Source of the DNA: Candidatus Bipolaricaulota bacterium
GTDB lineage: Bacteria > Bipolaricaulota > Bipolaricaulia > RBG-16-55-9 > DRXL01
DNA length: 64,000 nt
Direction: 5' to 3'
Assembly: GCA_025060395.1 (NCBI GenBank)
Contig: JANXCC010000008.1
Location: forward strand, 1 to 64,000
Positions 1-64,000 of the stretch are shown piece by piece. Within the stretch, counting starts at the first letter, position 1. Every line of letters begins with the position of its first letter. Under the pieces are notes generated by a model. It made no database searches. It was not told the origin of the DNA and was given only the letters and a program-made list of their open reading frames with translations. A program made the translations under genes and the position numbers.

Positions 1-358
1 ATCAGTTTCAGCCCAGCACAAGTGGACTTTGGCAGCGGGCTGCTGGTGCTGCGGGAGCAGTGCAACAGCATGGGGATCTGGGGACGGAGAAGGTGGGATT
101 ACCCATAGAGAAGACGCTGACGGTGAAGAACAAAAGGGGACAGTTGCGGTGACGCTGACGCTGAGCACGAGTGCGCCGTACCGGGTTGTGAGTGCGCTGC
201 CGACGCTCTCCCCAGGGCAGAGCGGGCAGGTGGTGGTGAAGTTCGATCCCAGTGAGTCTGGGACATTCACCGGGGCTGTGCAGGTGGGGATCAGTGGCGG
301 GCAGGGGAGCGTGACGTCGCCCCTGTTAGTGGGGCGTGGCCCACAAGATCGAGATTAG
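1..358 (+). pseudogene. Fragment of ASH/choice-of-anchor domain surface protein, frame-broken
   Basis: The left edge is inside a gene. Frame 1 opens with SFSPAQVDFG, the typical first strand of an ASH/choice-of-anchor D (immunoglobulin-like) module. The module continues in frame 3 (LPIEKTLTVKN, about 100-135) and then in frame 2 (TVAVTLTLSTSAPY to the stop at 356-358). At least two 1-base shifts are needed to read one domain; one falls at a run of A and G near 130-137. Such modules are usually tandem in secreted or cell-surface proteins. It is either a decayed gene or a stretch of indel errors in the assembly; the sequence alone cannot decide. Confidence 0.6.
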
Positions 359-1408
359 CAAGCAGCAGCTTGATTTTGGTATCGCATTTGTAAACAGTAC
401 AGAGTACCAAAGACTGACCATTAAGAACCAAGGGTTAAAAACTTTGTCGCTTGCTGTGAGCGCGACTATGCCATTCACTATAGTTTCTGAGAATTCGTTC
501 ACATTAACCCCAATTCAAAGTAGTGAGGTGGTAGTAAGCATTCATCCGACAGTGACAGGAAGTATTTCAGGGACCATACGCCTCACCAGCAGTTCCATGA
601 GCTTCGAGATACCTACTCGAGCCAGAGTGATGACTTACGAGGAGTATGCAGAAGCAATGCTTGGAGAAGTTCTAGTTTCTATTTCCTACCAGTGCGGCCC
701 TGGTTGCCAGCTGATGAAAGGGCTTTCTGGTTTACGCAGTACGGAGGTTCGGGATCCAGACAAGCTGAACTTACCTATGGTAGCGTTAATATACTTCACA
801 GCGTCATCCAAACAGGTAAGCCTAATGACCCTTTTCGATAGGCCATGGACGCTCATCGGAATTACTATGGGAGCTGACAGACAGCCATTTGACCCTTCAA
901 AGCATGGAAACTTCTTCTTGGTAGAGCGCATCACAGGAATTGCGGGGAGTAGCAATATCACTGTTGTAGCACGAGGAGATCATTGCTCATTTTGCTCGGC
1001 TAGCTACGGCCCCTCTGATATTATCTATTGGATAGAGCAAGCCTTGTACGTTTTAAACCAGCAAATAGCTGAGCAGGATCGAGGTATTATTTGTGTTCAC
1101 CAACCCCTTTGCACAAGGAACTGATATAGCCTTAGAAGTAGTAGAGAGCTATGTAAACAACCTACCAGAGAGAGTCAAGGCTAGCGTAGCCATATTAGTC
1201 GTTCGCGTGATGCCCAATGGAACAGTACAATTATAGGTGTATCGGAAAAGGCTGTGGCATGTATACCACAGAAGAATTGAGGGAAATGGCATGTAAGCAG
1301 GCAACAGGAAGAGCGGCTTGCGTTGCTGAACCATGGCGTCAACAGGAGGTTTCTTATGCTATTACTCAAAGCGATCAAGACGTCCAGCAGCATATTCATC
1401 GCGAGTAG
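336..1408 (+). pseudogene. ASH module plus unknown C-terminal domain, frame-broken
   Basis: From 336 a second ASH-like module is readable (KIEISKQQLDFG to about residue 95). A domain I do not recognise follows, with CGPGC and CSFCSASYG cysteine motifs, to a stop at 1124. Near 1085 the sense frame moves to frame 1, giving LFVFTNPFAQGTDIALEV and stopping at 1234-1236. Near 1220 it appears to move again to frame 2 (YNYRCIGKGCGMYTTEEL), ending at 1408. The FTNP region resembles the product at 2581-2928, which supports one original protein. It may be exported with the beta-helix protein encoded next. Pseudogene or sequencing indels; function unknown. Confidence 0.5.
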
Positions 1409-2624
1409 CGTGCTTGTGACACTCACTAGTGCCATGACCTCGCCGTTACCTATACATCAGATGGTGCCAAGATATGCTCAGCAAGAGCTCCCCATCATAC
1501 CGTCTATAACGCTGACTGTCTGCCCTGAAGGCCCACCGACTTGCGATTTTAAGAAGATTCAAGATGCTATAAATGCAGCACCTGAAACCCCACCGGTAAA
1601 GTCGTGGGAAGAAAAACCCGTGATACCAGTGATCGAAATTTCAGCTGGTACTTACGAAGAGAACCTGATCATCCTCAAGAGTCTTTGGCTTCAGGGAGCT
1701 GGGCGTGAACAAACAGCGGTGGTAGGAAAGCTAACAGGGCTAGATGCTCAACGCCCTACAATTTTTGTCGCTGGTTCCTGGCCCATCGCTATAGGCATCA
1801 CTGGTTTATACCTTGGAGGGGGTGCTGAGATAATCCAAATCGTGGGACAGGTAAGCGGTATAATCTCTAATAACAAGATCGTGGCCCTTGGAGAACAAGG
1901 ACGAGGAGGGATTTCGCTTCGGGGAGCGCTCTCTTACTTAGTGATATCTCACAATCTTATCGCTTTGGGCGAAGTGGGTATCATGCTGGAAAACGTTAGT
2001 CCTGCTCGTTATGAAGTAAAACCCGGCCCACTGGTATCAGATCCTGAGTATGGCGTGTGGGTTATTGAAAACGAGATCGGCAAAACTCGGCAAAGGGAGT
2101 GGGAGCCGAGCTGGGGCACCTACCCATTCTCCGGGCATGGGATAACTCTTCATCATACCAACGGCGTTGCTATCACTCGTAACTTTATCTCGGAGAATGC
2201 TCTAAGCGGTATCTTTGCAGGGGATGCTCAAATTGTCCTCATCTCAGAGAACACTCTGGCAACAAACGGGTCCGGCATCTGGATAGCGGTGCCTACTAAT
2301 CTTGGCATTAAACTATTAGGCAATCGTGTCATTGCCAATGGGACGGGAATTAACATCTGGACTGGGTTGGGGATTGAAATCGAGGGTAACACGATCTCCG
2401 ATAACCGGTCTGATGGGATTAGTGCCTGGCGTTTGCCTGTAGATCTATATCCTCTCACAGAGATTCAGTCTTTACAAAGTAACCTGATCGAACATAACAA
2501 GGGATACGGTATCGATCTAGACCCACAAACAATCAGGATCGTCACCTGCAAGAACAACCGAGTCTCCTTAAATCAGAAAGGTGACTACAGCTCCGAGGAG
2601 CTGCGTGCAAAATGTGGGGGTTAA
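1356..2624 (+). CDS. Secreted right-handed parallel beta-helix protein
   Basis: Intact 422-residue product. The ATG at 1356 is chosen because AGGAGG lies 5 bases upstream and because it opens a signal peptide (MLLLKAIKTSSSIFIASSVL). After it comes CPEGPPTCDFKKIQDAI and AGTYEENLII, the usual N-terminal cap of pectate-lyase-like/NosD-like helices. Many short turns follow with N-x-I and G-I-x-L patterns (ISNNKIVALG, ISHNLIALGE, ISENTLATNGSGI, NRVIANGTGI, NTISDNRSDGI). No catalytic residues can be assigned. It probably lies outside the cytoplasmic membrane. The start overlaps the tail of the preceding broken gene, and a damaged paralogue lies downstream. Confidence 0.8.
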   Translation: MLLLKAIKTSSSIFIASSVLVTLTSAMTSPLPIHQMVPRYAQQELPIIPSITLTVCPEGPPTCDFKKIQDAINAAPETPPVKSWEEKPVIPVIEISAGTYEENLIILKSLWLQGAGREQTAVVGKLTGLDAQRPTIFVAGSWPIAIGITGLYLGGGAEIIQIVGQVSGIISNNKIVALGEQGRGGISLRGALSYLVISHNLIALGEVGIMLENVSPARYEVKPGPLVSDPEYGVWVIENEIGKTRQREWEPSWGTYPFSGHGITLHHTNGVAITRNFISENALSGIFAGDAQIVLISENTLATNGSGIWIAVPTNLGIKLLGNRVIANGTGINIWTGLGIEIEGNTISDNRSDGISAWRLPVDLYPLTEIQSLQSNLIEHNKGYGIDLDPQTIRIVTCKNNRVSLNQKGDYSSEELRAKCGG

Positions 2625-2928
2625 AGCAAGCTCTACAATCAATTCTCTCCAGCTGGGCGACTATAATATCGTTGCTCTCGTCTTTACACGTCCAGGAGCA
2701 AAAGGTATTAATGATGTTATAACAGCACTGCAAGCAAATCAAGCCATTATGAATAGCTCTGTTCCAGTCATGGTTATCTGGAAAGACGCTAATGGCGAGA
2801 TCAATTATACTTGTGAACAACTTCCAGCAAAAATTAAATGGATTTTAGCTCAAAAGCTTGCTTCAGCCACGGATAATCATCGCTCTCGGTTTGGCCTTAA
2901 TAGCTGTTCTCATAGCAACAGCCGATAG
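2581..2928 (+). CDS. Small unknown protein, paralogue of the tail of the 336-1408 gene
   Basis: The open frame overlaps the 3' end of the beta-helix gene; the true start may be a GTG at 2611 or 2620. Its core (NIVALVFTRPGAKGINDVI, then VMVIWKDANGEINYTCEQL) matches in layout the FTNPFAQGTDIAL ... MPNGTVQ ... NYRC stretch of the upstream broken gene. Both copies end by overlapping the signal-peptide start of a beta-helix gene, so they look like products of a tandem duplication. There is no signal peptide and no known domain that I recognise. Confidence 0.45.
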   Translation: MTTAPRSCVQNVGVKASSTINSLQLGDYNIVALVFTRPGAKGINDVITALQANQAIMNSSVPVMVIWKDANGEINYTCEQLPAKIKWILAQKLASATDNHRSRFGLNSCSHSNSR

Positions 2929-3887
2929 TCGTCTGTCCCCAAGGGCTTCCATCTTGCCATTTTGCCCGGATTCAAGATGCAATTGACGCTGTACCTGAGG
3001 AAACAATCATTGTGATCAAAGCCGGCACTTACGAGGAGAACTTGATCATTCGCAAGAGCCTTACCCTCCAGGCTGCCGAAGGTGAGCGTGTAGTCGTCAA
3101 GAGCGCCACGGAGAGTTTGCCAACGTTGCTCTTGGTAAATGGACGCCCAATCCATTAAGGGTCATAGGGCTCACGAATCCAGCCAGCTCGTCCACATCAG
3201 GGCAATGGCATCGAGATCATGGGCATGGTAACTGCTCGTATCGAACGCAATACGATTCATGACCACCAATGGGGTATACTCGTTTTAGGGAAAGTCGGGC
3301 AAGCAGGTCTCTCCGAGCTCCCTGTGGTCATTCATGAAAACACGATCCATAGTAGTATCTGGATATGGCAGAGCACTACAGTGGCCGTTTCCAAGAATGC
3401 GATACTGCGTAATGAAGCCTCCGAACCAATTGTAATAGCCATAGACGATTCTGGGGACATCGTAATTTCAGAAAACCTTATTGAAGGGAGCCTTGGGGTG
3501 TGGATTTCACAATCGTTCGTCAAGATGATGACACGTAACATCATTAGGAAGAACTTTATCAGCATCTATACAGAAGGATCAAGAGTCTCACTAAGCGACA
3601 ACCAGATTGAGCAGAATGGGTGGGGTGTTGCCGTTGCATCGAGATGGCGGGGGCCTCAGGACTCCTTAGTACAGCTGACCGGGAATCGCATCACTCAACA
3701 AGAGTATTACGGCCTAGTGGTGAGTGCGAAGGAGGGTAAAATTGCTACCCTGTGCTACAATCAGCGAGAACCCGAAAGAAGACAGCATGTGAAGAGAAGA
3801 ACTTTGATCGCCCTATTCATGAAAAGCTTCTTGCAGGGAGAAGCTCAAGCCCCAGGAGTTCTTGTATCTCAGATACGCGATGGCTAA
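2858..3887 (+). pseudogene. Second beta-helix protein gene, broken by several frameshifts
   Basis: A TTG at 2858 begins a signal-peptide-like stretch (QPRIIIALGLALIAVLIATA, frame 2). Frame 0 then carries VVCPQGLPSCHFARIQDAID and AGTYEENLIIRKSL, clearly paralogous to the 1356 gene, ending at 3156-3158. Frame 1 carries PLRVIGLTNPAS, and frame 0 resumes (GIEIMGMVTARIERNTIHDH) through 3219-3887. Near the end the sense may move again to frame 1 (SENPKEDSM, stop at 3790-3792). Three or four shifts within 1 kb make it non-functional as read. The 3' end overlaps the convergent tolC-like gene. Confidence 0.6.
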
Positions 3888-5153
3888 CTTATATAAAGCT
3901 GCGCGACGCTCGTTCTCGAACTCTCGCTGTTCAAGGAGAAACGCCTCCCAGTCCAGAGGACTGAGCAGCCCGCGCTCAAGCTGCTGGTGCTTCATCTCGT
4001 GCTGCAACGCCATGAGCTCGCTTCGTAAAGCGAGCACATCGAGCTGGCTATACGCCTCATGGAGGGCATTGCGCTGGGTCAGTAGCTCTAATTTGACAGT
4101 CTTTGCAGTGGAGGAGAGCGCTTGTTGAGCCGCAGCAAAGGCTTGGTGGGCCCTCTCCAGCTTGAGTGCGTGATCTGCGAGAAAGCTGAGATGCACCCCG
4201 AGTCCTATGCTCCATCCGGCGCTGTGCGGCTCATAGCTGACCGTCAGCCCAACTTTTGGCAGAGCGTTGTACTGAACTTTGAGCTTTGTTGTAAAGCGTT
4301 CCCCGAGTTGTTGCATGGCTCGCCGCACCCGCGCATCTTTGAAGACGACTTCGGGAGTGATCTCTATATGCAAGAGCACCTCGGCAAGATCTTTGAGCTC
4401 GGCTCTCACGGTCGGCGCTTGCCAGGTGGGCATCTCGTCTATCCCATAGGTTATGAGAAATCTCTCTTGGGCGAGGGCGAAGTCACGCTGGAGCTTTGCT
4501 AAAGTCAGCTCGCTCTGGCGCAGCTCGATCTGCGCGGCTAGGAGCTCGGTTTGTTCGGCCTGACCGCTCTGGACTCTGCTGCGCACGGCATCTACAAGCT
4601 TTTTAGCGAGCTCGACCCGTGCCTGGGCGATCGCGATGGACTCTCGGACTATGGTCAAATCTAACAGCTCGCTGAGCGCATCCAGCATGACCTGACGTTG
4701 CCTCTCTGCGAGAGCGTGTTTGGCTTCTTCGAGCGCAACCTGGCGGCGATCAAGCTCGAGGGTTGCATCGGTGAGCCTGAATCCAAACACAGGCTGAGTC
4801 ACCTCGCCGGTGAGGGAGCCCCGGAAACTCCCGTCAGCGTAGCTGATAGTGCCGGTGTAGCTAAAGCGCAGCGTTGTCCCAAGGGGCAAGCTCATATTCG
4901 CTGAGAACGTGAGGCTGCCTTGCCAGCTGCCCCCTGAAAAACCGATGGGCAGAGCGCTCACGGTGAGCTGAGGCATCCATATGCTCTGTCGGAAGAGCTT
5001 CAGCTCTCGCTCAGCCGCCGCGATATCGTCTTGGGCTTGTAGGATCACCGGTGCACGCTGCGCTATCTGCTGAATGATCTCAGAGACAGACTGTGCCTGA
5101 GCTGATACGACGCAGAGCGTTCCCAAAATCACGGTAAAGAAGACACGCTTCAT
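3813..5153 (-). CDS. TolC-family outer membrane efflux protein
   Basis: 446 residues, the usual size for TolC/OEP proteins, which form trimeric outer-membrane channels for efflux or type I secretion. The start at 5153 is chosen because it opens a signal peptide (MKRVFFTVILGTLCVVSAQA). Two OEP repeats follow with long helices (AAERELKLF, ALEEAKHALAERQRQV, LAAQIELRQSELTLAKLQRD, then LKLERAHQAFAAAQQAL). No inner-membrane pump or adaptor is beside it. A TATAAT box ends 9 bases before the ATG with no Shine-Dalgarno, so the mRNA may be nearly leaderless. An upstream terminator isolates it from the preceding gene. Confidence 0.88.
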   Translation of the reverse strand: MKRVFFTVILGTLCVVSAQAQSVSEIIQQIAQRAPVILQAQDDIAAAERELKLFRQSIWMPQLTVSALPIGFSGGSWQGSLTFSANMSLPLGTTLRFSYTGTISYADGSFRGSLTGEVTQPVFGFRLTDATLELDRRQVALEEAKHALAERQRQVMLDALSELLDLTIVRESIAIAQARVELAKKLVDAVRSRVQSGQAEQTELLAAQIELRQSELTLAKLQRDFALAQERFLITYGIDEMPTWQAPTVRAELKDLAEVLLHIEITPEVVFKDARVRRAMQQLGERFTTKLKVQYNALPKVGLTVSYEPHSAGWSIGLGVHLSFLADHALKLERAHQAFAAAQQALSSTAKTVKLELLTQRNALHEAYSQLDVLALRSELMALQHEMKHQQLERGLLSPLDWEAFLLEQREFENERRAALYKLAIAYLRYKNSWGLSFSLQEAFHE

Positions 5154-5162
5154 AGCACAGAG

Positions 5163-5168
5163 ATTATA
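5163..5168 (-). promoter_or_regulatory. -10 box of tolC-like gene
   Basis: Perfect TATAAT on the minus strand, nine bases before the ATG at 5153. The -35 region is poor. With normal spacing, transcription would begin about 2-3 bases before the start codon. Confidence 0.5.
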
Positions 5169-5186
5169 CTGAGCTTGTGAAGAAAG

Positions 5187-5218
5187 AAAAAAGCTCAGAT
5201 GGGGTCGCCATCTGGGCT
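5187..5218 (-). terminator. Rho-independent terminator of the 5234-6013 gene
   Basis: On the minus strand AGCCCAGATGG pairs with CCATCTGAGCT (11 bp, one mismatch, 5-base loop) and runs into TTTTTT. It lies 16 bases after the stop codon of the beta-barrel-like gene and before the tolC-like promoter. Confidence 0.8.
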
Positions 5219-5233
5219 TTGCGGGCGTGCGTT

Positions 5234-6013
5234 CTAGAAGCCTAGACCGAGGGAGAGCCCCTTGGCCATCCACCCAATCGTCAAGGTCTGTGTCCAGCCC
5301 GCTTTGCTAAAGACTGTCGTCCCGACAAAGAGATAGTCCCTAAACTGTCTACTGATGCTCAAAGTATCTGACGTGAAGCCTTCAAGGGTGTAGACGGTCG
5401 TGCGTGTGAGGGACCACTCTTGAACGCGGAGCGCCATTTGCCAGATCTCTTGAGAGAGCCCGGAGCTTGTGAGCTCGGTCTTTCGAGTGATCGAGACCCC
5501 CTGCACGGAGAAGCCCATCGTGAAAGCTTGCTTGGCAAACCCCTGTAGGGTCATGGTCGTTGCGCTGGCGAGCAAGACCCCTTCGAGTGTCCGCGTCGAA
5601 GCTCCAATAGTAACGCTGTCAAAGCTGAAGGTGAACTCCGGCAGGAGCGTATAGCTATAAGCGAACGTTGCTGAAAGAGTCAGCCCCGCATACTGCGTGC
5701 TCACAGTAGTCTGATCACGGAAAGTGCCTTTGGGATCGATGATGGACTGATCAACCACAGTAAAGCCGGCGAACTCCCCTTGAGTGATAAGGATGAGCTG
5801 CTTCATAGCCATGGGCATCAGGGCGAGATCGAGCTGTCCGCTCATTTGCCAGCCTTGGATCACTGTCTTAGCTTGCACCGAACAGAACATCTGATCGAGC
5901 GCAGCTCCTGCGGATGTGAGCGGAAGGCTGAAAGAAACCGTCATGTCGAGCGTCTGCGCTGTAGCAGTCATACTCAATCCCAGCGCGATGAAGATTATGA
6001 ACAGTCTCTTCAT
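5234..6013 (-). CDS. Exported beta-barrel-like protein
   Basis: 259 residues. The ATG at 6013 follows AAGGAGG and opens a signal peptide (MKRLFIIFIALGLSMTATAQ). The mature part is rich in alternating polar and hydrophobic strands with many Thr and Ser (LTLSATFAYSYT, FTFSFDSVTIGAS, SLTRTTVYTLEGF). It ends LSLGLGF, with the C-terminal aromatic residue expected for Bam-assembled outer-membrane barrels. I do not recognise the family. It has its own promoter and terminator and precedes the tolC-like gene, so a role in the outer membrane is likely but unproven. Confidence 0.7.
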   Translation of the reverse strand: MKRLFIIFIALGLSMTATAQTLDMTVSFSLPLTSAGAALDQMFCSVQAKTVIQGWQMSGQLDLALMPMAMKQLILITQGEFAGFTVVDQSIIDPKGTFRDQTTVSTQYAGLTLSATFAYSYTLLPEFTFSFDSVTIGASTRTLEGVLLASATTMTLQGFAKQAFTMGFSVQGVSITRKTELTSSGLSQEIWQMALRVQEWSLTRTTVYTLEGFTSDTLSISRQFRDYLFVGTTVFSKAGWTQTLTIGWMAKGLSLGLGF

Positions 6014-6036
6014 ACCGACCTCCTTTTCCCTTGTCT

Positions 6037-6065
6037 AGCATACTTGGGACATCTGGGCTTGTCAG
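6037..6065 (-). promoter_or_regulatory. Promoter of beta-barrel-like gene
   Basis: Minus strand CTGACA, 17-base spacer, TATGCT. The predicted start lies about 15-20 bases upstream of the AAGGAGG of the 6013 gene. Confidence 0.6.
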
Positions 6066-6086
6066 TCATAGGGATTACCGAAGACC

Positions 6087-6115
6087 TTGCTCGGTTGCTA
6101 TTCTTTTCATACAAT
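6087..6115 (+). promoter_or_regulatory. Promoter of the aminotransferase gene
   Basis: Plus strand TTGCTC, 17-base spacer, TACAAT. Transcription would start near 6122, leaving about 34 bases of leader before the ATG at 6156. Confidence 0.55.
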
Positions 6116-6155
6116 AATGGTCAATTCGCACTTCGTGCAGAGAGAGAGAACAACT

Positions 6156-7355
6156 ATGAAGCTTGCGCAGAGAGTGACGCAGATCACGCCGTCGGCGACG
6201 ATGGCTGTCAAGCGCGCGGCTGATGAACTCAAGCGCCAGGGAGTCAACGTTATCGATCTTGGGCCGGGCGAGCCCGATTTCCCCACCCCAGAGCACATCA
6301 AGCGCGCGGCTGAAGAGGCGCTCGCGCAAAATTTTACGAAATACACAGCCGAGACCGGCATCTGGGAGCTGCGCGACGCCATCGCACAGAAATACAATAG
6401 AGAGTACAACACGCGCTACACAGCAGAGAACGTGCTCGTCACCAGCGGGGCTAAGCACGCCTTGTACAATATCGCCGTAGCGCTCTTTGAGCCTGGTGAT
6501 GAAGTGCTCATTCCTGTTCCCTATTGGGTGAGTTTCCCAGAGCAGATCAAACTTGCGGGAGCTAGACCGGTCTTCGTCCCCACGGGAGAAGATTTTCGAC
6601 TGACTGCCGATCTCATCCGAGAACATGTCACTCAACACACGAAAGCGCTCATCTTGAACTCGCCCAATAACCCCGCCGGCACAGTGCTTGACCGACAGCG
6701 CTTGCAAGCGATTATCGAGCTGGCTCAACGACATAAGCTCTGGGTGATTTACGATGAGTGTTATGAGAAGTTTCTCTATGAGGGCGAACACATCAGCGCC
6801 GTCGAATTTGATACGGAGCGCGTTATAGCCGTTAGCTCGGCATCGAAGACGTATGCGATGACCGGCTGGCGCGTGGGCTGGTCGGTTGCTCCCAAAGAGC
6901 TGACGCGCGCCATGGCGGCTATTCAAAGTCACACTACGTCGCATCCGTCGTCTATCTCACAGAAAGCTGCATTAGCCGCTCTCACAGGAGACCAATCGTG
7001 CGTCACCCACATGCTTGTAGAGTACCGCAGGCGTCGAGAGTTCGTGCTCAGCGAGCTGCGCACCATCGAAGGGATAGAGTTCACTGTGCCGCAGGGGACT
7101 TTCTTCGTCTTCCCTAAAGTGGCGCGCTGCTTCAATGGGCACATCCAGAACTCCGTTGAGTTCGCGCGTTATCTATTAGAGAGCGCGCACGTTGCTGTTG
7201 TCCCTGGCGTAGCATTTGGTGCTGAGGGCTACGTTCGCATCTCCTACGCAACTTCGATGGAACAGTTGCGCGAGGGCTTGAGGCGCCTGCGCAAGGGAGT
7301 AGTTGCCTTACGAAGCTTTGGAGTCCGAGCTCAAGATCACTTCGTGAATCTCTAA
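6156..7355 (+). CDS. PLP-dependent class I aspartate/aromatic aminotransferase
   Basis: 399 residues, fold type I aminotransferase of the AspC/PatA subgroup (Igamma), transferring amino groups between aspartate or aromatic amino acids and 2-oxoglutarate. The start at 6156 matches the family N-terminus (MKLAQRVTQITPSATMAV). Visible signs are DLGPGEPDFPTP near residue 40, NSPNNPAG, YDECYEKF, the PLP lysine K231 in SSASKTYAMTGWRVGW, and the substrate-carboxylate arginine in GYVRISYA. The C-terminal 20 residues overlap the convergent ABM gene by 48 bases. The exact substrate cannot be told from sequence. Confidence 0.92.
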   Translation: MKLAQRVTQITPSATMAVKRAADELKRQGVNVIDLGPGEPDFPTPEHIKRAAEEALAQNFTKYTAETGIWELRDAIAQKYNREYNTRYTAENVLVTSGAKHALYNIAVALFEPGDEVLIPVPYWVSFPEQIKLAGARPVFVPTGEDFRLTADLIREHVTQHTKALILNSPNNPAGTVLDRQRLQAIIELAQRHKLWVIYDECYEKFLYEGEHISAVEFDTERVIAVSSASKTYAMTGWRVGWSVAPKELTRAMAAIQSHTTSHPSSISQKAALAALTGDQSCVTHMLVEYRRRREFVLSELRTIEGIEFTVPQGTFFVFPKVARCFNGHIQNSVEFARYLLESAHVAVVPGVAFGAEGYVRISYATSMEQLREGLRRLRKGVVALRSFGVRAQDHFVNL

Positions 7356-7625
7356 GACATTAGGTCCCGCAAACATCTCCTTGGGGGGACGTGGGTTAGC
7401 CGAGTGAGCCTTTTCAAACTCTGGACTCTTCGTCCAGTTTTCGAACGCTTCGTAGCTCTCCCAATACGTCATAGAAATATAATAATCACCCTGAATGGGC
7501 TTGAGGAGCTGAAACTTAATGAACCCCGGCATCCCCTCGACGAGCTTCTGACGATTCTTGAAACGCTCCTCAAACTGTTTCTCATAGCCCTTGGCGACGG
7601 GAATGCGATTGGCCACGACGATCAT
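7308..7625 (-). CDS. ABM-domain monooxygenase (HmoA/IsdG-like fold)
   Basis: 105 residues, a full single antibiotic-biosynthesis-monooxygenase domain. It shows the usual start (MIVVANRIPVAKGYEKQFEE), the FxxxQLL strand, and YWESYEAFENWTKSPEFEKAH, the hallmark W-S-x-x-A/F-x-x-W pattern. Members degrade haem or oxidise aromatic compounds, often as dimers; the substrate here is unknown. AAGGAGG lies 7 bases before the ATG, behind a good promoter. Likely cytoplasmic and monocistronic. Confidence 0.82.
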   Translation of the reverse strand: MIVVANRIPVAKGYEKQFEERFKNRQKLVEGMPGFIKFQLLKPIQGDYYISMTYWESYEAFENWTKSPEFEKAHSANPRPPKEMFAGPNVLEIHEVILSSDSKAS

Positions 7626-7658
7626 GCGAATTCCTCCTTCGCTTGAGTATCGACAAAA

Positions 7659-7687
7659 ATCCTACTAAGTTAGTCCACTTTTGTCAA
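7659..7687 (-). promoter_or_regulatory. Promoter of the ABM gene
   Basis: Minus strand TTGACA, 17-base spacer, TAGGAT, about 30 bases upstream of the start codon. Confidence 0.65.
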
Positions 7688-7811
7688 GCTTCCCTTTCGC
7701 CGGGATACGTTTGAGCTTAGTGGCATCAGTTCCCTCTCCATTCCTCCAAGGGCGTGAGTATCGCTAGGTCATCTATAGCCTCTCTCTTCCTTGTATGGAG
7801 CACGTTGATTA

Positions 7812-8492
7812 TCAAATATGGTCGATCAGGCCATCCCTTATGTGAACTAGGCGCGACGCGCGCTCCATTACTTTGGGATCGTGCGTGGAGAAGACGAACG
7901 TCGTGCCGCGCTTGGTATTGAGATCGTGCATAAGCTCGATAATTGCTTTGCCTGTCTCGGAATCTAAGTTTGCTGTTGGCTCGTCGGCGAGAACCAACGC
8001 CGGCTCAGTCACGAGCGCCCGCGCGATAGAGACCCTCTGTTGTTGTCCCCCGGACATCTCGTCAGGACGATGATACGCAAAGTCGCTGATCCCGAGAGAT
8101 TCTAAAAGTTCGTACACACGGCGACGGCGCTCTGCTGCGCTCACACCCAGTAAGAGTAATGGTAGCTCGACGTTCTCATACGCGGTGAGCACCGGGACGA
8201 GATTAAAATTCTGAAAGACAAACCCCAGGCGCCGCCGCCGCACCCACGCCAGTTCTTTTGCCGAGAGCCTCGAGACGTCTTGTCCCTCCAGAACGATGCG
8301 CCCTGACGTGGGCTTATCCAGACAACCGATCAAATTCAAGAGCGTCGTCTTGCCCGACCCCGATGGCCCGGCAACGCACAAGAACTCCCCACGCTGAATC
8401 TCTAGCGAGACGCCGCGCAGAGCTTTCACGATAGTGCGCCCCAGCGTGTACTCTTTAGTGACATTCTCCACACGGACGACGGCTTCGCTCAT
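7812..8492 (-). CDS. LolD/MacB-like ABC transporter ATPase
   Basis: 226 residues. The ATG at 8492 overlaps the preceding stop as ATGA, indicating translational coupling, so it is preferred to the in-frame upstream ATG. Walker A is GPSGSGKT, the signature MSGGQQQR, Walker B LVLADEPTANLD, with the H-loop STHD. The LGFVFQNFNLVPVLTAYENV stretch is typical of the LolD/MacB/SalX branch (MJ0796 type). With the FtsX-like permease and LolA-like protein encoded upstream in the same operon, it probably powers release of lipoproteins or lipids from the inner membrane. Confidence 0.9.
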   Translation of the reverse strand: MSEAVVRVENVTKEYTLGRTIVKALRGVSLEIQRGEFLCVAGPSGSGKTTLLNLIGCLDKPTSGRIVLEGQDVSRLSAKELAWVRRRRLGFVFQNFNLVPVLTAYENVELPLLLLGVSAAERRRRVYELLESLGISDFAYHRPDEMSGGQQQRVSIARALVTEPALVLADEPTANLDSETGKAIIELMHDLNTKRGTTFVFSTHDPKVMERASRLVHIRDGLIDHI

Positions 8493-9244
8493 GGCTTCTT
8501 GCACGACTCTAACAGAGCTTCTTTCGTAAACATCGAGTCAGGGAGATCTTTGATCTCCATCTCGACGATAGTCATTACGGTCTTGGTGCCAGCTTCGAGC
8601 ACGTTCTCTATTGTGATCTTGCTAGGACGCAGCGCGCCAGCAAGCTGCTTGCGCTCCTCATAGAGAGCACGTCTTAAGAGCTTTCCCGTCTCAGTGTAGA
8701 ACTCGGCCTTCACGGGCAAGAAGTTTTCAGTGTCAACCCAGTAGAGAATTCGCGCGAAGGGCACGGTCTCGTCCTTGGCCGTCAGCTCTAATTTGTACGC
8801 CGGACGATCTTGCACTCTTTCGGTGCCCAAGAGCTTGGCGTTATAGTCTTTCACCAAGTCGACTCTCAAGACGTCAGCGACGGTGAAGCTTGTGCCGAGC
8901 ACGTTCTGCCGTGCACTGAGCGGAACGATCCGACAGTTTTCGGGAAAGAGAATGACGACCTCATCGCCGACTCTCAAGATCTTTTGGCCCTTAGCGTCTT
9001 CGGGAGCGAGCACTTCTAAGAGTGCTTTATCGCTGCCCTTCTTGAAGACGCGCAACTCATACGCACTCACAAGCTTGCCTTTCTCGAAGTTCTCTAGTTT
9101 ATTGACCGAGACGAACTGCTCTGGATAACTCGACTCGACAGACTTTTTGAGAATCTCCTGAGCCGAGGGTTGCTGCGCCCACGCTATACCGATAGTTATA
9201 AGACCCGCTGCGAGAACAATCCCAACTGCGCGTATCGCATTCAT
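8489..9244 (-). CDS. LolA-like outer membrane lipoprotein-sorting protein
   Basis: 251 residues with a signal peptide (MNAIRAVGIVLAAGLITIGIAWA). The remainder resembles the outer-membrane lipoprotein-sorting family (COG2834): antiparallel strands such as SAYELRVFKKGSDKALLEVL, then SFTVADVLRVDLVKDY, ILYWVDTENFLPVKAEFY and ITIENVLEAGTKTVMTI. Members bind acyl chains in a half-barrel and work in the periplasm with LolCDE-type transporters. It sits between the permease and ATPase genes. Whether it carries lipoproteins or another lipid cannot be told. Confidence 0.82.
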   Translation of the reverse strand: MNAIRAVGIVLAAGLITIGIAWAQQPSAQEILKKSVESSYPEQFVSVNKLENFEKGKLVSAYELRVFKKGSDKALLEVLAPEDAKGQKILRVGDEVVILFPENCRIVPLSARQNVLGTSFTVADVLRVDLVKDYNAKLLGTERVQDRPAYKLELTAKDETVPFARILYWVDTENFLPVKAEFYTETGKLLRRALYEERKQLAGALRPSKITIENVLEAGTKTVMTIVEMEIKDLPDSMFTKEALLESCKKP

Positions 9245-9314
9245 AGCACGCCTCCTTCTCTCTTACTTACCCAATTTCCGTGCCTTCCGTGCCCTTTCTG
9301 TGCTTTCCGTGATT

Positions 9315-10541
9315 CTACACATGCCGGAGTGCTTGCACTGGCTCTTGTCGAGACGCGATATACGCTGGGTAGAGCGCCGCTAAGACAGCGACAACCTGAG
9401 CGAGCACAAAGAACATCGCGAGCGTTCCCCACGAGAACTCCGCGTAGAACGTCGTCCCCATCGGAACGTTGACGAACTGCGACGCCTGCGTGATCGTGAT
9501 GCCCACGACCGAAAAGTACTTCAATAACGCGCCGCCGACCCCAACTCCCATCAGCCCGCCCGCTGCCCCCAAGATCGCGCTCTCCAAGAGAAAGAGCACT
9601 CTGATCTCCCCCGGCGTCATCCCCAAGGCCATCAATGTCCCGATCTCACGCACTCGCTCGAAGACCGACATCAGCATTGTATTCACTATTCCTAACGTCG
9701 CGATCAAGATCACGACAAACGAAATAAGCGCCATCAACTGCCGTCGCGCCTCAAGCAACTCAAAGATTGCTGCGCCCAGCTCGCGCCACGTATGCACCTC
9801 TAAGCCGTCATTGCGAAATTGTGTTCTGATAGCCTGAGCGACAGATTCAGCTTGGTCAGCGTCGTTCAGCATCAGCGTGATTTCAGTGACTTGCCCAGCC
9901 ATGCGCAGAAGCTTCTGCGCATCAGGGAGCGCCAATGCCAGGACAGAGTTATCTATCTGGCTGTAGCCCGTCGCGAAGACCCCTCTGATCTCGACGTCAA
10001 TAGAGTTGAGCGCGCCCTTGGGCGTCGTCGCCACGAGTGTCAAGAGATCGCCGACGCTGACTTTTAAGTCTTTCGCAAGCTGTGCCCCAATCAAAGCATA
10101 GCCGGGCTTCCCCGAGAGATACTCTCCTTGGGCTATTTTCGTAGCGATGACGCCGTCGCGCTCAGCTTGAGGATCGAAGCCCAGCCCCAATACTCCTAGG
10201 CTTTCGCTGCCAGTGCTGACGATCACGGGAAAGCGCAACCTTGGGAAGACGTTTTTCACATAGGGAAGCTCGGCGAGCTTCTGGACGACGCTTTGGTAAT
10301 CTTTGATGGCGATATCAACGGGCATCAAGCGCGCTTTCTCTTGATACCCCTGGGCATGAATCTGAATGTGTCCGGTCTGGGCTTTGATGAAGTTATCCGT
10401 GAATTGTTTATCAACACCTTGGATGAAGCCGTAAAAGAAGAGCACGAGCACCAGGCCCAGCCCTATAGCGACGAACGTGATGGCGCTGCGGCGCTTGTTC
10501 CGTAAAAGATTGCGCGCGGCAAGTTTCAAGAAAACCCACAT
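9315..10541 (-). CDS. FtsX-like ABC transporter permease (LolC/LolE/MacB type)
   Basis: 408 residues. The N-terminal segment has the AARNLLRNKRRSAITF signature and one membrane helix. A MacB-PCD periplasmic domain (about residues 45-230) follows, then three helices beginning LMALISFVVILIATLGIVNT, with the FERVREIGTLMALGM coupling segment and LYPAYIASRQEPVQAL at the end. This four-helix plan fits LolC/E. It would form the membrane part of the transporter with the downstream ATPase. It heads the minus-strand operon. Confidence 0.9.
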   Translation of the reverse strand: MWVFLKLAARNLLRNKRRSAITFVAIGLGLVLVLFFYGFIQGVDKQFTDNFIKAQTGHIQIHAQGYQEKARLMPVDIAIKDYQSVVQKLAELPYVKNVFPRLRFPVIVSTGSESLGVLGLGFDPQAERDGVIATKIAQGEYLSGKPGYALIGAQLAKDLKVSVGDLLTLVATTPKGALNSIDVEIRGVFATGYSQIDNSVLALALPDAQKLLRMAGQVTEITLMLNDADQAESVAQAIRTQFRNDGLEVHTWRELGAAIFELLEARRQLMALISFVVILIATLGIVNTMLMSVFERVREIGTLMALGMTPGEIRVLFLLESAILGAAGGLMGVGVGGALLKYFSVVGITITQASQFVNVPMGTTFYAEFSWGTLAMFFVLAQVVAVLAALYPAYIASRQEPVQALRHV

Positions 10542-10571
10542 TACAAGTCAAGTGTACCAAATATCGAATAA

Positions 10572-10645
10572 GCCGACGACTGAAGTCGCCGGCTCAGTAG
10601 CTGAAAGCGTGCTCAAGCACATTATAGAGCTCGCTTTAGCGAGCT
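10572..10645. repeat. Cluster of three hairpins
   Basis: GCCGACGACT/AGTCGCCGGC (one mismatch, 2-base loop, 10572-10593), GTGC/GCAC around TCAA (10611-10622), and the perfect AGCTCGCT/AGCGAGCT around TT (10628-10645). Compact palindromes like these often occur at IS200/IS605-type ends or as small palindromic repeats. No transposase is present and no copy is seen elsewhere in the window. Confidence 0.45.
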
Positions 10646-10706
10646 TGTAGCTTCTGAATGCTATGTCAACGGTGCTCTGGCAAGCCCACTCGTGATTGCC
10701 ACTGCG

Positions 10707-10979
10707 TTAAGCCAGCCATGCAGAAGCACCAAGGGAGCCAAGCTTCTCAATCGCTCCCATAATAAACAGAAGAGCAATCCTATGCTTATTGACCCAGAGC
10801 AGCATAGGCAAAAGCCGTTAAAAATGGTGCACCTTTCAGCTTCCAGTGCAGTATATGAAGCAAGCTACCAACCCTCTCCAATCTCGTTGGTATAACAGCG
10901 TAATGAATGCTAGAGAGTAAACAGGGACTATAAGAAGCCCAAAGAGGTTCACAATCAAATGACGCACGATGGTGAGCAT
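10707..10979 (-). pseudogene. Possible small membrane-protein remnant
   Basis: From an ATG at 10979 a 47-residue hydrophobic frame reads MLTIVRHLIVNLFGLLIVPV and onwards with LAFITLLYQRDWRGLVACF, then stops at 10836-10838. A different frame continues with LLWVNKHRIALLFIMGAIEK and GASAWLA to a stop at 10707-10709. The joined product would be an integral membrane protein of about 90 residues. No Shine-Dalgarno is evident. Chance hydrophobicity is possible. Confidence 0.3.
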
Positions 10980-11024
10980 GGCTGAGCAGCCCTTGTTACA
11001 GCTTCATTATAGATCAATTAGCCC

Positions 11025-11756
11025 TCAAAGGCCAGCCGGCTTAAAAGCTCGCACCGTCACGCTGTAGAAGCCCGCAGGCTCTGGGATAGGGCTGTGCGCG
11101 ATGATCTCGACGCGCTCGAAGCCTGCGTCAGAGATAATCTTCAGATACTCTTTATCTTCGATTGCTCCGGCAAGACAGCTCGCCCATGCCCTAAGATCGC
11201 CCTTGAAAAAATTGGCTCGCTTCCCGCGCGTCACGATATCCGAGACGATCAGCCTCCCGCCGGGCTTGAGCACCCTGAACGCTTCCGAGAACGCTCGCGC
11301 TTTGTCCGGCACAAGATTGATCACACAATTGCTGATGACGACGTCCACAGAAGCGTCCGCAAGGGGGAGCGATTCAATCTCGCCAAGCAGAAACTCGACG
11401 TTGGAGAAGCTCAGCTTCTTTGCTCTTATCCGCGCGCGCTCGACCATAGCCTCGGTCATGTCAACGCCAATCGCACGCCCACGCGGGCCGACTCGCTGTG
11501 CTGCAAGGAAGACGTCAATCCCGCCGCCGCTGCCTAAGTCTAAAACGATCTCGCCCTCGCGCAGGTCTGCAAGAGCTATAGGGTTACCGCACCCCGCACC
11601 GATGCTAAGAACTTCGTCACTCAGCTTCGCTAGATCTTCTTGAGAGTACCCAAGCAGCTCTAAGTGACCTGCATCACCACAGCAGCTTCTGCCCTGCTGA
11701 GCGAGCTGGCTATAGTGCTCTTTTACTGCCTGCTTGATCTCTCTTGCTGAAGGCAT
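11025..11756 (-). CDS. arsM: Arsenite S-adenosylmethionine methyltransferase
   Basis: 243 residues. Transfers methyl groups from SAM to arsenite, a detoxification reaction. Rossmann motif I is DLGSGGGIDVF, then GVDMTEAMVERAR. The three essential cysteines of the family are C56 in GAGCGNPI, C144 in SNCVINL and C194 in WASCLAGAI; the N-terminal CC pair at 25-26 is also present. The ATG overlaps the rplM stop codon by one base (TAATG), so translation should be coupled to L13. There are no other ars genes and no ArsR-type regulator nearby. This position normally belongs to rpsI. Confidence 0.92.
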   Translation of the reverse strand: MPSAREIKQAVKEHYSQLAQQGRSCCGDAGHLELLGYSQEDLAKLSDEVLSIGAGCGNPIALADLREGEIVLDLGSGGGIDVFLAAQRVGPRGRAIGVDMTEAMVERARIRAKKLSFSNVEFLLGEIESLPLADASVDVVISNCVINLVPDKARAFSEAFRVLKPGGRLIVSDIVTRGKRANFFKGDLRAWASCLAGAIEDKEYLKIISDAGFERVEIIAHSPIPEPAGFYSVTVRAFKPAGL

Positions 11757-12199
11757 TAGACTTCTATGGGTTGAGGATTCTGAGCCTGGTGGGGATGCTC
11801 CGGGCCCGGATAGACCTTCAACTTCTTCAGCATCCGACGGCCAAGCACCGACTTGGGAAGCATATTCTTGACGGCTTCTTCGATGGGCTTGGTCGGATGC
11901 TTTTCTAAGAGCTGTTCAAACGTCCATTCGCGAATCCCACCGGGATAGCCCGAATAGTGAAAGTACTTCTTCTGCTCGCGCTTCTTTCCCGTGACTTTGA
12001 CTTCTTTCGCGTTGATGACCACCACATAGTCTCCAGTATCTACGTGCGGGGTATATTCGGGTTTGTGTTTGCCCATGAGAATCTTTGCAATCCGCGATGC
12101 CAAGCGCCCCAAGGTCTTCCCCTTGGCGTCGATGAGCACCCAGCGACGCTGAAATCTCTGGCCCAAGTCTTCTCGTTTCATCATGGTCGAATGTTGCAT
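11756..12199 (-). CDS. rplM: 50S ribosomal protein L13
   Basis: 147 residues. The ATG at 12199 is chosen because AAGGAGGAG lies just upstream and the length matches the family (about 142-145). It shows [47 protein letters not shown] and [20 protein letters not shown], all diagnostic for L13, an early assembly protein of the large subunit. rpsI (S9), its near-universal partner, is absent and arsM follows instead. Confidence 0.96.
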
Positions 12200-12272
12200 A
12201 AGCTCCTCCTTCATAAGCATCACTGCTTTCTGGGGCTGCCCTGCCCACTTGCAGGGAGCTACTGAATGTGCT

Positions 12273-12301
12273 ATCATAACGCACTGCAGGGCAAATTGCA
12301 A
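12273..12301 (-). promoter_or_regulatory. Promoter of rplM-arsM
   Basis: Minus strand TTGCAA, 17-base spacer, TATGAT. Transcription would start near 12266, giving a leader of about 65 bases before rplM. It is divergent from the rpsL promoter 17 bases away. Confidence 0.6.
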
Positions 12302-12317
12302 AGGGCGTTATTATCCC

Positions 12318-12346
12318 TTGACAGGAAGGGCCGTATATTTTATAAT
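12318..12346 (+). promoter_or_regulatory. Consensus promoter of the ribosomal protein operon
   Basis: TTGACA, 17-base spacer, TATAAT: a perfect sigma70-type consensus. Predicted start near 12353, with a leader of about 105 bases before rpsL. It is the only strong promoter seen ahead of the 18-kb gene cluster. Confidence 0.88.
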
Positions 12347-12354
12347 AGCCCACA

Positions 12355-12376
12355 CTAGGGATTAGGTTTGCCCTAG
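12355..12376 (+). promoter_or_regulatory. Hairpin at the 5' end of the rpsL leader
   Basis: CTAGGG and CCCTAG pair around a 10-base loop, beginning almost at the predicted transcription start. It could stabilise the mRNA or take part in autoregulation; no known ribosomal-protein leader motif is recognised. Confidence 0.4.
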
Positions 12377-12457
12377 AGGTTCGTTACCTTTTCCCAACGT
12401 TGCCAAGCAGCCCAGTAGCTTGTGCGCCGTTGTCGATTCTAAAGTAAGGAGTTTACT

Positions 12458-12856
12458 ATGCCGACGATCAATCAGCTGGTGCGCTATGGACGCACCCCGA
12501 TCAAGAAGATCAACCGGCGCTCTCTGGCGCTGGAGCACTGCCCGCAGAAGCGTGGGGTTTGCGTGCGCGTCTTCACCAAGACGCCCAAAAAGCCCAACTC
12601 CGCTCTGCGGAAAGTCGCCCGCGTGCGCCTCAGCAACAAACAAATGGTCACTGCATACATCGGTGGCGAGGGCCATAACTTGCAGGAGCACTCAATGGTG
12701 CTGGTGCGCGGGGGCCGTGTTAAAGACTTGCCGGGCGTCAACTACCACATAATTCGTGGTGCGCTGGACGCCGCAGGCGTCGAGGGGCGCAAGCGCGGAC
12801 GCTCCAAGTACGGCGTCAAGAAGAGCGCTGCAGGTGCGGGAGCCCCTGCTACCTAA
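12458..12856 (+). CDS. rpsL: 30S ribosomal protein S12
   Basis: 132 residues. Shows [17 protein letters not shown] and the loop [13 protein letters not shown], which contact the decoding centre. Lysines of the KTPKKPNSA and RVKDLPG loops, where streptomycin-resistance changes usually fall, are the sensitive type. The ATG follows AAGGAG. First gene of the cluster, 15 bases before rpsG. Confidence 0.97.
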
Positions 12857-12871
12857 CGGAGCGGATACCCT

Positions 12872-13351
12872 ATGACCCAACACGTGATCGATCGAGTGAT
12901 CCCTGGGCGGCCCGTTCCGCCCGATGTGCGCTACGGAAGCCCTATCGTAGAGAAGCTCATCAATTATGTCATGCGCGATGGGAAGAAGTCGCTCGCGCGC
13001 CGGATCGTTTATAGAGCGTTCGATATCATCCAAGAGAAGACGGGTGAGAACCCATTAGAAGTCTTCTTCAAAGCGATGGCCAATTGTATGCCCAAGCTGG
13101 AGACGCGCTCGCGCCGCGTCGGCGGTGCGGCTTATCAAGTCCCCTACGAAGTCGAAGAGGATCGCCAGCGGACATTGGCCCTACGCTGGATCGTCAATGC
13201 AGCCCGTGAGCGCGGTGAACACAGCATGGCGGAGCGGCTCGCCGCCGAGATCTTGGACGCCTCTCGGAACCAAGGCCGAGCCATAGAGAAGAAGAACGAG
13301 ACCCATCGGATGGCCGAGGCCAACCGCGCCTTCGCCCACTATCGCTGGTAG
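12872..13351 (+). CDS. rpsG: 30S ribosomal protein S7
   Basis: 159 residues, normal for S7, which nucleates assembly of the 16S 3' domain. Family signs are [40 protein letters not shown] and the C-terminal [20 protein letters not shown]. It starts with ATG behind a GGAG element and lies between rpsL and fusA. Confidence 0.97.
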
Positions 13352-13375
13352 CCCAAAGAGCCAAGGAGATCTCCT

Positions 13376-15469
13376 ATGAGATCGCTCGGATACGATATTC
13401 CTAAGATCAGAAACATCGGGATCATTGCCCACATCGATGCGGGCAAGACGACCACCACCGAGCGATTGCTCTTTTACACCGGGCGCATTCACGATATCGG
13501 CGACGTCGATGAGGGCGATACGGAGATGGACTGGATGCCCCAAGAGCGCGAACGGGGCATTACGATTACGGCTGCAGCGACAACGTGCTTTTGGAGAGGG
13601 CATCAGATCAATATTATTGACACTCCTGGGCATGTGGACTTCACCGCTGAAGTCGAGCGCAGCTTGCGCGTCCTCGATGGCGCTGTGACGATCTTCTCTG
13701 CCGTAGATGGCGTCGAACCCCAGTCGGAGCAGGTCTGGCGCCAAGCTGATAAGTACCGCATCCCGCGCATTGCCTATATAAACAAGATGGACCGCATCGG
13801 CGCGGATTTCTACGCCGCGGTCGATTCCATGGTGCAGAAGCTCGCAATCACCCCCTTGCCCCTGCAGATCCCCTATGGCCAGGGGGATCAGTTCGCTGGA
13901 GTCATCGATCTGATTAGACAACAATTAATAGTCTGGGATCCTGAGTCCAAAGGGGCTCGTTACGAATATCGAGATATCCCTCAAGAATATCGCGAAAGGG
14001 CTGCCCACTATCGCGAGAAGCTTCTCGAGACCCTCTCTGAGGTCGATGACACCATCTTAGTCAAGTTCCTAGAGGGCCAGCCCATCAGCGAAGATGAGCT
14101 CAAACAAGCCATCCGCAAGGCGTGCCTCTCTTCGGATGATTACATCCCGATCTTGCTCGGGTCTTCTCTGAATAATATTGGTATTCAGCCCCTCTTGGAT
14201 GCGATTGTAGACTATCTACCCAGCCCGCTTGACCGCGGGGTTATCGAGGGCATGGGCGTCGATGGCGCCATAGCCAATGGCGCGAAGATCCAGAGACGTC
14301 CCACCCCTGATGACCCCCTCGCGGCCTTGGCGTTCAAAGTCCAAACCGACGAATACACCGGGCGGCTCGTCTACGTGCGCGTCTATTCGGGAAAGCTCGT
14401 CCAGGGTTCCTACGTGCTCAATAGTACGAAGGGCAAGACCGAGAGGATCTCTCGGATCTTCCACATGCATGCGAACAAGCGCACCGAGGTCGGCGAGGTC
14501 TTAGCAGGCAATATCGCTGCGGTTGTCGGCCCAAAGGAGCTCGTCACCGGAGATACGATCTGCGATCCCAATGCCCCTATTGTCTTGGAGAGGATCGAGT
14601 TCCCCGAGCCCGTCGTCATGGCTGCCGTCGAGCCCAAGACCGATGCCGAAGAAGAAAAGCTCAGCGAAGCCCTCTACAAGCTCGCTCAGGAAGACCCAAC
14701 CTTCAGATACCGCGTTGACCCTGAAACCAATCAAATGATCATTGCGGGGATGGGCGAGCTGCACTTAGAGATTCTCTTTGATCGCTTGAAGCGCGAATTC
14801 AAGGTCGACGCAAACATGGGGCGTCCCCAAGTAGCGTATCGTGAGACGCTGGCAGAGCCCGTCGAGGTCGAGGAGAAGTTCGTGAAGCAAACGGGCGGGC
14901 GCGGCCAGTACGCGCACGTCTGTATCCGTTTTGAGCCACTACCGCGAGGGAAGGGATTTGAGTTTGTCGACGAGACCAAGGGCGGGGTCATCCCCAAGGA
15001 GTTCATCCCAGCGGTCCAGAAAGGGCTAGAAGAATCGATGGCTAGTGGCCCCTTGGGAGGATTCCCCATCGTCGATATTCGCGCCGTGCTCTTCTATGGC
15101 TCGTATCATCCTGTCGATTCGAACGAGATCGCGTTCAAGACTGCGGCGGCCCGGGCCTTGACCCAAGCGTTTGAGAGGGCTAAAGCGCTCTTGCTAGAAC
15201 CCATCATGGCGGGAGAGGTCGTCACGCCAGATGAGTACGTAGGGGAGATCATTACCGACTTGCAGGCGCGGCGCGCTCAGATCACCTCGATGGAGGTTCG
15301 CCACAATACTCAAATTATTCACGTGCTCATCCCATTGGCGGAGACTTTTGGATATGCAACGCAGTTGCGCTCGATCTCGCAGGGTCGGGCTACGTATAAT
15401 CTGCGATTCTCACACTACGATGTGACACCCAACAGCATAGCAGAAGAGGTCTTGAAGGGGAGACGCTGA
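13376..15469 (+). CDS. fusA: Elongation factor G
   Basis: 697 residues. The translocation GTPase has P-loop AHIDAGKT (18-25), the RGITI switch, DTPGHVDF (82-89) and NKMD (136-139), then domain IV with [11 protein letters not shown] and the C-terminal Y-G-Y/F region. AAGGAG precedes the ATG. The stop overlaps the rpsJ start (TGATG). In most bacteria tuf comes next; here it does not. Confidence 0.98.
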
Positions 15470-15777
15470 TGGCACGAGAGAAGATTCGCATTCGTTTGAA
15501 AGGCTACGATCACGAGTTGGTCGACGACGCCACCCGACGGATCGTCAAGACCGCTCTAGAGACGCGGGCGAAGATCATCGGGCCGGTGCCGTTGCCTACG
15601 GAGGTCCATCGCTATACGGTGTTGCGGTCCCCGCATGTCAATAAGAACTCGCGTGAACACTTCGAGCGCCGTGTTCACAAGAGATTAATAGATATTAAAG
15701 AGCCGACCTCCGAGACGATCAACGCGCTTATGGATATTGAGCTTCCTGCGGGGATCGACATCGAGGTGAAGCTGTGA
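15469..15777 (+). CDS. rpsJ: 30S ribosomal protein S10 / NusE
   Basis: 102 residues. Start overlaps the fusA stop by one base. Typical sequence: [56 protein letters not shown]. Besides its 30S role it acts as NusE in antitermination. First gene of the S10 block. Confidence 0.97.
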
Positions 15778-15778
15778 T

Positions 15779-16411
15779 ATGGCTGTGGGGATCTTAGGCG
15801 AGAAGCTTGGCATGATCACCTGGTTCGACGCGGAGGGCAAAGCCTTGGCAGCGACGGTGCTCTACGCCGAACCGTCGGTGGTCGTCCAGGTCAAATCGGT
15901 CGAGACCGATGGCTATAACGCGATCCAGCTGGGCTACGGCAAGGTCAAAGAGAAGAACGTCACCAAGCCCATGAAGGGACACTTCAACAAGGCTGGGATC
16001 GCTCCTAGGCGTGTCCTGCGGGAGTTTCGCGTGGAGAATCCCCAAGAGTTCAAGGTCGGTCAGGAGCTAGGCGTGACGCTCTTCCAAGAGGGGGAGCTGG
16101 TGCACATCAGCGGGATCTCCAAGGGCAAGGGGTTTGCCGGGGTGATGAAGCGCCATGACTTCTTAGGAGGGCCGGACTCCCACGGCTCGAGCAAGTGGCA
16201 TCGTCGTCCAGGCTCGATTGGGAGCATCCGCGCGACTGGGCGTACCTTTAAGGGCTGGCGCATGGCCGGGCATATGGGGCATGAGCGCGTGACTGTGAGA
16301 AATCTTAAGGTCTTAAGAGTCTACCCGGAGAAGAATGTGCTGGTGATCCAGGGAGCTGTTCCGGGGCCGCGGGGTGGGATCTTAGAGATTCGCAAGGCGG
16401 CTCAAGGGTGA
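15779..16411 (+). CDS. rplC: 50S ribosomal protein L3
   Basis: 210 residues, starting one base after rpsJ. MAVGILGEKLGMITWFD is the classic N-terminus, and the central loop HGSSKWHRRPGSIG ... MAGHMGHERVTVRNL reaches the peptidyl-transferase region. An early 50S assembly protein. Confidence 0.97.
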   Translation: MAVGILGEKLGMITWFDAEGKALAATVLYAEPSVVVQVKSVETDGYNAIQLGYGKVKEKNVTKPMKGHFNKAGIAPRRVLREFRVENPQEFKVGQELGVTLFQEGELVHISGISKGKGFAGVMKRHDFLGGPDSHGSSKWHRRPGSIGSIRATGRTFKGWRMAGHMGHERVTVRNLKVLRVYPEKNVLVIQGAVPGPRGGILEIRKAAQG

Positions 16412-16415
16412 GCCT

Positions 16416-17117
16416 ATGGGTGAAGTGACGACAGGGAAGAAGCTCTTAGCGCCGTTGTATAAGTTCGACGGTGGGCCTGTGGAGCAGATCGAGTTGAGTG
16501 AAAAGCTTTTCGGGTACAAAGTCAATCGGGATCTGCTCTATCGGGTGGTGCGTATCTATCTGTTGAATCTGCGTCAGGGGACGCACTCGACCAAGACGCG
16601 CGGGGAGGTAGCGGGCTCAGGGAAGAAGCCCTGGCCGCAAAAGCACACCGGCCGTGCCCGCCATGGCTCGCGGCGGTCGCCCCTATGGCGCGGAGGCGGG
16701 GTCGTCTTCGGGCCCAAGCCCAAGGACTACGACTATGACTTGCCCAAGAAGATGCGGCGGCGCGCCTTGCAGTCGGCGCTGATCGCGAAGCTCCAAGAGT
16801 CCCAGCTAGGGGTCTTGGATCGCATAGGGTTTGAGAGGCCCAAGACAAAAGAGGGTATCGAGATGCTCACGCGGATCGGGCTCGTGAAGGACCCCAAGGA
16901 GATCCAGAGAACTCAGAATCAGTTCTTGATAGTCGTCTCCCAGCGTGAGTGGGGTCTTCCTGTCAAGAAGACTTTCTCGAACCTACCGTGGGCCACGTGT
17001 GTAGAGTCCAACAGCCTCACAGTCTATGATGTGCTGAAGCATGGCTATCTCTTGGTGACGCAGCAGGCGCTCCACGAGCTCGAAGCGCGCTGTGTCGTGG
17101 AGAGGGCGGTGAACTGA
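16416..17117 (+). CDS. rplD: 50S ribosomal protein L4
   Basis: 233 residues, somewhat longer than E. coli L4 (201). It carries the exit-tunnel loop [20 protein letters not shown] followed by [21 protein letters not shown]4 represses its own operon in some bacteria; no matching leader is recognised here. Starts 4 bases after rplC. Confidence 0.97.
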
Positions 17118-17118
17118 G

Positions 17119-17409
17119 ATGGAATTTCTTGAGGATATCCTGCGCGAGCCTGTGATCAGCGAGAAGGGCTGGCGCTTGCAAGAGGAGAACAAATATGTTT
17201 TTGAAGTCCATCCTAAAGCAAATAAGAACCAGATCAAGCGGGCTGTAGAGAGCATCTTCAAAGTAAAGGTGCTCAAGGTGTGGACACTGAATATGCCGGG
17301 CAAGCCTCGCACCAAGAAGTTCTATCAACAAGGTGAAGTCCCCGGTTGGAAGAAAGCCATCGTCCAGGTCGCACCGGGGCAGCGGATCGAAGTCTACGGT
17401 AAAGGGTGA
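17119..17409 (+). CDS. rplW: 50S ribosomal protein L23
   Basis: 96 residues, full length. ILREPVISEKGW, then YVFEVHPKANKNQIKRAVES and VKVLKVWTLNMPGKPR. L23 sits at the tunnel exit and docks trigger factor and SRP. Starts one base after rplD. Confidence 0.96.
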   Translation: MEFLEDILREPVISEKGWRLQEENKYVFEVHPKANKNQIKRAVESIFKVKVLKVWTLNMPGKPRTKKFYQQGEVPGWKKAIVQVAPGQRIEVYGKG

Positions 17410-17416
17410 GTGAGCG

Positions 17417-18250
17417 ATGCCAACACGCAAGTTTAAGCCGATCACGCCGAGCCGCCGCCACATGGAGCTGCCGGACTTTAGCGAGCTCACAAAGAAAGAG
17501 CCGGAGAAGAGCTTGCTAGAGCCCTTGACGAAGACGGGCGGGCGGAACAACCAAGGGCGTATCACCGTGCGCCATCGCGGCGGCGGGCATAAGCGCCTCT
17601 ATCGCATTGTTGATTTCTATCGAGATAAGTGGGGGATACCGGCGAGGGTCGTCTCCAAGGAATACGATCCCAACCGTTCGGCGTGGATTACTCTGTTGCA
17701 GTATGCTGATGGGGAAAAGCGCTATATTCTATCGCCCTTAGATCTAGAGATCGGCTCGGTCGTCGAGGCTGGCGAGAACGCAGAAGCGCGCGTAGGGAAC
17801 GCGCTTCCCTTGAAGAAGATCCCTGTTGGGACGCTGGTGCACTGCGTCGAGTTCTATCCTGGGAGTGGGGGCAAGGTAGCGCGTGCGGCAGGGACGGCCT
17901 GCCAGGTTCTAGCTATTGAAGGAGGGTATGCCCGACTCCGCTTGCCTTCGGGAGAGATCCGGCTCTTCCCCGAAGACTGCATGGCCACTATAGGCCAAGT
18001 AGGGAATATCGATCACAAGAACGTCGTTCATGGGAAAGCGGGTCGGGTGCGCCACCTTGGGATTCGCCCGACGGTCCGCGGAACGGCGATGAACCCTGTC
18101 GATCATCCTCATGGAGGTGGCGAGGGACGGCACTATGTTGGTGGGCCGCCACGCACCTTCTCAGGCAAACCTGCCAAAGGCGTTCCGACGCGCAAGCGCA
18201 AACCCAGCGATCAGCTCATCGTAGTCCGGCGCAATGGGAGGCCGGTCTAG
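17417..18250 (+). CDS. rplB: 50S ribosomal protein L2
   Basis: 277 residues, normal length. Near the N-terminus [20 protein letters not shown], and near the C-terminus the conserved [15 protein letters not shown] with the histidine linked to peptidyl transfer. ATG lies 7 bases after rplW. Confidence 0.98.
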
Positions 18251-18251
18251 T

Positions 18252-18536
18252 ATGGCGCGCTCGTTGAAGAAAGGGCCGTACGTTCACCCTAAGCTCCTCA
18301 AGAAGATCGAGAAGTTCAAGCGCGGGGAGATCTCCGAGATCAAGACGTGGTCCCGCGCAAGCATGATCACCCCCCAGATGGTGGGGTTGACGATCAAAGT
18401 CCATAATGGGCGGCTTCATGTGCCGGTCTACATCACCGAGACGATGGTCGGCCATCGCTTAGGGGAGTTTGCTCTGACGCGCACGTTCAAGGCGCACGGG
18501 GGTATTAAGAAGAAGAAGCCCCCCACACCCAAGTAG
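18252..18536 (+). CDS. rpsS: 30S ribosomal protein S19
   Basis: 94 residues. The ATG at 18252, one base after the rplB stop, gives the standard [20 protein letters not shown]; an in-frame upstream start inside rplB is rejected. [20 protein letters not shown] and GEFALTRTF are diagnostic. Confidence 0.97.
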
Positions 18537-18549
18537 GAGGCTCACTGGG

Positions 18550-18909
18550 ATGGAGGCGAAGGCTATCGCGAAATGGATTCGCATCTCGCCGATTAAGGCT
18601 CGGCTGCTGACCTCGCAGATTCAGGGGAAGTCGGTCGAGGAAGCCTTGCGCTTGACCCGGTTTGCTCGGGTTAAGGCCGCGCGCATCGTGCGTAAGTGCT
18701 TAGAATCAGCCATTGCCAATGCCGAGCACAACTACGATATGGACGTAGACGCCTTATGGGTTAAGGAGGCCCGCGTGGACAAGGGGCCATTCTGGAAGCG
18801 GCTGCGCCCCGGATCTCGAGGCAAGATCTCGATTCGTAAGCGGCGGACGAGCCATATCACGATTGTAGTGAGCGATGACCCGCGCCCTTCTGCCGCCAAA
18901 GAAGAGTAA
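18550..18909 (+). CDS. rplV: 50S ribosomal protein L22
   Basis: 119 residues. Starts MEAKAIAKWIRISPIKARLL, then KCLESAIANAEHN and the tunnel-lining hairpin (LRPGSRGKISIRKRRTSHIT). Contacts all 23S domains. Confidence 0.96.
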   Translation: MEAKAIAKWIRISPIKARLLTSQIQGKSVEEALRLTRFARVKAARIVRKCLESAIANAEHNYDMDVDALWVKEARVDKGPFWKRLRPGSRGKISIRKRRTSHITIVVSDDPRPSAAKEE

Positions 18910-18921
18910 GGAAGGAGCACT

Positions 18922-19602
18922 ATGGGACAGAAGACTCATCCGTATGGATTGCGCTTAGGGATTAATAAGAAATGGATCTCCAATTGGTTCTTTGAGAAGG
19001 ATGCCCCGCGCTACGTCAAAGAGGACCATATGATTCGCACGATGATCAAGCAGCGCTATTATGGGGCGGGGATTGCGCGGGTAGCTATCGAACGTCCTAC
19101 TGAAGAATGGGTCTCTATTATCATTTATGCAGCTCGTCCAGGGATCATCATTGGCAAGGGGGGCCAGGAGATCGATCACTTCCAGAAAGAGCTTGAAGGG
19201 CTCATCAAGCGCAAGGTCAAGATCTATATCAAGGAAGTCGATCATCCCGATTTGGAAGCGACACTCGTAGCTGAAGACGTCGCCTCAAGGATTCAGAATC
19301 GTATCCCGGTGCCCCGAGCTATGAAGGAGGTCATTCAGCGGGTGATGGAGCACGGGGCCAAGGGAGTGAAGATTCGCTGCGGGGGCCGGCTGGGCGGCGC
19401 GGAGATCGCGCGCTCTATCGAGAGCAAAGCCGGTCGAGTCCCCCTGCAGACTATCCGGGCAGATATTGACTATGGTTTTGCCGAAGCGCTCACAAAGTAC
19501 GGCATGATAGGGGTTAAGGTTTGGCTCTATCGCGGGGATATCTATCCCGCGCGTGGGGGTGAGGTCCGTGGCGTTGCTAGCGCCCAAGCAGCGAAAGTTT
19601 AG
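18922..19602 (+). CDS. rpsC: 30S ribosomal protein S3
   Basis: 226 residues. [18 protein letters not shown], the KH-domain [10 protein letters not shown], and [17 protein letters not shown]. Part of the mRNA entry channel. AAGGAAGGAG precedes the ATG. The 3' end overlaps rplP. Confidence 0.97.
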
Positions 19603-19999
19603 AAAAGACCATCGTGGCCGGATGACCGGCAAGGCTCTTGCCGGCTCTGAGGTCGTCTTCGGAGATTACGGCATTCAGGCTCTAGAGCCTGCCTGGATCA
19701 CGGCCCAGCAGATCGAAGCGTGCCGCACTGTGCTGGTGCGGGAGCTTGAGAAGAACTCGAAGATCTGGGTGCGCATCTTCCCCGATAAGCCTATCACAAA
19801 AAAGCCTGCAGAGACGCGCATGGGCAAGGGGAAGGGCGACCCGGTTGGCTGGTGCGCTGTCGTCTTGCCGGGGCGCATCCTCTTCGAGATGAGTGGCGTA
19901 GATCGCGCCAAAGCCGAGGAAGTATGGCGTTTGGTAGACCACAAGTTGCCCATCAAGACGCGCTTGCGGGAGCGTCTGAAGTTGGGCGGGGAGCGCTAG
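19574..19999 (+). CDS. rplP: 50S ribosomal protein L16
   Basis: 141 residues from a TTG at 19574, inside the end of rpsC (29-base overlap). This start gives the family N-terminus ([17 protein letters not shown]) and has GAGG nine bases upstream; a GTG at 19553 would add seven unconserved residues. [20 protein letters not shown] is diagnostic. Near the A-site tRNA elbow. Confidence 0.93.
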
Positions 20000-20003
20000 A
20001 ACC

Positions 20004-20213
20004 ATGGAGAAGACAGAGAGATTGCGCGAGCTGTCCGATGAAGAGCTGAGGCAGAAGGAGCGCGAACTCAAGCGCCAGCTCTTCAATGTGCGCTTTGCTG
20101 TCGCCACAGGACAGCAAGATAATACGGCACTGATCGGGCAGATCAAGCGTCAGATTGCCCGAGTCAAGACGATCTTACGAGAGCGCGAGCTCCAACGGGA
20201 GCGATCCAAGTGA
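20004..20213 (+). CDS. rpmC: 50S ribosomal protein L29
   Basis: 69 residues, two helices. [20 protein letters not shown] and [10 protein letters not shown] ... [16 protein letters not shown]. Tunnel-exit protein neighbouring L23. Starts 4 bases after rplP. Confidence 0.95.
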
Positions 20214-20224
20214 GGGTTGAGATC

Positions 20225-20482
20225 ATGCCGAAGCGAGAGAAGATCGGCCGTGTTGTCAGCGACAAGATGGCTAAGACCATTACGGTCTTGGTAGAGACGC
20301 TGGAGAAGCATCCCTTATATAAGAAATACTATATAAAGCGCAAGAAGTTCTACGCACACGATGAGCACGAGCAAGCTCATGAGGGGGATCTGGTGCGGAT
20401 AGTGGAATCGCGGCCGCTGTCGCGGCTGAAGCGGTGGCGCCTCGTCGAAGTGATAGAGCGCGCCCGCCCCGGTCAACGCTAA
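20225..20482 (+). CDS. rpsQ: 30S ribosomal protein S17
   Basis: 85 residues from the ATG at 20225; an in-frame GTG at 20210 within the rpmC end is less likely because family members start close to [13 protein letters not shown]. Shows [20 protein letters not shown] and [20 protein letters not shown]. Confidence 0.95.
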
Positions 20483-20498
20483 ACGGGAGGCGATAGCG

Positions 20499-20867
20499 AT
20501 GATCCAAGTGCGAAGTATTCTGAAAGTTGCGGACAATTCGGGGGTCAAGGAGGTTCGAGTCATCAACGTGTTAGGGCAGCCCAGCGGGGCCTGGGGCCAG
20601 ATCGGCGATATCGTCGTGGCTTCCGTGCAGAAGCGCATCCCCACCAGCGAGATCGACAAAGGGGCGGTCGTCAAGGGCGTGATCGTACGCACGCGCCAGC
20701 CCTATCGCCGCAAAGACGGTAGCTATATTCGCTTCGACGACAACGCCGTGGTGCTAATCAATGCGTCGAAGGAGCCATTAGGGACGCGTGTCTTTGGCCC
20801 GGTGCCCCGCGAGCTGCGCGAGAAGGGCATGGTGCGGATCCTCTCGCTTGCTCCGGAGGTGCTCTGA
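20499..20867 (+). CDS. rplN: 50S ribosomal protein L14
   Basis: 122 residues, exact family length. [39 protein letters not shown] and [20 protein letters not shown]. Forms an intersubunit bridge. The stop overlaps the rplX start. Confidence 0.98.
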
Positions 20868-21181
20868 TGCAGAAGATTCGTAAGGGCGATATGGTGCGGG
20901 TCATCGCGGGCAATGACCGCGGCAAGGAGGGTGAGGTCTTGCAGGTCCTCCCCAAAGAGCATAGAATTATTGTCAAGGGTGTGCGCATGATCACGCGCCA
21001 CCTGCGGCCCTCGGCCAAACATCGCGAGGGTGGGATCGTCCAACAAGAGGGCCCTATCGATATTAGTAACGTCTTGTTGATCTGCCCCGAATGCGACCGA
21101 CCAACCCGGGTCAGTTTTGTGATCACGGAGACCGGAGAGAAGCTCCGTCAATGTAAGCAGTGCAAGAAGACTTTTGATTAA
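20867..21181 (+). CDS. rplX: 50S ribosomal protein L24 with zinc-type tail
   Basis: 104 residues. KOW motif IRKGDMVRVIAGNDRGKEGE, then HLRPSAKHREGGIV. The C-terminal tail has C73-x2-C76 and C96-x2-C99, the four-cysteine form seen in many Gram-positive and deep-branching bacteria. Start overlaps the rplN stop (TGATG). Confidence 0.96.
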   Translation: MQKIRKGDMVRVIAGNDRGKEGEVLQVLPKEHRIIVKGVRMITRHLRPSAKHREGGIVQQEGPIDISNVLLICPECDRPTRVSFVITETGEKLRQCKQCKKTFD

Positions 21182-21196
21182 TCAGGTGACGGACTT

Positions 21197-21733
21197 ATGA
21201 TGCTCTATGAGCGCTATCGCACAGAGATTGTGCCCAAGCTTATGAAAGAGCTCAATTATAAGAATATTATGCAAGTGCCGAAGATCGAGAAGATCGTTAT
21301 CAATATGGGTATTAAAGAAGCCAAGGACGATCCCAAGAAGCTGGAGGGGTGCGTACGCGATCTGATGATGATCACGGGGCAGCGCCCTGTGGTCACGAGG
21401 GCGAAGAGGAGCATCTCCGACTTTGGGATTACCAAAGGGGATCCGGTAGGGTGCATGGTGACGTTGCGCGGGAAGCGCGCCTATGCATTCTTTGAGAAGC
21501 TAGTCCGCGTGGTGCTTCCAGCGATCCGCGACTTTCGCGGGGTGAGCGCGGACTCGTTCGATGGGCGCGGGAATTTCTCGCTGGGCCTCAGCGATCAGTT
21601 GGTCTTTCCAGAGATCAAGTACGATCAGATCGCCAAAGTGCAAGGGATGGATATCTGTATTGTGACGACGGCCAAGACCGATCGAGAGGCCTACTATCTC
21701 CTGAAGGCATTGGGAATGCCGTTTAGAGATTAG
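21197..21733 (+). CDS. rplE: 50S ribosomal protein L5
   Basis: 178 residues. [36 protein letters not shown] and [19 protein letters not shown]. Binds 5S rRNA and the P-site tRNA. Two ATGs are adjacent at 21197 and 21200; the first is taken. Confidence 0.97.
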
Positions 21734-21748
21734 GGAGGAGCGGTTAGG

Positions 21749-21934
21749 ATGGGAAAGACGGCATGGATTGCTAAGGCGGCTCGGCCTCCAAAGTTCTCGG
21801 CGCGCCTGGTAAGGCGTTGCAGCATCTGCGGGCGGCGCCGCGGATTCATCCGCGATTTTGGACTCTGTCGGTTGTGCTTCCGCGCTAAGGCGCATCGAGG
21901 AGAGCTGCCCGGGGTGCGCAAGGCCACATGGTGA
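21749..21934 (+). CDS. rpsN: 30S ribosomal protein S14, type Z (zinc)
   Basis: 61 residues, the short zinc-binding form. Cysteines at 24, 27, 40 and 43 ([18 protein letters not shown]). GGAGGAG precedes the ATG. Only this type is seen in the window. Confidence 0.96.
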
Positions 21935-21938
21935 GACT

Positions 21939-22331
21939 ATGGATACGATTGCTGATATGCTGACGGCTCTTCGGAATGCTAACATGCGGGCACTGCGCGA
22001 GGTGCGCGTGCCGCACTCGAATATCAAGGCGGAGATCGCAAGGGTCTTGAAAGAAGAGGGCTTTATTGAGGACTATCGTGTCGAGGGCGAGAAGAAGCGC
22101 GATCTGGTCATTATTTTGAAATACAAAGGGAAGCGGGGGAAGGATCCAGTCATCGAGGGGATTGAGCGGGTCTCTAAGCCGGGGCGACGCATCTATGTTG
22201 GAGTGGAGGAGATCCCGCGAGTGCGCAGTGGCTTGGGGATCGCGATTTTGAGTACCCCTCTTGGAGTGTTGACCGGAAAGCAAGCGCGCCAGAAGCGCGT
22301 GGGTGGAGAGCTCTTGTGCAAGGTGTGGTAG
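21939..22331 (+). CDS. rpsH: 30S ribosomal protein S8
   Basis: 130 residues from the ATG at 21939, four bases after rpsN, giving MDTIADMLTALRNANM. C-terminal GLGIAILSTPLGVLTGKQAR is diagnostic. Binds the 16S central domain and represses the spc operon in E. coli. Confidence 0.97.
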   Translation: MDTIADMLTALRNANMRALREVRVPHSNIKAEIARVLKEEGFIEDYRVEGEKKRDLVIILKYKGKRGKDPVIEGIERVSKPGRRIYVGVEEIPRVRSGLGIAILSTPLGVLTGKQARQKRVGGELLCKVW

Positions 22332-22334
22332 AGT

Positions 22335-22898
22335 ATGTCCCGAATCGGTAAACAGCCTATTCCTGTTCCTAAGGATGTCAAGGTGACCATCGAAGCTGAT
22401 AGAGTGATCGTCGAGGGCAAGGCGGGCAAGCTCGTGCAGCGCTATGAACCCGAGTATGTTAGCATACAGATGAGCAACGGTTCTCTTGTAGTTACGCGCA
22501 AGGGCGATGAGAAGGAATTCAAAGCGCGGCACGGGCTCTATCGCGCGCTCCTAGCCAACATGGTCAAGGGGGTCCAGCAGCCCTATACAAAGATCCTGCA
22601 GTTGGTGGGCTTGGGCTACCGCGCCAAGCTCCAGGGGAAGGATCTAGTCTTGGAGATCGGTTTCCACGATCCAGTAATCTATAAGTTGCCAGACAACGTC
22701 AAGGCTGAAGTCAAAGATCAAACTGAGATCATCCTCACGAGCCCGGATAAGCAGTTGGTGGGACAAGTGGCTGCGGAGATTCGCAGTTTGCGTAAGCCTG
22801 AGCCCTACAAGGGCACAGGGATTCGCTACAAGGATGAACAAATCCGGCGCAAGGCGGGCAAGCTAGCCGGTGGCGCCGGCGGAGCGAAGGCCAGGTGA
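22335..22898 (+). CDS. rplF: 50S ribosomal protein L6
   Basis: 187 residues. [19 protein letters not shown], two similar domains, and the conserved [14 protein letters not shown] near the C-terminus, which contacts the sarcin-ricin region. Starts three bases after rpsH. Confidence 0.97.
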
Positions 22899-22906
22899 GC
22901 TCCTCC

Positions 22907-23266
22907 ATGATCCATAAGGTCAGTCGGAATGAGCAGCGCAAGCGACGACATTTACGGATCCGCAAGAAGATCTTCGGAACGCCGCAGCGCCCGCGCCTGT
23001 GCGTCTATAAGAGCTTGAAACATCTGCACGCCCAAATCATCGATGATACAGTTGGGCATACTCTCGTAGCGGCGAGCACCGTGGAGAAAGAGCTCAATCT
23101 CAAAGGCGGGACGGTCAAGTCTGCTGAGGTCTTGGGGAGGATCTTGGCCGAGCGTGCTCTGGCCAAGGGCATCACCACGGTGGTCTTCGATCGCGCCGGT
23201 TATCCGTATCATGGAGTGATCAAGGCGTTCGCTGAAGCCAGTCGCAAGGCCGGGCTGAAATTCTAA
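22907..23266 (+). CDS. rplR: 50S ribosomal protein L18
   Basis: 119 residues from the ATG at 22907; a GTG at 22895 overlapping rplF would add four residues and is possible. [29 protein letters not shown] and [20 protein letters not shown] are typical. Binds 5S rRNA with L5. Confidence 0.95.
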
Positions 23267-23283
23267 GGGAAGGAGAAAAGAAT

Positions 23284-23796
23284 ATGGTACGTGCACGTGT
23301 GAGCGAGCGTCGAGTTGAAGAGTTCGAGAATGAAGTCATCGATCTACGCCGCGTGGCAAAGGTGACTAAAGGCGGGAAGAACTTGAGCTTTCGCGCCGTG
23401 GTTGTCATCGGCGACGGCAAGGGTCGGGTCGGCCTGGGCAAGGGAAACACTCGCGAGGTCCCTTCATCGATTCAACAGGCGATCCGCGATGCTAAGCGCA
23501 ATATCATCCAGGTGCCCCTCGTAGAGGACCGCACAATCCCACATGAGGTCTGGGGCGAGTTCAAGGCCTCGCGTGTCTTGCTCAAACCGGCCTTCCCCGG
23601 CACTGGCGTGATCGCGGGCGGGACGGTCGGCGCGATCTGTCGGCTTGCCGGGATCAAAGATATATTAACGAAGGCCCAAGGATCGACGAACCCGTTGACG
23701 TTGGCTAAGGCGACTTTCGAGGGGTTGAAGCGCTTGAAGACGCTTGAGGAGATCGCGCGGCTGCGCGACAAGAAGCCCGAGGAGGTCTTGCAATGA
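23284..23796 (+). CDS. rpsE: 30S ribosomal protein S5
   Basis: 170 residues. [35 protein letters not shown] and [19 protein letters not shown]. Involved in decoding fidelity. Its stop overlaps the rplO start (ATGA), leaving no room for rpmD. Confidence 0.97.
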
Positions 23797-24278
23797 AGCT
23801 CAGCGATCTGCGTCCTACGCCAGGGAGTGTAAAGAAGCCCAAGCGCGTTGGGCGAGGGAACGCTTCCGGACACGGGACGTACTCCACGCGCGGGGGCAAG
23901 GGGCAGACGGCCCGGTCGGGATATCGGATGCCGCCGGCCTTCGAGGGTGGGCAGACTCCCCTCTGGAAGCGCCTGCCTAAGCGCGGCTTTAAGAATATCC
24001 TGCGAAAGAGCTTTGCGTATGTGAATGTGGGGCAGCTCAATGAGGTCTTCCCCGACGGGGCGGAGATTACCCCGAAGGCCCTCAAGGAATGCGGGCTAGT
24101 TAAGAAATATAGAAACGGTATTAAAATTCTCGGCGATGGGCCGCTCTTTAAGAAGCTAATTGTCAAGGCTCATAAGTTCAGTAAGGGGGCTAAGGAGAAG
24201 ATCTTGGCTGCCGGGGGACAAGCGATCCCATTGCTTCCTGAGGAGGACGCCCAGGAGACCAAGACCCCAGGGAAGTGA
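23793..24278 (+). CDS. rplO: 50S ribosomal protein L15
   Basis: 161 residues. [20 protein letters not shown], the glycine-rich [20 protein letters not shown], and [10 protein letters not shown]. The start overlaps rpsE by four bases. In most bacteria rpmD (L30) would sit between these two genes. Confidence 0.96.
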
Positions 24279-24288
24279 CTATTGAGCT

Positions 24289-25968
24289 ATGACTGAAGGG
24301 TTGTTTGAAGCATTTCGGATCCCCGAGGTCCGCAAGCGTATTCTCTTTACGCTTGGGGTGATCATTGTCTTTCGGTTAGGGGCGTGGATCCCCGTGCCGG
24401 GGGTGGATCCTGAGCAAATCAAGCTCTTCCTAGAGGGGCTGGGACAGATAGGGCAGTTCTTGAGCGCATTCACGGGAGGAGCGCTGGAGCGCTTCTCGAT
24501 CTTCGCCTTGGGAGTTATCCCGTATATCAATGCTTCGATTATCTTGAGCTTGTTGGTAGCAGTCATTCCCAAGCTCAAAGAGTTGCAAGAGCAAGGGGAG
24601 GAAGGGCGACGCACAATTAATAGGATCACGCGCTATGCTACGGTGGGTCTCGCGCTCATCCAAGCTGCTGGGACAAGCTATCTCATCTATAATCAAGGGC
24701 TCGTCCTGCCTAATCAAAGCCTACTGGGATTTATGTTCATCTCGATTATCACACTCACCACCGGGACGATGTTCTTGATGTGGCTAGGAGAACGGCTCAC
24801 TGAGAACGGCATTGGGCGCGGGATCTCCATGTTGATCATGGTCGGGATTTTAGCGGACTATCCGCGCTATGCCGGTACCTTGTGGGGCGAGGTGACCAGC
24901 AATCCCAGCCCTATGAATGCTCTCTGGCTGCCGTTGATTTTGGCGATCTATGTCATCGTCACGGCGAGCATTGTGATGGTCCAGCTTGGGGCGCGGCGTA
25001 TTGATATTCAGTACGCTAAGCGCATGGTCAAGGGGCGCGTCTACGGCGGCCATAGCACCTTCTTGCCCCTCCAGGTCAATCAGGGCGGCGTCATCCCGAT
25101 TATCTTTGCTGTGGCGCTGCTCGCTATCCCACAGACACTCTTACAGTTCCTTGAGCAGGGCAATGTGATCTCCACACTCGTTCAAGAACGGCGTCTCGCC
25201 TTAGAGATCTCCGGGGAGAGCCAACCGGGAGATCTCTTCGTCAAAGTCGACGGCCAGCTAGTCCAGATCTCTCTCACTGAAAAACAGACTAGCGAACAGG
25301 TCGCCCAATCTATAACAGAAGCGCTCAACCGCCGCCAACCCGGTTCCGCTGAGACACATAGCGGTCGTATTATCATTCGCGTTGAGCGTGACAGGGCTCC
25401 AGATAACCCTAAGAAGATCTCGATCGGAGAGAATCCGGAAAACCTCACGGAGTTAGTGGGGATCGGCCAGAAAGTTACGGTGCGCGGCCTGGTGTTCGTC
25501 CGTCACGCCCAACGCGATTGGATGAACGTCGTCGGTGATTTCTTGAGCTGGCTCTATACGGATCTCTCACAGGGGCATGCCCTCTATATGATCTTGAGCG
25601 CGCTGTTGATCTTCTTCTTCACGTACTTTTACAGCGCGATCGTCTTTAATCCGCGCGATCTCGCGGAGAACTTGCGGAAGTGGGGCGGTTTCGTGCCAGG
25701 GATCCGTCCTGGCAAGCCTACAGCAGACCTCATCGAATCGGTGCAGAATCGCCTGCTCTTCATCGGGGCAGTCTTCTTGATCATTGTTGCCTTGCTCCCC
25801 ATGGTCATCACTAATCTCAGCGGGCTGACGGCCTTCTTCTTGGGAGGCACATCGCTGCTCATCGTCGTGGGCGTCGGCGTCGATACGATCAAGCAGATCG
25901 AGGCGCACTTGGTGGAGCGCCGCTATGAGAGCCTGATCGCCAAGGGAGGGTTGGGACGACGAATCTGA
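24289..25968 (+). CDS. secY: Protein translocase subunit SecY with large periplasmic insertion
   Basis: 559 residues against about 430-440 normally. Ten membrane helices of the Sec channel are recognisable: the plug region after helix 1, GVIPYINASIILSL (helix 2), GGVIPIIFAVALLAIPQTL (helix 7), and FNPRDLAENLRKWGGFVPGI in the cytoplasmic loop that meets SecA and the ribosome. Between helix 7 and helix 8, about residues 293-408, lies an extra domain of roughly 115 residues (for example VKVDGQLVQISLTEK and IGQKVTVRGLVF) that has no counterpart in standard SecY. That loop faces outside the cytoplasm. Confidence 0.95.
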   Translation: MTEGLFEAFRIPEVRKRILFTLGVIIVFRLGAWIPVPGVDPEQIKLFLEGLGQIGQFLSAFTGGALERFSIFALGVIPYINASIILSLLVAVIPKLKELQEQGEEGRRTINRITRYATVGLALIQAAGTSYLIYNQGLVLPNQSLLGFMFISIITLTTGTMFLMWLGERLTENGIGRGISMLIMVGILADYPRYAGTLWGEVTSNPSPMNALWLPLILAIYVIVTASIVMVQLGARRIDIQYAKRMVKGRVYGGHSTFLPLQVNQGGVIPIIFAVALLAIPQTLLQFLEQGNVISTLVQERRLALEISGESQPGDLFVKVDGQLVQISLTEKQTSEQVAQSITEALNRRQPGSAETHSGRIIIRVERDRAPDNPKKISIGENPENLTELVGIGQKVTVRGLVFVRHAQRDWMNVVGDFLSWLYTDLSQGHALYMILSALLIFFFTYFYSAIVFNPRDLAENLRKWGGFVPGIRPGKPTADLIESVQNRLLFIGAVFLIIVALLPMVITNLSGLTAFFLGGTSLLIVVGVGVDTIKQIEAHLVERRYESLIAKGGLGRRI

Positions 25969-25972
25969 AGCC

Positions 25973-26602
25973 ATGACTGCGCGACGGATTGTGCTCTTAG
26001 GGCCTCCGGGATCTGGGAAGGGTACCCAAGCCGTGCGCTTAGCGGCGTGGCTGGGTGTCCCCCATATCTCCACGGGGGATCTGTTGCGTAGCGAGGTGCA
26101 GAATCGTACAGAATTGGGATTGCAAGCGCAGCGCTTTATGGATCGAGGGGAACTCGTCCCCGATGCCCTCGTCGCGGAGATGATCCGTAAGCACATCGAG
26201 AGGGCTCCGGGCTTTGTGCTAGATGGTTTCCCTAGAAATCTCAGACAGGCTGAGATCTTAGAGACAGTCACTGTAGTCGAGCGAGCCCTGCATTTTCAAA
26301 TTGGGCGCAACGAGATCGTACGGCGACTGAGCGCGCGGCGCGTCTGTCCGCAGTGCGGACACGTGTATAACCTGATCTCGAACCCACCCCAGCGTGATAG
26401 CGTCTGCGATGAATGCCATATAGCTCTGGTGCAGCGCTCCGATGATACTCCAGAAGTCATCCAGAGGCGGATCGAGGTCCAATATGCGCGCGAGATCGAG
26501 CCGATATTGGACTTCTACAGAAAGCGCAACGTCTTGCGAGAGATCGATGCCAGTGGCGATATTGACTCTGTCTACAGAGCGGCGCAACGCGCGTTGGAGT
26601 AA
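25973..26602 (+). CDS. adk: Adenylate kinase with zinc-type LID
   Basis: 209 residues. Catalyses ATP + AMP to 2 ADP. P-loop GPPGSGKGT (10-18), LDGFPRNLRQAE, and a LID with C125-x2-C128 and C145-x2-C148, the structural-zinc form. Starts 4 bases after secY, the usual order. Confidence 0.96.
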   Translation: MTARRIVLLGPPGSGKGTQAVRLAAWLGVPHISTGDLLRSEVQNRTELGLQAQRFMDRGELVPDALVAEMIRKHIERAPGFVLDGFPRNLRQAEILETVTVVERALHFQIGRNEIVRRLSARRVCPQCGHVYNLISNPPQRDSVCDECHIALVQRSDDTPEVIQRRIEVQYAREIEPILDFYRKRNVLREIDASGDIDSVYRAAQRALE

Positions 26603-26605
26603 TCT

Positions 26606-27415
26606 ATGGCGATGAAGCTGAAAAGCCCAGAGGAGATCGAGATCATGCGGGAGAACGCCCGGCTGCTGCAAGAGATCCTGCAGCGCCTTGTCGAAGAGGC
26701 GCGAGCGGGCGTCTCCACGCTCTATTTGGACGCTCTCGCAGGGCGGTTGATCGCTGAGGTGGGAGGGCGCCCCGCCTTCAAGGGCTATCGCGTAGGTCGG
26801 GCTGTCTATCCCGCCAACATTTGCACCTCGCTCAATGCAGAGGTCGTGCACGGCATCCCCCGCGCCGATCGGATTCTCCAGCCCGGCGATGTGCTCTCTA
26901 TCGACATTGGCATGATCCGTCGGGGGTTTTGTGCCGACCTGGCCACAACAGTTATAATAGAGGACGCGCCACGGTCAAGCGAGGATCTCTTAGTGGTGCA
27001 GACGGCTCAAGAGGCCCTATGGGAGGGCATCCGGGCCGCTCGTCATCTGGCCCGAGTGGGCGATATCGCCCACGCGATCCAACACTACGTGAACCGTCGC
27101 GGGCTGTCGATCGTTACGAACTTCGTAGGCCATGGAATCGGCCGTCAGATGCACGAGGAGCCCCAAGTGCCCAACTATGGCTCGCCAGGGCAGGGGCCCT
27201 TGCTCCGCGATGGCTTGGTCCTTTGTATTGAGCCGATGGTCGCTAATAGCAATCGTGAGTTGATTGAGGTCGAAGTCCAAGACGATCAGTGGACTGCTGT
27301 GGCCCCTGGAGCGACGGCAGCGGCTCACTTTGAAGCGATGGTAAGGATTCGAGCCTCAGAGGAGCTGCCGGAGCTCTTAGGGATTGGCGTCTGTGAGCGT
27401 ATGCCTTCGAGGTGA
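26606..27415 (+). CDS. map: Methionine aminopeptidase type I
   Basis: 269 residues. Removes initiator methionine. The five metal ligands are readable: D in LSIDIGMI, D in [10 protein letters not shown] in [14 protein letters not shown] in CIEPMVAN and E in HFEAMVRI. The C-terminal 20 residues extend past the usual end and overlap the proposed infA start. Confidence 0.95.
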
Positions 27416-27638
27416 TGGCTCTATCGGTAAGGGAGAGTTTATCAAGCGTCGTGGCGAGGTGATCGAGGCGTATCCGGGCTCGATGTTCCGCGTGCGGTTT
27501 GAAGACGGCGCGGAAGCGCTCTGTCACATCTCCGGGCGGATTCGCAAAAATTATATCAAGATCCTCCCCGGAGATAAAGTGATCGTTGAGTTTTCGCCCT
27601 ACGACCTGAGCCACGGCAGGATCATCTATCGTGAGTGA
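27384..27638 (+). CDS. infA: Translation initiation factor IF-1
   Basis: 84 residues as read from a TTG at 27384. The S1-like OB fold is clear: [52 protein letters not shown]. The start is doubtful. IF-1 normally begins a few residues before FIKRR, and no ATG/GTG/TTG occurs there in frame. An ATG at 27415, overlapping the map stop as TGATG, is out of frame by one base. Either a TTG or GTG (27393) start with an N-terminal extension is used, or a base is missing near 27420-27430. Confidence 0.88.
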
Positions 27639-27651
27639 AGGTGAGAACGCT

Positions 27652-27768
27652 ATGAAGGTGCGTAGCTCCGTCCGGAAGATCTGTGATGCATGTAAGATCG
27701 TGCGGCGCCGCGGGCGTGTCATGGTGATCTGTAAGAACCCTAAGCATAAACAGAGACAAGGCTGTTAA
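27652..27768 (+). CDS. rpmJ: 50S ribosomal protein L36
   Basis: 38 residues, zinc (C+) form. [20 protein letters not shown] with ligands C11, C14, C27 and H32. GTGAG precedes the ATG. It sits between infA and rpsM as in most bacteria. Confidence 0.96.
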
Positions 27769-27780
27769 AGGAGGCCAAAG

Positions 27781-28149
27781 ATGGCTCGTATTGCTGGGAT
27801 AGATTTGCCAAGCAATAAGCGAGTTGAGATCGCGCTCACGTATATTTACGGGATTGGGCGCCCCTTGGCGCAGCGCATCCTCCAAGCAACCCAGATCGAT
27901 ATGGGCAAGAAAGTCCGCGACCTCACGGAGCAAGAGATCACAGCTCTCCGTAAGGAGATCGAGACGAAGTACCAAGTCGAAGGCGATCTGCGCCGCAAGG
28001 TCCAGAACGATATTGCTCGCTTAAAGCTTATCAAGTGCTATCGCGGCGTGCGCCATACGGTCGGGTTGCCGGTGCGCGGGCAGAAGACACGTAGCAATGC
28101 GCGAACATGGAAGGGGCCGCGCCCAGCCAAGGCCGGCAAACGCAAGTGA
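27781..28149 (+). CDS. rpsM: 30S ribosomal protein S13
   Basis: 122 residues. [34 protein letters not shown], and the basic tail [20 protein letters not shown]. Located in the 30S head and touches the P-site tRNA. AAAGGAGG precedes the ATG. Confidence 0.97.
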
Positions 28150-28164
28150 GAGTGAGGTGACCCG

Positions 28165-28506
28165 ATGCCCAGGAAAGTAGATCGTGCACGACTACATGTG
28201 CATTCCACTTTCAATAACACAATCTTGACTTTGACGGATCTAGATGGAAATGTCTTGGCCTGGGCCAGTCCAGGCACGCGTGGCTTTAAGGGGAGCAAGA
28301 AAGGTACCCCGTACGCCGCACAGCTGGCGTGCGAATCGTTGCTCGCGAAGATGCGCGAGCTCGGGGTGCGCTCGTTGATCGTGACCATTAACGGCACGGG
28401 TCAGGGGCGCAATTCTGTGGTCAATACGCTCAAGAGCTCTGGTATTCGCGTCGAAGACGTCAAGAACGTGACCCCTGTCTCACACAGCTCCGAACGCAAA
28501 CGGTGA
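28165..28506 (+). CDS. rpsK: 30S ribosomal protein S11, short ends
   Basis: 113 residues, shorter than the usual 125-130. [47 protein letters not shown] and NVTPVSH are clear. The usual C-terminal NGCRPPKRRR is replaced by SSERKR, and the N-terminal basic arm is short. Ordinary position between rpsM and rpsD. Confidence 0.95.
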
Positions 28507-28516
28507 ATGGAGGACT

Positions 28517-29137
28517 ATGGGACGCTATACCGGATCGAAGTGTCGTTTATGTCGGCGTGAGGGAGAGAAGCTCTTTCTCAAGGGCGAGAAGTGCTACACC
28601 GACAAATGCCCGGTGGAACGCCGGCCCTATGCGCCAGGGATGCACCAGCGCAAGTTTGGCAAGCTCAGCCAATACGGGATTCGTCTGCGTGAGAAGCAAA
28701 AAGCCAAGAGAATCTATGGGCTGCGCGAGGAGCAATTTAGAAGATACGTGGAGCGGGCCAAGCGCGTTAAGGGCGTCACCGGCGATTTCCTACTGGAACT
28801 CTTGGAGAGGCGCTTGGACAACGTGATCTATCGAGCAGGCCTAGCCGTGTCGCGCGATCAGGCCCGACAATTAGTGACTCACGGGCACTTTATGGTCAAC
28901 GATCGCAGCGTGAATATCCCTTCGTTCTTGGTCCGTCCGGGGGATATTATCACGCTCAAGCCCAACTCGGCTCAGAAGCCTGGTATAAAAGCTTTGCTAG
29001 AGGCCAAGGGACGCGGGACGGTTCCGGCCTGGCTGGAGCGGGTGGATGGGCGGATCCAAGTTCTCGATCGCCCTAAGGTCGATCAGCTCGAACATAAACT
29101 GAATATGCAGCTGATCGTCGAGTTCTACTCTCGCTAA
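28517..29137 (+). CDS. rpsD: 30S ribosomal protein S4, zinc type
   Basis: 206 residues. The N-terminus has C9, C12, C26 and C31 (C+ form), then [40 protein letters not shown] and the S4 RNA-binding domain ([20 protein letters not shown]). Nucleates 30S assembly. Confidence 0.97.
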
Positions 29138-29155
29138 TGCCAGAGAAGGGGGACT

Positions 29156-30082
29156 ATGCGCGCAGAGCTCGTAAAGCCCAAGATTAAAGTAGAGAGTTTG
29201 ACTCCATATCGAGGGGTTTTTATCGTCGAACCGTTGGAACGTGGCTATGGCACGACGGTGGGGAATGCTTTGCGGCGAGTTCTGCTCTCATCTATTCCCG
29301 GGGCCGCGGTGACTCGGGTGCGCTTTGAGGGCAAATATCACGAATATGATACGATTGAGGGCGTGAAAGAGAGCGTCTTAGAGATCATTTTGAATCTCAA
29401 GGAGATCGCGTTTCGCCTGACGGACGGGGAGCCAAAGCACGTTTATATTCAGCATGAGGGGGAGGGGGTGGTACGAGCCGGGGATTTGGAGTTGCCTCGG
29501 GGCTTAGAAGTGATGAATCCCGACCATGTGATCGCGACGGTCGCTGCCAATGGGCGATTAGTCATCGACATGGAAGTAGAGCCTGGGGTGGGATACCGCC
29601 CGGCGGAGCGCAACAAGAAGGGGGATATGCCCCTGGGGATCATCGCTGTAGACTCGGACTTTTCCCCAGTCAAGCGCGTCAATTTCAAGGTTGAGCCAAC
29701 GCGCGTGGGCGAACGCACTGATTATGACCGCCTGATCCTAGAGGTGGAGACCAACGGAGGGGTTCGCCCTGAAGAAGCGTTGCAGCAAGCCTCGCAGATC
29801 CTCATTAGCCACTTCGAGCTGTTCACGCTGCCGCTTGGGGCTGCGGAGCCAGTGCCTGCCGAGCCCGATGAGCTGCATAAGCGCTTAGAGGAGCTCGGAT
29901 TTGACAAGCGTGCATGTAACCTTCTAGAGACGAAGGGGGTCATCACCCTGAAGGACTTATTGCAGAAATCCAAAGAAGAGCTGCGAGATATTCACGGCTT
30001 TGGCGAAAAGACCCTCCAGAAGGTCATTGAGCGCGTCGAAGAGTTAGGATATCACTTGAAAGAGTCGGTGAAGCGGGGTTGA
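29156..30082 (+). CDS. rpoA: RNA polymerase subunit alpha
   Basis: 308 residues. N-terminal assembly domain with GYGTTVGNALRRVLLSSIPG. The C-terminal domain (about 245-305) has LGFDKRACNLLETKGVIT and DLLQKSKEELRDIHGFGEKT, the helix-hairpin-helix that contacts UP elements and activators. The linker is short (PAEPDELHK region). Penultimate gene of the cluster. Confidence 0.97.
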   Translation: MRAELVKPKIKVESLTPYRGVFIVEPLERGYGTTVGNALRRVLLSSIPGAAVTRVRFEGKYHEYDTIEGVKESVLEIILNLKEIAFRLTDGEPKHVYIQHEGEGVVRAGDLELPRGLEVMNPDHVIATVAANGRLVIDMEVEPGVGYRPAERNKKGDMPLGIIAVDSDFSPVKRVNFKVEPTRVGERTDYDRLILEVETNGGVRPEEALQQASQILISHFELFTLPLGAAEPVPAEPDELHKRLEELGFDKRACNLLETKGVITLKDLLQKSKEELRDIHGFGEKTLQKVIERVEELGYHLKESVKRG

Positions 30083-30088
30083 GATGGT

Positions 30089-30442
30089 ATGTGGCATCAG
30101 AAGAAATTTCGTAAGCTCAATCGAGCGCCCGCTCATCGGAAGGCGCTCTTAGCGAATATTGTGAAAGAGCTGATTGAGCACGGCAAGGTCGACACGACCG
30201 TCGCTCGGGCGAAGGAGGGAGCGCGCTTAGCTGAGCGGTTGATTACGTGGGCAAAGCGGAATGATCTCCATGCACGACGTCTCGTCTTCTCGGTGCTTCA
30301 AGACCCTGATCTCACTGATAAGCTCTTTGCAGAGGTGGCCCCGAAGTTTGTTGGGCGCGCTGGAGGCTATACTCGCGTGCTCAAGCTCCCCCCGCGCCAG
30401 GGCGATGGTGCCGACTTGGCCCGCCTGATGTGGGTCAGCTAG
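30089..30442 (+). CDS. rplQ: 50S ribosomal protein L17
   Basis: 117 residues. KKFRKLNRAPAHRKALLANI, VDTTVARAKEGARLAERLIT, and GGYTRVLKLPPRQGDGADLA. Last gene of the translation cluster. Its TAG interlocks with the TAG of the convergent amidase gene in the palindrome CTAG; no terminator is visible. Confidence 0.96.
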   Translation: MWHQKKFRKLNRAPAHRKALLANIVKELIEHGKVDTTVARAKEGARLAERLITWAKRNDLHARRLVFSVLQDPDLTDKLFAEVAPKFVGRAGGYTRVLKLPPRQGDGADLARLMWVS

Positions 30443-31059
30443 AACTGAGAGCGAAGGAAGCTCTCTATGCCCTCTAAGATCGCGCGGGCTAAGCGCCTCT
30501 GATACGCTAGGTGATTGAGGCGACGTGCCTCTTGGGGATTGGAGAGAAAGCCTAGATTGACCTGCACAGCGGGTATATTGAAGCGTCGTAGCCAGAGTGG
30601 GGCGCTCTTCGTTCCCCAACTTACGGTGGGCACCGCTATGCTGTGTCGTAATGCTTCGGCGAGGGCCAACGCCGCCGGAGTCGCTTTGGTCGGTACAAGT
30701 ATCGTGATCCCGTGCATCCGGGGATCATACGAGAAATCTAGATGCAGGCTGATACATAGATGAGCATCTTGAGCGTTTTGTACGCGCTCTTTGGGCGAGA
30801 GATAGCGGTCATCGTGGCGCGTCAATATGATTTTTATATGAGGAAAATCTACGGCTTCCAGGGCGATCAGATGCGCGACTTTCAGCACTATATCTTTCTC
30901 GACGAGGTTATCTATCCCGATGCCGCCGGTATCGTCGCCCCCGTGTCCGGCGTCTATAGCAACGGTGATCGACGGGGGCTGGGCTGCTCCCCAGGTCCCA
31001 ACCAGAACGATTATCAGAAGCCCAAGACCAATCACGCGCCTCGCTTGACAGATCATCAT
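30439..31059 (-). CDS. N-acetylmuramoyl-L-alanine amidase (Amidase_3) with altered catalytic residue
   Basis: 206 residues: a signal anchor (VIGLGLLIIVLVGTWGAAQ) followed by one Amidase_3 domain, which cleaves the amide between muramic acid and the stem peptide. Zinc ligands are present: H in IDAGHGG, E in LVEKDIVLK, H in ISLHLDF. The catalytic glutamate normally found in the V-E-x-G-F-L-S-N motif is asparagine here (AVQVNLGFLSN). It could be a weakened enzyme, a wall-binding protein, or use another base. The start codon sits nine bases after a TATAAT box. Confidence 0.83.
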   Translation of the reverse strand: MMICQARRVIGLGLLIIVLVGTWGAAQPPSITVAIDAGHGGDDTGGIGIDNLVEKDIVLKVAHLIALEAVDFPHIKIILTRHDDRYLSPKERVQNAQDAHLCISLHLDFSYDPRMHGITILVPTKATPAALALAEALRHSIAVPTVSWGTKSAPLWLRRFNIPAVQVNLGFLSNPQEARRLNHLAYQRRLARAILEGIESFLRSQF

Positions 31060-31073
31060 TTAGAGTTTATTAT
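31045..31073 (+). promoter_or_regulatory. Promoter of the PpiC-TPR gene
   Basis: TTGACA, 17-base spacer, TATTAT. Predicted start near 31080, about 60 bases before the ATG. Its -35 lies inside the amidase gene's 5' end and its -10 overlaps the amidase -10 on the other strand. Confidence 0.75.
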
Positions 31074-31074
31074 A
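31069..31074 (-). promoter_or_regulatory. -10 box of the amidase gene, overlapping the divergent promoter
   Basis: TATAAT on the minus strand, nine bases from the ATG at 31059. It shares five bases with the plus-strand TATTAT. The -35 is weak. Confidence 0.5.
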
Positions 31075-31139
31075 CAAGAATACCGAGGCCTCAAAGAAAT
31101 CGGTAGGATCTCTTTTCATTCACCTCGAGGTGAACAGTG

Positions 31140-34100
31140 ATGTATACGATACGCAAGCTCGTTGAGAAATACGGAAAGTACGTGATCTGGACCGTAGTCA
31201 TCGGTTTCGTGATCGGAGCCGTGATCGTCTTCTCACCGTATACGTTTACTCCCGGCGCGCGCAATATCCCAAAGGAAGAAGATGTCGTGCTTGTCGTCAA
31301 TGGGGAGAAGATTGGGAAAGATCAGTACGAGCGAGCCTATCAAGAGATCCTTAACGAACACCGCCAGTTCAACCCAGAGATCGAAAAGACCCTAGAAGGG
31401 CCCGATGGGGCATACAGAAAACTACAATGGCGTGCTCAGGCGATTGATCGTCTCATTGAAAGGACCATCAAAGATCAAGAGAGCCGTAAGCGTGGCATCA
31501 GCGTTCCCTCCAAGAAGCTCGATGGGCGCTACAAGAAAGAGTATGAGAGTCTCTTGATAATGCTGCGCCAGCGCTACGGCATTGACGAGAAGGAATTAGC
31601 GCGTCTCCTTCGGGAACGTGGGAGCTCGCTCCAAGCCTACCAGCGTCAGATCCGTGATCAAGCCGCAGCGCAACTTAAAGAAGAGCTGCTGGAAGAAGCC
31701 GTCGTTGGCCCAATAGAAGCCACTAACGCCCAGCTCCTAGAGTTCATCGAGCAGAACAAGACGCGCTATATCAACGATATCTTGGGGTACATTCAGCCTA
31801 CGACAACTGAGCTCCAGGCATACTTTGAAGCCAACAGAGAGAGATATGCTACCCCTGAAGTGAAGGCGCGACATATTTTAATTAGAGTTGATGAGAACGC
31901 CTCTGAAGAACAAGTTGCCCAGGCCAAGAAGAAGATCGAGGGCATTAAGAAAGAACTGGATAAGGGAGCGGACTTCGCTGAGATCGCCAAGAAATATTCT
32001 GATGACAAGAGCAACGCCGAGAACGGCGGCGACTTGGGCTGGTTCGGCAGGGGCGTCATGGTCAAAGAATTTGAAGACGCTGCGTTTGCGCTCGATATCG
32101 GGAAGATCAGCGAGCCAGTGCGTACCCGCTACGGCTTCCATCTCATTAAAGTTGAAGACAAGCGCGTGCGTACGTTCGAGCAAGCGCAATCAGACGTGCG
32201 CCGCGATTGGATAAGAGAGAAAGAAGAGACACTCTTTGCTCAATGGCTGGAGGCAGCTAAGCAAGGAAACTTCCTTGAGCGAGTGCGCTTGAGCCGAATC
32301 TTCATCCCCCTGGCGCCCGATGCTCCCGAAGACGAGCTGATCTCAGCCCGCAAGCGCCTCCAAGAAGCCAAAGACAAACTCAAGGTCGAGGGCGCCTCGT
32401 TCTCAGACATCGTCCGAGAGTATTCCCAAGATCCAGACTTCAAGGATCGTCTCGGCGATATGGGCTATCTCACCGTGACAGATTTGCCCAAGGAGCTTCA
32501 GGAGGCTCTAACTCAGCTTCAAGTCGGGCAGCTCAGCGATCTCATCCAGACGGCTCAAGGGTTGTGGCTTATCCGGCTTGAGGACCGCAAGAGCTGGGAG
32601 ACAGTCAAAGAGAGCATCGCGAGCGACTATCGCGTGCGCCAGCGCGTCCAGCGATTTGAAGAATGGCTCAAGCAGGCGAAAGCTTCCGCGCAGATCGAGT
32701 TGCGCTTGCCGTTGATCGCAGCGTATCAACTAGAGCAGCAAGAGAAGATTGATGAGGCTATTGCGGCGTATGAGCGACTACTCCAAGGAGGAACTCTGGC
32801 AGAGGATGAACTCGGAAGATATCTGGACTATTACATTGCGCGGCTGTACCAAGTGAAGCTGCGCCAAGCCGAGCAGGAGAAGGCTGAGCTTGAAAAGCAG
32901 GAGAACATTGAAAACAAGCAAGCCAAGCTCCAAGAGCTCGAGCAGAAGATCAAAGAATATCGTCAGAAAGCCGTGCAGCACCTCTTGGAGATAGCCAAAT
33001 CGGGGGAGGCGGACAGGAGCTTCTACGATCAGCTCCTGGCCCTCGACCCCGATAACCCCCAAGCGCACTATCAGTACGGGCTCTATTTATTCACTGCAGG
33101 TGACCAGGAGAGCATTCAGACCTCGATCAAGATGACCAAGCGGGCTACGGAACTAGCTCCCGACGATCCTGGTCCGCTCCGGCTCTATGGACACCTTATG
33201 ATGTCTCTGAAGAACTATGCAGTAGCTCTCGAATACTATCAGAAAGCTCTAGAGAAACTCGATCCTGAGAAGGACAAGGCCGCAATCCGCACAGTGAAGC
33301 GGAAGATGGCTGAGGCGTACTTTGGCCTAGAGGAGTGGGACAAGGCCGAGGCCCTCTATGCGGAATTGCGTGAGCACGAGCTCAAGGAACGGGGCTATGA
33401 TGACCCCCGCATCGTAACGGCTCTGGCCGATATCGCTCTCAAGAAGGGCGATCCCGAACGTGCAGCCTCGTTGTATCTAGAATCGCTCAAGCTAGAAAAC
33501 AACCCCAACGTGCGCCTGAAGCTTGGGCGAGTTTATGAGACGCTGGGAGATTTTGAGAAAGCCTCTGCGCAGTATAGCTACGTGATCAAAGAGTCGCCCT
33601 ATCTCGCTGAAGCATACATGGCGTTGGGGGATTTACAGCGCAAGCAAGGCAAGAGTGAAGATGCTCTCAAGAACTATCGCGAGGGCTTCAAGCGCACGGC
33701 AGCGGCGGAGTTGCGCGAGCAACTTGGCGAGCGCATCGTCGAGCTTGATCCGAAAGATTTCGAGACGCGCTTCCAGCTCGCAAAGCTGTATCAGAAGCAG
33801 CATATCTTCGAGTCCGCCGTGCGACACTATACAGCGATCTTGGAACAAGGTCCGACTCCTGAGCAGGCACTCAACGCGTACTTAGGGCTCGGGGATGTTG
33901 CTGTCGGCCGCGCCGACTATGAGCAAGCAAAGCATCACTATAAGTCTGCTCTTGCCGTGGCGACGACCGACGACCAGAAGAAGAATCTCTATCAGAAGAT
34001 CCTTGAGGCGGAGCGCTCGCTGGTCGGGAGTGAGGGCAAGCTTGGAGAAGACGGGCTCGAGGCGCTGTATCAGCTCGCGGTCATCGCTCGCAACCAGCAG

Positions 34101-34658
34101 AAGCTCGCTGATATGCGCGAGCAGCTCGAGAAGCTCAAGGAGCAGAACCCCAATTATAGGGCGACCGAAGTCGCCCAGATGCTCTACGAAGTGACGGGCA
34201 AATGGAGCGATGACAAGCCTGGTATGCCCGTAGCGCTCCAAGAGTCTCGGCCTATCTCTCCAGGGCAAGAGCATGAGCCGTATAATTCGACTCCGCCGAC
34301 GTCGGGAGCCTATATCGACGGGGAGATCGTCTTTGGGGTACACCAAGAAGCGATTGCTGAAGGGCTGCAGGTGAGGGCGTTGCGCGGGGGCGCTGTGCTC
34401 ATTCAGTACGGCCCGGAGACCGATCCTTCGACCGTGACGGAGTTGACTAATCTCTTGAAGCGGCTGCAGAACGAGCACGCCGAAAAGTATTGTCGGCTGA
34501 TCCTCGCTCCATACGAGAAGCTGGAGCCAAAGCAGCTGGCGCTCACGGCGTGGGGCCGCATCGATAAGCTCTCATCATATGATGAGAGTCGCGTCCAAGG
34601 CTTCATCGACGAGTGGATCAACAAGGGTCCGGAGCAGATCCCTTGCGTTCACAAGTGA
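31140..34658 (+). CDS. Membrane-anchored foldase: SurA_N-like, two PpiC domains, TPR array, DUF3105-like C-terminus
   Basis: 1172 residues. A single N-terminal helix (VIWTVVIGFVIGAVIVFSPY) anchors it. SurA-N-like helices (about 45-225) begin VVLVVNGEKIGKDQYERAY. PpiC domain 1 is at 241-345 (ARHILIRVDENASEEQ, GGDLGWFGRGVMVKEFEDAA, YGFHLIKVED) and a more diverged PpiC 2 at 382-485 (LSRIFIPLA, GDMGYLTVTDLP). TPR repeats occupy about 530-990. The C-terminal 145 residues match DUF3105 (YNSTPPTSGAY, LTAWGRIDKLSSYDE, FIDEWINKGPE), but the usual HNLEHG is VRALRGG. Probably an extracytoplasmic chaperone. Heads an operon with mazG. ATG 31140 is preferred over the GTG just before it. Confidence 0.85.
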   Translation: MYTIRKLVEKYGKYVIWTVVIGFVIGAVIVFSPYTFTPGARNIPKEEDVVLVVNGEKIGKDQYERAYQEILNEHRQFNPEIEKTLEGPDGAYRKLQWRAQAIDRLIERTIKDQESRKRGISVPSKKLDGRYKKEYESLLIMLRQRYGIDEKELARLLRERGSSLQAYQRQIRDQAAAQLKEELLEEAVVGPIEATNAQLLEFIEQNKTRYINDILGYIQPTTTELQAYFEANRERYATPEVKARHILIRVDENASEEQVAQAKKKIEGIKKELDKGADFAEIAKKYSDDKSNAENGGDLGWFGRGVMVKEFEDAAFALDIGKISEPVRTRYGFHLIKVEDKRVRTFEQAQSDVRRDWIREKEETLFAQWLEAAKQGNFLERVRLSRIFIPLAPDAPEDELISARKRLQEAKDKLKVEGASFSDIVREYSQDPDFKDRLGDMGYLTVTDLPKELQEALTQLQVGQLSDLIQTAQGLWLIRLEDRKSWETVKESIASDYRVRQRVQRFEEWLKQAKASAQIELRLPLIAAYQLEQQEKIDEAIAAYERLLQGGTLAEDELGRYLDYYIARLYQVKLRQAEQEKAELEKQENIENKQAKLQELEQKIKEYRQKAVQHLLEIAKSGEADRSFYDQLLALDPDNPQAHYQYGLYLFTAGDQESIQTSIKMTKRATELAPDDPGPLRLYGHLMMSLKNYAVALEYYQKALEKLDPEKDKAAIRTVKRKMAEAYFGLEEWDKAEALYAELREHELKERGYDDPRIVTALADIALKKGDPERAASLYLESLKLENNPNVRLKLGRVYETLGDFEKASAQYSYVIKESPYLAEAYMALGDLQRKQGKSEDALKNYREGFKRTAAAELREQLGERIVELDPKDFETRFQLAKLYQKQHIFESAVRHYTAILEQGPTPEQALNAYLGLGDVAVGRADYEQAKHHYKSALAVATTDDQKKNLYQKILEAERSLVGSEGKLGEDGLEALYQLAVIARNQQKLADMREQLEKLKEQNPNYRATEVAQMLYEVTGKWSDDKPGMPVALQESRPISPGQEHEPYNSTPPTSGAYIDGEIVFGVHQEAIAEGLQVRALRGGAVLIQYGPETDPSTVTELTNLLKRLQNEHAEKYCRLILAPYEKLEPKQLALTAWGRIDKLSSYDESRVQGFIDEWINKGPEQIPCVHK

Positions 34659-34666
34659 GAGCACGT

Positions 34667-35332
34667 ATGGAGGCGCGCGCGGAGCTGGAGCTGCGTTCTT
34701 TAGTGGAACTCGTTGCACATTTGCGCTCGGAGCGCGGCTGCCCTTGGGATCGGGCCCAGACCCATGGGTCGCTGAAGAATCTTCTCGTCGAAGAGGCCTA
34801 CGAGACGGTTGCGGCCATCGAGTCTGGTGACAGCCAAGAGCTGCAAGATGAGCTGGGCGACCTGCTCTTGCATGTTGCGTTTCATGTCCAGATCGCGCAG
34901 GAGCAGGGAGCATTTACGCTCCAAGATGTGCTCCAAGGGATCTATACCAAGGTGCTTCGGCGGCATCCTCATGTCTTTGGAACAGAAGTCACCCAAGATA
35001 TAGAAGAGATCAAGGGGCGCTGGGAGGAGATCAAGCGTCGGGAGGGGCGAAGGCTTTCGGTCAAGACGGCTTTGCCAGCTCTTCTGGAGGCGCGCAAGCT
35101 CCAAGAACGCGCGGGGCAATCAAATAGAGCGCTTGCGGTGCAACCCTCGCCCATCATCGCAGAACTTTTGGGAAAGCCTGATGAGCAGCGTCTTGGCGAG
35201 GTGCTCTTCGAGATCGTGGCACGGGCGCGCCAACTTGGGCTGGATCCGGAGCTGGCACTCAAGCGCTTTAACGCCCAGTTTGCCCGTGAGATCGAAGAAA
35301 AACTTGCAGATAGCCATGCTCGACCTGAGTGA
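34667..35332 (+). CDS. mazG: MazG nucleoside triphosphate pyrophosphohydrolase
   Basis: 221 residues; hydrolyses (d)NTPs to NMP and pyrophosphate, a house-cleaning enzyme. SERGCPWDRAQTHGSLKNLL and VEEAYETVAAIE carry the metal-binding E-E-x-x-E and later D residues (LQDELGDLLLHVAFH). A second MazG repeat follows (LGEVLFEIVARARQLGLDPE). Start at ATG 34667; a GTG at 34655 overlapping the previous stop is an alternative. The 3' end overlaps the next gene by 17 bases. Confidence 0.9.
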   Translation: MEARAELELRSLVELVAHLRSERGCPWDRAQTHGSLKNLLVEEAYETVAAIESGDSQELQDELGDLLLHVAFHVQIAQEQGAFTLQDVLQGIYTKVLRRHPHVFGTEVTQDIEEIKGRWEEIKRREGRRLSVKTALPALLEARKLQERAGQSNRALAVQPSPIIAELLGKPDEQRLGEVLFEIVARARQLGLDPELALKRFNAQFAREIEEKLADSHARPE

Positions 35333-35576
35333 TCTACCGCCTCCTCGCGAAGCGCTCACAGTCTACGTTGAGATTTCCGAAAAAGACGTGCATTTCTTCG
35401 ACAGCGCCCTCAAGGCCTTCAACCATCGCGTCACCCCACGCCGCGACGCTAGGCTCATCAACGGAAAGCTCTACTATAAAAGTTATGTCGCGCCGGACTT
35501 TTGGCCGGAGATCCAAAGTCTGCTCGAGACGTTGCGGCGGTATATAGAGATTGGGGAGATCAAGGTCGAGCCGTGA
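35316..35576 (+). CDS. DUF4911-like small protein
   Basis: 86 residues. The pattern TVYVEISEKDVHFFDSALKA, R-x-x-x-x-x-x-x-G-K, YVAPDFWPEIQSLLETLRR resembles DUF4911, a small alpha/beta domain of unknown function. The ATG lies within mazG and its stop overlaps the yqeG start as GTGA, so the three are translationally coupled. The family assignment is from memory of its pattern and is moderate. Confidence 0.6.
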   Translation: MLDLSDLPPPREALTVYVEISEKDVHFFDSALKAFNHRVTPRRDARLINGKLYYKSYVAPDFWPEIQSLLETLRRYIEIGEIKVEP

Positions 35577-36112
35577 AGCGCCTGCTGCGGGCTCTCTGTC
35601 CTGATGAGATATATCCTTCGGTCTACGCGATTGACTACGGGCGTTTATGGCGTTCGGGGTATCGGGCCTTGATCTTCGACATAGATAACACGTTGGGGGA
35701 GTGGGGCTGTCGCGCTGTGCCAGAATCCGCCTATGCTTTGGTGAGTGAGCTCAGCAGCTTAGGCTTTGCCGTGGGATTTCTCAGTAATAATAGCGGGGAA
35801 GATCGATCTCAGCTCAAGGCGCAGTTGGGATCTTGGCCTGTGCTCTGGCGCGCGGGCAAGCCCCGCGTCCATGGCTATAAAAATATCTTGACCTTGCTGA
35901 GGGCAAAAGAGACGGAGGCCGTGATGATCGGGGATCAGCTCTTTACGGACATCTGGGGAGCGAAGCGAGCGGGACTCTATGCGATCCTCGTGGCTCCAGT
36001 CAGTCCGGCTTCCGATTCGCTGTGGGCAAAGCTAAGGCGTCCTGCAGAGCGCCTTCTTCTCAAGCTATTCTCCCGAGAGAATTCGCCCCACCACTATGCC
36101 GATGATCGTTAA
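35573..36112 (+). CDS. YqeG-family HAD phosphatase
   Basis: 179 residues from a GTG overlapping the previous stop. HAD motif I is FDIDNTLGEWG, motif II LSNNSG, motif III/IV MIGDQLFTDIWGAKRAG. This matches the YqeG (HAD-IIIA) group, some members of which act as phosphatidylglycerophosphatases in lipid synthesis. Last gene of the mazG operon. Its 3' end overlaps a convergent membrane-protein gene by 48 bases. Confidence 0.85.
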   Translation: MKRLLRALCPDEIYPSVYAIDYGRLWRSGYRALIFDIDNTLGEWGCRAVPESAYALVSELSSLGFAVGFLSNNSGEDRSQLKAQLGSWPVLWRAGKPRVHGYKNILTLLRAKETEAVMIGDQLFTDIWGAKRAGLYAILVAPVSPASDSLWAKLRRPAERLLLKLFSRENSPHHYADDR

Positions 36113-36433
36113 GAAGAATATCGAGAGAGATCCCCACCACACCGACCGGAGGAGCAACTCTGGAGCCGTGGCTGCGATTTCGACATTCGGCAGATAGATC
36201 GCTAAGAAGAGCGTTATGGTGCCTACAAGAGTGATAGAGAGAGCCAAGAAGAGCCCCTCCTGAACCTCTCTGACAAGCAGTCCCACGCTGAACCCCACAA
36301 GGGCTACGAGCGCGTAGGCGATGTTCCCTGGCACTGGAGAAAAGTCAAATAACTCATGGGTTTGCAAGGCTGAGCTTGCTCCTGCGGCGATGCCGGCCGT
36401 GAGAGCCAAGAGGAGCCACCGGATGAATTTCAT
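36065..36433 (-). CDS. Small integral membrane protein, unknown
   Basis: 122 residues with about four hydrophobic helices (WLLLALTAGIAAGASSA, IAYALVALVGFSVGLLV, LFLALSITLVGTITLFLAIY, LSIFFLTIIGIVVGRIL). No family recognised. The start overlaps the previous stop (ATGA), so it is the last gene of the peptide ABC transporter operon. Confidence 0.65.
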   Translation of the reverse strand: MKFIRWLLLALTAGIAAGASSALQTHELFDFSPVPGNIAYALVALVGFSVGLLVREVQEGLFLALSITLVGTITLFLAIYLPNVEIAATAPELLLRSVWWGSLSIFFLTIIGIVVGRILSGE

Positions 36434-36954
36434 TCTCCCTCCTTGGGGATCGTGAAGACGCCTACCACAGGGATCTTCTTGCGCTCTTCTCTCTTGGGCA
36501 GCTGAAACATCACGAGGGCAACCCCTTGGAAGAGAAGTGCTGTCTCCTCAGATGCTTCTTGAAGACGCTGTAACTTTTCAAAATGAGAGCCCCGAATAAT
36601 GGCCTCAAGAGGGACTTCAGTAACAGATTTCAGCGGGATCTGAACATCTCCGCTGGTGTAGTATCCTAGGTGCACGCTTTGGTCGGCGCTGTATATGTGC
36701 CAATCTAAGAGCTCTAACGACGCTGCGATCTTCTGAGTAGTCATGGTCACGGTCACTGTCCAGCGGAAGCGCGCTTCTTGAGGAGCGACTTGGTCTACGT
36801 CTGTTAGATGCACAGTCAACTGAATCCCTTGGAGCGCTTCGCGGAATGTCTGGTAGCTTTGCTCAGTCAGAGCAAGCAAGATCACCGAGACGACGAGCGA
36901 GATCGTGAGTAGGCCGATCCCTAGGGGATATCGCCACGGGCGTTCAGATCTCAT
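36430..36954 (-). CDS. Membrane-anchored protein with LEA/WHy-like domain
   Basis: 174 residues from the ATG at 36954, overlapping the ATPase stop by 11 bases. One helix (YPLGIGLLTISLVVSVILLA) is followed by a beta-rich domain: FRWTVTVTMTTQKIAASLEL, LDWHIYSADQSVHLGYYTSG, and VQIPLKSVTEVPLEAIIRGS. The run of alternating strands, a short tyrosine strand and a late V-x-V strand resembles LEA_2/WHy domains. Tentative. An upstream in-frame start at 37044 would overlap the ATPase by 100 bases and is disfavoured. Confidence 0.6.
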   Translation of the reverse strand: MRSERPWRYPLGIGLLTISLVVSVILLALTEQSYQTFREALQGIQLTVHLTDVDQVAPQEARFRWTVTVTMTTQKIAASLELLDWHIYSADQSVHLGYYTSGDVQIPLKSVTEVPLEAIIRGSHFEKLQRLQEASEETALLFQGVALVMFQLPKREERKKIPVVGVFTIPKEGE

Positions 36955-37981
36955 AGCAAGCAGCGAAATGACCGTTCCCTTTGTCCTCAAGGGGAGGGTG
37001 ATCGCTGTGAGCGCAACGTTCCGTAGCGATGGGGCAGCGCTCATAGAACCGACATCGAGGAGGAGGATCGATGGGCTTACTCACCCCGCCCTTGATCTCA
37101 ATGGGCTGGCGCTCCACTGTGGGATCTGGGATAGGCACGGCTGAAATGAGCGCGCGCGTATAGGGGTGGAGCGGATTCTGGATGACTTCTTCTGTAGGCC
37201 CCAGCTCGACGATCTTGCCCAGATACATCACGGCGATCCGGTCGCACATATATCGAGCGACAGCGAGATCGTGCGTGATATAGAGATAACTGATCCCAAA
37301 CTCTTCACGGAGATCGAGCATCAAGTTCATCACACCGGTGCGGATAGAGACGTCAAGCATGGAAGTCGGCTCATCGGCGACGATGAAGCTTGGGTTGAGA
37401 ATCATTGCCCGAGCGATGGCCACGCGTTGCCGTTGGCCGCCCGACAGCTCGTGGGGATAGCGAAAGAGAAAGCTCTCTGGAGGCGTGAGCCCGACTAGGC
37501 TTAAGAGTTCCGCGACGCGCTCCTCGCGCTCGTAGATACTGCCAATTCCGTGGATGCTCAACGGCTCTGAGACGATGTCGAAGATCGTCATGCGCGGGTT
37601 GAGCGACTCGTAAGGGTCCTGGAAGATCATCTGGACGTTGCGACGGAATGCTTTGAGAGCGCGCCCCTCGAGCGTGGCGATGTCCACAAACTGCTCTCCT
37701 TGAGAATCGGTCGAAGGGTCTTGAGCGACGCGCATATAGATATGTCCCGACGTCGGGGTGATGAGGCGGACAAGCAGTTTCCCCGTGGTGGTCTTGCCAC
37801 AGCCGGACTCCCCGATCAAGCCGAAGATCTCACCGCGATTGATATCAAAGCTAATGTCGTCCACGGCGTGGATGAAGCTGCGCGCTCGTGCAAAGACCCC
37901 TGTAGCAACAGGGTAGAGCATGCGCAAGTTCTCCACACGGACTAGAATCTCTGTCTTTGTCTGCGTTTGTAATGCCACCAT
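36944..37981 (-). CDS. Oligopeptide ABC transporter ATPase (OppF/DppF type)
   Basis: 345 residues. Walker [11 protein letters not shown]-loop IFQDPYESLNPRM, signature LSGGQRQR, Walker B FIVADEPTSMLD, H-loop ITHDLA. The C-terminal oligo_HPY extension has four cysteines (CRFYERCPIATERC and AACYEI), a likely iron-sulfur or zinc site common in Opp/Dpp ATPases. Start at ATG 37981 with AGGTG upstream. Pairs with the next ATPase to energise the two permeases. Confidence 0.92.
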   Translation of the reverse strand: MVALQTQTKTEILVRVENLRMLYPVATGVFARARSFIHAVDDISFDINRGEIFGLIGESGCGKTTTGKLLVRLITPTSGHIYMRVAQDPSTDSQGEQFVDIATLEGRALKAFRRNVQMIFQDPYESLNPRMTIFDIVSEPLSIHGIGSIYEREERVAELLSLVGLTPPESFLFRYPHELSGGQRQRVAIARAMILNPSFIVADEPTSMLDVSIRTGVMNLMLDLREEFGISYLYITHDLAVARYMCDRIAVMYLGKIVELGPTEEVIQNPLHPYTRALISAVPIPDPTVERQPIEIKGGVSKPIDPPPRCRFYERCPIATERCAHSDHPPLEDKGNGHFAACYEI

Positions 37982-38003
37982 AATCACCTACTATTAAGCT
38001 TAA

Positions 38004-39161
38004 TTAAGTTAAAGGGTTCCAACAAGCTGCGTATTGGTTGGGCTTGTGCTCAATAAATTGAGGCACCTCGCGCTCGCAGATCTCTGTCGCATACGGGCAT
38101 CGGGGATGGAAGCGACATCCCGATGGGGGCTTAATGAGATCCGGGGGCTCGCCAGGGAGCGCCGTGAGCTTGACCTTCTCGCCCTTAATAGACGGGAACG
38201 CAGACATCAGCGCCTTGGTATAGGGGTGTATAGGGCTCTTAAAGATCGGCTCGGAGGGCCCAAACTCGACTAAGCTCCCCGCGTACATCACCCCGACCCT
38301 ATCGGCGACTTCCGCGATGACCGCGATATCATGCGAGATATAGATCATGCTCATATTGAGCTTCTTTTGGATTTGGCGCATCTCGCGCAAGATCTTATCT
38401 TGAACGATGACATCGAGGGCTGTCGTCGGCTCATCGGCAATAATAATATCAGGATCGCAAGCGAGCGCCATAGCGATTACGGCCCGTTGCTTCATGCCCC
38501 CGGAGTATTCATGGGGGTAACGGTCCATTAATTGGCGATCTAATCCGACAAGCTGAAAGAGTTGTGCGACGCGCTCGCGGGCTTCGGGGAGGGAGAGGGG
38601 CATATGGGTCTGAATCGCTTCGATGAGCTGATCCCCGACTTTATAGACGGGATTGAGCGAGTTCATCGCGGCTTGGAAGATCATGGAGATACCCTTCCAG
38701 CGAATGGGGCGCATCTCTTCGTCGCTGAGGGCGGTGAGATCAACCCCTAGGTGAGTGATGTCGCTTCGCCCAAGCTTGATTTGCTGGGACCGCCCGTTGA
38801 GTTGTGTCTCAAGCACCAGTTGCGCCCGGTTGACCTCTAAGAGCCGGCCTTGGTGCTCCCGCCCATTTAGTAAGATCTTCACAGGTTTCCCCAGAGCGCG
38901 TCGGACATGGGCTTCATCGGAGCCGTCGCGGAAGAAATAGACATGTCCTCCAAGAAACTGAGCGTTCTCGGGAAGCAAGCGCAGGATCGTCAACGCCACG
39001 GAGGTCTTGCCGCAGCCCGACTCGCCTACGAGGCCCAGCGCCTCGCCCTTATTGAGTGAGAAGCTCACATCTTCAACAGCCTTGACAACGCCCTTACGGG
39101 TCGTATAGTGCATTGTGAGGTGTTCGACTTGTAAGACGGGATAGCTTGTCGATGTCGTCAC
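38004..39161 (-). CDS. Oligopeptide ABC transporter ATPase (OppD/DppD type) with insertion
   Basis: 385 residues. Walker [11 protein letters not shown]-loop [13 protein letters not shown], signature YSGGMKQR, Walker [14 protein letters not shown]-terminal [14 protein letters not shown]. Between the Walker A strand and the Q-loop, about residues 78-138, an insertion of roughly 60 residues ([34 protein letters not shown]) replaces the usual short turn. Starts 4 bases after the permease stop. Confidence 0.92.
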
Positions 39162-39165
39162 GCTC

Positions 39166-40209
39166 TCACCTCTTGCGGAGACGAGGGTTCACCACTTCAT
39201 CGAGGCCACGGCCTACGAGGTAGAATGCCGAGCAGAGCAAGGTAATAGCAACTCCTGGCGGCACCCACAGCCACCAGTACTCGAAGGATCTCCCCCCAAG
39301 GATATAGCCGCCGCTATGGGCTGAGTCGATCATAATCCCCCACGTGGTCCTTGCCCCGGGAAGCAATCCAAAGAACGACAGGGCAGCTTCGGAGAAGATC
39401 GCGCTGGTCACGTTGAACATCATGTAGAGGAAGGACAAAGGCAACATGTTGGGGATGATGTGGCGGAAGATCACGTGGAAGTGCCCTCCACCAGCGACCT
39501 TGGCAGCTTCAATATACGGCTTCACCTTAATAGCTAAGGCTTGAGACTTCAGGATGATCGTAATCTGGCCAAACCCAAAGAGAATCCCCAAGATGAGTGC
39601 CAATTTCAGCAATGTCAGCTCCATCATCGACCCCAGCACGATCAGGAACGAGACAAGGGGGAAGAGAATAAAGACGTCAGCCAATCGCATGAAGAACGTA
39701 TCGACGAAGCCCCCGTAGTAGGCGGTGATCGCGCCGATACATGTACCGATGAAGACGGTGATGAGCGCGGCCAAGACCCCAAGGGTGAACTCCGAGCCAG
39801 TGCTCGCCATCAGCTGGGCCAAGATATCGCGTCCATATTGATCAGTTCCTAAAGGATGGCGACGCGATGGTGGCAAGATATTCCCTTCTCTATTCTCTTC
39901 TAAAGGGATGAGGGGATCATACCCCGTCACTGGATCATAGACTTGATAGATGCTGCTGATGGCACCATAAGGGGCGTTGCGAGCGGCCTCTAGCTCCTCT
40001 GGCGTCCAGGCTAGGCGCTCCATCAGCCATGGATAGATAGGCCAAAGCATCCATAAGAGTATGAAGAAGATAATAATCCCCAAACCGGTCAGCCCGATCT
40101 TGCTCTCGGCAAACATGGCCCAGGTGCTCTTTAGCCCGCGCCACAAGAGCTGCAGGCGCACCCGCCAGAGGGCTTGGGTCGGCTCAAATGTCACTCTAGC
40201 TCGTTGCAT
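39166..40209 (-). CDS. Peptide ABC transporter permease (OppC/DppC type)
   Basis: 347 residues, about six helices. A long extracytoplasmic loop after helix 1 contains HPLGTDQYGRDILAQLMAST, the hallmark of this subunit. The cytoplasmic EAA-type loop EAAKVAGGGHFHVIFRH docks the ATPases. It ends in DEVVNPRLRKR, the usual tail. Confidence 0.92.
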   Translation of the reverse strand: MQRARVTFEPTQALWRVRLQLLWRGLKSTWAMFAESKIGLTGLGIIIFFILLWMLWPIYPWLMERLAWTPEELEAARNAPYGAISSIYQVYDPVTGYDPLIPLEENREGNILPPSRRHPLGTDQYGRDILAQLMASTGSEFTLGVLAALITVFIGTCIGAITAYYGGFVDTFFMRLADVFILFPLVSFLIVLGSMMELTLLKLALILGILFGFGQITIILKSQALAIKVKPYIEAAKVAGGGHFHVIFRHIIPNMLPLSFLYMMFNVTSAIFSEAALSFFGLLPGARTTWGIMIDSAHSGGYILGGRSFEYWWLWVPPGVAITLLCSAFYLVGRGLDEVVNPRLRKR

Positions 40210-40221
40210 AAGTTCCCCCTT

Positions 40222-41568
40222 TTAATCGTACCGAATGCGCGGATCTAAGAACGCATAGAGAATATCTGCGATCAGGTGAGCGACCAAGGCGAAGATCCCG
40301 GTGAAGACCAAGGTCCCGATGGCCACGGGATAATCTTGTTCTATAGCGCTCTCCAACAGGAGCTTACCCATCCCCGGCCAGGAGAAGATTGTCTCAGTGA
40401 AGACGCCTCCGTCGACCGAGAAGGCGATAGCAAAGATTAGACTTGTCACGACGGGAAGCAGTGCATTACGCGCTGCGTGCTTATCCCGCACGACTTGATC
40501 GGGCAAGCCCTTGGCCTTGGCGGCCATCACATAATCTTCACGCATCGTCTCTAGCATCGTGTTTCTCATCAACAGCATGGTGCCGGCAAACGAGATCAAA
40601 GTTAGGGTCAAGATGGGAAGGATCATATGCTGTACGAAATCCAGCGCCAAGGGGAAGAGGGGAATCGTTCCAGCAGGAAACTCGAGCTGCCAGAGAAAGA
40701 AATTGAATCTCGTCTCGCTCGCTATCACCGCTTGATCGGCGCTACCAGGCCAAGCTCCTCCGAAGAATGCCCCCATGGCGAGCAAACCAATACAAACAGA
40801 ACCCCAGCGAGCAACTCGCCTCTGCCACGCGTAGGGGAAGCGCTGACTCACTAGATATATCACACCCCACACGAGCGTCAGCCCTCCCAGCCACATGAGT
40901 ATATAATTGAAGACCACGTTGGAGAGGCTTACCCCCATGTCACGGCTCACTGTTCCGACACGCTCTACGACCCTCCAGTTGTCGGGGTTAATAAATCCTC
41001 CAATGGGGACGATGCCAAGGTTGACCGCGAAGATCCAGACCAAAAGCAGCGCGAACCAAGGGGTAAACACGGTGAAGAGCACGACCCCGACCACCGTTGA
41101 GAAGTATTCGATGATAGCACCGCGACGCCACGCGATCAGCTTCCCTAAGAAGAACCCTATATAGAACGAGATGATCGTATACGTTAAGAAGAGCAAGACG
41201 GTTCGCGGGAGGCGCTCTTTGATGAGATCCCAGGTGGGGCGCTGCTCACGGCAGACAGGATCAGGAACTTCCCGAATGTTGCCCCACTTGAACGAGCATC
41301 CCAAGTGACCGGTGACAAAGTTCTTCAAGTAATTGAGATAGCGTTCATGAAGGGGTTTGTCCAAGCCTAATTGTTTGATGATGGCCTCGCGCGCCTCCGG
41401 TGTGATCTTGGGATTGCCCACATAGATATCGGTGATATCTCCAGGTTGGGCCTCAAGGATGATAAAGACCAGCGTCATGTACAGATAGAGCACAAGCACG
41501 ATCTGTAGGAGGCGCACTATGATATACTTACTCATGCCGCTGGTCAGGACTTGCCAGATGCGTGCCAT
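40222..41568 (-). CDS. Peptide ABC transporter permease (OppB/DppB type), enlarged
   Basis: 448 residues; typical members have 305-340. N-terminal helix plus YIIVRLLQIVLVLYLYMTLV, the loop MAAKAKGLPDQVVRDKHAA, and tail DILYAFLDPRIRYD. Extra sequence near residues 215-310 adds two hydrophobic segments (YILMWLGGLTLVWGVIYLVS and GSVCIGLLAMGAFFGG) and a soluble stretch. First permease of the operon, after the intercistronic hairpin. Confidence 0.9.
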   Translation of the reverse strand: MARIWQVLTSGMSKYIIVRLLQIVLVLYLYMTLVFIILEAQPGDITDIYVGNPKITPEAREAIIKQLGLDKPLHERYLNYLKNFVTGHLGCSFKWGNIREVPDPVCREQRPTWDLIKERLPRTVLLFLTYTIISFYIGFFLGKLIAWRRGAIIEYFSTVVGVVLFTVFTPWFALLLVWIFAVNLGIVPIGGFINPDNWRVVERVGTVSRDMGVSLSNVVFNYILMWLGGLTLVWGVIYLVSQRFPYAWQRRVARWGSVCIGLLAMGAFFGGAWPGSADQAVIASETRFNFFLWQLEFPAGTIPLFPLALDFVQHMILPILTLTLISFAGTMLLMRNTMLETMREDYVMAAKAKGLPDQVVRDKHAARNALLPVVTSLIFAIAFSVDGGVFTETIFSWPGMGKLLLESAIEQDYPVAIGTLVFTGIFALVAHLIADILYAFLDPRIRYD

Positions 41569-41596
41569 AAGGTTCGCGCTCCTTTGAAAGGGTGAG

Positions 41597-41636
41597 CTCT
41601 AGGGGTGAGGGGCCGGTAGCTCCCTCACCCCTAGAG
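41597..41636 (-). other. Strong intercistronic hairpin between binding protein and permease
   Basis: CTCTAGGGGTGAGGG pairs perfectly with CCCTCACCCCTAGAG (15 bp, 10-base loop), 8 bases after the binding-protein stop. No T-run follows on the minus strand, so it more likely protects the upstream mRNA from 3' exonucleases or partly attenuates transcription, giving more binding protein than permease. Confidence 0.85.
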
Positions 41637-41644
41637 GACCTGAA

Positions 41645-43624
41645 CTACTTGAGCTGAATGTAGCTGAGATGGCCGTTGACGCCCTGGATGCCATCGAGGA
41701 CCTTCTCGTAGGGCATGCGCTCACCTACGATGACATCGGCGCGATAGGCCTCAAAGAGCGGGGCGTTAAAGAGCGGCACATACGGCAGCTCATCGGAGAG
41801 CATTTCCTGCATCTTGAACGCTAGCTCCTTGAGCTTGGACAGCTCGCACGCCTTCTCGAACTCCTCGGCGATCTTATCGTACTCAGGGTTATTATACCCC
41901 TGAGGGTTGAAGCCGCCGAGGCCCGAGTTGCGGCTGTGGAAGAACTCCACCAAGTAGTCTGGGAACGTGCCGCCCAGGCCCCATCCCAAGATCCACGCGT
42001 CGAACTTCTGCTCATCGAAGACGCGGTTGGCGATCGTGTTGAAGCCCGTCAAGTTGACTTTGACGGGAATGCCGATCTTGTTGAGGCGCTCCTCGATGTG
42101 CAGAGCGAACGTTGCGCGCAGCGGGTCATAGCCTTGGTGTGGGGCTAACAGCTCAAACGGCGCCACGGCCTTACCCTTGTACTTGAGGCCGCGTCCCGGC
42201 GTCACCCTATTGCCGGCGATATCGACCTTGGGCTCGACCTCCCAGGTGAAGCCGGCCTTCTTGAGCAGCTCAATAGCCTGAGCAGCCTTCTCCGCCTCCT
42301 TGAGGCCCTTGCCAAGCGTCTTGATATTGGGGTTATACCAAGCCGTATTGACGCTGGGCACGATGCCGTAGGTGGGGATGGCCAAGCCGGCCAAGAGCTG
42401 CTGCGTCACGAACTCGCGGTCGATCATGATTGAGACCGCCTGGCGGAACTCCTTCACGTTGAAGGGCTCGCGGCGCAGGTTGAAGGACATATAGAACAAG
42501 CCGTTGCCGGCGTTCTCGGCGATGCCCACGCCCTTGGTCTCCCGCAGCTGCTTGCGGAAGCCCGCTGCCACTCCCAAGGGGTTGAGTAAGATATGCACAT
42601 CGCCCTTGATGAGCGCCGCGACAGCCGTCGCCTGGTCGCCGTAGATGCGCCACTGGGCAGCATCGACGAACGGCCCAGTCGTCAGCTCCAAGCGGACTGT
42701 GGGCTTATCTTTATCGAGAATCGCCGTACCGGGATCACCGTCATAGGGGAAGGCTATCTTGGTCGTATGGACATACTTATAGACGCCAGGCTTCTCTTCG
42801 GTGTAGCCGCCGGCATAGGGTCGGATGCTCTTGACCCCGTATCCATAGTGATTCTTATTAGCCGTAGACTCGGCGAAGGCCCCTGGCTCCCACTTCTGGA
42901 AGAACCACCCGCCGACGACGGGCTCGTCATCGCCCTTGTGCTCGTAGAGGGCCTTGATGGGATCAGCGGCCTTGGAGGCAGCTTCAAACTTCGGCTCCCA
43001 GTAAGCTTTATTGATGATCGGGGCAAAGAGCAGACCCTCGTCCCAGTCGCTGTAGCTGCACTGAGCCTTCAAGGTGAACTTGACGGTGTACTTATCAACG
43101 ACTTCTGCTTTCTCGAAGAATTCGGGGTTAATAATGCCAGGCCAGTTGCCGCCCATCTTGATCGGGTCGATACCTTTATAGAGCTTTCCGCCGATCGCGT
43201 TGAACGTGAACGCCACGTCCTCGGCGGTCAGCTCACCGACTTCCTTGCCAGTCTTGGGGTCAAACCACTTGATACCCTTCTTGATCTTGATCGTCGCCGT
43301 CTTGTCTGCACCGATCGTCTTCATCTTATTGGCTTCTTCTTCGGTGCTAGCATCGGCGATCCCAGGGATATAGTCATAGAACTTATCCGAGAACCCAAAG
43401 AGCGACGGCCCCCAGCCGTTCAGCCGCACGTAGAAGTTCCATACAGTCGCTTTGGGGCCAAGCACAGCTAAGGTGTTTAGGCTTGAGAGATCCTCGAAGA
43501 TCGCGAGCTTGTAGATCTTTTGGGCTTGAGCTTGTACAACCGAGTTGGACTGGCTCGAGAGCACAGCCCCAATGAAGAGCGTCAGAAGGGCTACTACAGC
43601 GAGTAATTTAATATATTTCATCAT
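41645..43624 (-). CDS. Peptide ABC transporter substrate-binding protein (SBP family 5)
   Basis: 659 residues, large for the family (about 530-600). The ATG at 43624 lies 8 bases after GGAGG. Signal peptide IKLLAVVALLTLFIGAVLSS. Family 5 signs: LTAEDVAFTFNAIGGKLYKG, YTVKFTLKAQ, REPFNVKEFRQAVSIMIDRE and GWGLGGTFPDYLVEFFHSRN. It captures peptides or other oligomers outside the membrane and delivers them to the permeases encoded next. Confidence 0.93.
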   Translation of the reverse strand: MMKYIKLLAVVALLTLFIGAVLSSQSNSVVQAQAQKIYKLAIFEDLSSLNTLAVLGPKATVWNFYVRLNGWGPSLFGFSDKFYDYIPGIADASTEEEANKMKTIGADKTATIKIKKGIKWFDPKTGKEVGELTAEDVAFTFNAIGGKLYKGIDPIKMGGNWPGIINPEFFEKAEVVDKYTVKFTLKAQCSYSDWDEGLLFAPIINKAYWEPKFEAASKAADPIKALYEHKGDDEPVVGGWFFQKWEPGAFAESTANKNHYGYGVKSIRPYAGGYTEEKPGVYKYVHTTKIAFPYDGDPGTAILDKDKPTVRLELTTGPFVDAAQWRIYGDQATAVAALIKGDVHILLNPLGVAAGFRKQLRETKGVGIAENAGNGLFYMSFNLRREPFNVKEFRQAVSIMIDREFVTQQLLAGLAIPTYGIVPSVNTAWYNPNIKTLGKGLKEAEKAAQAIELLKKAGFTWEVEPKVDIAGNRVTPGRGLKYKGKAVAPFELLAPHQGYDPLRATFALHIEERLNKIGIPVKVNLTGFNTIANRVFDEQKFDAWILGWGLGGTFPDYLVEFFHSRNSGLGGFNPQGYNNPEYDKIAEEFEKACELSKLKELAFKMQEMLSDELPYVPLFNAPLFEAYRADVIVGERMPYEKVLDGIQGVNGHLSYIQLK

Positions 43625-43652
43625 CACGACAACCTCCCTTTCTATATAGAGT

Positions 43653-43703
43653 TTATCTTAGTTTGCCCAAGGGAACAAGACACAGAACATCCCCCGCTGC
43701 CAT
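43653..43703 (-). other. Possible 16-codon leader peptide ahead of the binding-protein gene
   Basis: ATG at 43703 directly after AAGGAGGTG; it reads MAAGDVLCLVPLGKLR and stops about 30 bases before the GGAGG of the binding-protein gene. The strong GGAGGTGAT element has a counterpart at nearly the same distance in the second transporter operon. Translation is unproven. Confidence 0.35.
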
Positions 43704-43711
43704 CACCTCCT

Positions 43712-44278
43712 TCAGAACCTTCCTCGACGGTAGACTACCATGACGCTACCTTTTGTTGGGCTCTCTTGGATAATTTCGCTCCAGCATCGTTCTTCGATCC
43801 AGCACGCCGGTGATAGAGGGCTGGAGGGCCAGAGCCAGAGGGCAGCCAGGATCACGGCTGCCACCGCAGCCCCAAGAGCCCCCCAAGCAAAACGACGCCA
43901 CCAGCTCCGTGTCCCAGTTGTAGAGACCTGGCGAGCTGAGCCGAGCAGCTGCCACCGACGTGCTCGCAGATACGCTACGCGCTCTTGACAACGCGTGCAT
44001 GTCAAGACATGGATGGCCACATCAGAACGCGTCCAATATGGGACGCGACCCTGCAAGAATCCTTGGAATGCCCGCGCATCGCGGAAGGTCGCTCCCACGC
44101 GTCCGGCCTCGGGACTGTCTGCCAGCCTGTTGGCTATATACGCTCGTAAGATCGCCTCGCTTGGATGTGCTGGATACTCAATGCGACGGAGGCCCTCAAA
44201 TAGCCCGGCAAACTCAGCAAGTTGTTCTCGATCCAGTTCGTCTTGATGGGGCTGTTGCGGAGAATACTTAGCGTCCAT
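43712..44278 (-). CDS. Anti-sigma-factor-like membrane protein
   Basis: 188 residues from the ATG at 44278. An N-terminal cytoplasmic part has H90-x3-C94-x2-C97 (HVLTCTRCQE), the core of zf-HC2/ZAS anti-sigma domains. One helix (AWGALGAAVAAVILAALWLW, about 131-150) is followed by a short outer tail with two cysteines and SVMVVYRRGRF. Known ZAS proteins hold ECF sigma factors inactive. The neighbouring upstream gene overlaps it by 11 bases but is not a recognisable sigma factor. The product ends just before the peptide-transporter leader. Confidence 0.5.
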   Translation of the reverse strand: MDAKYSPQQPHQDELDREQLAEFAGLFEGLRRIEYPAHPSEAILRAYIANRLADSPEAGRVGATFRDARAFQGFLQGRVPYWTRSDVAIHVLTCTRCQERVAYLRARRWQLLGSARQVSTTGTRSWWRRFAWGALGAAVAAVILAALWLWPSSPLSPACWIEERCWSEIIQESPTKGSVMVVYRRGRF

Positions 44279-44723
44279 ACGAGACCTCCGTGCGGGGGAC
44301 TGCTGAAGCTGAGGCGTAGAGCTGATTATAGAGCGCCTTGATCTTCTCCTTCTCACGCGTAGGGTTGAATTGACGGCCCACTAAGCGAAAGATGTGCTCC
44401 CACCTGAGCCGTGTGCCAGCCAGACGCTCTATAGTCAGATCACGCATACGCACCCGGCCTTCCATGATCTCGCGCACTAATTGCTCACGCTTGTGTGGGT
44501 CGAACTCCGGGCTCGCATAGTGACTAAACAGATAGACTAACAAGCCACGTACGACGTTTGGGTCGAAGCGTCGCTTCGCTTCGGCAAAGGCAAACCATCG
44601 ACGCGCCTTCTCTAGCTCCCCATCAAGTGAGAGCAAATCTTCCACCATCTCCGGAGGCTCGTTGGTGCACCGCAGGATATTCTCGGCATATGCTAAGCGC
44701 GCCAACTCGATCCGGATTTCCAT
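44268..44723 (-). CDS. Unknown mostly helical protein paired with the anti-sigma-like gene
   Basis: 151 residues from the ATG at 44723, with GGGGGA five bases upstream. Rich in charged helices (LSLDGELEKARRWFAFAEAK, FDPHKREQLVREIMEGRVRM) and an aromatic segment (WEHIFRLVGRQF). No known motif. The coupled order suggests partnership with the next gene, where a sigma factor would be expected, but sigma regions 2 and 4 are not recognisable. Confidence 0.5.
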   Translation of the reverse strand: MEIRIELARLAYAENILRCTNEPPEMVEDLLSLDGELEKARRWFAFAEAKRRFDPNVVRGLLVYLFSHYASPEFDPHKREQLVREIMEGRVRMRDLTIERLAGTRLRWEHIFRLVGRQFNPTREKEKIKALYNQLYASASAVPRTEVSYGR

Positions 44724-44827
44724 TATAGTCCCCCTTGCCAAACTCTGACAACCCCATGTAGGGATGAGGACGAAATACTCGATTCTATTGGAATTTCTAT
44801 GATCTTGACTCGTCTTCTCCTCATTCC

Positions 44828-46069
44828 TTAAGGACGTTCGTTCAGCAGCACCGAGACGGAGCCATCCCCTTGATTGACGACAGCCATGTCGAGATCGCTA
44901 TCTCTATCCACATCTCCAGAGGCAAGGCCCACAGGAAGCGAGCCAACAGCGATCGTCATCGCCTTAGGCTCTCCTCGGTGGCGAGCTGAGGGATCGACCC
45001 ATATCTTCGAGCCAAACCCACCAAGACCATCATTGAGATGGACAGTCACAGTGTTACTCGACGAGTTAGTGGCAGCAAGATCGAGCCATCCGTCCCGGTT
45101 GAAATCGCCAGCGATCACAGCACGCGGGTCTAGTCCACCTGTAGGCAGCCCCTGGGGGTCATCGAACTTACCTTGGCCGTCCCCAACGAAGATCAAGAGT
45201 CGATCGCTCTCCGGGTTAGCCGTCACTAAGTCTGCAAATCCATCGTTGTTGATGTCAGCGAGCTCGATCCATGCTGGGGAATCCCCGCTATAGAGTCCAG
45301 CGGCTAAGCGTTGCTCTAGAGCAAAGCTGCCCGTGTTATCCCCAAGCAAGACGGCGGCCCGTCCAATGCTGCTGACAACGGCATCGAGCTTGCCATCGCG
45401 ATTGAGATCGCTGACAGCCAGGGATTGGAGACTCCCGCCGACAAACGTCTCGCGTACGCTCCAGCGATCTATCCGTTCTGTCCCGTTATTGATAAAGACA
45501 TAGACGCTCCCTTGGAGATTCGTACACATGATATCCAGACGGCCGTCGTTAGTGAAGTCAGCAAGGGCGACAGCGCTGACGTCGCGCAGGCCACGGGGAA
45601 GGTCACGGCCGGAGACAGGGCGGAGCGAGCCTTGGGCGTCGCCCCAGAGCACCCAGAAGCTCCCTCCTGTTGGATAAGCAAGCACCAGATCAAGAAATCT
45701 ATCACGGTTCAGATCGCCAAGGGCCAAGACCTTGCCGCGAGGCACCTTGACGGTGTCGTCGATTTTGACCGTGTGAAACTCTATGAATTGAGGAGAACTG
45801 AAGATCCTCTGAGGGCCTCCTAGGGCAACGGCGACATAGAGTCTCTTGAGGCCTTTCTCTTCATCAGTGACCAGCAAGGTCGCTGTTATGATATCGGGAA
45901 GCTCATCGTGATTGAGATCGCCGAGGGCGATTGCTGTTGTTCCTAAGCCGATGAGGAGAGCTTGACTCTGCTGAAACCTCACTGAAGGGATACCGAGGGC
46001 TATAACTCCCCCCAAGAGCGTAGAGATAAAAGCTAAGGCAAGCCGTAGCGCTCGAGCATCTCGACGCAT
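44828..46069 (-). CDS. Secreted FG-GAP/VCBS seven-bladed beta-propeller protein
   Basis: 413 residues. The ATG at 46069 is chosen because it opens a signal peptide (LALAFISTLLGGVIALG) and sits 8 bases after a TACAAT box; longer forms would add an unconserved N-terminus. Seven calcium-type loops are visible, among them DLNHDELPD, DLNRDRFLD, DFTNDGRLD, DLNRDGKLD, DINNDGFAD and DFNRDGWLD, with DVDRDSDLD last. This fits an integrin-alpha-like propeller. Likely periplasmic or surface exposed; partner unknown. Confidence 0.85.
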   Translation of the reverse strand: MRRDARALRLALAFISTLLGGVIALGIPSVRFQQSQALLIGLGTTAIALGDLNHDELPDIITATLLVTDEEKGLKRLYVAVALGGPQRIFSSPQFIEFHTVKIDDTVKVPRGKVLALGDLNRDRFLDLVLAYPTGGSFWVLWGDAQGSLRPVSGRDLPRGLRDVSAVALADFTNDGRLDIMCTNLQGSVYVFINNGTERIDRWSVRETFVGGSLQSLAVSDLNRDGKLDAVVSSIGRAAVLLGDNTGSFALEQRLAAGLYSGDSPAWIELADINNDGFADLVTANPESDRLLIFVGDGQGKFDDPQGLPTGGLDPRAVIAGDFNRDGWLDLAATNSSSNTVTVHLNDGLGGFGSKIWVDPSARHRGEPKAMTIAVGSLPVGLASGDVDRDSDLDMAVVNQGDGSVSVLLNERP

Positions 46070-46077
46070 CGAAATAC

Positions 46078-46083
46078 ATTGTA
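46078..46083 (-). promoter_or_regulatory. -10 box of the FG-GAP gene
   Basis: TACAAT on the minus strand with TGGCAA 17 bases upstream, eight bases before the ATG at 46069. The transcript would have almost no leader. Confidence 0.45.
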
Positions 46084-46122
46084 CCATCTTTGGGCTGGGA
46101 TTGCCACTAGAGGTGAGGCTGT

Positions 46123-46152
46123 TTGACAAGGAGCGTGCTTTCGTGCTAATCT
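46123..46152 (+). promoter_or_regulatory. Promoter of the YncE-like gene
   Basis: TTGACA, 18-base spacer, TAATCT. It would give a leader of about 110 bases, ending in AGAAGGAGG before the ATG at 46272. Confidence 0.5.
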
Positions 46153-46271
46153 TTAAGAAGCAGTCGTGAGGAGGTGGTGGCGGGAGAGCAACGAAGATTC
46201 TGTTTCCGGTGGGCTTGGGAAGCAAACTCGGCCTGTATCTCTCTAAATTCTCGCAGAAGGAGGTCTCTCAT

Positions 46272-47465
46272 ATGTCCTACAGAATCCTATCAGTGACTGT
46301 AGGGTTGATGCTGGTGCTCTTTGGTCTGTCTGACCTACCGAAAGCTCAAGAGCAGCAGGTGCTCAATCCTATAGGCAAGCTTGATCTGGGCGGATCCAAG
46401 GTCAACGGCTTTCTCTTCACAGCTGATGGGAAGCTTATCTTTGCCTCTGTCAGCGTCGGGCGGGAGAGCTCAGTCTTCCTCGTAGGGGCCAGCACCGCTG
46501 ATGTCAAAAAATTCTACGGTAAGAAGATACGTGGCTGCCCTGTTGCCGGTGAGATCTGCTTGGTCCAGATCCGCGGGAATATCAATCCCCAAGATCTAGC
46601 GTATAACGAGGCAAAGAAGGTGCTCTTCATCCCTGGCTATGACGACGACACGCTCTACTTCTCTCAGGTAGTCTTCGACAAGGAGGGCAATCCCACGGAA
46701 GCGAGGGCCGCTAAGAAAGTCTCTGTGGGAGCCGGGCCACGCGCCGTCGCCGTCAACGCCGAGGGCACGCGGGCCTTGACAGTGAACGAGCGCGAACACA
46801 CCATCAGCGTCGTCGATATTCTGTACAAGGGCGATGCTCCAGATAAAGGGGAAGTGATTGCGACGATTAAGCTCGACCCCGTTGAGGAGGCCCCAACTTA
46901 TCCTAGCCCGGCTGATATCGTGATCAAGGGCGATAAGGCCTTCGTCGTAAACACCGACACGTGGAAGGTTTGCGAGATCAAGAATATCAACGCAGAGAGC
47001 GAAAAGGTCAAGAAAGGGGAGGAGAAGATCGAGCTGGGCGCTTGTGTCGATACCGGTGCATATCCGCGCGCCATAGCCATGCTCGGAGATACGGCCTATG
47101 TGATCAACAGCCTTGGGGACAGCATCAGTCAGCTCTCCCTAGAGCCTCTTGCGAGCAAAGCTGAAGTCCCCGTGGGGGACGCGCCGCGCGGTATCACCAC
47201 GGATAATCAGTGCTGGGTTGTAGTGACTAATACTGGGGTGGACAATGCTGAGCAGCCCCAAGCGAGTCTCTCCTTCATCCATCAGGGCCTAGAGCGGATC
47301 ATCACGGCGCCCATCACGCCCCTAGAACTAGGAGATCCCATCGTGCCTACTCAGGTGCAGGTGCTGGTCAAGGGGAACGCTAAAGAGGTCTGGGTGTTGA
47401 ACATCGGGGCTCGCGGAGAGATCTTGATCTATTCTGCGCCGGAGGCTGTCAAGACCTGTCCGTAA
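46272..47465 (+). CDS. Secreted YncE-like beta-propeller protein
   Basis: 397 residues. AGAAGGAGG lies upstream of the ATG at 46272, which opens a signal peptide (ILSVTVGLMLVLFGLSDLPK). Repeats of the cytochrome D1/YncE type are seen: VGAGPRAVAVNAEGTRALTV, DTGAYPRAIAMLGDTAYVIN, VGDAPRGITTDNQCWVVVTN. Such proteins bind DNA or protein ligands in the periplasm; the ligand here is unknown. It has its own promoter and terminator and is divergent from the FG-GAP propeller gene. Confidence 0.8.
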   Translation: MSYRILSVTVGLMLVLFGLSDLPKAQEQQVLNPIGKLDLGGSKVNGFLFTADGKLIFASVSVGRESSVFLVGASTADVKKFYGKKIRGCPVAGEICLVQIRGNINPQDLAYNEAKKVLFIPGYDDDTLYFSQVVFDKEGNPTEARAAKKVSVGAGPRAVAVNAEGTRALTVNEREHTISVVDILYKGDAPDKGEVIATIKLDPVEEAPTYPSPADIVIKGDKAFVVNTDTWKVCEIKNINAESEKVKKGEEKIELGACVDTGAYPRAIAMLGDTAYVINSLGDSISQLSLEPLASKAEVPVGDAPRGITTDNQCWVVVTNTGVDNAEQPQASLSFIHQGLERIITAPITPLELGDPIVPTQVQVLVKGNAKEVWVLNIGARGEILIYSAPEAVKTCP

Positions 47466-47490
47466 CAGAGCAAGAGGCTGAGATTTGCTG

Positions 47491-47522
47491 AGGCGGCCCC
47501 ACCGCGGGGCCGCCTTCCTTTG
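47491..47522 (+). terminator. Rho-independent terminator of the YncE-like gene
   Basis: AGGCGGCCCC pairs with GGGGCCGCCT around a 5-base loop and is followed by TCCTTTGT, 26 bases after the stop codon. Confidence 0.75.
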
Positions 47523-47525
47523 TAG

Positions 47526-47554
47526 TTGACGATCCTAGCTCTTCTGGATATAGT
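47526..47554 (+). promoter_or_regulatory. Promoter of the CAU tRNA
   Basis: TTGACG, 17-base spacer, TATAGT. The -10 box ends eight bases before the mature tRNA. Confidence 0.65.
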
Positions 47555-47562
47555 AAGGACGC

Positions 47563-47634
47563 GGGCCCGTAGCTCAGGGGCAGAGCAGCCGGCTCATAAC
47601 CGGTAGGTCGCAGGTTCGAATCCTGCCGGGCCCA
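47563..47634 (+). tRNA. tRNA with CAU anticodon (elongator Met, or Ile if lysidine-modified)
   Basis: Acceptor stem GGGCCCG/CGGGCCC, D-arm GCTC/GAGC, anticodon stem-loop GCCGG-CTCATAA-CCGGT, T-arm GCAGG-TTCGAAT-CCTGC, discriminator A. CCA is not encoded. A paired G1-C72 and the absence of three G-C pairs in the anticodon stem exclude initiator tRNA. The CAU anticodon cannot separate elongator Met from Ile2. Followed after 22 bases by the RNase H-like gene, so they may be co-transcribed. Confidence 0.93.
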
Positions 47635-47656
47635 GAGATACTCACTTGCTCATTCT

Positions 47657-48190
47657 ATGGAGAAGCTTTTTGTGAACGTAGACGGTGCCTCCCAGGGGAA
47701 TCCCGGCGAAGCCGCTATTGGTATTGTCATCTCAGATCCTGAGGGTAACGTCCTTAAGGAGATCTCTGAACACATCGGGCGCACCACCAATAACGTGGCC
47801 GAGTATCGTGCCCTCATTGAAGCGATTAAAGCCGTGCTACCCTATATGCCCAAGCGTGTTATCTTCTTTACCGATAGTCAGCTGTTAGCCAATCAAGTCA
47901 ATGGGCTCTATCGGATCCGGCGGCCGCACCTGGAGCCGCTCAATCGCCAAGTTCACGAGTTGCTTGCTAAGTTGCCCAGTTGGCAAGTGAACTATGTAGA
48001 GCGGGACGCCAACTGGAAAGCTCATCGGCTGGCGCAGAAGGCCCTCTTAGAGCGAGTGGCCAAAGAAGCAGAAGTCGGCTTGCCAGAGCGGATTCGAAAG
48101 AAAGTTGAGCTCCTCGATGAACTCGATCAGAGACGGGTCTGGGAGTTTGTGAATCGACTGTACGAAGAGTCGCAGAAAGACAAGACATAA
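47657..48190 (+). CDS. RNase HI-like (RVT_3) protein with altered fourth acidic position
   Basis: 177 residues. RNase H fold with DGASQGNPGEAAIGIVI (first Asp), NNVAEYRALIEAI (Glu) and FFTDSQLLANQV (second Asp). The fourth position, usually Asp in an A-D-x-L-A motif, is His here (NWKAHRLAQKAL). Members cut the RNA of RNA-DNA hybrids. A 45-residue helical C-terminal extension follows the domain. ATG 47657 has no good Shine-Dalgarno and lies just after the tRNA. Confidence 0.8.
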   Translation: MEKLFVNVDGASQGNPGEAAIGIVISDPEGNVLKEISEHIGRTTNNVAEYRALIEAIKAVLPYMPKRVIFFTDSQLLANQVNGLYRIRRPHLEPLNRQVHELLAKLPSWQVNYVERDANWKAHRLAQKALLERVAKEAEVGLPERIRKKVELLDELDQRRVWEFVNRLYEESQKDKT

Positions 48191-48230
48191 CGATCAAAGC
48201 TTCATCCTGTGGGAAAGGGGGACTCTGTCG

Positions 48231-49811
48231 ATGGGTGGGGATCTCAAAGGGTATCTTCTCATTTGTGGGGTTCTTCTGACAAGCTGCTGGCCTATACCTA
48301 ATAGGCTGAGCGTCAGTCCTGATGGCTGGCTCGCCCTAACCTTGTCTGAAAAGACCGATGGCTCCTATGAAGCGCTGCCTCACGAAGGCCAGATCTGGCT
48401 CGTAGATTTCAAGACGGGCCGTGTGCAGGCTGTGTTCCATGGGCGCGGAAGTCTCTCATGGGCAGTCTTTTCCCCTGATGGGACCGAGCTGCTCTATGTC
48501 GACAGCCCCAGCTTCGAGCTTCCCCAGATCCTCAGAGTGATTCCCTCACGCCCTTGGCGATTGCTGCTCTTTGACCGGAGGAGCAACACCACGACCGAGC
48601 TCCTCTCAGGGGATCACGGCTTCATTTGGGCTCCAACGTTCTCTCCCGACGGACGAAAGATCGCCTACTACCGTGGAGATGGCAAAAGCCAGATCGGGCT
48701 GTATATCTTCGACCGCGATGCTTATAGAGAACGCCTCGTCAGACTGGTCCAAGACACCAAGGGTCTCTATTATGCCCCCTACGGGCCAGAGCTGCTGTGG
48801 ACTCCAGATGGACGCGGTATATTCGTCTTTTTCGTAGAAGAACTTATCTCGCCGGATATCGTCGTAGGGACAGGACGATATTTCATGGGACGGCTTGCCG
48901 TGTTAGACGTCGAGTGTGGGTGTGAGCGGACAATCAGCGCGGGATTCTTTCCCTTGTGGCCTGTCGCCCTCTCTTTGATAGCGTCTCCAGATGGCCAAAG
49001 GCTCTACGTCAACAGTTATGACCAGACGACCTCGGGGATCGCCCGTGAGCGCGTCAACCTCTACGAGATCGCTGTCGAGACAGGCCAGAAAACAACGCTC
49101 TACGATCAAGGGGGTATCGCGCTGGCTCCAGCGCTCTCTCCAGAGGGAACACGCCTAATCTTCACTGTGATCTCACTTGAAGAGACTATGAAGGCTGATC
49201 TCTATGTCATAGATTGTGCTCAGGAAACGCCTGTGCACCAGCTCACCTATGATGGGCGTTCGGGTTTTGGGTTCTGGCTCTCTCAAGAAGAGATAGGCTT
49301 CGTGCGCTTGAGAGACCCTGCGGTGCTCCGCGGGGAGATCTGGATAAAAAATCTCTTCACCAACGAGGAGCGCAATCTCACCGCCCTTTTGGCTGTGCAA
49401 AGCCCTCTCGCCCAGCTCAGCCGGCAGCTCCAAGACCATCAACAGCAGATGATAGAGATGCAGCAAGCTTTAGAGCGCGTGGAAAGCCAGCTCCACATGC
49501 TGCATCATACAATAGCTGCTCTACCTGAGGCATTGCAGGGGCTCTCCCAGAAGCTGGATGCAGTGCAGACCCAGAGCACAGAGATAAACAATCACATCGC
49601 CCAGAGGACTGGCGACCTCATGGCAGACATGAGCGTGGTGAAAACCCAGCTCTCCAGCATAGAAACGGAGGTGAAAGCCCTAAGCCTACGACCGGCGCTC
49701 TCCCTGTGGCAGCTTGTGACTGCGCTGCTACTCACCGTCATTGTGATCGTCTTGTTGGTGCGGCGTGCGGTTCATGCGCTTGCTCAGCAGATCACCTTGC
49801 CACCCCAGTAG
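48231..49811 (+). CDS. Lipoprotein with TolB-like propeller, coiled coil and C-terminal membrane helix
   Basis: 526 residues. Lipobox LTSC with the lipidated cysteine at 19. WD40/TolB-like repeats follow (LSVSPDGWLALTL, AVFSPDGTELLYVD, PTFSPDGRKIAYYRGD, LLWTPDGRGIFVF, LALAPALSPEGTRLIFTV). A coiled coil (about 385-480: LSRQLQDHQQQMIEMQQAL, ALQGLSQKLDAVQTQSTEIN) and a final helix (LWQLVTALLLTVIVIVLLVR) end the chain. Lipid at one end and a membrane helix at the other is unusual. AAAGGGGGA precedes the ATG. Confidence 0.75.
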   Translation: MGGDLKGYLLICGVLLTSCWPIPNRLSVSPDGWLALTLSEKTDGSYEALPHEGQIWLVDFKTGRVQAVFHGRGSLSWAVFSPDGTELLYVDSPSFELPQILRVIPSRPWRLLLFDRRSNTTTELLSGDHGFIWAPTFSPDGRKIAYYRGDGKSQIGLYIFDRDAYRERLVRLVQDTKGLYYAPYGPELLWTPDGRGIFVFFVEELISPDIVVGTGRYFMGRLAVLDVECGCERTISAGFFPLWPVALSLIASPDGQRLYVNSYDQTTSGIARERVNLYEIAVETGQKTTLYDQGGIALAPALSPEGTRLIFTVISLEETMKADLYVIDCAQETPVHQLTYDGRSGFGFWLSQEEIGFVRLRDPAVLRGEIWIKNLFTNEERNLTALLAVQSPLAQLSRQLQDHQQQMIEMQQALERVESQLHMLHHTIAALPEALQGLSQKLDAVQTQSTEINNHIAQRTGDLMADMSVVKTQLSSIETEVKALSLRPALSLWQLVTALLLTVIVIVLLVRRAVHALAQQITLPPQ

Positions 49812-50485
49812 AGAGTAGCAATCCCTAGGCTCAGGTCGCGATACCCCACGGGGCGAAAGCCCACTGCGTAGAGCTCTTCAAGGATCTGAGCGCGCTGGGG
49901 GAAGCTTAGAATCGAGTCACGTAGATATTCATAGGGCGTGCGCGAGCCCGATAAGAGTCCGCCGACGTAAGGCAGAAAGTATCGCAAATAGAGAAGGTAG
50001 AAGGAGCGCACAAGCAAGCTTTGCGGGAGAGCAAACTCTAAGATCAGTAAGCGTCCCCCGGGGGAGAGCACGCGGTAGATCTCCCTCAGCCCTCGGGAGC
50101 GGTCCGGAAGGTTGCGCAGCCCAAACGCCATCGTCGCGATTTCAAAAGAGTCGTCAGCAAAGGGCAGCTCCAAGGCATTCCCTTGGACGAGCCGCACCTG
50201 TCGATCAAGGCTCCAGCGTGCGAACTTCTCGCGGGCCACGCGTAGCATCTCTTCTGAGAGATCGAGTCCCACGATCTGAAGATCCGGGCAGACACGGGCG
50301 AACTCTAGGACGACGTCGCCCGTGCCGGTGCATACGTCAAGCAAGCGTTCTGAGGGCCTTGGGGCAGCTTGTCGGACCAATTCCCGGCGCCATAGCCGGT
50401 CGCGATTGAGGCTCAGAACACGATTAGCAAGGTCATAACGACGCGCGATCTGGGAGAACATCTGGGCGACTTCCTGAGGGTGCAT
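49784..50485 (-). CDS. ubiE: Demethylmenaquinone methyltransferase (MenG/UbiE family)
   Basis: 233 residues. Last methylation in menaquinone (or ubiquinone) synthesis. FSQIARRYDLANRVLSLNRD, then DVCTGTGDVVLEFAR (SAM site), GLDLSEEMLRVAREKF, FGLRNLPDRSRGLREIYRVL, and RTPYEYLRDSILSFP are the UbiE/COQ5 signatures. Last gene of gpmI-asp23-ubiE. Its 3' end overlaps the convergent lipoprotein gene by 28 bases. Confidence 0.9.
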   Translation of the reverse strand: MHPQEVAQMFSQIARRYDLANRVLSLNRDRLWRRELVRQAAPRPSERLLDVCTGTGDVVLEFARVCPDLQIVGLDLSEEMLRVAREKFARWSLDRQVRLVQGNALELPFADDSFEIATMAFGLRNLPDRSRGLREIYRVLSPGGRLLILEFALPQSLLVRSFYLLYLRYFLPYVGGLLSGSRTPYEYLRDSILSFPQRAQILEELYAVGFRPVGYRDLSLGIATLYWGGKVIC

Positions 50486-50488
50486 TGC

Positions 50489-50860
50489 TTACTCTCGGAC
50501 AACGCCGCTGATCTCTATTATGACCTCGTCGACTTCTAAGCCTGCAAGCTCACGCACCCGCATCTTCACTTCTTGGATGGCTTTGCGCGCGGCCTCTGGG
50601 ATACGCGTCCCATAGACAGCAAAGAGGGCCATCTTGATGACTAGACGCCCATTCTCTTTGAGGACTTCGATGCCCTCGCCCTTGATCGCCTGGGTGATAG
50701 CGCCGAAAAAGCCAGAGCTTTCCCGAACCTGGCGCGGGGTGCGGAGCCCCTTTTGCTCGCTGATCACTTGCGCGCAGAGCTGAACGATGGCCCGCTCAGA
50801 GATATAGATGTCTCCAAGTTCACTAGTGATCTTTCTCAATCCAGCCATATCCTTGCTCAT
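50489..50860 (-). CDS. Asp23/Gls24 family protein
   Basis: 123 residues. Starts with LGDIYISERAIVQLCAQVIS and continues VLKENGRLVIKMALFAVYGT and IPEAARKAIQEVKMRVRELA, with VDEVIIEISGVV at the end: a complete Asp23 domain. In Gram-positive bacteria the family is tied to cell-envelope stress and membrane anchoring. A start at 50845 is possible. It lies 3 bases before ubiE and 28 after gpmI. Confidence 0.85.
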   Translation of the reverse strand: MSKDMAGLRKITSELGDIYISERAIVQLCAQVISEQKGLRTPRQVRESSGFFGAITQAIKGEGIEVLKENGRLVIKMALFAVYGTRIPEAARKAIQEVKMRVRELAGLEVDEVIIEISGVVRE

Positions 50861-50888
50861 TGGAAGCCCGGGGATTTCAGGGGTAAGT

Positions 50889-52406
50889 CTATGCTAAGCT
50901 GCGTCCTGTCATCTCCTTTGGTTGTTTCAGACCCATGAGTCGTAGCAAAGTTGGGGCGACGTCGCAGAGCGCCCCGCCGTCCGCCAGCGTGATCTTCTGC
51001 GGCCCAATGTAGATCAACGGACCTGGGCTGTGCGTATGAGCCGTATGAGGACGTCCATAGGCATCTCTCATAATATCAGCATTACCGTGATCAGCTGTAA
51101 TCAAGAGCTCTCCATCGACGGAGCGCGTCGCTTCGACCACACGCCCCAGACACTCATCCACGACTTCAATAGCTCTGATGGTGGCTTCAAAGACCCCGGT
51201 GTGCCCCACCATATCCGGATTGGCATAGTTTATCAGAACAAAATCATAACGGCGACTTGTGATCTGTTTGATCGCTTCCTCAGTGACTTCATACGCCGAC
51301 ATCTCCGGCTTCAGGTCGTACGTGGCGACTTTGGGAGACGGGATGAGTTTTCTCTCCTCCCCAGGGAATGGCGTCTCACGCCCATTGTTGAAAAAGTATG
51401 TGACGTGGGCGTATTTTTCCGTCTCGGCAATGCGAAACTGCTTCAGTCCAGCGTTACTGAGCACTTCACCGAAGATATTATGGAGGACTTCGTCGCCAGG
51501 GAACGCCGCGGGGACCGCGAGGCTAGGGTCATACTGCGTGAGGGTGACGAACTCGATCTTGGGGCAGAGTCCACGATGAAACTGAGTGAAGTCTTGTTCG
51601 CTCAAGGCTCGAGTGAGTTGGCGAGCGCGATCGGGACGGAAATTGAAGAAGATCGCCGCATCGCCGTCGCGAATGACGCCTTCGGGCTCAAGCACGATAG
51701 GCTTGATAAACTCATCGGTCTCGCCGCGCGCATAGGCGCGCTCTACAGCGGCCTCCGCGGGGCCTGGATCGAAGACCCCTTCGCCGAATCGCAAGGCGCG
51801 ATAAGCTCTTTCGGTGCGCTCCCAGCGGTTATCGCGGTCCATGGCCCAGTAGCGTCCCATAAGAGTAGTGATCTGGCCTAGGCCGTGTCGCTGGCAGAAC
51901 TCGCGCACGCTCTTCACATAGTGGGCCCCAGAAGTTGGCGGTGTATCGCGCCCGTCAAGAAATGCGTGAATGTAAAGGGTATAGACACGCTCACGTTGGG
52001 CCAGCTCAATCAAGGCGAACAGATGCTCCAATAAGCTATGCACACCGCCATCGCTTACAAGCCCCATGAGATGGAGGCGGCTGTGATGCCTTCGTACATG
52101 GTCTATAGCGCGTAGCAGCACGCTGTTTGTGAAGAAGCTTTGATCGCGAATCGCCTCAGAGATGCGAGTTGCGGCTTGCACGACGATGCGACCGGCTCCC
52201 AAATTCTGATGGCCGACTTCAGAATTCCCAAATTGTCCTTCAGGCAATCCCACAAAGCGCCCATCCGTGCGCACCAATGTATGCGGGAAGCTCTCCCAGC
52301 AGCGATCGAAATTTGGGGTCTTGGCGGCAGCAATAGCGTTCCACTCCTTCTCTTCGCGCATCCCCCAACCATCGAGGACGACGAGCACATATGGACGCGT
52401 GGGCAT
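50889..52406 (-). CDS. gpmI: 2,3-bisphosphoglycerate-independent phosphoglycerate mutase
   Basis: 505 residues. Interconverts 3- and 2-phosphoglycerate through a phosphoserine. [20 protein letters not shown] carries metal ligands, S62 in [14 protein letters not shown] is the phosphorylated serine, [14 protein letters not shown] and [13 protein letters not shown] plus [11 protein letters not shown] complete the two-metal site. TATAAT lies five bases before the ATG and no Shine-Dalgarno is seen, so the transcript may be leaderless. Confidence 0.96.
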
Positions 52407-52411
52407 AACTT

Positions 52412-52417
52412 ATTATA
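52412..52417 (-). promoter_or_regulatory. -10 box of gpmI
   Basis: TATAAT on the minus strand with only five bases between it and the gpmI ATG. The transcription start would fall on or next to the A of the start codon. The -35 is weak. Confidence 0.5.
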
Positions 52418-52435
52418 CTCTGCGTGTGGCTAGAC

Positions 52436-52464
52436 TTGCTAATAAAGACCGAAGCGCTTACAAT
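52436..52464 (+). promoter_or_regulatory. Promoter of dtd
   Basis: TTGCTA, 17-base spacer, TACAAT, nine bases before the ATG at 52474. Confidence 0.65.
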
Positions 52465-52473
52465 CGAGCTGTT

Positions 52474-52938
52474 ATGCGCCTGGTGCTTCAGCGTGTGAGA
52501 GAAGCGTCTGTGGAGATAGATGGGAAGACTGTGGGCCGGATTGGCCCAGGGCTCCTAATCTTTTTGGGCGTGGGCAAGGGTGACTCTGAACATGACACGA
52601 TCTTCTTGGCGGATCGCGTCTTAGGGCTGCGAATCTTCGAGGACGCAGCGGGCAAGATGAATCTCTCCGTCAAGGACGTGCAAGGGGAGATCTTGGTGGT
52701 TTCGCAGTTTACGCTCTATGGGGATACGCAGAAGGGGCGTCGCCCTAGCTTCGATGCCGCAGCGCCGCCTGATCAAGCCCGTGTGCTCTATGAGCTTTTT
52801 TTGCAAGAGCTGCGTCGTAGCGGGCTGAAGGTCGAATCAGGGATCTTCGGGGCTCGCATGAAGGTCTTCCTCATCAATGATGGTCCCGTCACTTTCATCC
52901 TCGAGAGCAAGGCGGTTGCACAGGCAAATCCAACTTGA
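52474..52938 (+). CDS. dtd: D-aminoacyl-tRNA deacylase
   Basis: 154 residues. Hydrolyses D-amino acids from mischarged tRNAs. [20 protein letters not shown], the catalytic [20 protein letters not shown], and [11 protein letters not shown] (the second active-site motif) are all present. The ATG at 52474 matches the family N-terminus; longer frames run into the divergent gpmI promoter. No Shine-Dalgarno; nine bases separate it from the -10 box. Confidence 0.95.
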
Positions 52939-53012
52939 TAGAATGTGAGCCTGCTAAAGCTCAGAAGCCTTCGAGTCTTCTCAATGCTTTATGATATAAA
53001 GGAGCGGTGAAC

Positions 53013-53207
53013 ATGGGACAGGGAGTACCTAAGTATAGGCGATCGAGATCACAGAGGCGCATGCATCGGGCAGCCAGCTATAAATTTACCCCTGTGACGA
53101 TCAATGAGTGTCCGCGTTGCCATGAGCCCAAGCTGCCTCATCGCGTCTGCCTGAATTGCGGCTACTATAGAGGGATGGAGGTTATCGCCTTGGAGGAGAA
53201 AGAGTGA
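53013..53207 (+). CDS. rpmF: 50S ribosomal protein L32, zinc type
   Basis: 64 residues from the ATG at 53013 (AAGGAG eight bases upstream); a GTG two codons earlier lies too close to the Shine-Dalgarno. VPKYRRSRSQRRMHRAASYK, then cysteines 33, 36, 46 and 49 (ECPRCHEPK, VCLNCGYY). Convergent with the peptide permease, which ends 10 bases away. The usual plsX partner is not next to it. Confidence 0.93.
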   Translation: MGQGVPKYRRSRSQRRMHRAASYKFTPVTINECPRCHEPKLPHRVCLNCGYYRGMEVIALEEKE

Positions 53208-53216
53208 GGGGAGGGA

Positions 53217-54323
53217 CTACTTGGCGCCCTTCAGGCGCGGGTCTAAGATGTCTCGAAACGCGTCGCCAATCAGATTCCATCCCAGCACAAAGAGCAAGAT
53301 AGCCATGCCAGGATAGACCACAATGTACCAGTGATCGCTAAGGCGAGGGATCCAGTCGCGGGCGAAGCTGATCATCTGACCCCAGTCGGCAAAGCCTATC
53401 TCAGCCCCTAAGCCTAAGAAGCTTAACGCCGCAAAGTTGAGGACATACGAGCCGATGTCCATCGAGCCCACGACTAATGTCGGATAGATAGCGTTAGGAA
53501 TGATATGGCGTAACAAGACGCGGTAGTGTGGGGCTCCTATAGCATGAGCGGCATAGACGTAGTCTCGCTCTTTGATGGCGAGGATATCCCCTCGGATCAA
53601 ACGGGCGTAGCTCATCCAGCCGAAAACAGTGAGTGCGACCATGGCCGTCAACAACCCACGCCCTAGGGACGGCTGGAGCACGGCGGCCAGAGTAATAGCT
53701 GCTACTAAAAAAGGGAAGGCCAGAAAGATGTCCGTGATACGCATAAGGATCTCGTCAACCCAGCGACCGAAATATGCGCCAAGCGAGCCGATCACCAAGC
53801 CGATTAAGACATTCAGGCCGGTGAGGACCAGGCCCACGAAGAAGGCCATTGACGTTCCCCACACGATCCCATAATAGATATCGTAGCTTTGGATGAGACC
53901 GAAGGGTCGAGCCTCGCAGATCGTCTCTTGCTTGGTGATGATCTTCCAGATCTGCTCCAGGGGATTATCGCCTCTGGGCGGCTGAGGCATGTGAGTATAG
54001 CCACAACGAACGATGCGATAGGGCTCCCGTGGATTCTCCGGAGGGGCTAGCCATGGTGCTGCAATCGCAATCGCAGCAAAGAAGAGTACGAGCACGATCC
54101 CTATCAACGATAGCCTGTTCTGTAGGAGCTTGCGCATCCGATATGCAGCGGTGATAATCGTTGCGACAACTCCAAAGACCAATATCTGACTTATGAGGAA
54201 GAGCGGTTCTTCAAAGAGACCAAGCTCTTGGCGAGTGGAGAGCACGACAAAGACGAAGAGCCCTCCAAGCACTAGATATATCCAGAGGAGAGAATGTCGT
54301 AGCCACGCCCGCACTGCACTCAC
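53217..54323 (-). CDS. Peptide ABC transporter permease (OppC/DppC type), second system
   Basis: 368 residues. Two extra hydrophobic segments precede the usual first helix (SLLWIYLVLGGLFVFVVLST and PLFLISQILVFGVVATIITA). The core has LSLIGIVLVLFFAAIAIAAP, an extracytoplasmic loop with cysteines (VRCGYTHMP, ETICEARPFG), the docking loop AAHAIGAPHYRVLLRHIIPN and tail DAFRDILDPRLKG. The usual HPLGTDxxGRD loop is missing, replaced by GLIQSYDIYYGIVWG. Its start overlaps the previous stop. Confidence 0.88.
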   Translation of the reverse strand: MSAVRAWLRHSLLWIYLVLGGLFVFVVLSTRQELGLFEEPLFLISQILVFGVVATIITAAYRMRKLLQNRLSLIGIVLVLFFAAIAIAAPWLAPPENPREPYRIVRCGYTHMPQPPRGDNPLEQIWKIITKQETICEARPFGLIQSYDIYYGIVWGTSMAFFVGLVLTGLNVLIGLVIGSLGAYFGRWVDEILMRITDIFLAFPFLVAAITLAAVLQPSLGRGLLTAMVALTVFGWMSYARLIRGDILAIKERDYVYAAHAIGAPHYRVLLRHIIPNAIYPTLVVGSMDIGSYVLNFAALSFLGLGAEIGFADWGQMISFARDWIPRLSDHWYIVVYPGMAILLFVLGWNLIGDAFRDILDPRLKGAK

Positions 54324-55348
54324 TCCAACCTCACCCGTGGGTCGATAAACGCGTAGAGCACATCCACGATTAGGTTGCCCACGACGAGCAACACACCGTT
54401 GAAGAGCGTGAACCCGATGACGCTCAGGATGTCCAGACGTATTGCCGCATCAGCGGCCCAGCGCCCGATCCCCGGATAGTTAAAGATCGTCTCCGTGATG
54501 ACGACACCGTTGAGCAGGCCGATCAGAAGCAAGCCTCCCATCGTCGCTACTGGAATCATAGCATTACGAGCGGCATGTTTATTGATAACCACGCTCTCTT
54601 TGAGGCCCTTGGCCCGCGCCGTCATGATGTACTCCTGGCGTAGCGTCTCAAGCATCGAGCTGCGCGTCACCCGCAATAACAACGCCCATTGCACGTACGA
54701 GAGCGTGATGACCGGCATGATGAGATGGCGCAGGGAATCCCAGAAGACATCCCAACGCCAGTTGAGGATCGCGTCTATAGTATACATTTGGGTGTAGCGA
54801 ATGAACGAGCCGTTGATGACTTCACGAGTGACCCAGTCAGAGATCTGGCCTGGGGGGAACCATTGCAATCGCGCATAGAAGTACATGAGCATCAGCAGAC
54901 CGAAGACGAAGGTGGGCAATGACCATCCGACCAAGGCAAAGACACGCATCGTGTGGTCAATCAACTTGTCTTGGTGGACTGCCGAGAGTATCCCAAGCCA
55001 GATGCCTACTAAGATAACGGGGAGCATTGCCCAGAGTGAGAGCTCCAGCGTAGCTGGCAGATAATAGAGCAGGGCTTCGCTAACAGGGCGCTGAGCGGTC
55101 TTCGACCAGCCGAGATCGCCGCGAATGACCTGGTTGAGCCATTGCCAATACTGAATATGTATGGGTTGATCAAGCCCATACTTTTTGATGATACGATCCA
55201 TGGCATCGGGGCTTTTAGGCACATCAGCTAGATAGAGACTGGCGCGCATCTCGGGAGAGAGCAAGGCAAAGACGGCGAAGACAAAGATCGTCACTCCCAG
55301 GAGCAGGATTGGCAATAACAACAAACGCCGGATGATATACGCAAGCAT
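54320..55348 (-). CDS. Peptide ABC transporter permease (OppB/DppB type), second system
   Basis: 342 residues, normal length. IIRRLLLLPILLLGVTIFVF, YGLDQPIHIQYWQWLNQVIR, GDLGWSKTAQRPVSEALLYY, docking loop MTARAKGLKESVVINKHAAR and tail LIVDVLYAFIDPRVRLE. No Shine-Dalgarno of note. An internal promoter lies 20-50 bases upstream. Confidence 0.92.
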   Translation of the reverse strand: MLAYIIRRLLLLPILLLGVTIFVFAVFALLSPEMRASLYLADVPKSPDAMDRIIKKYGLDQPIHIQYWQWLNQVIRGDLGWSKTAQRPVSEALLYYLPATLELSLWAMLPVILVGIWLGILSAVHQDKLIDHTMRVFALVGWSLPTFVFGLLMLMYFYARLQWFPPGQISDWVTREVINGSFIRYTQMYTIDAILNWRWDVFWDSLRHLIMPVITLSYVQWALLLRVTRSSMLETLRQEYIMTARAKGLKESVVINKHAARNAMIPVATMGGLLLIGLLNGVVITETIFNYPGIGRWAADAAIRLDILSVIGFTLFNGVLLVVGNLIVDVLYAFIDPRVRLE

Positions 55349-55366
55349 GATCGCTTCAACGTGGGA

Positions 55367-55396
55367 AGTATAACATACCTAACTTGAGTTCGTCAA
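55367..55396 (-). promoter_or_regulatory. Internal promoter ahead of the second permease pair
   Basis: Minus strand TTGACG, 18-base spacer, TATACT. It lies between the intercistronic hairpin and the permease ATG at 55348. Confidence 0.55.
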
Positions 55397-55408
55397 GCGA
55401 GTAAGTAT

Positions 55409-55444
55409 CAAAGGGGCCGAAGGCACCTGCCCCCGGCCCCTTTG
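55409..55444 (-). other. Intercistronic hairpin after the second binding-protein gene
   Basis: CAAAGGGGCCG pairs perfectly with CGGCCCCTTTG (11 bp, 14-base loop), 24 bases after the binding-protein stop. There is no proper T-run (ATACTT follows on the minus strand), so an mRNA-protecting or attenuating role is more likely than full termination. It occupies the same place as the 41597-41636 hairpin. Confidence 0.75.
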
Positions 55445-55468
55445 CCTGTACTGAGACTACGACGAGCT

Positions 55469-57313
55469 TTAGCCCTTGCTCAGCCAATAGACATACGTTC
55501 CTGGATAGGCCGGGTTGTAGAACCAGCCTTTGACCCAGATCTGCTCGTAGCGCCGCACCTGGAGCTGGATGTTCTGGATGTTAATCGCGTACTCAACGGC
55601 CAGGCGGTTGAGCTCAAAGTAGATCTTCTCAGCGCGGCCGCCTTTCCGTTGATCCGGCTCCTTCTTGGCCTTCACGACCAGGTCATCGAAGAGGTCCTGG
55701 AGCGTGGGGTACTTCTTAGCCTCAAGGAACGTCGCATAGACTGGCTTAAACTCGACATCCTTGAGGGTGCTGAAGTTCTGGCCGATGGCGAAGGATCCGG
55801 TGCGGAACATATACGGGTGGACCCAGTTGTGCGGGTGGGCATAGTCCTCGAGCCAGCCGACCCAGAAGACCGCCAGTTCGCCCGCATCCATCGCCTTCAG
55901 ATATGTTGGCCAGGGCAGGTCGAGCACGTCCACAGAGAAGATCGGCCGACCAGGGCGCTTCTTGTTCATGTCCTCGAGGTTGCGCTCGAGCATCTCTGCG
56001 GCGAAGCGGCGCGCTATATTGCCCTGGTTGAAGGTCAGGATGAGGCGCATGCCATCAGACCAGAGCTTGCCACCCCAGGCGGCCTTGAGCTCCTCCTCAC
56101 ACTTGGCGAGGCTGAACTCATAGCCCTTCTGCTCGGGGTTGTAGCCCAGGCGGCCCTCAATGATCACGCCGTTGATAGGCTTAGCCTCTCCTAGCCAGGA
56201 CTCCTTGATATAGGTGGCCGTGTCGAAGCAATAGTTGAGGGCGCGGCGGAGGTTAAGGTCGAGCAGTAGATCGGGCTTATCGGCGCCGCCGAGCTTGGGC
56301 ATGTAGGCGCTGCCTTCCTTCACCTTAAAGTTGATGAAGGCGCTCTGCATGATGTTGCCCGGCAGCGGGCCATGCATGCGGGCCTTGCCAGCCTTCACGA
56401 GGGGCTCCATGGCCGCTACGAACGGGCGCGGCACGTCGATAGAGTCGGCATCGCCGGCCTCAAATATCGCTAGGCGGGTGCCCCACTCCGGCACGACCTT
56501 CCGGATGTAATTCTTAAGAATAGCCGGGCGCTTGGCCAAGCCACCCCAGTAGTTGTCGTTGCGCTCAAGGATGAGCTCCTTGCCCTTGTCCCACTTGACA
56601 AGCTTGTAAGGGCCGGTGCCGTTGGCCTTGTCGAAGAGCTTTGAAGCTTCAGCCTTGGGATCCCACCACTTGCGCCAGTTGTCGCACTTGCCGTCCCAAT
56701 CGCCAAGTCCAATGGCCCACTCCTTGTCGATGATCGACGTCCAGCTGCCTGCTAGGATCTGGATGAACGGTCCGAAGGGGGAGGCTAGCTTGATCTCGAC
56801 GGTATCGGGGCCGGTGACCCGAATCGCGTTGAGCACCTGCTGACAGGCCTGGGCATCGCCGACCTTCTTGGCCAACTCATCGATGGAAGCGACATCGAGG
56901 ACATGCTCGATAATCATGTGGATGGGGCCACCCGAGCGATCCTGGAGGAGCGCTCGCTGGAAGCTATAGGCCACGTCCTCAGGGGTGAGGTCACCGCCTA
57001 GATGGAACTTGACGCCCTTACGAATCTTAAAGGTATACGTGCTGCCGTCGGGAGAGACCGTCCAGCTCTCCGCCAACATGGGGACGAACTTGTCGATGGC
57101 CTCACCGTCGTAGAAAACCAAGGTCTCGTAAATATTGAAGATTGCCGTTGCGCTGGAGGTGTCGTAGTGCCATGCCGGATCGAGGGTCTCTAGGTCACCG
57201 ATTACAGCTTCAATGTAAGTATCTGGATTCTTGATCTGAGCCAAACCGCTTGTCACCCCGAGAACCAATGCTAGTGCCGCTGCAAGAGCTCCCCATCGCC
57301 ACACTGCTTTCAT
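55469..57313 (-). CDS. Peptide ABC transporter substrate-binding protein (SBP family 5), second system
   Basis: 614 residues. AAAGGAGG precedes the ATG at 57313; signal peptide WRWGALAAALALVLGVTSGL. Family 5 signs: ESWTVSPDGSTYTFKIRKGV, LTPEDVAYSFQRALL, GTGPYKLVKWDKGKELILER, and LNLRRALNYCFDTATYI. It would bind peptides outside the membrane for the two downstream permeases. No ATPase genes follow, so it may share those of the first operon. Confidence 0.93.
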   Translation of the reverse strand: MKAVWRWGALAAALALVLGVTSGLAQIKNPDTYIEAVIGDLETLDPAWHYDTSSATAIFNIYETLVFYDGEAIDKFVPMLAESWTVSPDGSTYTFKIRKGVKFHLGGDLTPEDVAYSFQRALLQDRSGGPIHMIIEHVLDVASIDELAKKVGDAQACQQVLNAIRVTGPDTVEIKLASPFGPFIQILAGSWTSIIDKEWAIGLGDWDGKCDNWRKWWDPKAEASKLFDKANGTGPYKLVKWDKGKELILERNDNYWGGLAKRPAILKNYIRKVVPEWGTRLAIFEAGDADSIDVPRPFVAAMEPLVKAGKARMHGPLPGNIMQSAFINFKVKEGSAYMPKLGGADKPDLLLDLNLRRALNYCFDTATYIKESWLGEAKPINGVIIEGRLGYNPEQKGYEFSLAKCEEELKAAWGGKLWSDGMRLILTFNQGNIARRFAAEMLERNLEDMNKKRPGRPIFSVDVLDLPWPTYLKAMDAGELAVFWVGWLEDYAHPHNWVHPYMFRTGSFAIGQNFSTLKDVEFKPVYATFLEAKKYPTLQDLFDDLVVKAKKEPDQRKGGRAEKIYFELNRLAVEYAINIQNIQLQVRRYEQIWVKGWFYNPAYPGTYVYWLSKG

Positions 57314-57388
57314 GGAACTACCTCCTTTTGTGAGTTATGTTGCTATTGGGGATAGAAGAGCTAAACACTTTTTTTTGTGAGCTGTGCA

Positions 57389-57397
57389 ATCACCTCC
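57389..57397 (-). promoter_or_regulatory. GGAGGTGAT element in the leader of the second binding-protein gene
   Basis: AAAGGAGGTGATTG, close to a perfect complement of the 16S 3' end, 76 bases before the binding-protein ATG. A TTG right after it could open a reading frame (LHSSQKKVFSSS...) that ends in the binding-protein Shine-Dalgarno. The first operon has the same element 78 bases upstream of its start. Confidence 0.4.
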
Positions 57398-57443
57398 TTT
57401 GCCGCGTGTGGGTTATCCGGGCGCTCCCTTTTCTTAATATTAT

Positions 57444-57473
57444 ATATTACCCCCCAGAAGGGGGAGTTGTCAA
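57444..57473 (-). promoter_or_regulatory. Promoter of the second peptide transporter operon
   Basis: Minus strand TTGACA, 18-base spacer, TAATAT. The spacer contains the inverted repeat CCCCC-TTCT-GGGGG. Predicted leader about 120 bases. Confidence 0.55.
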
Positions 57474-57549
57474 GAGTTTTAGAGAGGGCTTTTCGTGAGC
57501 TGAAGGAGCATGGCTTGAAGTAATCACAAATTTTTTGCAGACTAATAAT

Positions 57550-58110
57550 ATGCCTAAATGGATATGGCTGGTGGTAATAGGGCTTATTCTCATTGGGGGA
57601 TTGGTCTTCTGGTGGGCATGGGAGGCTAGAGCACCTTCCTCCGAGGCATACCGTGCCAAGGTTTTAGAGGTCTTGCAGGGGGGAGAGCTCGATCCGGGCC
57701 TGGCATTTCTGCTCAACGGAATTCGCGTCGACTTGGACTGCCGCGATGAGGAGCTGTGCACTCGTATGGAGAACTTTGTGGAGGTCTTCGATATCGCCGA
57801 GCAGTACGAGTTCTTCGTGGGCGACTACCAGGGCCGGATCTGTAAGCAAAGACCCAGCGCGATCGACCGTGCCGATCATGAACGGCTATGCAAACTCCTG
57901 CAGAAGCTTTTGAAGGAGATCACCGGTATCAAGACGAATGCCTCCCTGGCGCTGAATTTCCTCTCGCTCAATCCCTCCCACGATGTCAAAGGTCTCTTAA
58001 AGAATTTCTTGCAACGTATCCTAGCTCATCGCGAGCGGGTGCTGCAGATCGAAGTTGAGCTCAAGAGCATCCCATGGTTAGAGCCTGCCCTTGTCATGAA
58101 ACGCTATTGA
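57550..58110 (+). CDS. Membrane-anchored protein of unknown function
   Basis: 186 residues. An N-terminal helix (WIWLVVIGLILIGGLVFWWA) is followed by a mostly helical extracytoplasmic domain with four cysteines (64, 70, 98, 114), which could form two disulphides. No family recognised. The start at ATG 57550 is preferred over a TTG at 57535. It faces the M16 peptidase gene tail to tail with a 7-base overlap. Confidence 0.6.
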   Translation: MPKWIWLVVIGLILIGGLVFWWAWEARAPSSEAYRAKVLEVLQGGELDPGLAFLLNGIRVDLDCRDEELCTRMENFVEVFDIAEQYEFFVGDYQGRICKQRPSAIDRADHERLCKLLQKLLKEITGIKTNASLALNFLSLNPSHDVKGLLKNFLQRILAHRERVLQIEVELKSIPWLEPALVMKRY

Positions 58111-60656
58111 GGGCTTGGCCCTAAGACCGAAAGCACATAATATTGTAGATATTTTTGGGCGACGCGTCTAATGTCTTCTGACGTTACGGCTTGGATCAGC
58201 TCTGGGTAGCGCGCGTCCATTTGGTAGCCGACGCCGAGCGTCTCGTACCAGCCTAAGTACCAGGCGCGGCGCTCCGTCGTCTCGTGATCGATTCTGTAAT
58301 TCCCGATCACATAGCTCTTAGCTCGATCGAGCTCATCTTGAGGCACGCCGTTCTCTTGGATATCTTTGATGATCTCCAGGATGCCCTGTTGGGCGGTCTC
58401 GGCGTTCTGCGGCAGCGCGATAATATATGTAACGAGATGGCTGTCCTCGGCGCGGGAGGGATAGAAAGACCCTGTAGAGTACGCTAATCCGCGCTTATCG
58501 CGCAACTCGCTAAATAGTCGAGAGCTCATGCCGCTGCCTAAGATCGCATTGAGGAGCTTCATCGCGGGGTAGTCTGGGCTTGAGACAGGGGGAGCGGGAT
58601 AGCCCACGATGAGCCACGTGAGATTGAGGCGCTTGGTCGCTTCGACACGCTTGTTTTCGGTGAGCGCCAGGGAAATGGGCTGCGGTTTGAGAGGCAGCTC
58701 TTCGGCGCCCTGAGGCAGCTCTTGGAGCTTAGCTCGCAACAACGCTTCAAGCAGTGTCCGATCAAACGCCCCGACCGCCACGATGGTCATGTTGTTGGGC
58801 ACATAATATTTCTTATAGAACTGCACGATATCTTCACGAGTGATGCGCGCGACGCTCTCTACAGTGGGGATGCGCCCGTAAGGATGCGCACCATACAAAG
58901 CGCTCTGGAAGTTATTGTAGATGACCGAGAAATTCTGATCGGCCTGGGCTCGGATTTCCCTAATAAATTCGGTCTTGACGCGCTCAACTTCATCAGGAGC
59001 AAACGCTGGGTTCAGTAACACATCAAGATAGATGGGCAAGGCGCGCTTCAGCGTCTCTTTCGGCGTGACAAGCATCACGTGGGCCATATCAGGAAGAACG
59101 TCTTGGCTGAGCTGTGCCCCTAAGTTTTCGATCTCCGTAAAGAGCTCTTCTTCGGAGCGCGTAGTCGTGCCGCGCAACAATAGTCTTGACGTCAGCTCCG
59201 CGATCCCTGTAAGTTCTGATGGTTCTGCACGAGCGCCGGTGCCCACAAACGCTTGGAGTGCGACCGTCTCTGCAGAATGGTCTTCACGCAAGATCAGCTT
59301 CAGCCCGTTGGGCAACACAACGAGTTCGTCAGTCGTCGGCTGCTCAGCTGTCTCTGGGATGAGCACAAGCTCGTAGTACGTATCGAGATTGATGTACTTG
59401 CGCGCGACCTCCACGATATCTTGCACGGTGATGGCGCGGATCTTCTCTGGGTATGTGAGTGCGAACTTATAATCTCCGGCGACGACGGAATAGAACCCTA
59501 AAGTGCCAGCGAAGCCCGCGGCGGTCTCAGCTTGCAGCGCTTCTTGAGCAAGCAGGACGGTCTTGGCGCGCTCGACTTCGTCAGCGCTGAGCTTGCCGTC
59601 GAGAATCTCTTTGAGTTCCTGAAGGATCGCTTGCTCGACGGCGACGCGGTTCTCATAGGGGAACTCAGCGTAAATACTAAAAATCCCCGGCTCTTTTTGG
59701 GTGAAATACCCAGCGTCTATAGCTGTCACGAGACCTAATTCTTTGCGCAGCTTCTTGTAGAAGCGTGAGCCCCGCCCGTCTGATAAGAGCGTGATCAAGA
59801 CGTCCATCGCGTAGACGTCCTGGGCTTCTCTGATGGACGGGCCAGGCCACGCAAAGATCAGATACCCCTGGCTGACGTCGCGCCGGATCTCTTGGACAGT
59901 CTTTTCCGTGCGCGCAGGCTCTTTGGGATATGTCTGAGTTGGGATGGATTTGCGCTCCATTGTGCCAAACTTCTCTTTCACGATTTGCAAGGTCTGCTCG
60001 ATCTCTATGTCCCCGACAACGACGAGCGTCATGTTGTTGGGAACATAGTATGTGCGCATCCAGTTCAGAAAATCTTCACGGGTTAGTCTCTCCAAGCTAT
60101 CAGCAAATCCAATGATAGGCAGCTTATACGGATGGACGGTGTAAAACTCCTGGCGCAGGGTGAAGAACGCAAACGACGTAGGGTTATCAGAGCGCTGCTG
60201 TTGCTCGCGCAAGACGACCTCTTTCTCACGGGTGATCTCTTCCTCAGGGAAGGTCGAGTTTTGAGTAATATCAGCGATGATGTCTATAGCCAGCTTGGTG
60301 TGCTCACTGGGCAAGATAATATAGTAGTGAGTGAAGTCATAAGATGTTGCGGCGTTGGTGCGCCCACCGAGGGCCTCGACTTCTCTATCGATGCCACGAG
60401 GGCGCCTCTCCGTGCCCTTAAAGAGCATGTGCTCGAAGAAGTGCGAGATCCCAGAGATCTCTCGGGTTTCATTGAGGCTGCCGACGTTGACCCAAAGGTC
60501 AACGGCTGTGATACCCGTACCAGGCCTAGGGACAAGCAGGACTTTTAAGCCGTTTTCGAGGGTGAATTCGTGTACTTTAGGCTGAGCGAGCGAGTTGGGC
60601 AGTGCCCCTACCAGAAGTGTCACAAGCAAGAGAGCGACGAAAGTGAAGCGCTTCAT
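58104..60656 (-). CDS. Two-domain M16 family zinc peptidase
   Basis: 850 residues. The ATG at 60656 has AAGGAGG upstream and opens a signal peptide (FTFVALLLVTLLVGALPNSL). The N-terminal M16 half has the inverse zinc motif H72-F-F-E75-H76 (SHFFEHMLFKGTERRP) and AATSYDFTHYYIILPSEH. The C-terminal half (about 440-850) repeats the fold (LVVLPNGLKLILREDHSAET, GIAELTSRLLLRGTTTRSEE) but lacks the zinc motif, as in pitrilysin-type fusions. A periplasmic protease that probably degrades peptides in a clamshell chamber. Confidence 0.92.
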   Translation of the reverse strand: MKRFTFVALLLVTLLVGALPNSLAQPKVHEFTLENGLKVLLVPRPGTGITAVDLWVNVGSLNETREISGISHFFEHMLFKGTERRPRGIDREVEALGGRTNAATSYDFTHYYIILPSEHTKLAIDIIADITQNSTFPEEEITREKEVVLREQQQRSDNPTSFAFFTLRQEFYTVHPYKLPIIGFADSLERLTREDFLNWMRTYYVPNNMTLVVVGDIEIEQTLQIVKEKFGTMERKSIPTQTYPKEPARTEKTVQEIRRDVSQGYLIFAWPGPSIREAQDVYAMDVLITLLSDGRGSRFYKKLRKELGLVTAIDAGYFTQKEPGIFSIYAEFPYENRVAVEQAILQELKEILDGKLSADEVERAKTVLLAQEALQAETAAGFAGTLGFYSVVAGDYKFALTYPEKIRAITVQDIVEVARKYINLDTYYELVLIPETAEQPTTDELVVLPNGLKLILREDHSAETVALQAFVGTGARAEPSELTGIAELTSRLLLRGTTTRSEEELFTEIENLGAQLSQDVLPDMAHVMLVTPKETLKRALPIYLDVLLNPAFAPDEVERVKTEFIREIRAQADQNFSVIYNNFQSALYGAHPYGRIPTVESVARITREDIVQFYKKYYVPNNMTIVAVGAFDRTLLEALLRAKLQELPQGAEELPLKPQPISLALTENKRVEATKRLNLTWLIVGYPAPPVSSPDYPAMKLLNAILGSGMSSRLFSELRDKRGLAYSTGSFYPSRAEDSHLVTYIIALPQNAETAQQGILEIIKDIQENGVPQDELDRAKSYVIGNYRIDHETTERRAWYLGWYETLGVGYQMDARYPELIQAVTSEDIRRVAQKYLQYYVLSVLGPSPQ

Positions 60657-60713
60657 ATCGGCCTCCTTGTGAGGGTATTCTATCATTTCGGCAAGGTCTG
60701 GACAAATTCTGAG

Positions 60714-60742
60714 TTGACAGAGCAAGTCCAGCTGGGTACAAT
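60714..60742 (+). promoter_or_regulatory. Promoter of tRNA-Lys
   Basis: TTGACA, 17-base spacer, TACAAT. Six bases separate it from the first tRNA base, so transcription would start at or next to the mature 5' end. Confidence 0.75.
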
Positions 60743-60748
60743 CTCCTT

Positions 60749-60823
60749 GGGCCGTTAGCTCAGTGGTAGAGCACCTGCCTTTTAAGCAGGGGGTCGCAGG
60801 TTCGATCCCTGCACGGCCTACCA
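60749..60823 (+). tRNA. tRNA-Lys (UUU anticodon)
   Basis: Acceptor GGGCCGT/ACGGCCT (first pair G-U), D-arm GCTC/GAGC, anticodon stem-loop CCTGC-CTTTTAA-GCAGG, T-arm GCAGG-TTCGATC-CCTGC, then A and an encoded CCA (60821-60823). Its minus strand was read as the N-terminal extension of the M16 peptidase frame, which is not a real coding part. Confidence 0.96.
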
Positions 60824-60871
60824 CACTCCACGACTTCCTCTCCCTGGTGTACGTGACGCGTTTGAGATATT

Positions 60872-60901
60872 TTGATCTCGCTGAGGGGCTGCCAGTATAA
60901 T
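60872..60901 (+). promoter_or_regulatory. Promoter of the helicase gene
   Basis: TTGATC, 18-base spacer, TATAAT. Predicted start near 60908; AGGGGG lies five bases before the ATG at 60945. Confidence 0.6.
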
Positions 60902-60944
60902 CTCTTCCAGACCCTGCTAAGTACGGCTCAGCTAGGGGGCTTTG

Positions 60945-63900
60945 ATGGAGCCAGAGCATATCCACGTGAATGAGATTCTCGAGAGCGACTACTGGCCTGA
61001 GCCTGTACGTGTGCTCAGCCTCCAAGCCTTTGGGGAGTGCGTGCAGATCGAAGCTGTCGGCACCAGAACTCAGCAGTTCTATTCACGCATCTTCTCGCTT
61101 GCTGAGCTGGCCCAGATCCGACGTATATCTGCGACTACCCGAGACTTCCAAGGCCATGCTGAAAAATTCTTTCTAACTATAGAAGCTCATCGCATTCGTT
61201 ACGCGCAACAGTTCGACCCGCTCTTTGCCGTGAGCGTCTCCCAGATCGATCCATTGCCCCATCAGATCGAAGCTGTTTATTTTTATATACTTAAGAATCC
61301 CAAGATTCGCTTCTTGCTCGCCGATGACCCCGGCGCGGGCAAGACAATCATGGCAGGGCTGCTCCTCAAAGAGCTGAAGTACAGGGGCTTGGCGCAACGA
61401 ATCCTCATCGTTGTGCCAGGGCATCTCAAAGACCAATGGCTCCGAGAGCTGAAAGAACGCTTCGATGAATCTTTTGTCGTTGTGGATCGCGCGGTCATGA
61501 ACGCTACGTGGGGGCGCAACGTCTGGTGCGAGCACTCTCACGTCATCACGTCGATGGACTTTGCCAAACAAGATGACGTGATGGCCGCTCTCGCCGAAGC
61601 CCGCTGGGATATGACGATTGTGGACGAGGCGCACAAGCTTGCGGCCTATCGCTACGGCGACAAGATCACCAAACGGGAGCGCTATCGTCTGGGAGAGCTG
61701 CTGTCGCGGACGAGTCAATTCTTGCTCTTCTTGACAGCTACGCCCCATCGTGGCGATCCCGAAAACTTCCGACTCTTCTTAGATCTTTTAGAGCCCGGAT
61801 TCTTCGCCTCGATCGAGGTATTAGCCCAATCTGTCCGCGATCGGGACAATCCATTGTTTTTGCGTCGCCTCAAGGAAGATCTCTGCGACTTCGAGCGCCG
61901 GCCACTCTTCCCTAAGCGCTACGTCTTCACCATCCCGTATTATTTAAGCGATGAGGAGAAACAGCTCTATAACGCCGTCACGACCTATGTTGAGCGCGCG
62001 TACAATAAAGCGCTAGCGGCCGAGAAGCGCAACGTCGCGTTCGCGCTGCTCATCTTGCAAAGACGCTTGGCTTCGAGCGTGCGGGCTGTCCGGCGCTCCT
62101 TGGAACGGCGCACTGCGCGCTTAAAGGAGCTCTTGCGCGTGGGGCAGTGGCTGGCCGAACGCGAAGAGATCGACGAAGACGCGCTCGAAGATAGCGAAGA
62201 GCTCGAGCGCTTGCGCCAAGAAGAAGAGCTCGTTGAGCGCCTGACGGCCGCTGAGACGCACGAGGAACTCCAGGCAGAGATCGCTCAGCTTGAAGAGCTG
62301 ATTCGACTAGCTAAGCAGGCTGAGCGCCGCGAGATCGAGCGCAAGCTCGAAGAGCTCCGGAAAGTGATGGAAGAAGAGCGCCTCCGGCAGACCGGCGAGA
62401 AATTGCTCATCTTCACTGAGTCGCGGGAGACGCTCGAATATCTCGTGGAGAAGCTCAGATCGTGGGGCTACTCTGTGGTGGGCTTGCACGGGGGACTCAA
62501 TCTCGATGCGCGCATCCGCGCCGAGCACGAGTTTCGCGAGCACGCCCAAGTCATGGTCTCCACCGAAGCCGGCGGCGAGGGCATTAATCTTCAGTTTTGC
62601 TCGCTGATGGTCAACTACGACATCCCCTGGAACCCCAATCGTCTCGAACAGCGCATGGGACGGATTCACCGTTACGGCCAGACAAGAGAAGTCCATATCT
62701 ATAATCTTGTGGCGCTCGACACCCGCGAGGGCAAGGTCTTGGACGCGCTCTTTCGCAAGTTGGCTCAGATTCAAGAAGCCCTCGGCAGCGACCGGGTCTT
62801 CGACGTCATCGGCGAAGTCCTTCCCGGGCGTAGTCTCAAAGAGCTCATTGTCGAAGCGATCGCCAACCGTCGGACGCTAGACGAGATCGTGCGCGAGATC
62901 GAGGCTATTCCCGACCGCGAGGCCGTAGAGCGAGTCCGGCAAGCGGCTCTAGAAGGGCTGGCGATCCGCCACCTCGATCTGCAGCGCATTCTGGGCGAAG
63001 AACGTAAGGCACGGGAGAACCGCCTTGTGCCAGAGTATATCGAAAAGTTCTTCGAGCGAGCCTGCCGCGCGCTAGGGATCTCCTTAGAACGCCGCGCCGA
63101 CGGCCTGTGGCGCATACCCCATGTGCCGTATGAACTTCGTAACATCCCTCGTTCGTTCAAGGATCGCTACGGAGAAGTTTTCTCAAGCTATGGCAAGATC
63201 GCTTTTGAGAAGGCCCAAGCGCGCTCAACGCAAGCCATCTTCGTTGGGCCGGGGCATCCCCTGCTCGAAGCACTCATCGAGCAGATTCTCTTTCGGTCTG
63301 GGGAAGAGGTGCGGCGCGGGGTGACGTTTGCCGATCCCGATTCTAAGCTCAACGGATTCCTTTGGTTCTTAGAAGCTGAGATCCGTGATGGTCTCAATGC
63401 AATTGTTGGCAAAAGGCTCTTTGCCCTCTACCAGCCTCTCCAGGGCGAGTGGCGTGTGGTCCACCCTTCGATTCTGTGGGATTTGAGGCCTCTTACTCCG
63501 GAGGAGTCGGGCGCTCTGGCCGTTGGCCCGGTGAGCCTGAACGAAGGACAAGCCGTGGCGTTTGCCATTGAGAACGCGCTGACAAGCTACCTACACGAGC
63601 TGAGGGCACAGCGGGAGCGCGACGCCGCGATCAAGCGCAAATACGGCCTGCGCTCGCTGGAACAGATGATCCTTGAGTCCGAAGCGAGGCTCAGCGAGTA
63701 CGAGACGCGCCGCGCTCAGGGGGAGGCTATTCCTGAGCCAACGATCCAGAATGAGCTGCGCCGCAAGGAAGAGCTGGAGGAGCGCAAGCGTTCTCTCGAA
63801 GAGACGATCATAAGAGAGACCAGTCTCACTCCGGCCACGCCGCGCGTCCTGGGGATAGCTCGCGTCGTTCCTGCGCAACTTGTGGATAGCCTCGCTGAAG

Positions 63901-64000
63901 CGATGCGCTCTGATCCCCAGATCGAAGCCATCGGCATGGAGATCGCCATGGCCTATGAGCGCGCCGAGGGCCGCAGCCCAGAAGACCTCTCCAAGCAGAA
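60945..64000 (+). CDS. SNF2-type helicase, partial, probably with C-terminal DUF3883 (defence-associated type)
   Basis: 1018 codons, open at the window edge. Q-motif-like LPHQIEAVYFYIL, Walker A DDPGAGKTIMAG (127-138), VVPGHLKDQWLREL, DEAH box VDEAHKLAAYRYG (D227), FLTATPHRGDPENFRLFL, a long charged coiled coil (about 400-480), then the helicase C half with LIFTESRETLEYLVEKL, STEAGGEGINLQFC and QRMGRIHRYGQ (569-579). The last readable part (IGMEIAMAYERAEGRSPEDL) looks like the beginning of DUF3883. Large helicases of this plan are common in anti-phage islands (DISARM DrmD-like, or beside DUF1156/DUF499 genes). It has its own promoter. Confidence 0.85.
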   Translation, partial: MEPEHIHVNEILESDYWPEPVRVLSLQAFGECVQIEAVGTRTQQFYSRIFSLAELAQIRRISATTRDFQGHAEKFFLTIEAHRIRYAQQFDPLFAVSVSQIDPLPHQIEAVYFYILKNPKIRFLLADDPGAGKTIMAGLLLKELKYRGLAQRILIVVPGHLKDQWLRELKERFDESFVVVDRAVMNATWGRNVWCEHSHVITSMDFAKQDDVMAALAEARWDMTIVDEAHKLAAYRYGDKITKRERYRLGELLSRTSQFLLFLTATPHRGDPENFRLFLDLLEPGFFASIEVLAQSVRDRDNPLFLRRLKEDLCDFERRPLFPKRYVFTIPYYLSDEEKQLYNAVTTYVERAYNKALAAEKRNVAFALLILQRRLASSVRAVRRSLERRTARLKELLRVGQWLAEREEIDEDALEDSEELERLRQEEELVERLTAAETHEELQAEIAQLEELIRLAKQAERREIERKLEELRKVMEEERLRQTGEKLLIFTESRETLEYLVEKLRSWGYSVVGLHGGLNLDARIRAEHEFREHAQVMVSTEAGGEGINLQFCSLMVNYDIPWNPNRLEQRMGRIHRYGQTREVHIYNLVALDTREGKVLDALFRKLAQIQEALGSDRVFDVIGEVLPGRSLKELIVEAIANRRTLDEIVREIEAIPDREAVERVRQAALEGLAIRHLDLQRILGEERKARENRLVPEYIEKFFERACRALGISLERRADGLWRIPHVPYELRNIPRSFKDRYGEVFSSYGKIAFEKAQARSTQAIFVGPGHPLLEALIEQILFRSGEEVRRGVTFADPDSKLNGFLWFLEAEIRDGLNAIVGKRLFALYQPLQGEWRVVHPSILWDLRPLTPEESGALAVGPVSLNEGQAVAFAIENALTSYLHELRAQRERDAAIKRKYGLRSLEQMILESEARLSEYETRRAQGEAIPEPTIQNELRRKEELEERKRSLEETIIRETSLTPATPRVLGIARVVPAQLVDSLAEAMRSDPQIEAIGMEIAMAYERAEGRSPEDLSKQ

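Follow-up and report, generated by a model that had tools for sequence, protein, structure and literature searches.

What system does the large helicase gene near the end of this contig belong to? The stretch of DNA that we analyzed (the window) is 64,000 nucleotides from a Candidatus Bipolaricaulota bacterium. An open reading frame on the forward strand, with a possible TTG start at 60942 or ATG start at 60945, stays open up to the window's end. The initial annotation described it as an SNF2/DUF3883-type helicase with its own promoter, lying behind a tRNA gene and opening a likely defense island. Window coordinates are the same as those of the contig (C85), which ends at 65844, 1.8 kb beyond the window. 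The gene, hmaA (60945–64000 within the window), runs to a stop codon at 64277, and its complete product has 1111 amino acids. The helicase is real: Pfam identifies SNF2-rel_dom, Helicase_C, and NOV_C (DUF3883; residues 994–1082, E = 8.7e-25). A profile search with just the 1019-amino-acid part within the window did not detect NOV_C because this domain (63921–64187, forward strand) is almost entirely past the window's edge, with its first 80 bases (63921–64000) inside.

A tRNA-Lys(ttt) gene (60749–60823, forward strand) does lie upstream, 121 bp from hmaA, and it forms the left boundary of the island. Between the two genes is a promoter-like site, TTGATC-18-TATAAT (60872–60901, forward strand), which matches the consensus. 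Both hexamers are unchanged in the sister species G002, while the spacer around them has otherwise diverged. We consider this site to be a candidate promoter, so the promoter proposed for the helicase is putative.

To which family does the helicase belong? Among the PADLOC models, HmaA matches best over the full length (E = 2.6e-220, residues 65–1100 of 1111). In PADLOC, the Hma system comprises the helicase HmaA, the methylase HmaB, and the ATPase HmaC (PMC8565338). The corresponding Type-1 DUF499-centred BREX-related (BR) system is named in the main text of a 2026 survey (PMC12839542). The helicase had been expected to fall in a DrmD-like and DUF1156/DUF499-associated group. The second half of this expectation held up, as HmaA is the best model and HmaB and HmaC are the partners (see below). 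The first half did not. If the helicase were DrmD, then this would be a DISARM island with DrmA, DrmB, DrmC, and the methylase DrmM. DrmD shares the SNF2 helicase core and ranks second among the PADLOC families (E = 6.6e-159), and the best NCBIfam match is DISARM_DrmD. However, that match has just 356 bits versus a cut-off of 610 (a second DISARM model: 250 bits versus 950; 1019-amino-acid part), and the NOV_C tail suits HmaA instead. Also, a search for the DrmB marker MZB (PF09369) found no match in this genome, which is 88% complete, while a control search was positive in 8 of 14 genomes. Neither DrmB nor phospholipase D, both of which were suggested as island parts, was seen on the island. 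DISARM is also contradicted by HmaB and HmaC, which the insertion carries at its far edge. We consider DISARM to be extremely improbable. BrxHII from BREX type 3 is a homologous helicase (PADLOC E = 1.8e-116), but HmaA is a much better fit, and this locus has a nuclease tail and a DUF499 ATPase instead of BrxC.

HmaA retains its catalytic residues. The closest solved structure to the helicase is RapA, and the Walker and SF2 helicase motifs are invariant in an alignment of 50 relatives (50/50). Similarly, D1035, E1049, and K1051 (L105 numbering) are invariant in all 50, and these form the D...ExK signature of PD-(D/E)XK nucleases. AlphaFold modeled the NOV_C region with a pLDDT of 88.6. When this model was compared to PDB with Foldseek, it matched proteins with the PD-(D/E)XK fold with probabilities of 0.97–0.99 and E values of only 0.01–0.1; the best matches were VRR_NUC, Hjc, I-Ssp6803I, a tRNA splicing endonuclease, and EcoRV. 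By E value the fold match is weak, but the predicted structure is consistent with the C-terminal domain being a PD-(D/E)XK nuclease. DUF3883 was previously termed a REase domain and is fused to SNF2 helicases that adjoin DUF499 genes (PMC3710099). According to the main text of the survey, an active C-terminal PD-(D/E)XK domain is present in 79% of Type-1 BR taxa (PMC12839542).

If the helicase is HmaA, then hmaB and hmaC should be nearby. The initial annotation predicted that a methyltransferase and further defense parts would lie beyond the window, and suggested reading the next 15 kb for genes such as those encoding DUF1156 and DUF499. Because C85 ends at 65844, the sequence breaks off well before the end of these 15 kb. 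By synteny, we located the expected genes at the start of another contig (C4:1–4329), where they match the HmaB and HmaC models. The C-terminal 560 amino acids of HmaB are present (E = 7.5e-86), followed by HmaC, which has about 875 amino acids (C4:1702–4329; HmaC model, E = 8e-149; DUF499, PF04465, E = 5.9e-55). Thus, the methylase and the DUF499 ATPase were recovered. A profile search for DUF1156 found no match in this genome assembly, because that part of HmaB falls in the assembly gap; HmaB itself is present. As HmaB lacks its first ~360 residues and the end of another gene (described below) is also missing, the gap between C85 and C4 is at least ~1.2 kb.

The gene that follows hmaC explains why these contigs can be linked. 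Just 3 nt downstream of hmaC, at C4:4333, is an epimerase-like gene, which we named as an NAD-dependent epimerase from its N-terminal sequence. In two other members of the genus, G003 and G005, the same gene directly follows tRNA-Lys, and both of these genomes lack the helicase. The assembly of G002 is split in the same way: the helicase gene follows tRNA-Lys and the contig then ends, and hmaC runs from the end of another contig up to the same epimerase. So the insertion has hmaA at one edge and hmaB and hmaC at the other, with the assembly gap in the middle. The simplest reading is a single insertion with the order tRNA-Lys, hmaA, a β-CASP nuclease gene, the gap, hmaB, hmaC, and epimerase, with the join between C85 and C4 inferred from synteny. 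The order of the three hma genes is as described for Hma (PMC8565338), and most loci from other phyla, where the contig is long enough to show it, also have the order HmaA-HmaB-HmaC. This locus differs in having a β-CASP gene behind hmaA and in being split over two contigs.

Alternatively, the helicase could be an orphan RapA-like SNF2 protein that acts independently of HmaB and HmaC, with the β-CASP gene as its sole partner or unrelated to it. Contig C85 itself shows only the helicase and the broken β-CASP gene, as this explanation would predict. However, this genome has HmaB and HmaC at the corresponding edge of the insertion, as G002 has HmaC, and in close relatives, a DUF1156 gene is directly behind the helicase. 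An orphan helicase is therefore very unlikely. Instead, the gene content and the domains (a Swi2/Snf2 helicase with a C-terminal PD-(D/E)XK domain, a DUF499 ATPase, and an N6-MTase, as in the Type-1 BR systems described in the main text of PMC12839542) indicate that an Hma system very probably lies between tRNA-Lys and the epimerase gene. Both the proposal of a defense island at the window's edge and the prediction of further parts beyond it are supported. The genes downstream are not ordinary housekeeping genes: a β-CASP nuclease follows the helicase, and then HmaB and HmaC on C4.

Nor do all relatives carry the helicase at this site. The G003 and G005 sequences are homologous around the M16 peptidase gene and tRNA-Lys until about 2 bp past the tRNA, after which comes the epimerase-like gene. 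Overall, the island is present at the tRNA-Lys site in two of the four members of the genus that can be read there (this genome and G002) and absent from the other two (G003 and G005). The site is not readable in G001, where the contig ends, or in G004, which has no matching M16 gene. (In G001, at L090, C70:8–82, a tRNA-Val(gac) gene precedes the M16 gene, where the other members of the genus have tRNA-Lys.) The occupied and empty sites imply a moving unit that is bounded on both sides. The idea that the tRNA is an integration point for the island fared less well. The island is behind tRNA-Lys and the site is empty in two relatives, but we did not find the classical signs of integration at a tRNA: the best match on C4 to the 25-base tail of the tRNA has 8 mismatches, so there is no direct repeat at the far boundary, and no integrase gene was seen on the parts of the island that are readable on either side of the gap.

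Within this order, the three closest distinct hmaA sites (L007, L038, and L005) are beside different tRNA genes, namely tRNA-Val, tRNA-Met/Ala, and tRNA-Lys. Two close relatives have 77% identical helicases: that of G015 is beside tRNA-Val, and that of G018 is beside tRNA-Met/Ala in the opposite orientation. As a general rule for Hma, adjacency to a tRNA can be rejected: outside of the close Bipolaricaulota clade, no tRNA lies in the 600 bp upstream of hmaA at any of 65 loci. Across the class, DUF499 is found in 26 of 100 genomes.

We also compared the proteins to their relatives. Full-length HmaA is 45–77% identical to several relatives that have HmaB and HmaC. Between this genome and G002, HmaA is 91% identical and HmaC is 80% identical. 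The ratio of non-synonymous to synonymous codon differences between these two genomes is 0.28 for hmaA, the same as for the neighboring M16 gene (0.28), and HmaC changes faster, with a ratio of 0.67. These values fit a functional system with a putative fast-evolving recognition part.

The remaining gene in the insertion is less expected. Beyond the window, just 7 nt after hmaA, there is a gene for a β-CASP nuclease that is split into two pieces (C85:64285–64722 and C85:64793–65842) and that runs nearly to the contig's end at 65844. A single frameshift separates a part of 145 codons from a second part of at least 350. Either the gene has recently become a pseudogene or the consensus sequence contains an error. 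The metal-binding motifs are complete (SHAHLDHCG, VDHSIPGA, YTGDLRLHG, LHASGH, and PVHTEH). Among named proteins with solved structures, the closest are RNase J. Like the RNase J family, the β-CASP gene has the MBL and RMMBL signature and all of the metal ligands. However, the C-terminal piece scores just 65.6 bits, versus a cut-off of 400, so we rejected RNase J proper; this is a separate family.

Could the β-CASP gene be an ordinary housekeeping nuclease of this lineage that merely adjoins the insertion? In other Bipolaricaulota, members of the family do stand alone, beside genes for YedK, TldD, or ABC transporters, and most relatives in the class have syntenic housekeeping genes around them. 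However, the gene is inside the insertion, immediately behind hmaA, and this genome's own YedK is elsewhere (on C11). Also, it is just 50–61% identical to the copy in G003, while the M16 gene is 86–90% identical across the genus, which implies that the β-CASP gene is not a vertical ortholog of the copy in G003. Furthermore, just 15 of 100 genomes in the class contain relatives, and the family is present on plasmids of thermophiles as well. A housekeeping role is thus rather unlikely. Most likely, the β-CASP gene encodes an auxiliary nuclease carried by the Hma locus as a passenger, or did so until recently.

The position of the gene is compatible with this. Among 58 Hma loci that have hmaA and hmaB on one contig, over half (33/58) have more than 250 bp between the two genes, which implies that the β-CASP gene occupies a slot for auxiliary genes. 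The interval is a hotspot (loci L105–L184), and in many cases it contains genes such as those for OLD/AAA_15 (OLD-type ATPases), SIR2, or Schlafen-AlbA proteins, or unannotated genes. We did not find a second β-CASP gene in this slot, either among 80 Hma loci or in the loci from the class, other than the one described here. Just one of the 80 loci, which is archaeal, has a β-CASP gene, and it is outside of the slot (650 bp from HmaC). So there is no support for β-CASP proteins being regular passengers of Hma. Auxiliary nucleases are usual in Type-1 BR loci, and the main text of the survey describes them as auxiliary and backup effectors (PMC12839542). The kinds named there are PD-(D/E)XK, HNH, HKD, HEPN, PIN, Schlafen, and TOPRIM/OLD; β-CASP/MBL nucleases, such as the one at this locus, are not named in that main text.

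More broadly, this RNase J-like family of β-CASP proteins, with about 530 amino acids, is common to Bipolaricaulota and to plasmids of Thermus, Thermococcus, Rhodothermus, and Methanothermobacter (L050, L073, L077, L118, and L252–L257). Seven plasmids of thermophiles carry it. Among the six that we read, several carry genes close by for restriction, Avs, AbiE, CRISPR, or a methylase. Among viral contigs in IMG/VR, no members of the family were confirmed. In G046, the β-CASP gene is directly before a BrxHII/DrmD-like helicase that is accompanied by a DrmM-like methylase. In G080, a piece of a β-CASP gene is beside a fragment of a DruE-like helicase, as identified by PADLOC; by eye, this 1056-amino-acid neighbor had seemed to be DrmA-like, which we rejected. 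The stand-alone β-CASP gene in G014 (L079:8779–10311) is broken by an in-frame stop codon. One other locus (L085, G070:C57:1–12874) has genes that are 97–99% identical to proteins from a Thermus plasmid (L257), so contig C57 probably represents Thermus contamination of the G070 bin. We tentatively suggest, as a possibility that we consider doubtful, that these β-CASP proteins are a separate mobile RNase J-like family of thermophiles whose members act as auxiliary effectors for Hma and for other defense systems with a helicase and a methylase.

The Hma system itself is already described, and by analogy to the family, we predict an anti-phage role for the system in this bacterium. HmaB would methylate adenines in the host's DNA and thereby protect it. 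HmaC, a BrxC-like AAA+ ATPase, would build a complex that scans DNA. Upon recognition of foreign DNA that lacks the modification, HmaA would translocate along it and cut it with its PD-(D/E)XK domain. An intact β-CASP protein would provide a second line of defense by degrading RNA or DNA. These findings show that an Hma gene set occurs in Candidatus Bipolaricaulota and that, within the genus, its site can be either occupied or empty. They also add β-CASP nucleases to the kinds of genes that are found between hmaA and hmaB, as a candidate auxiliary effector that may degrade RNA or DNA.
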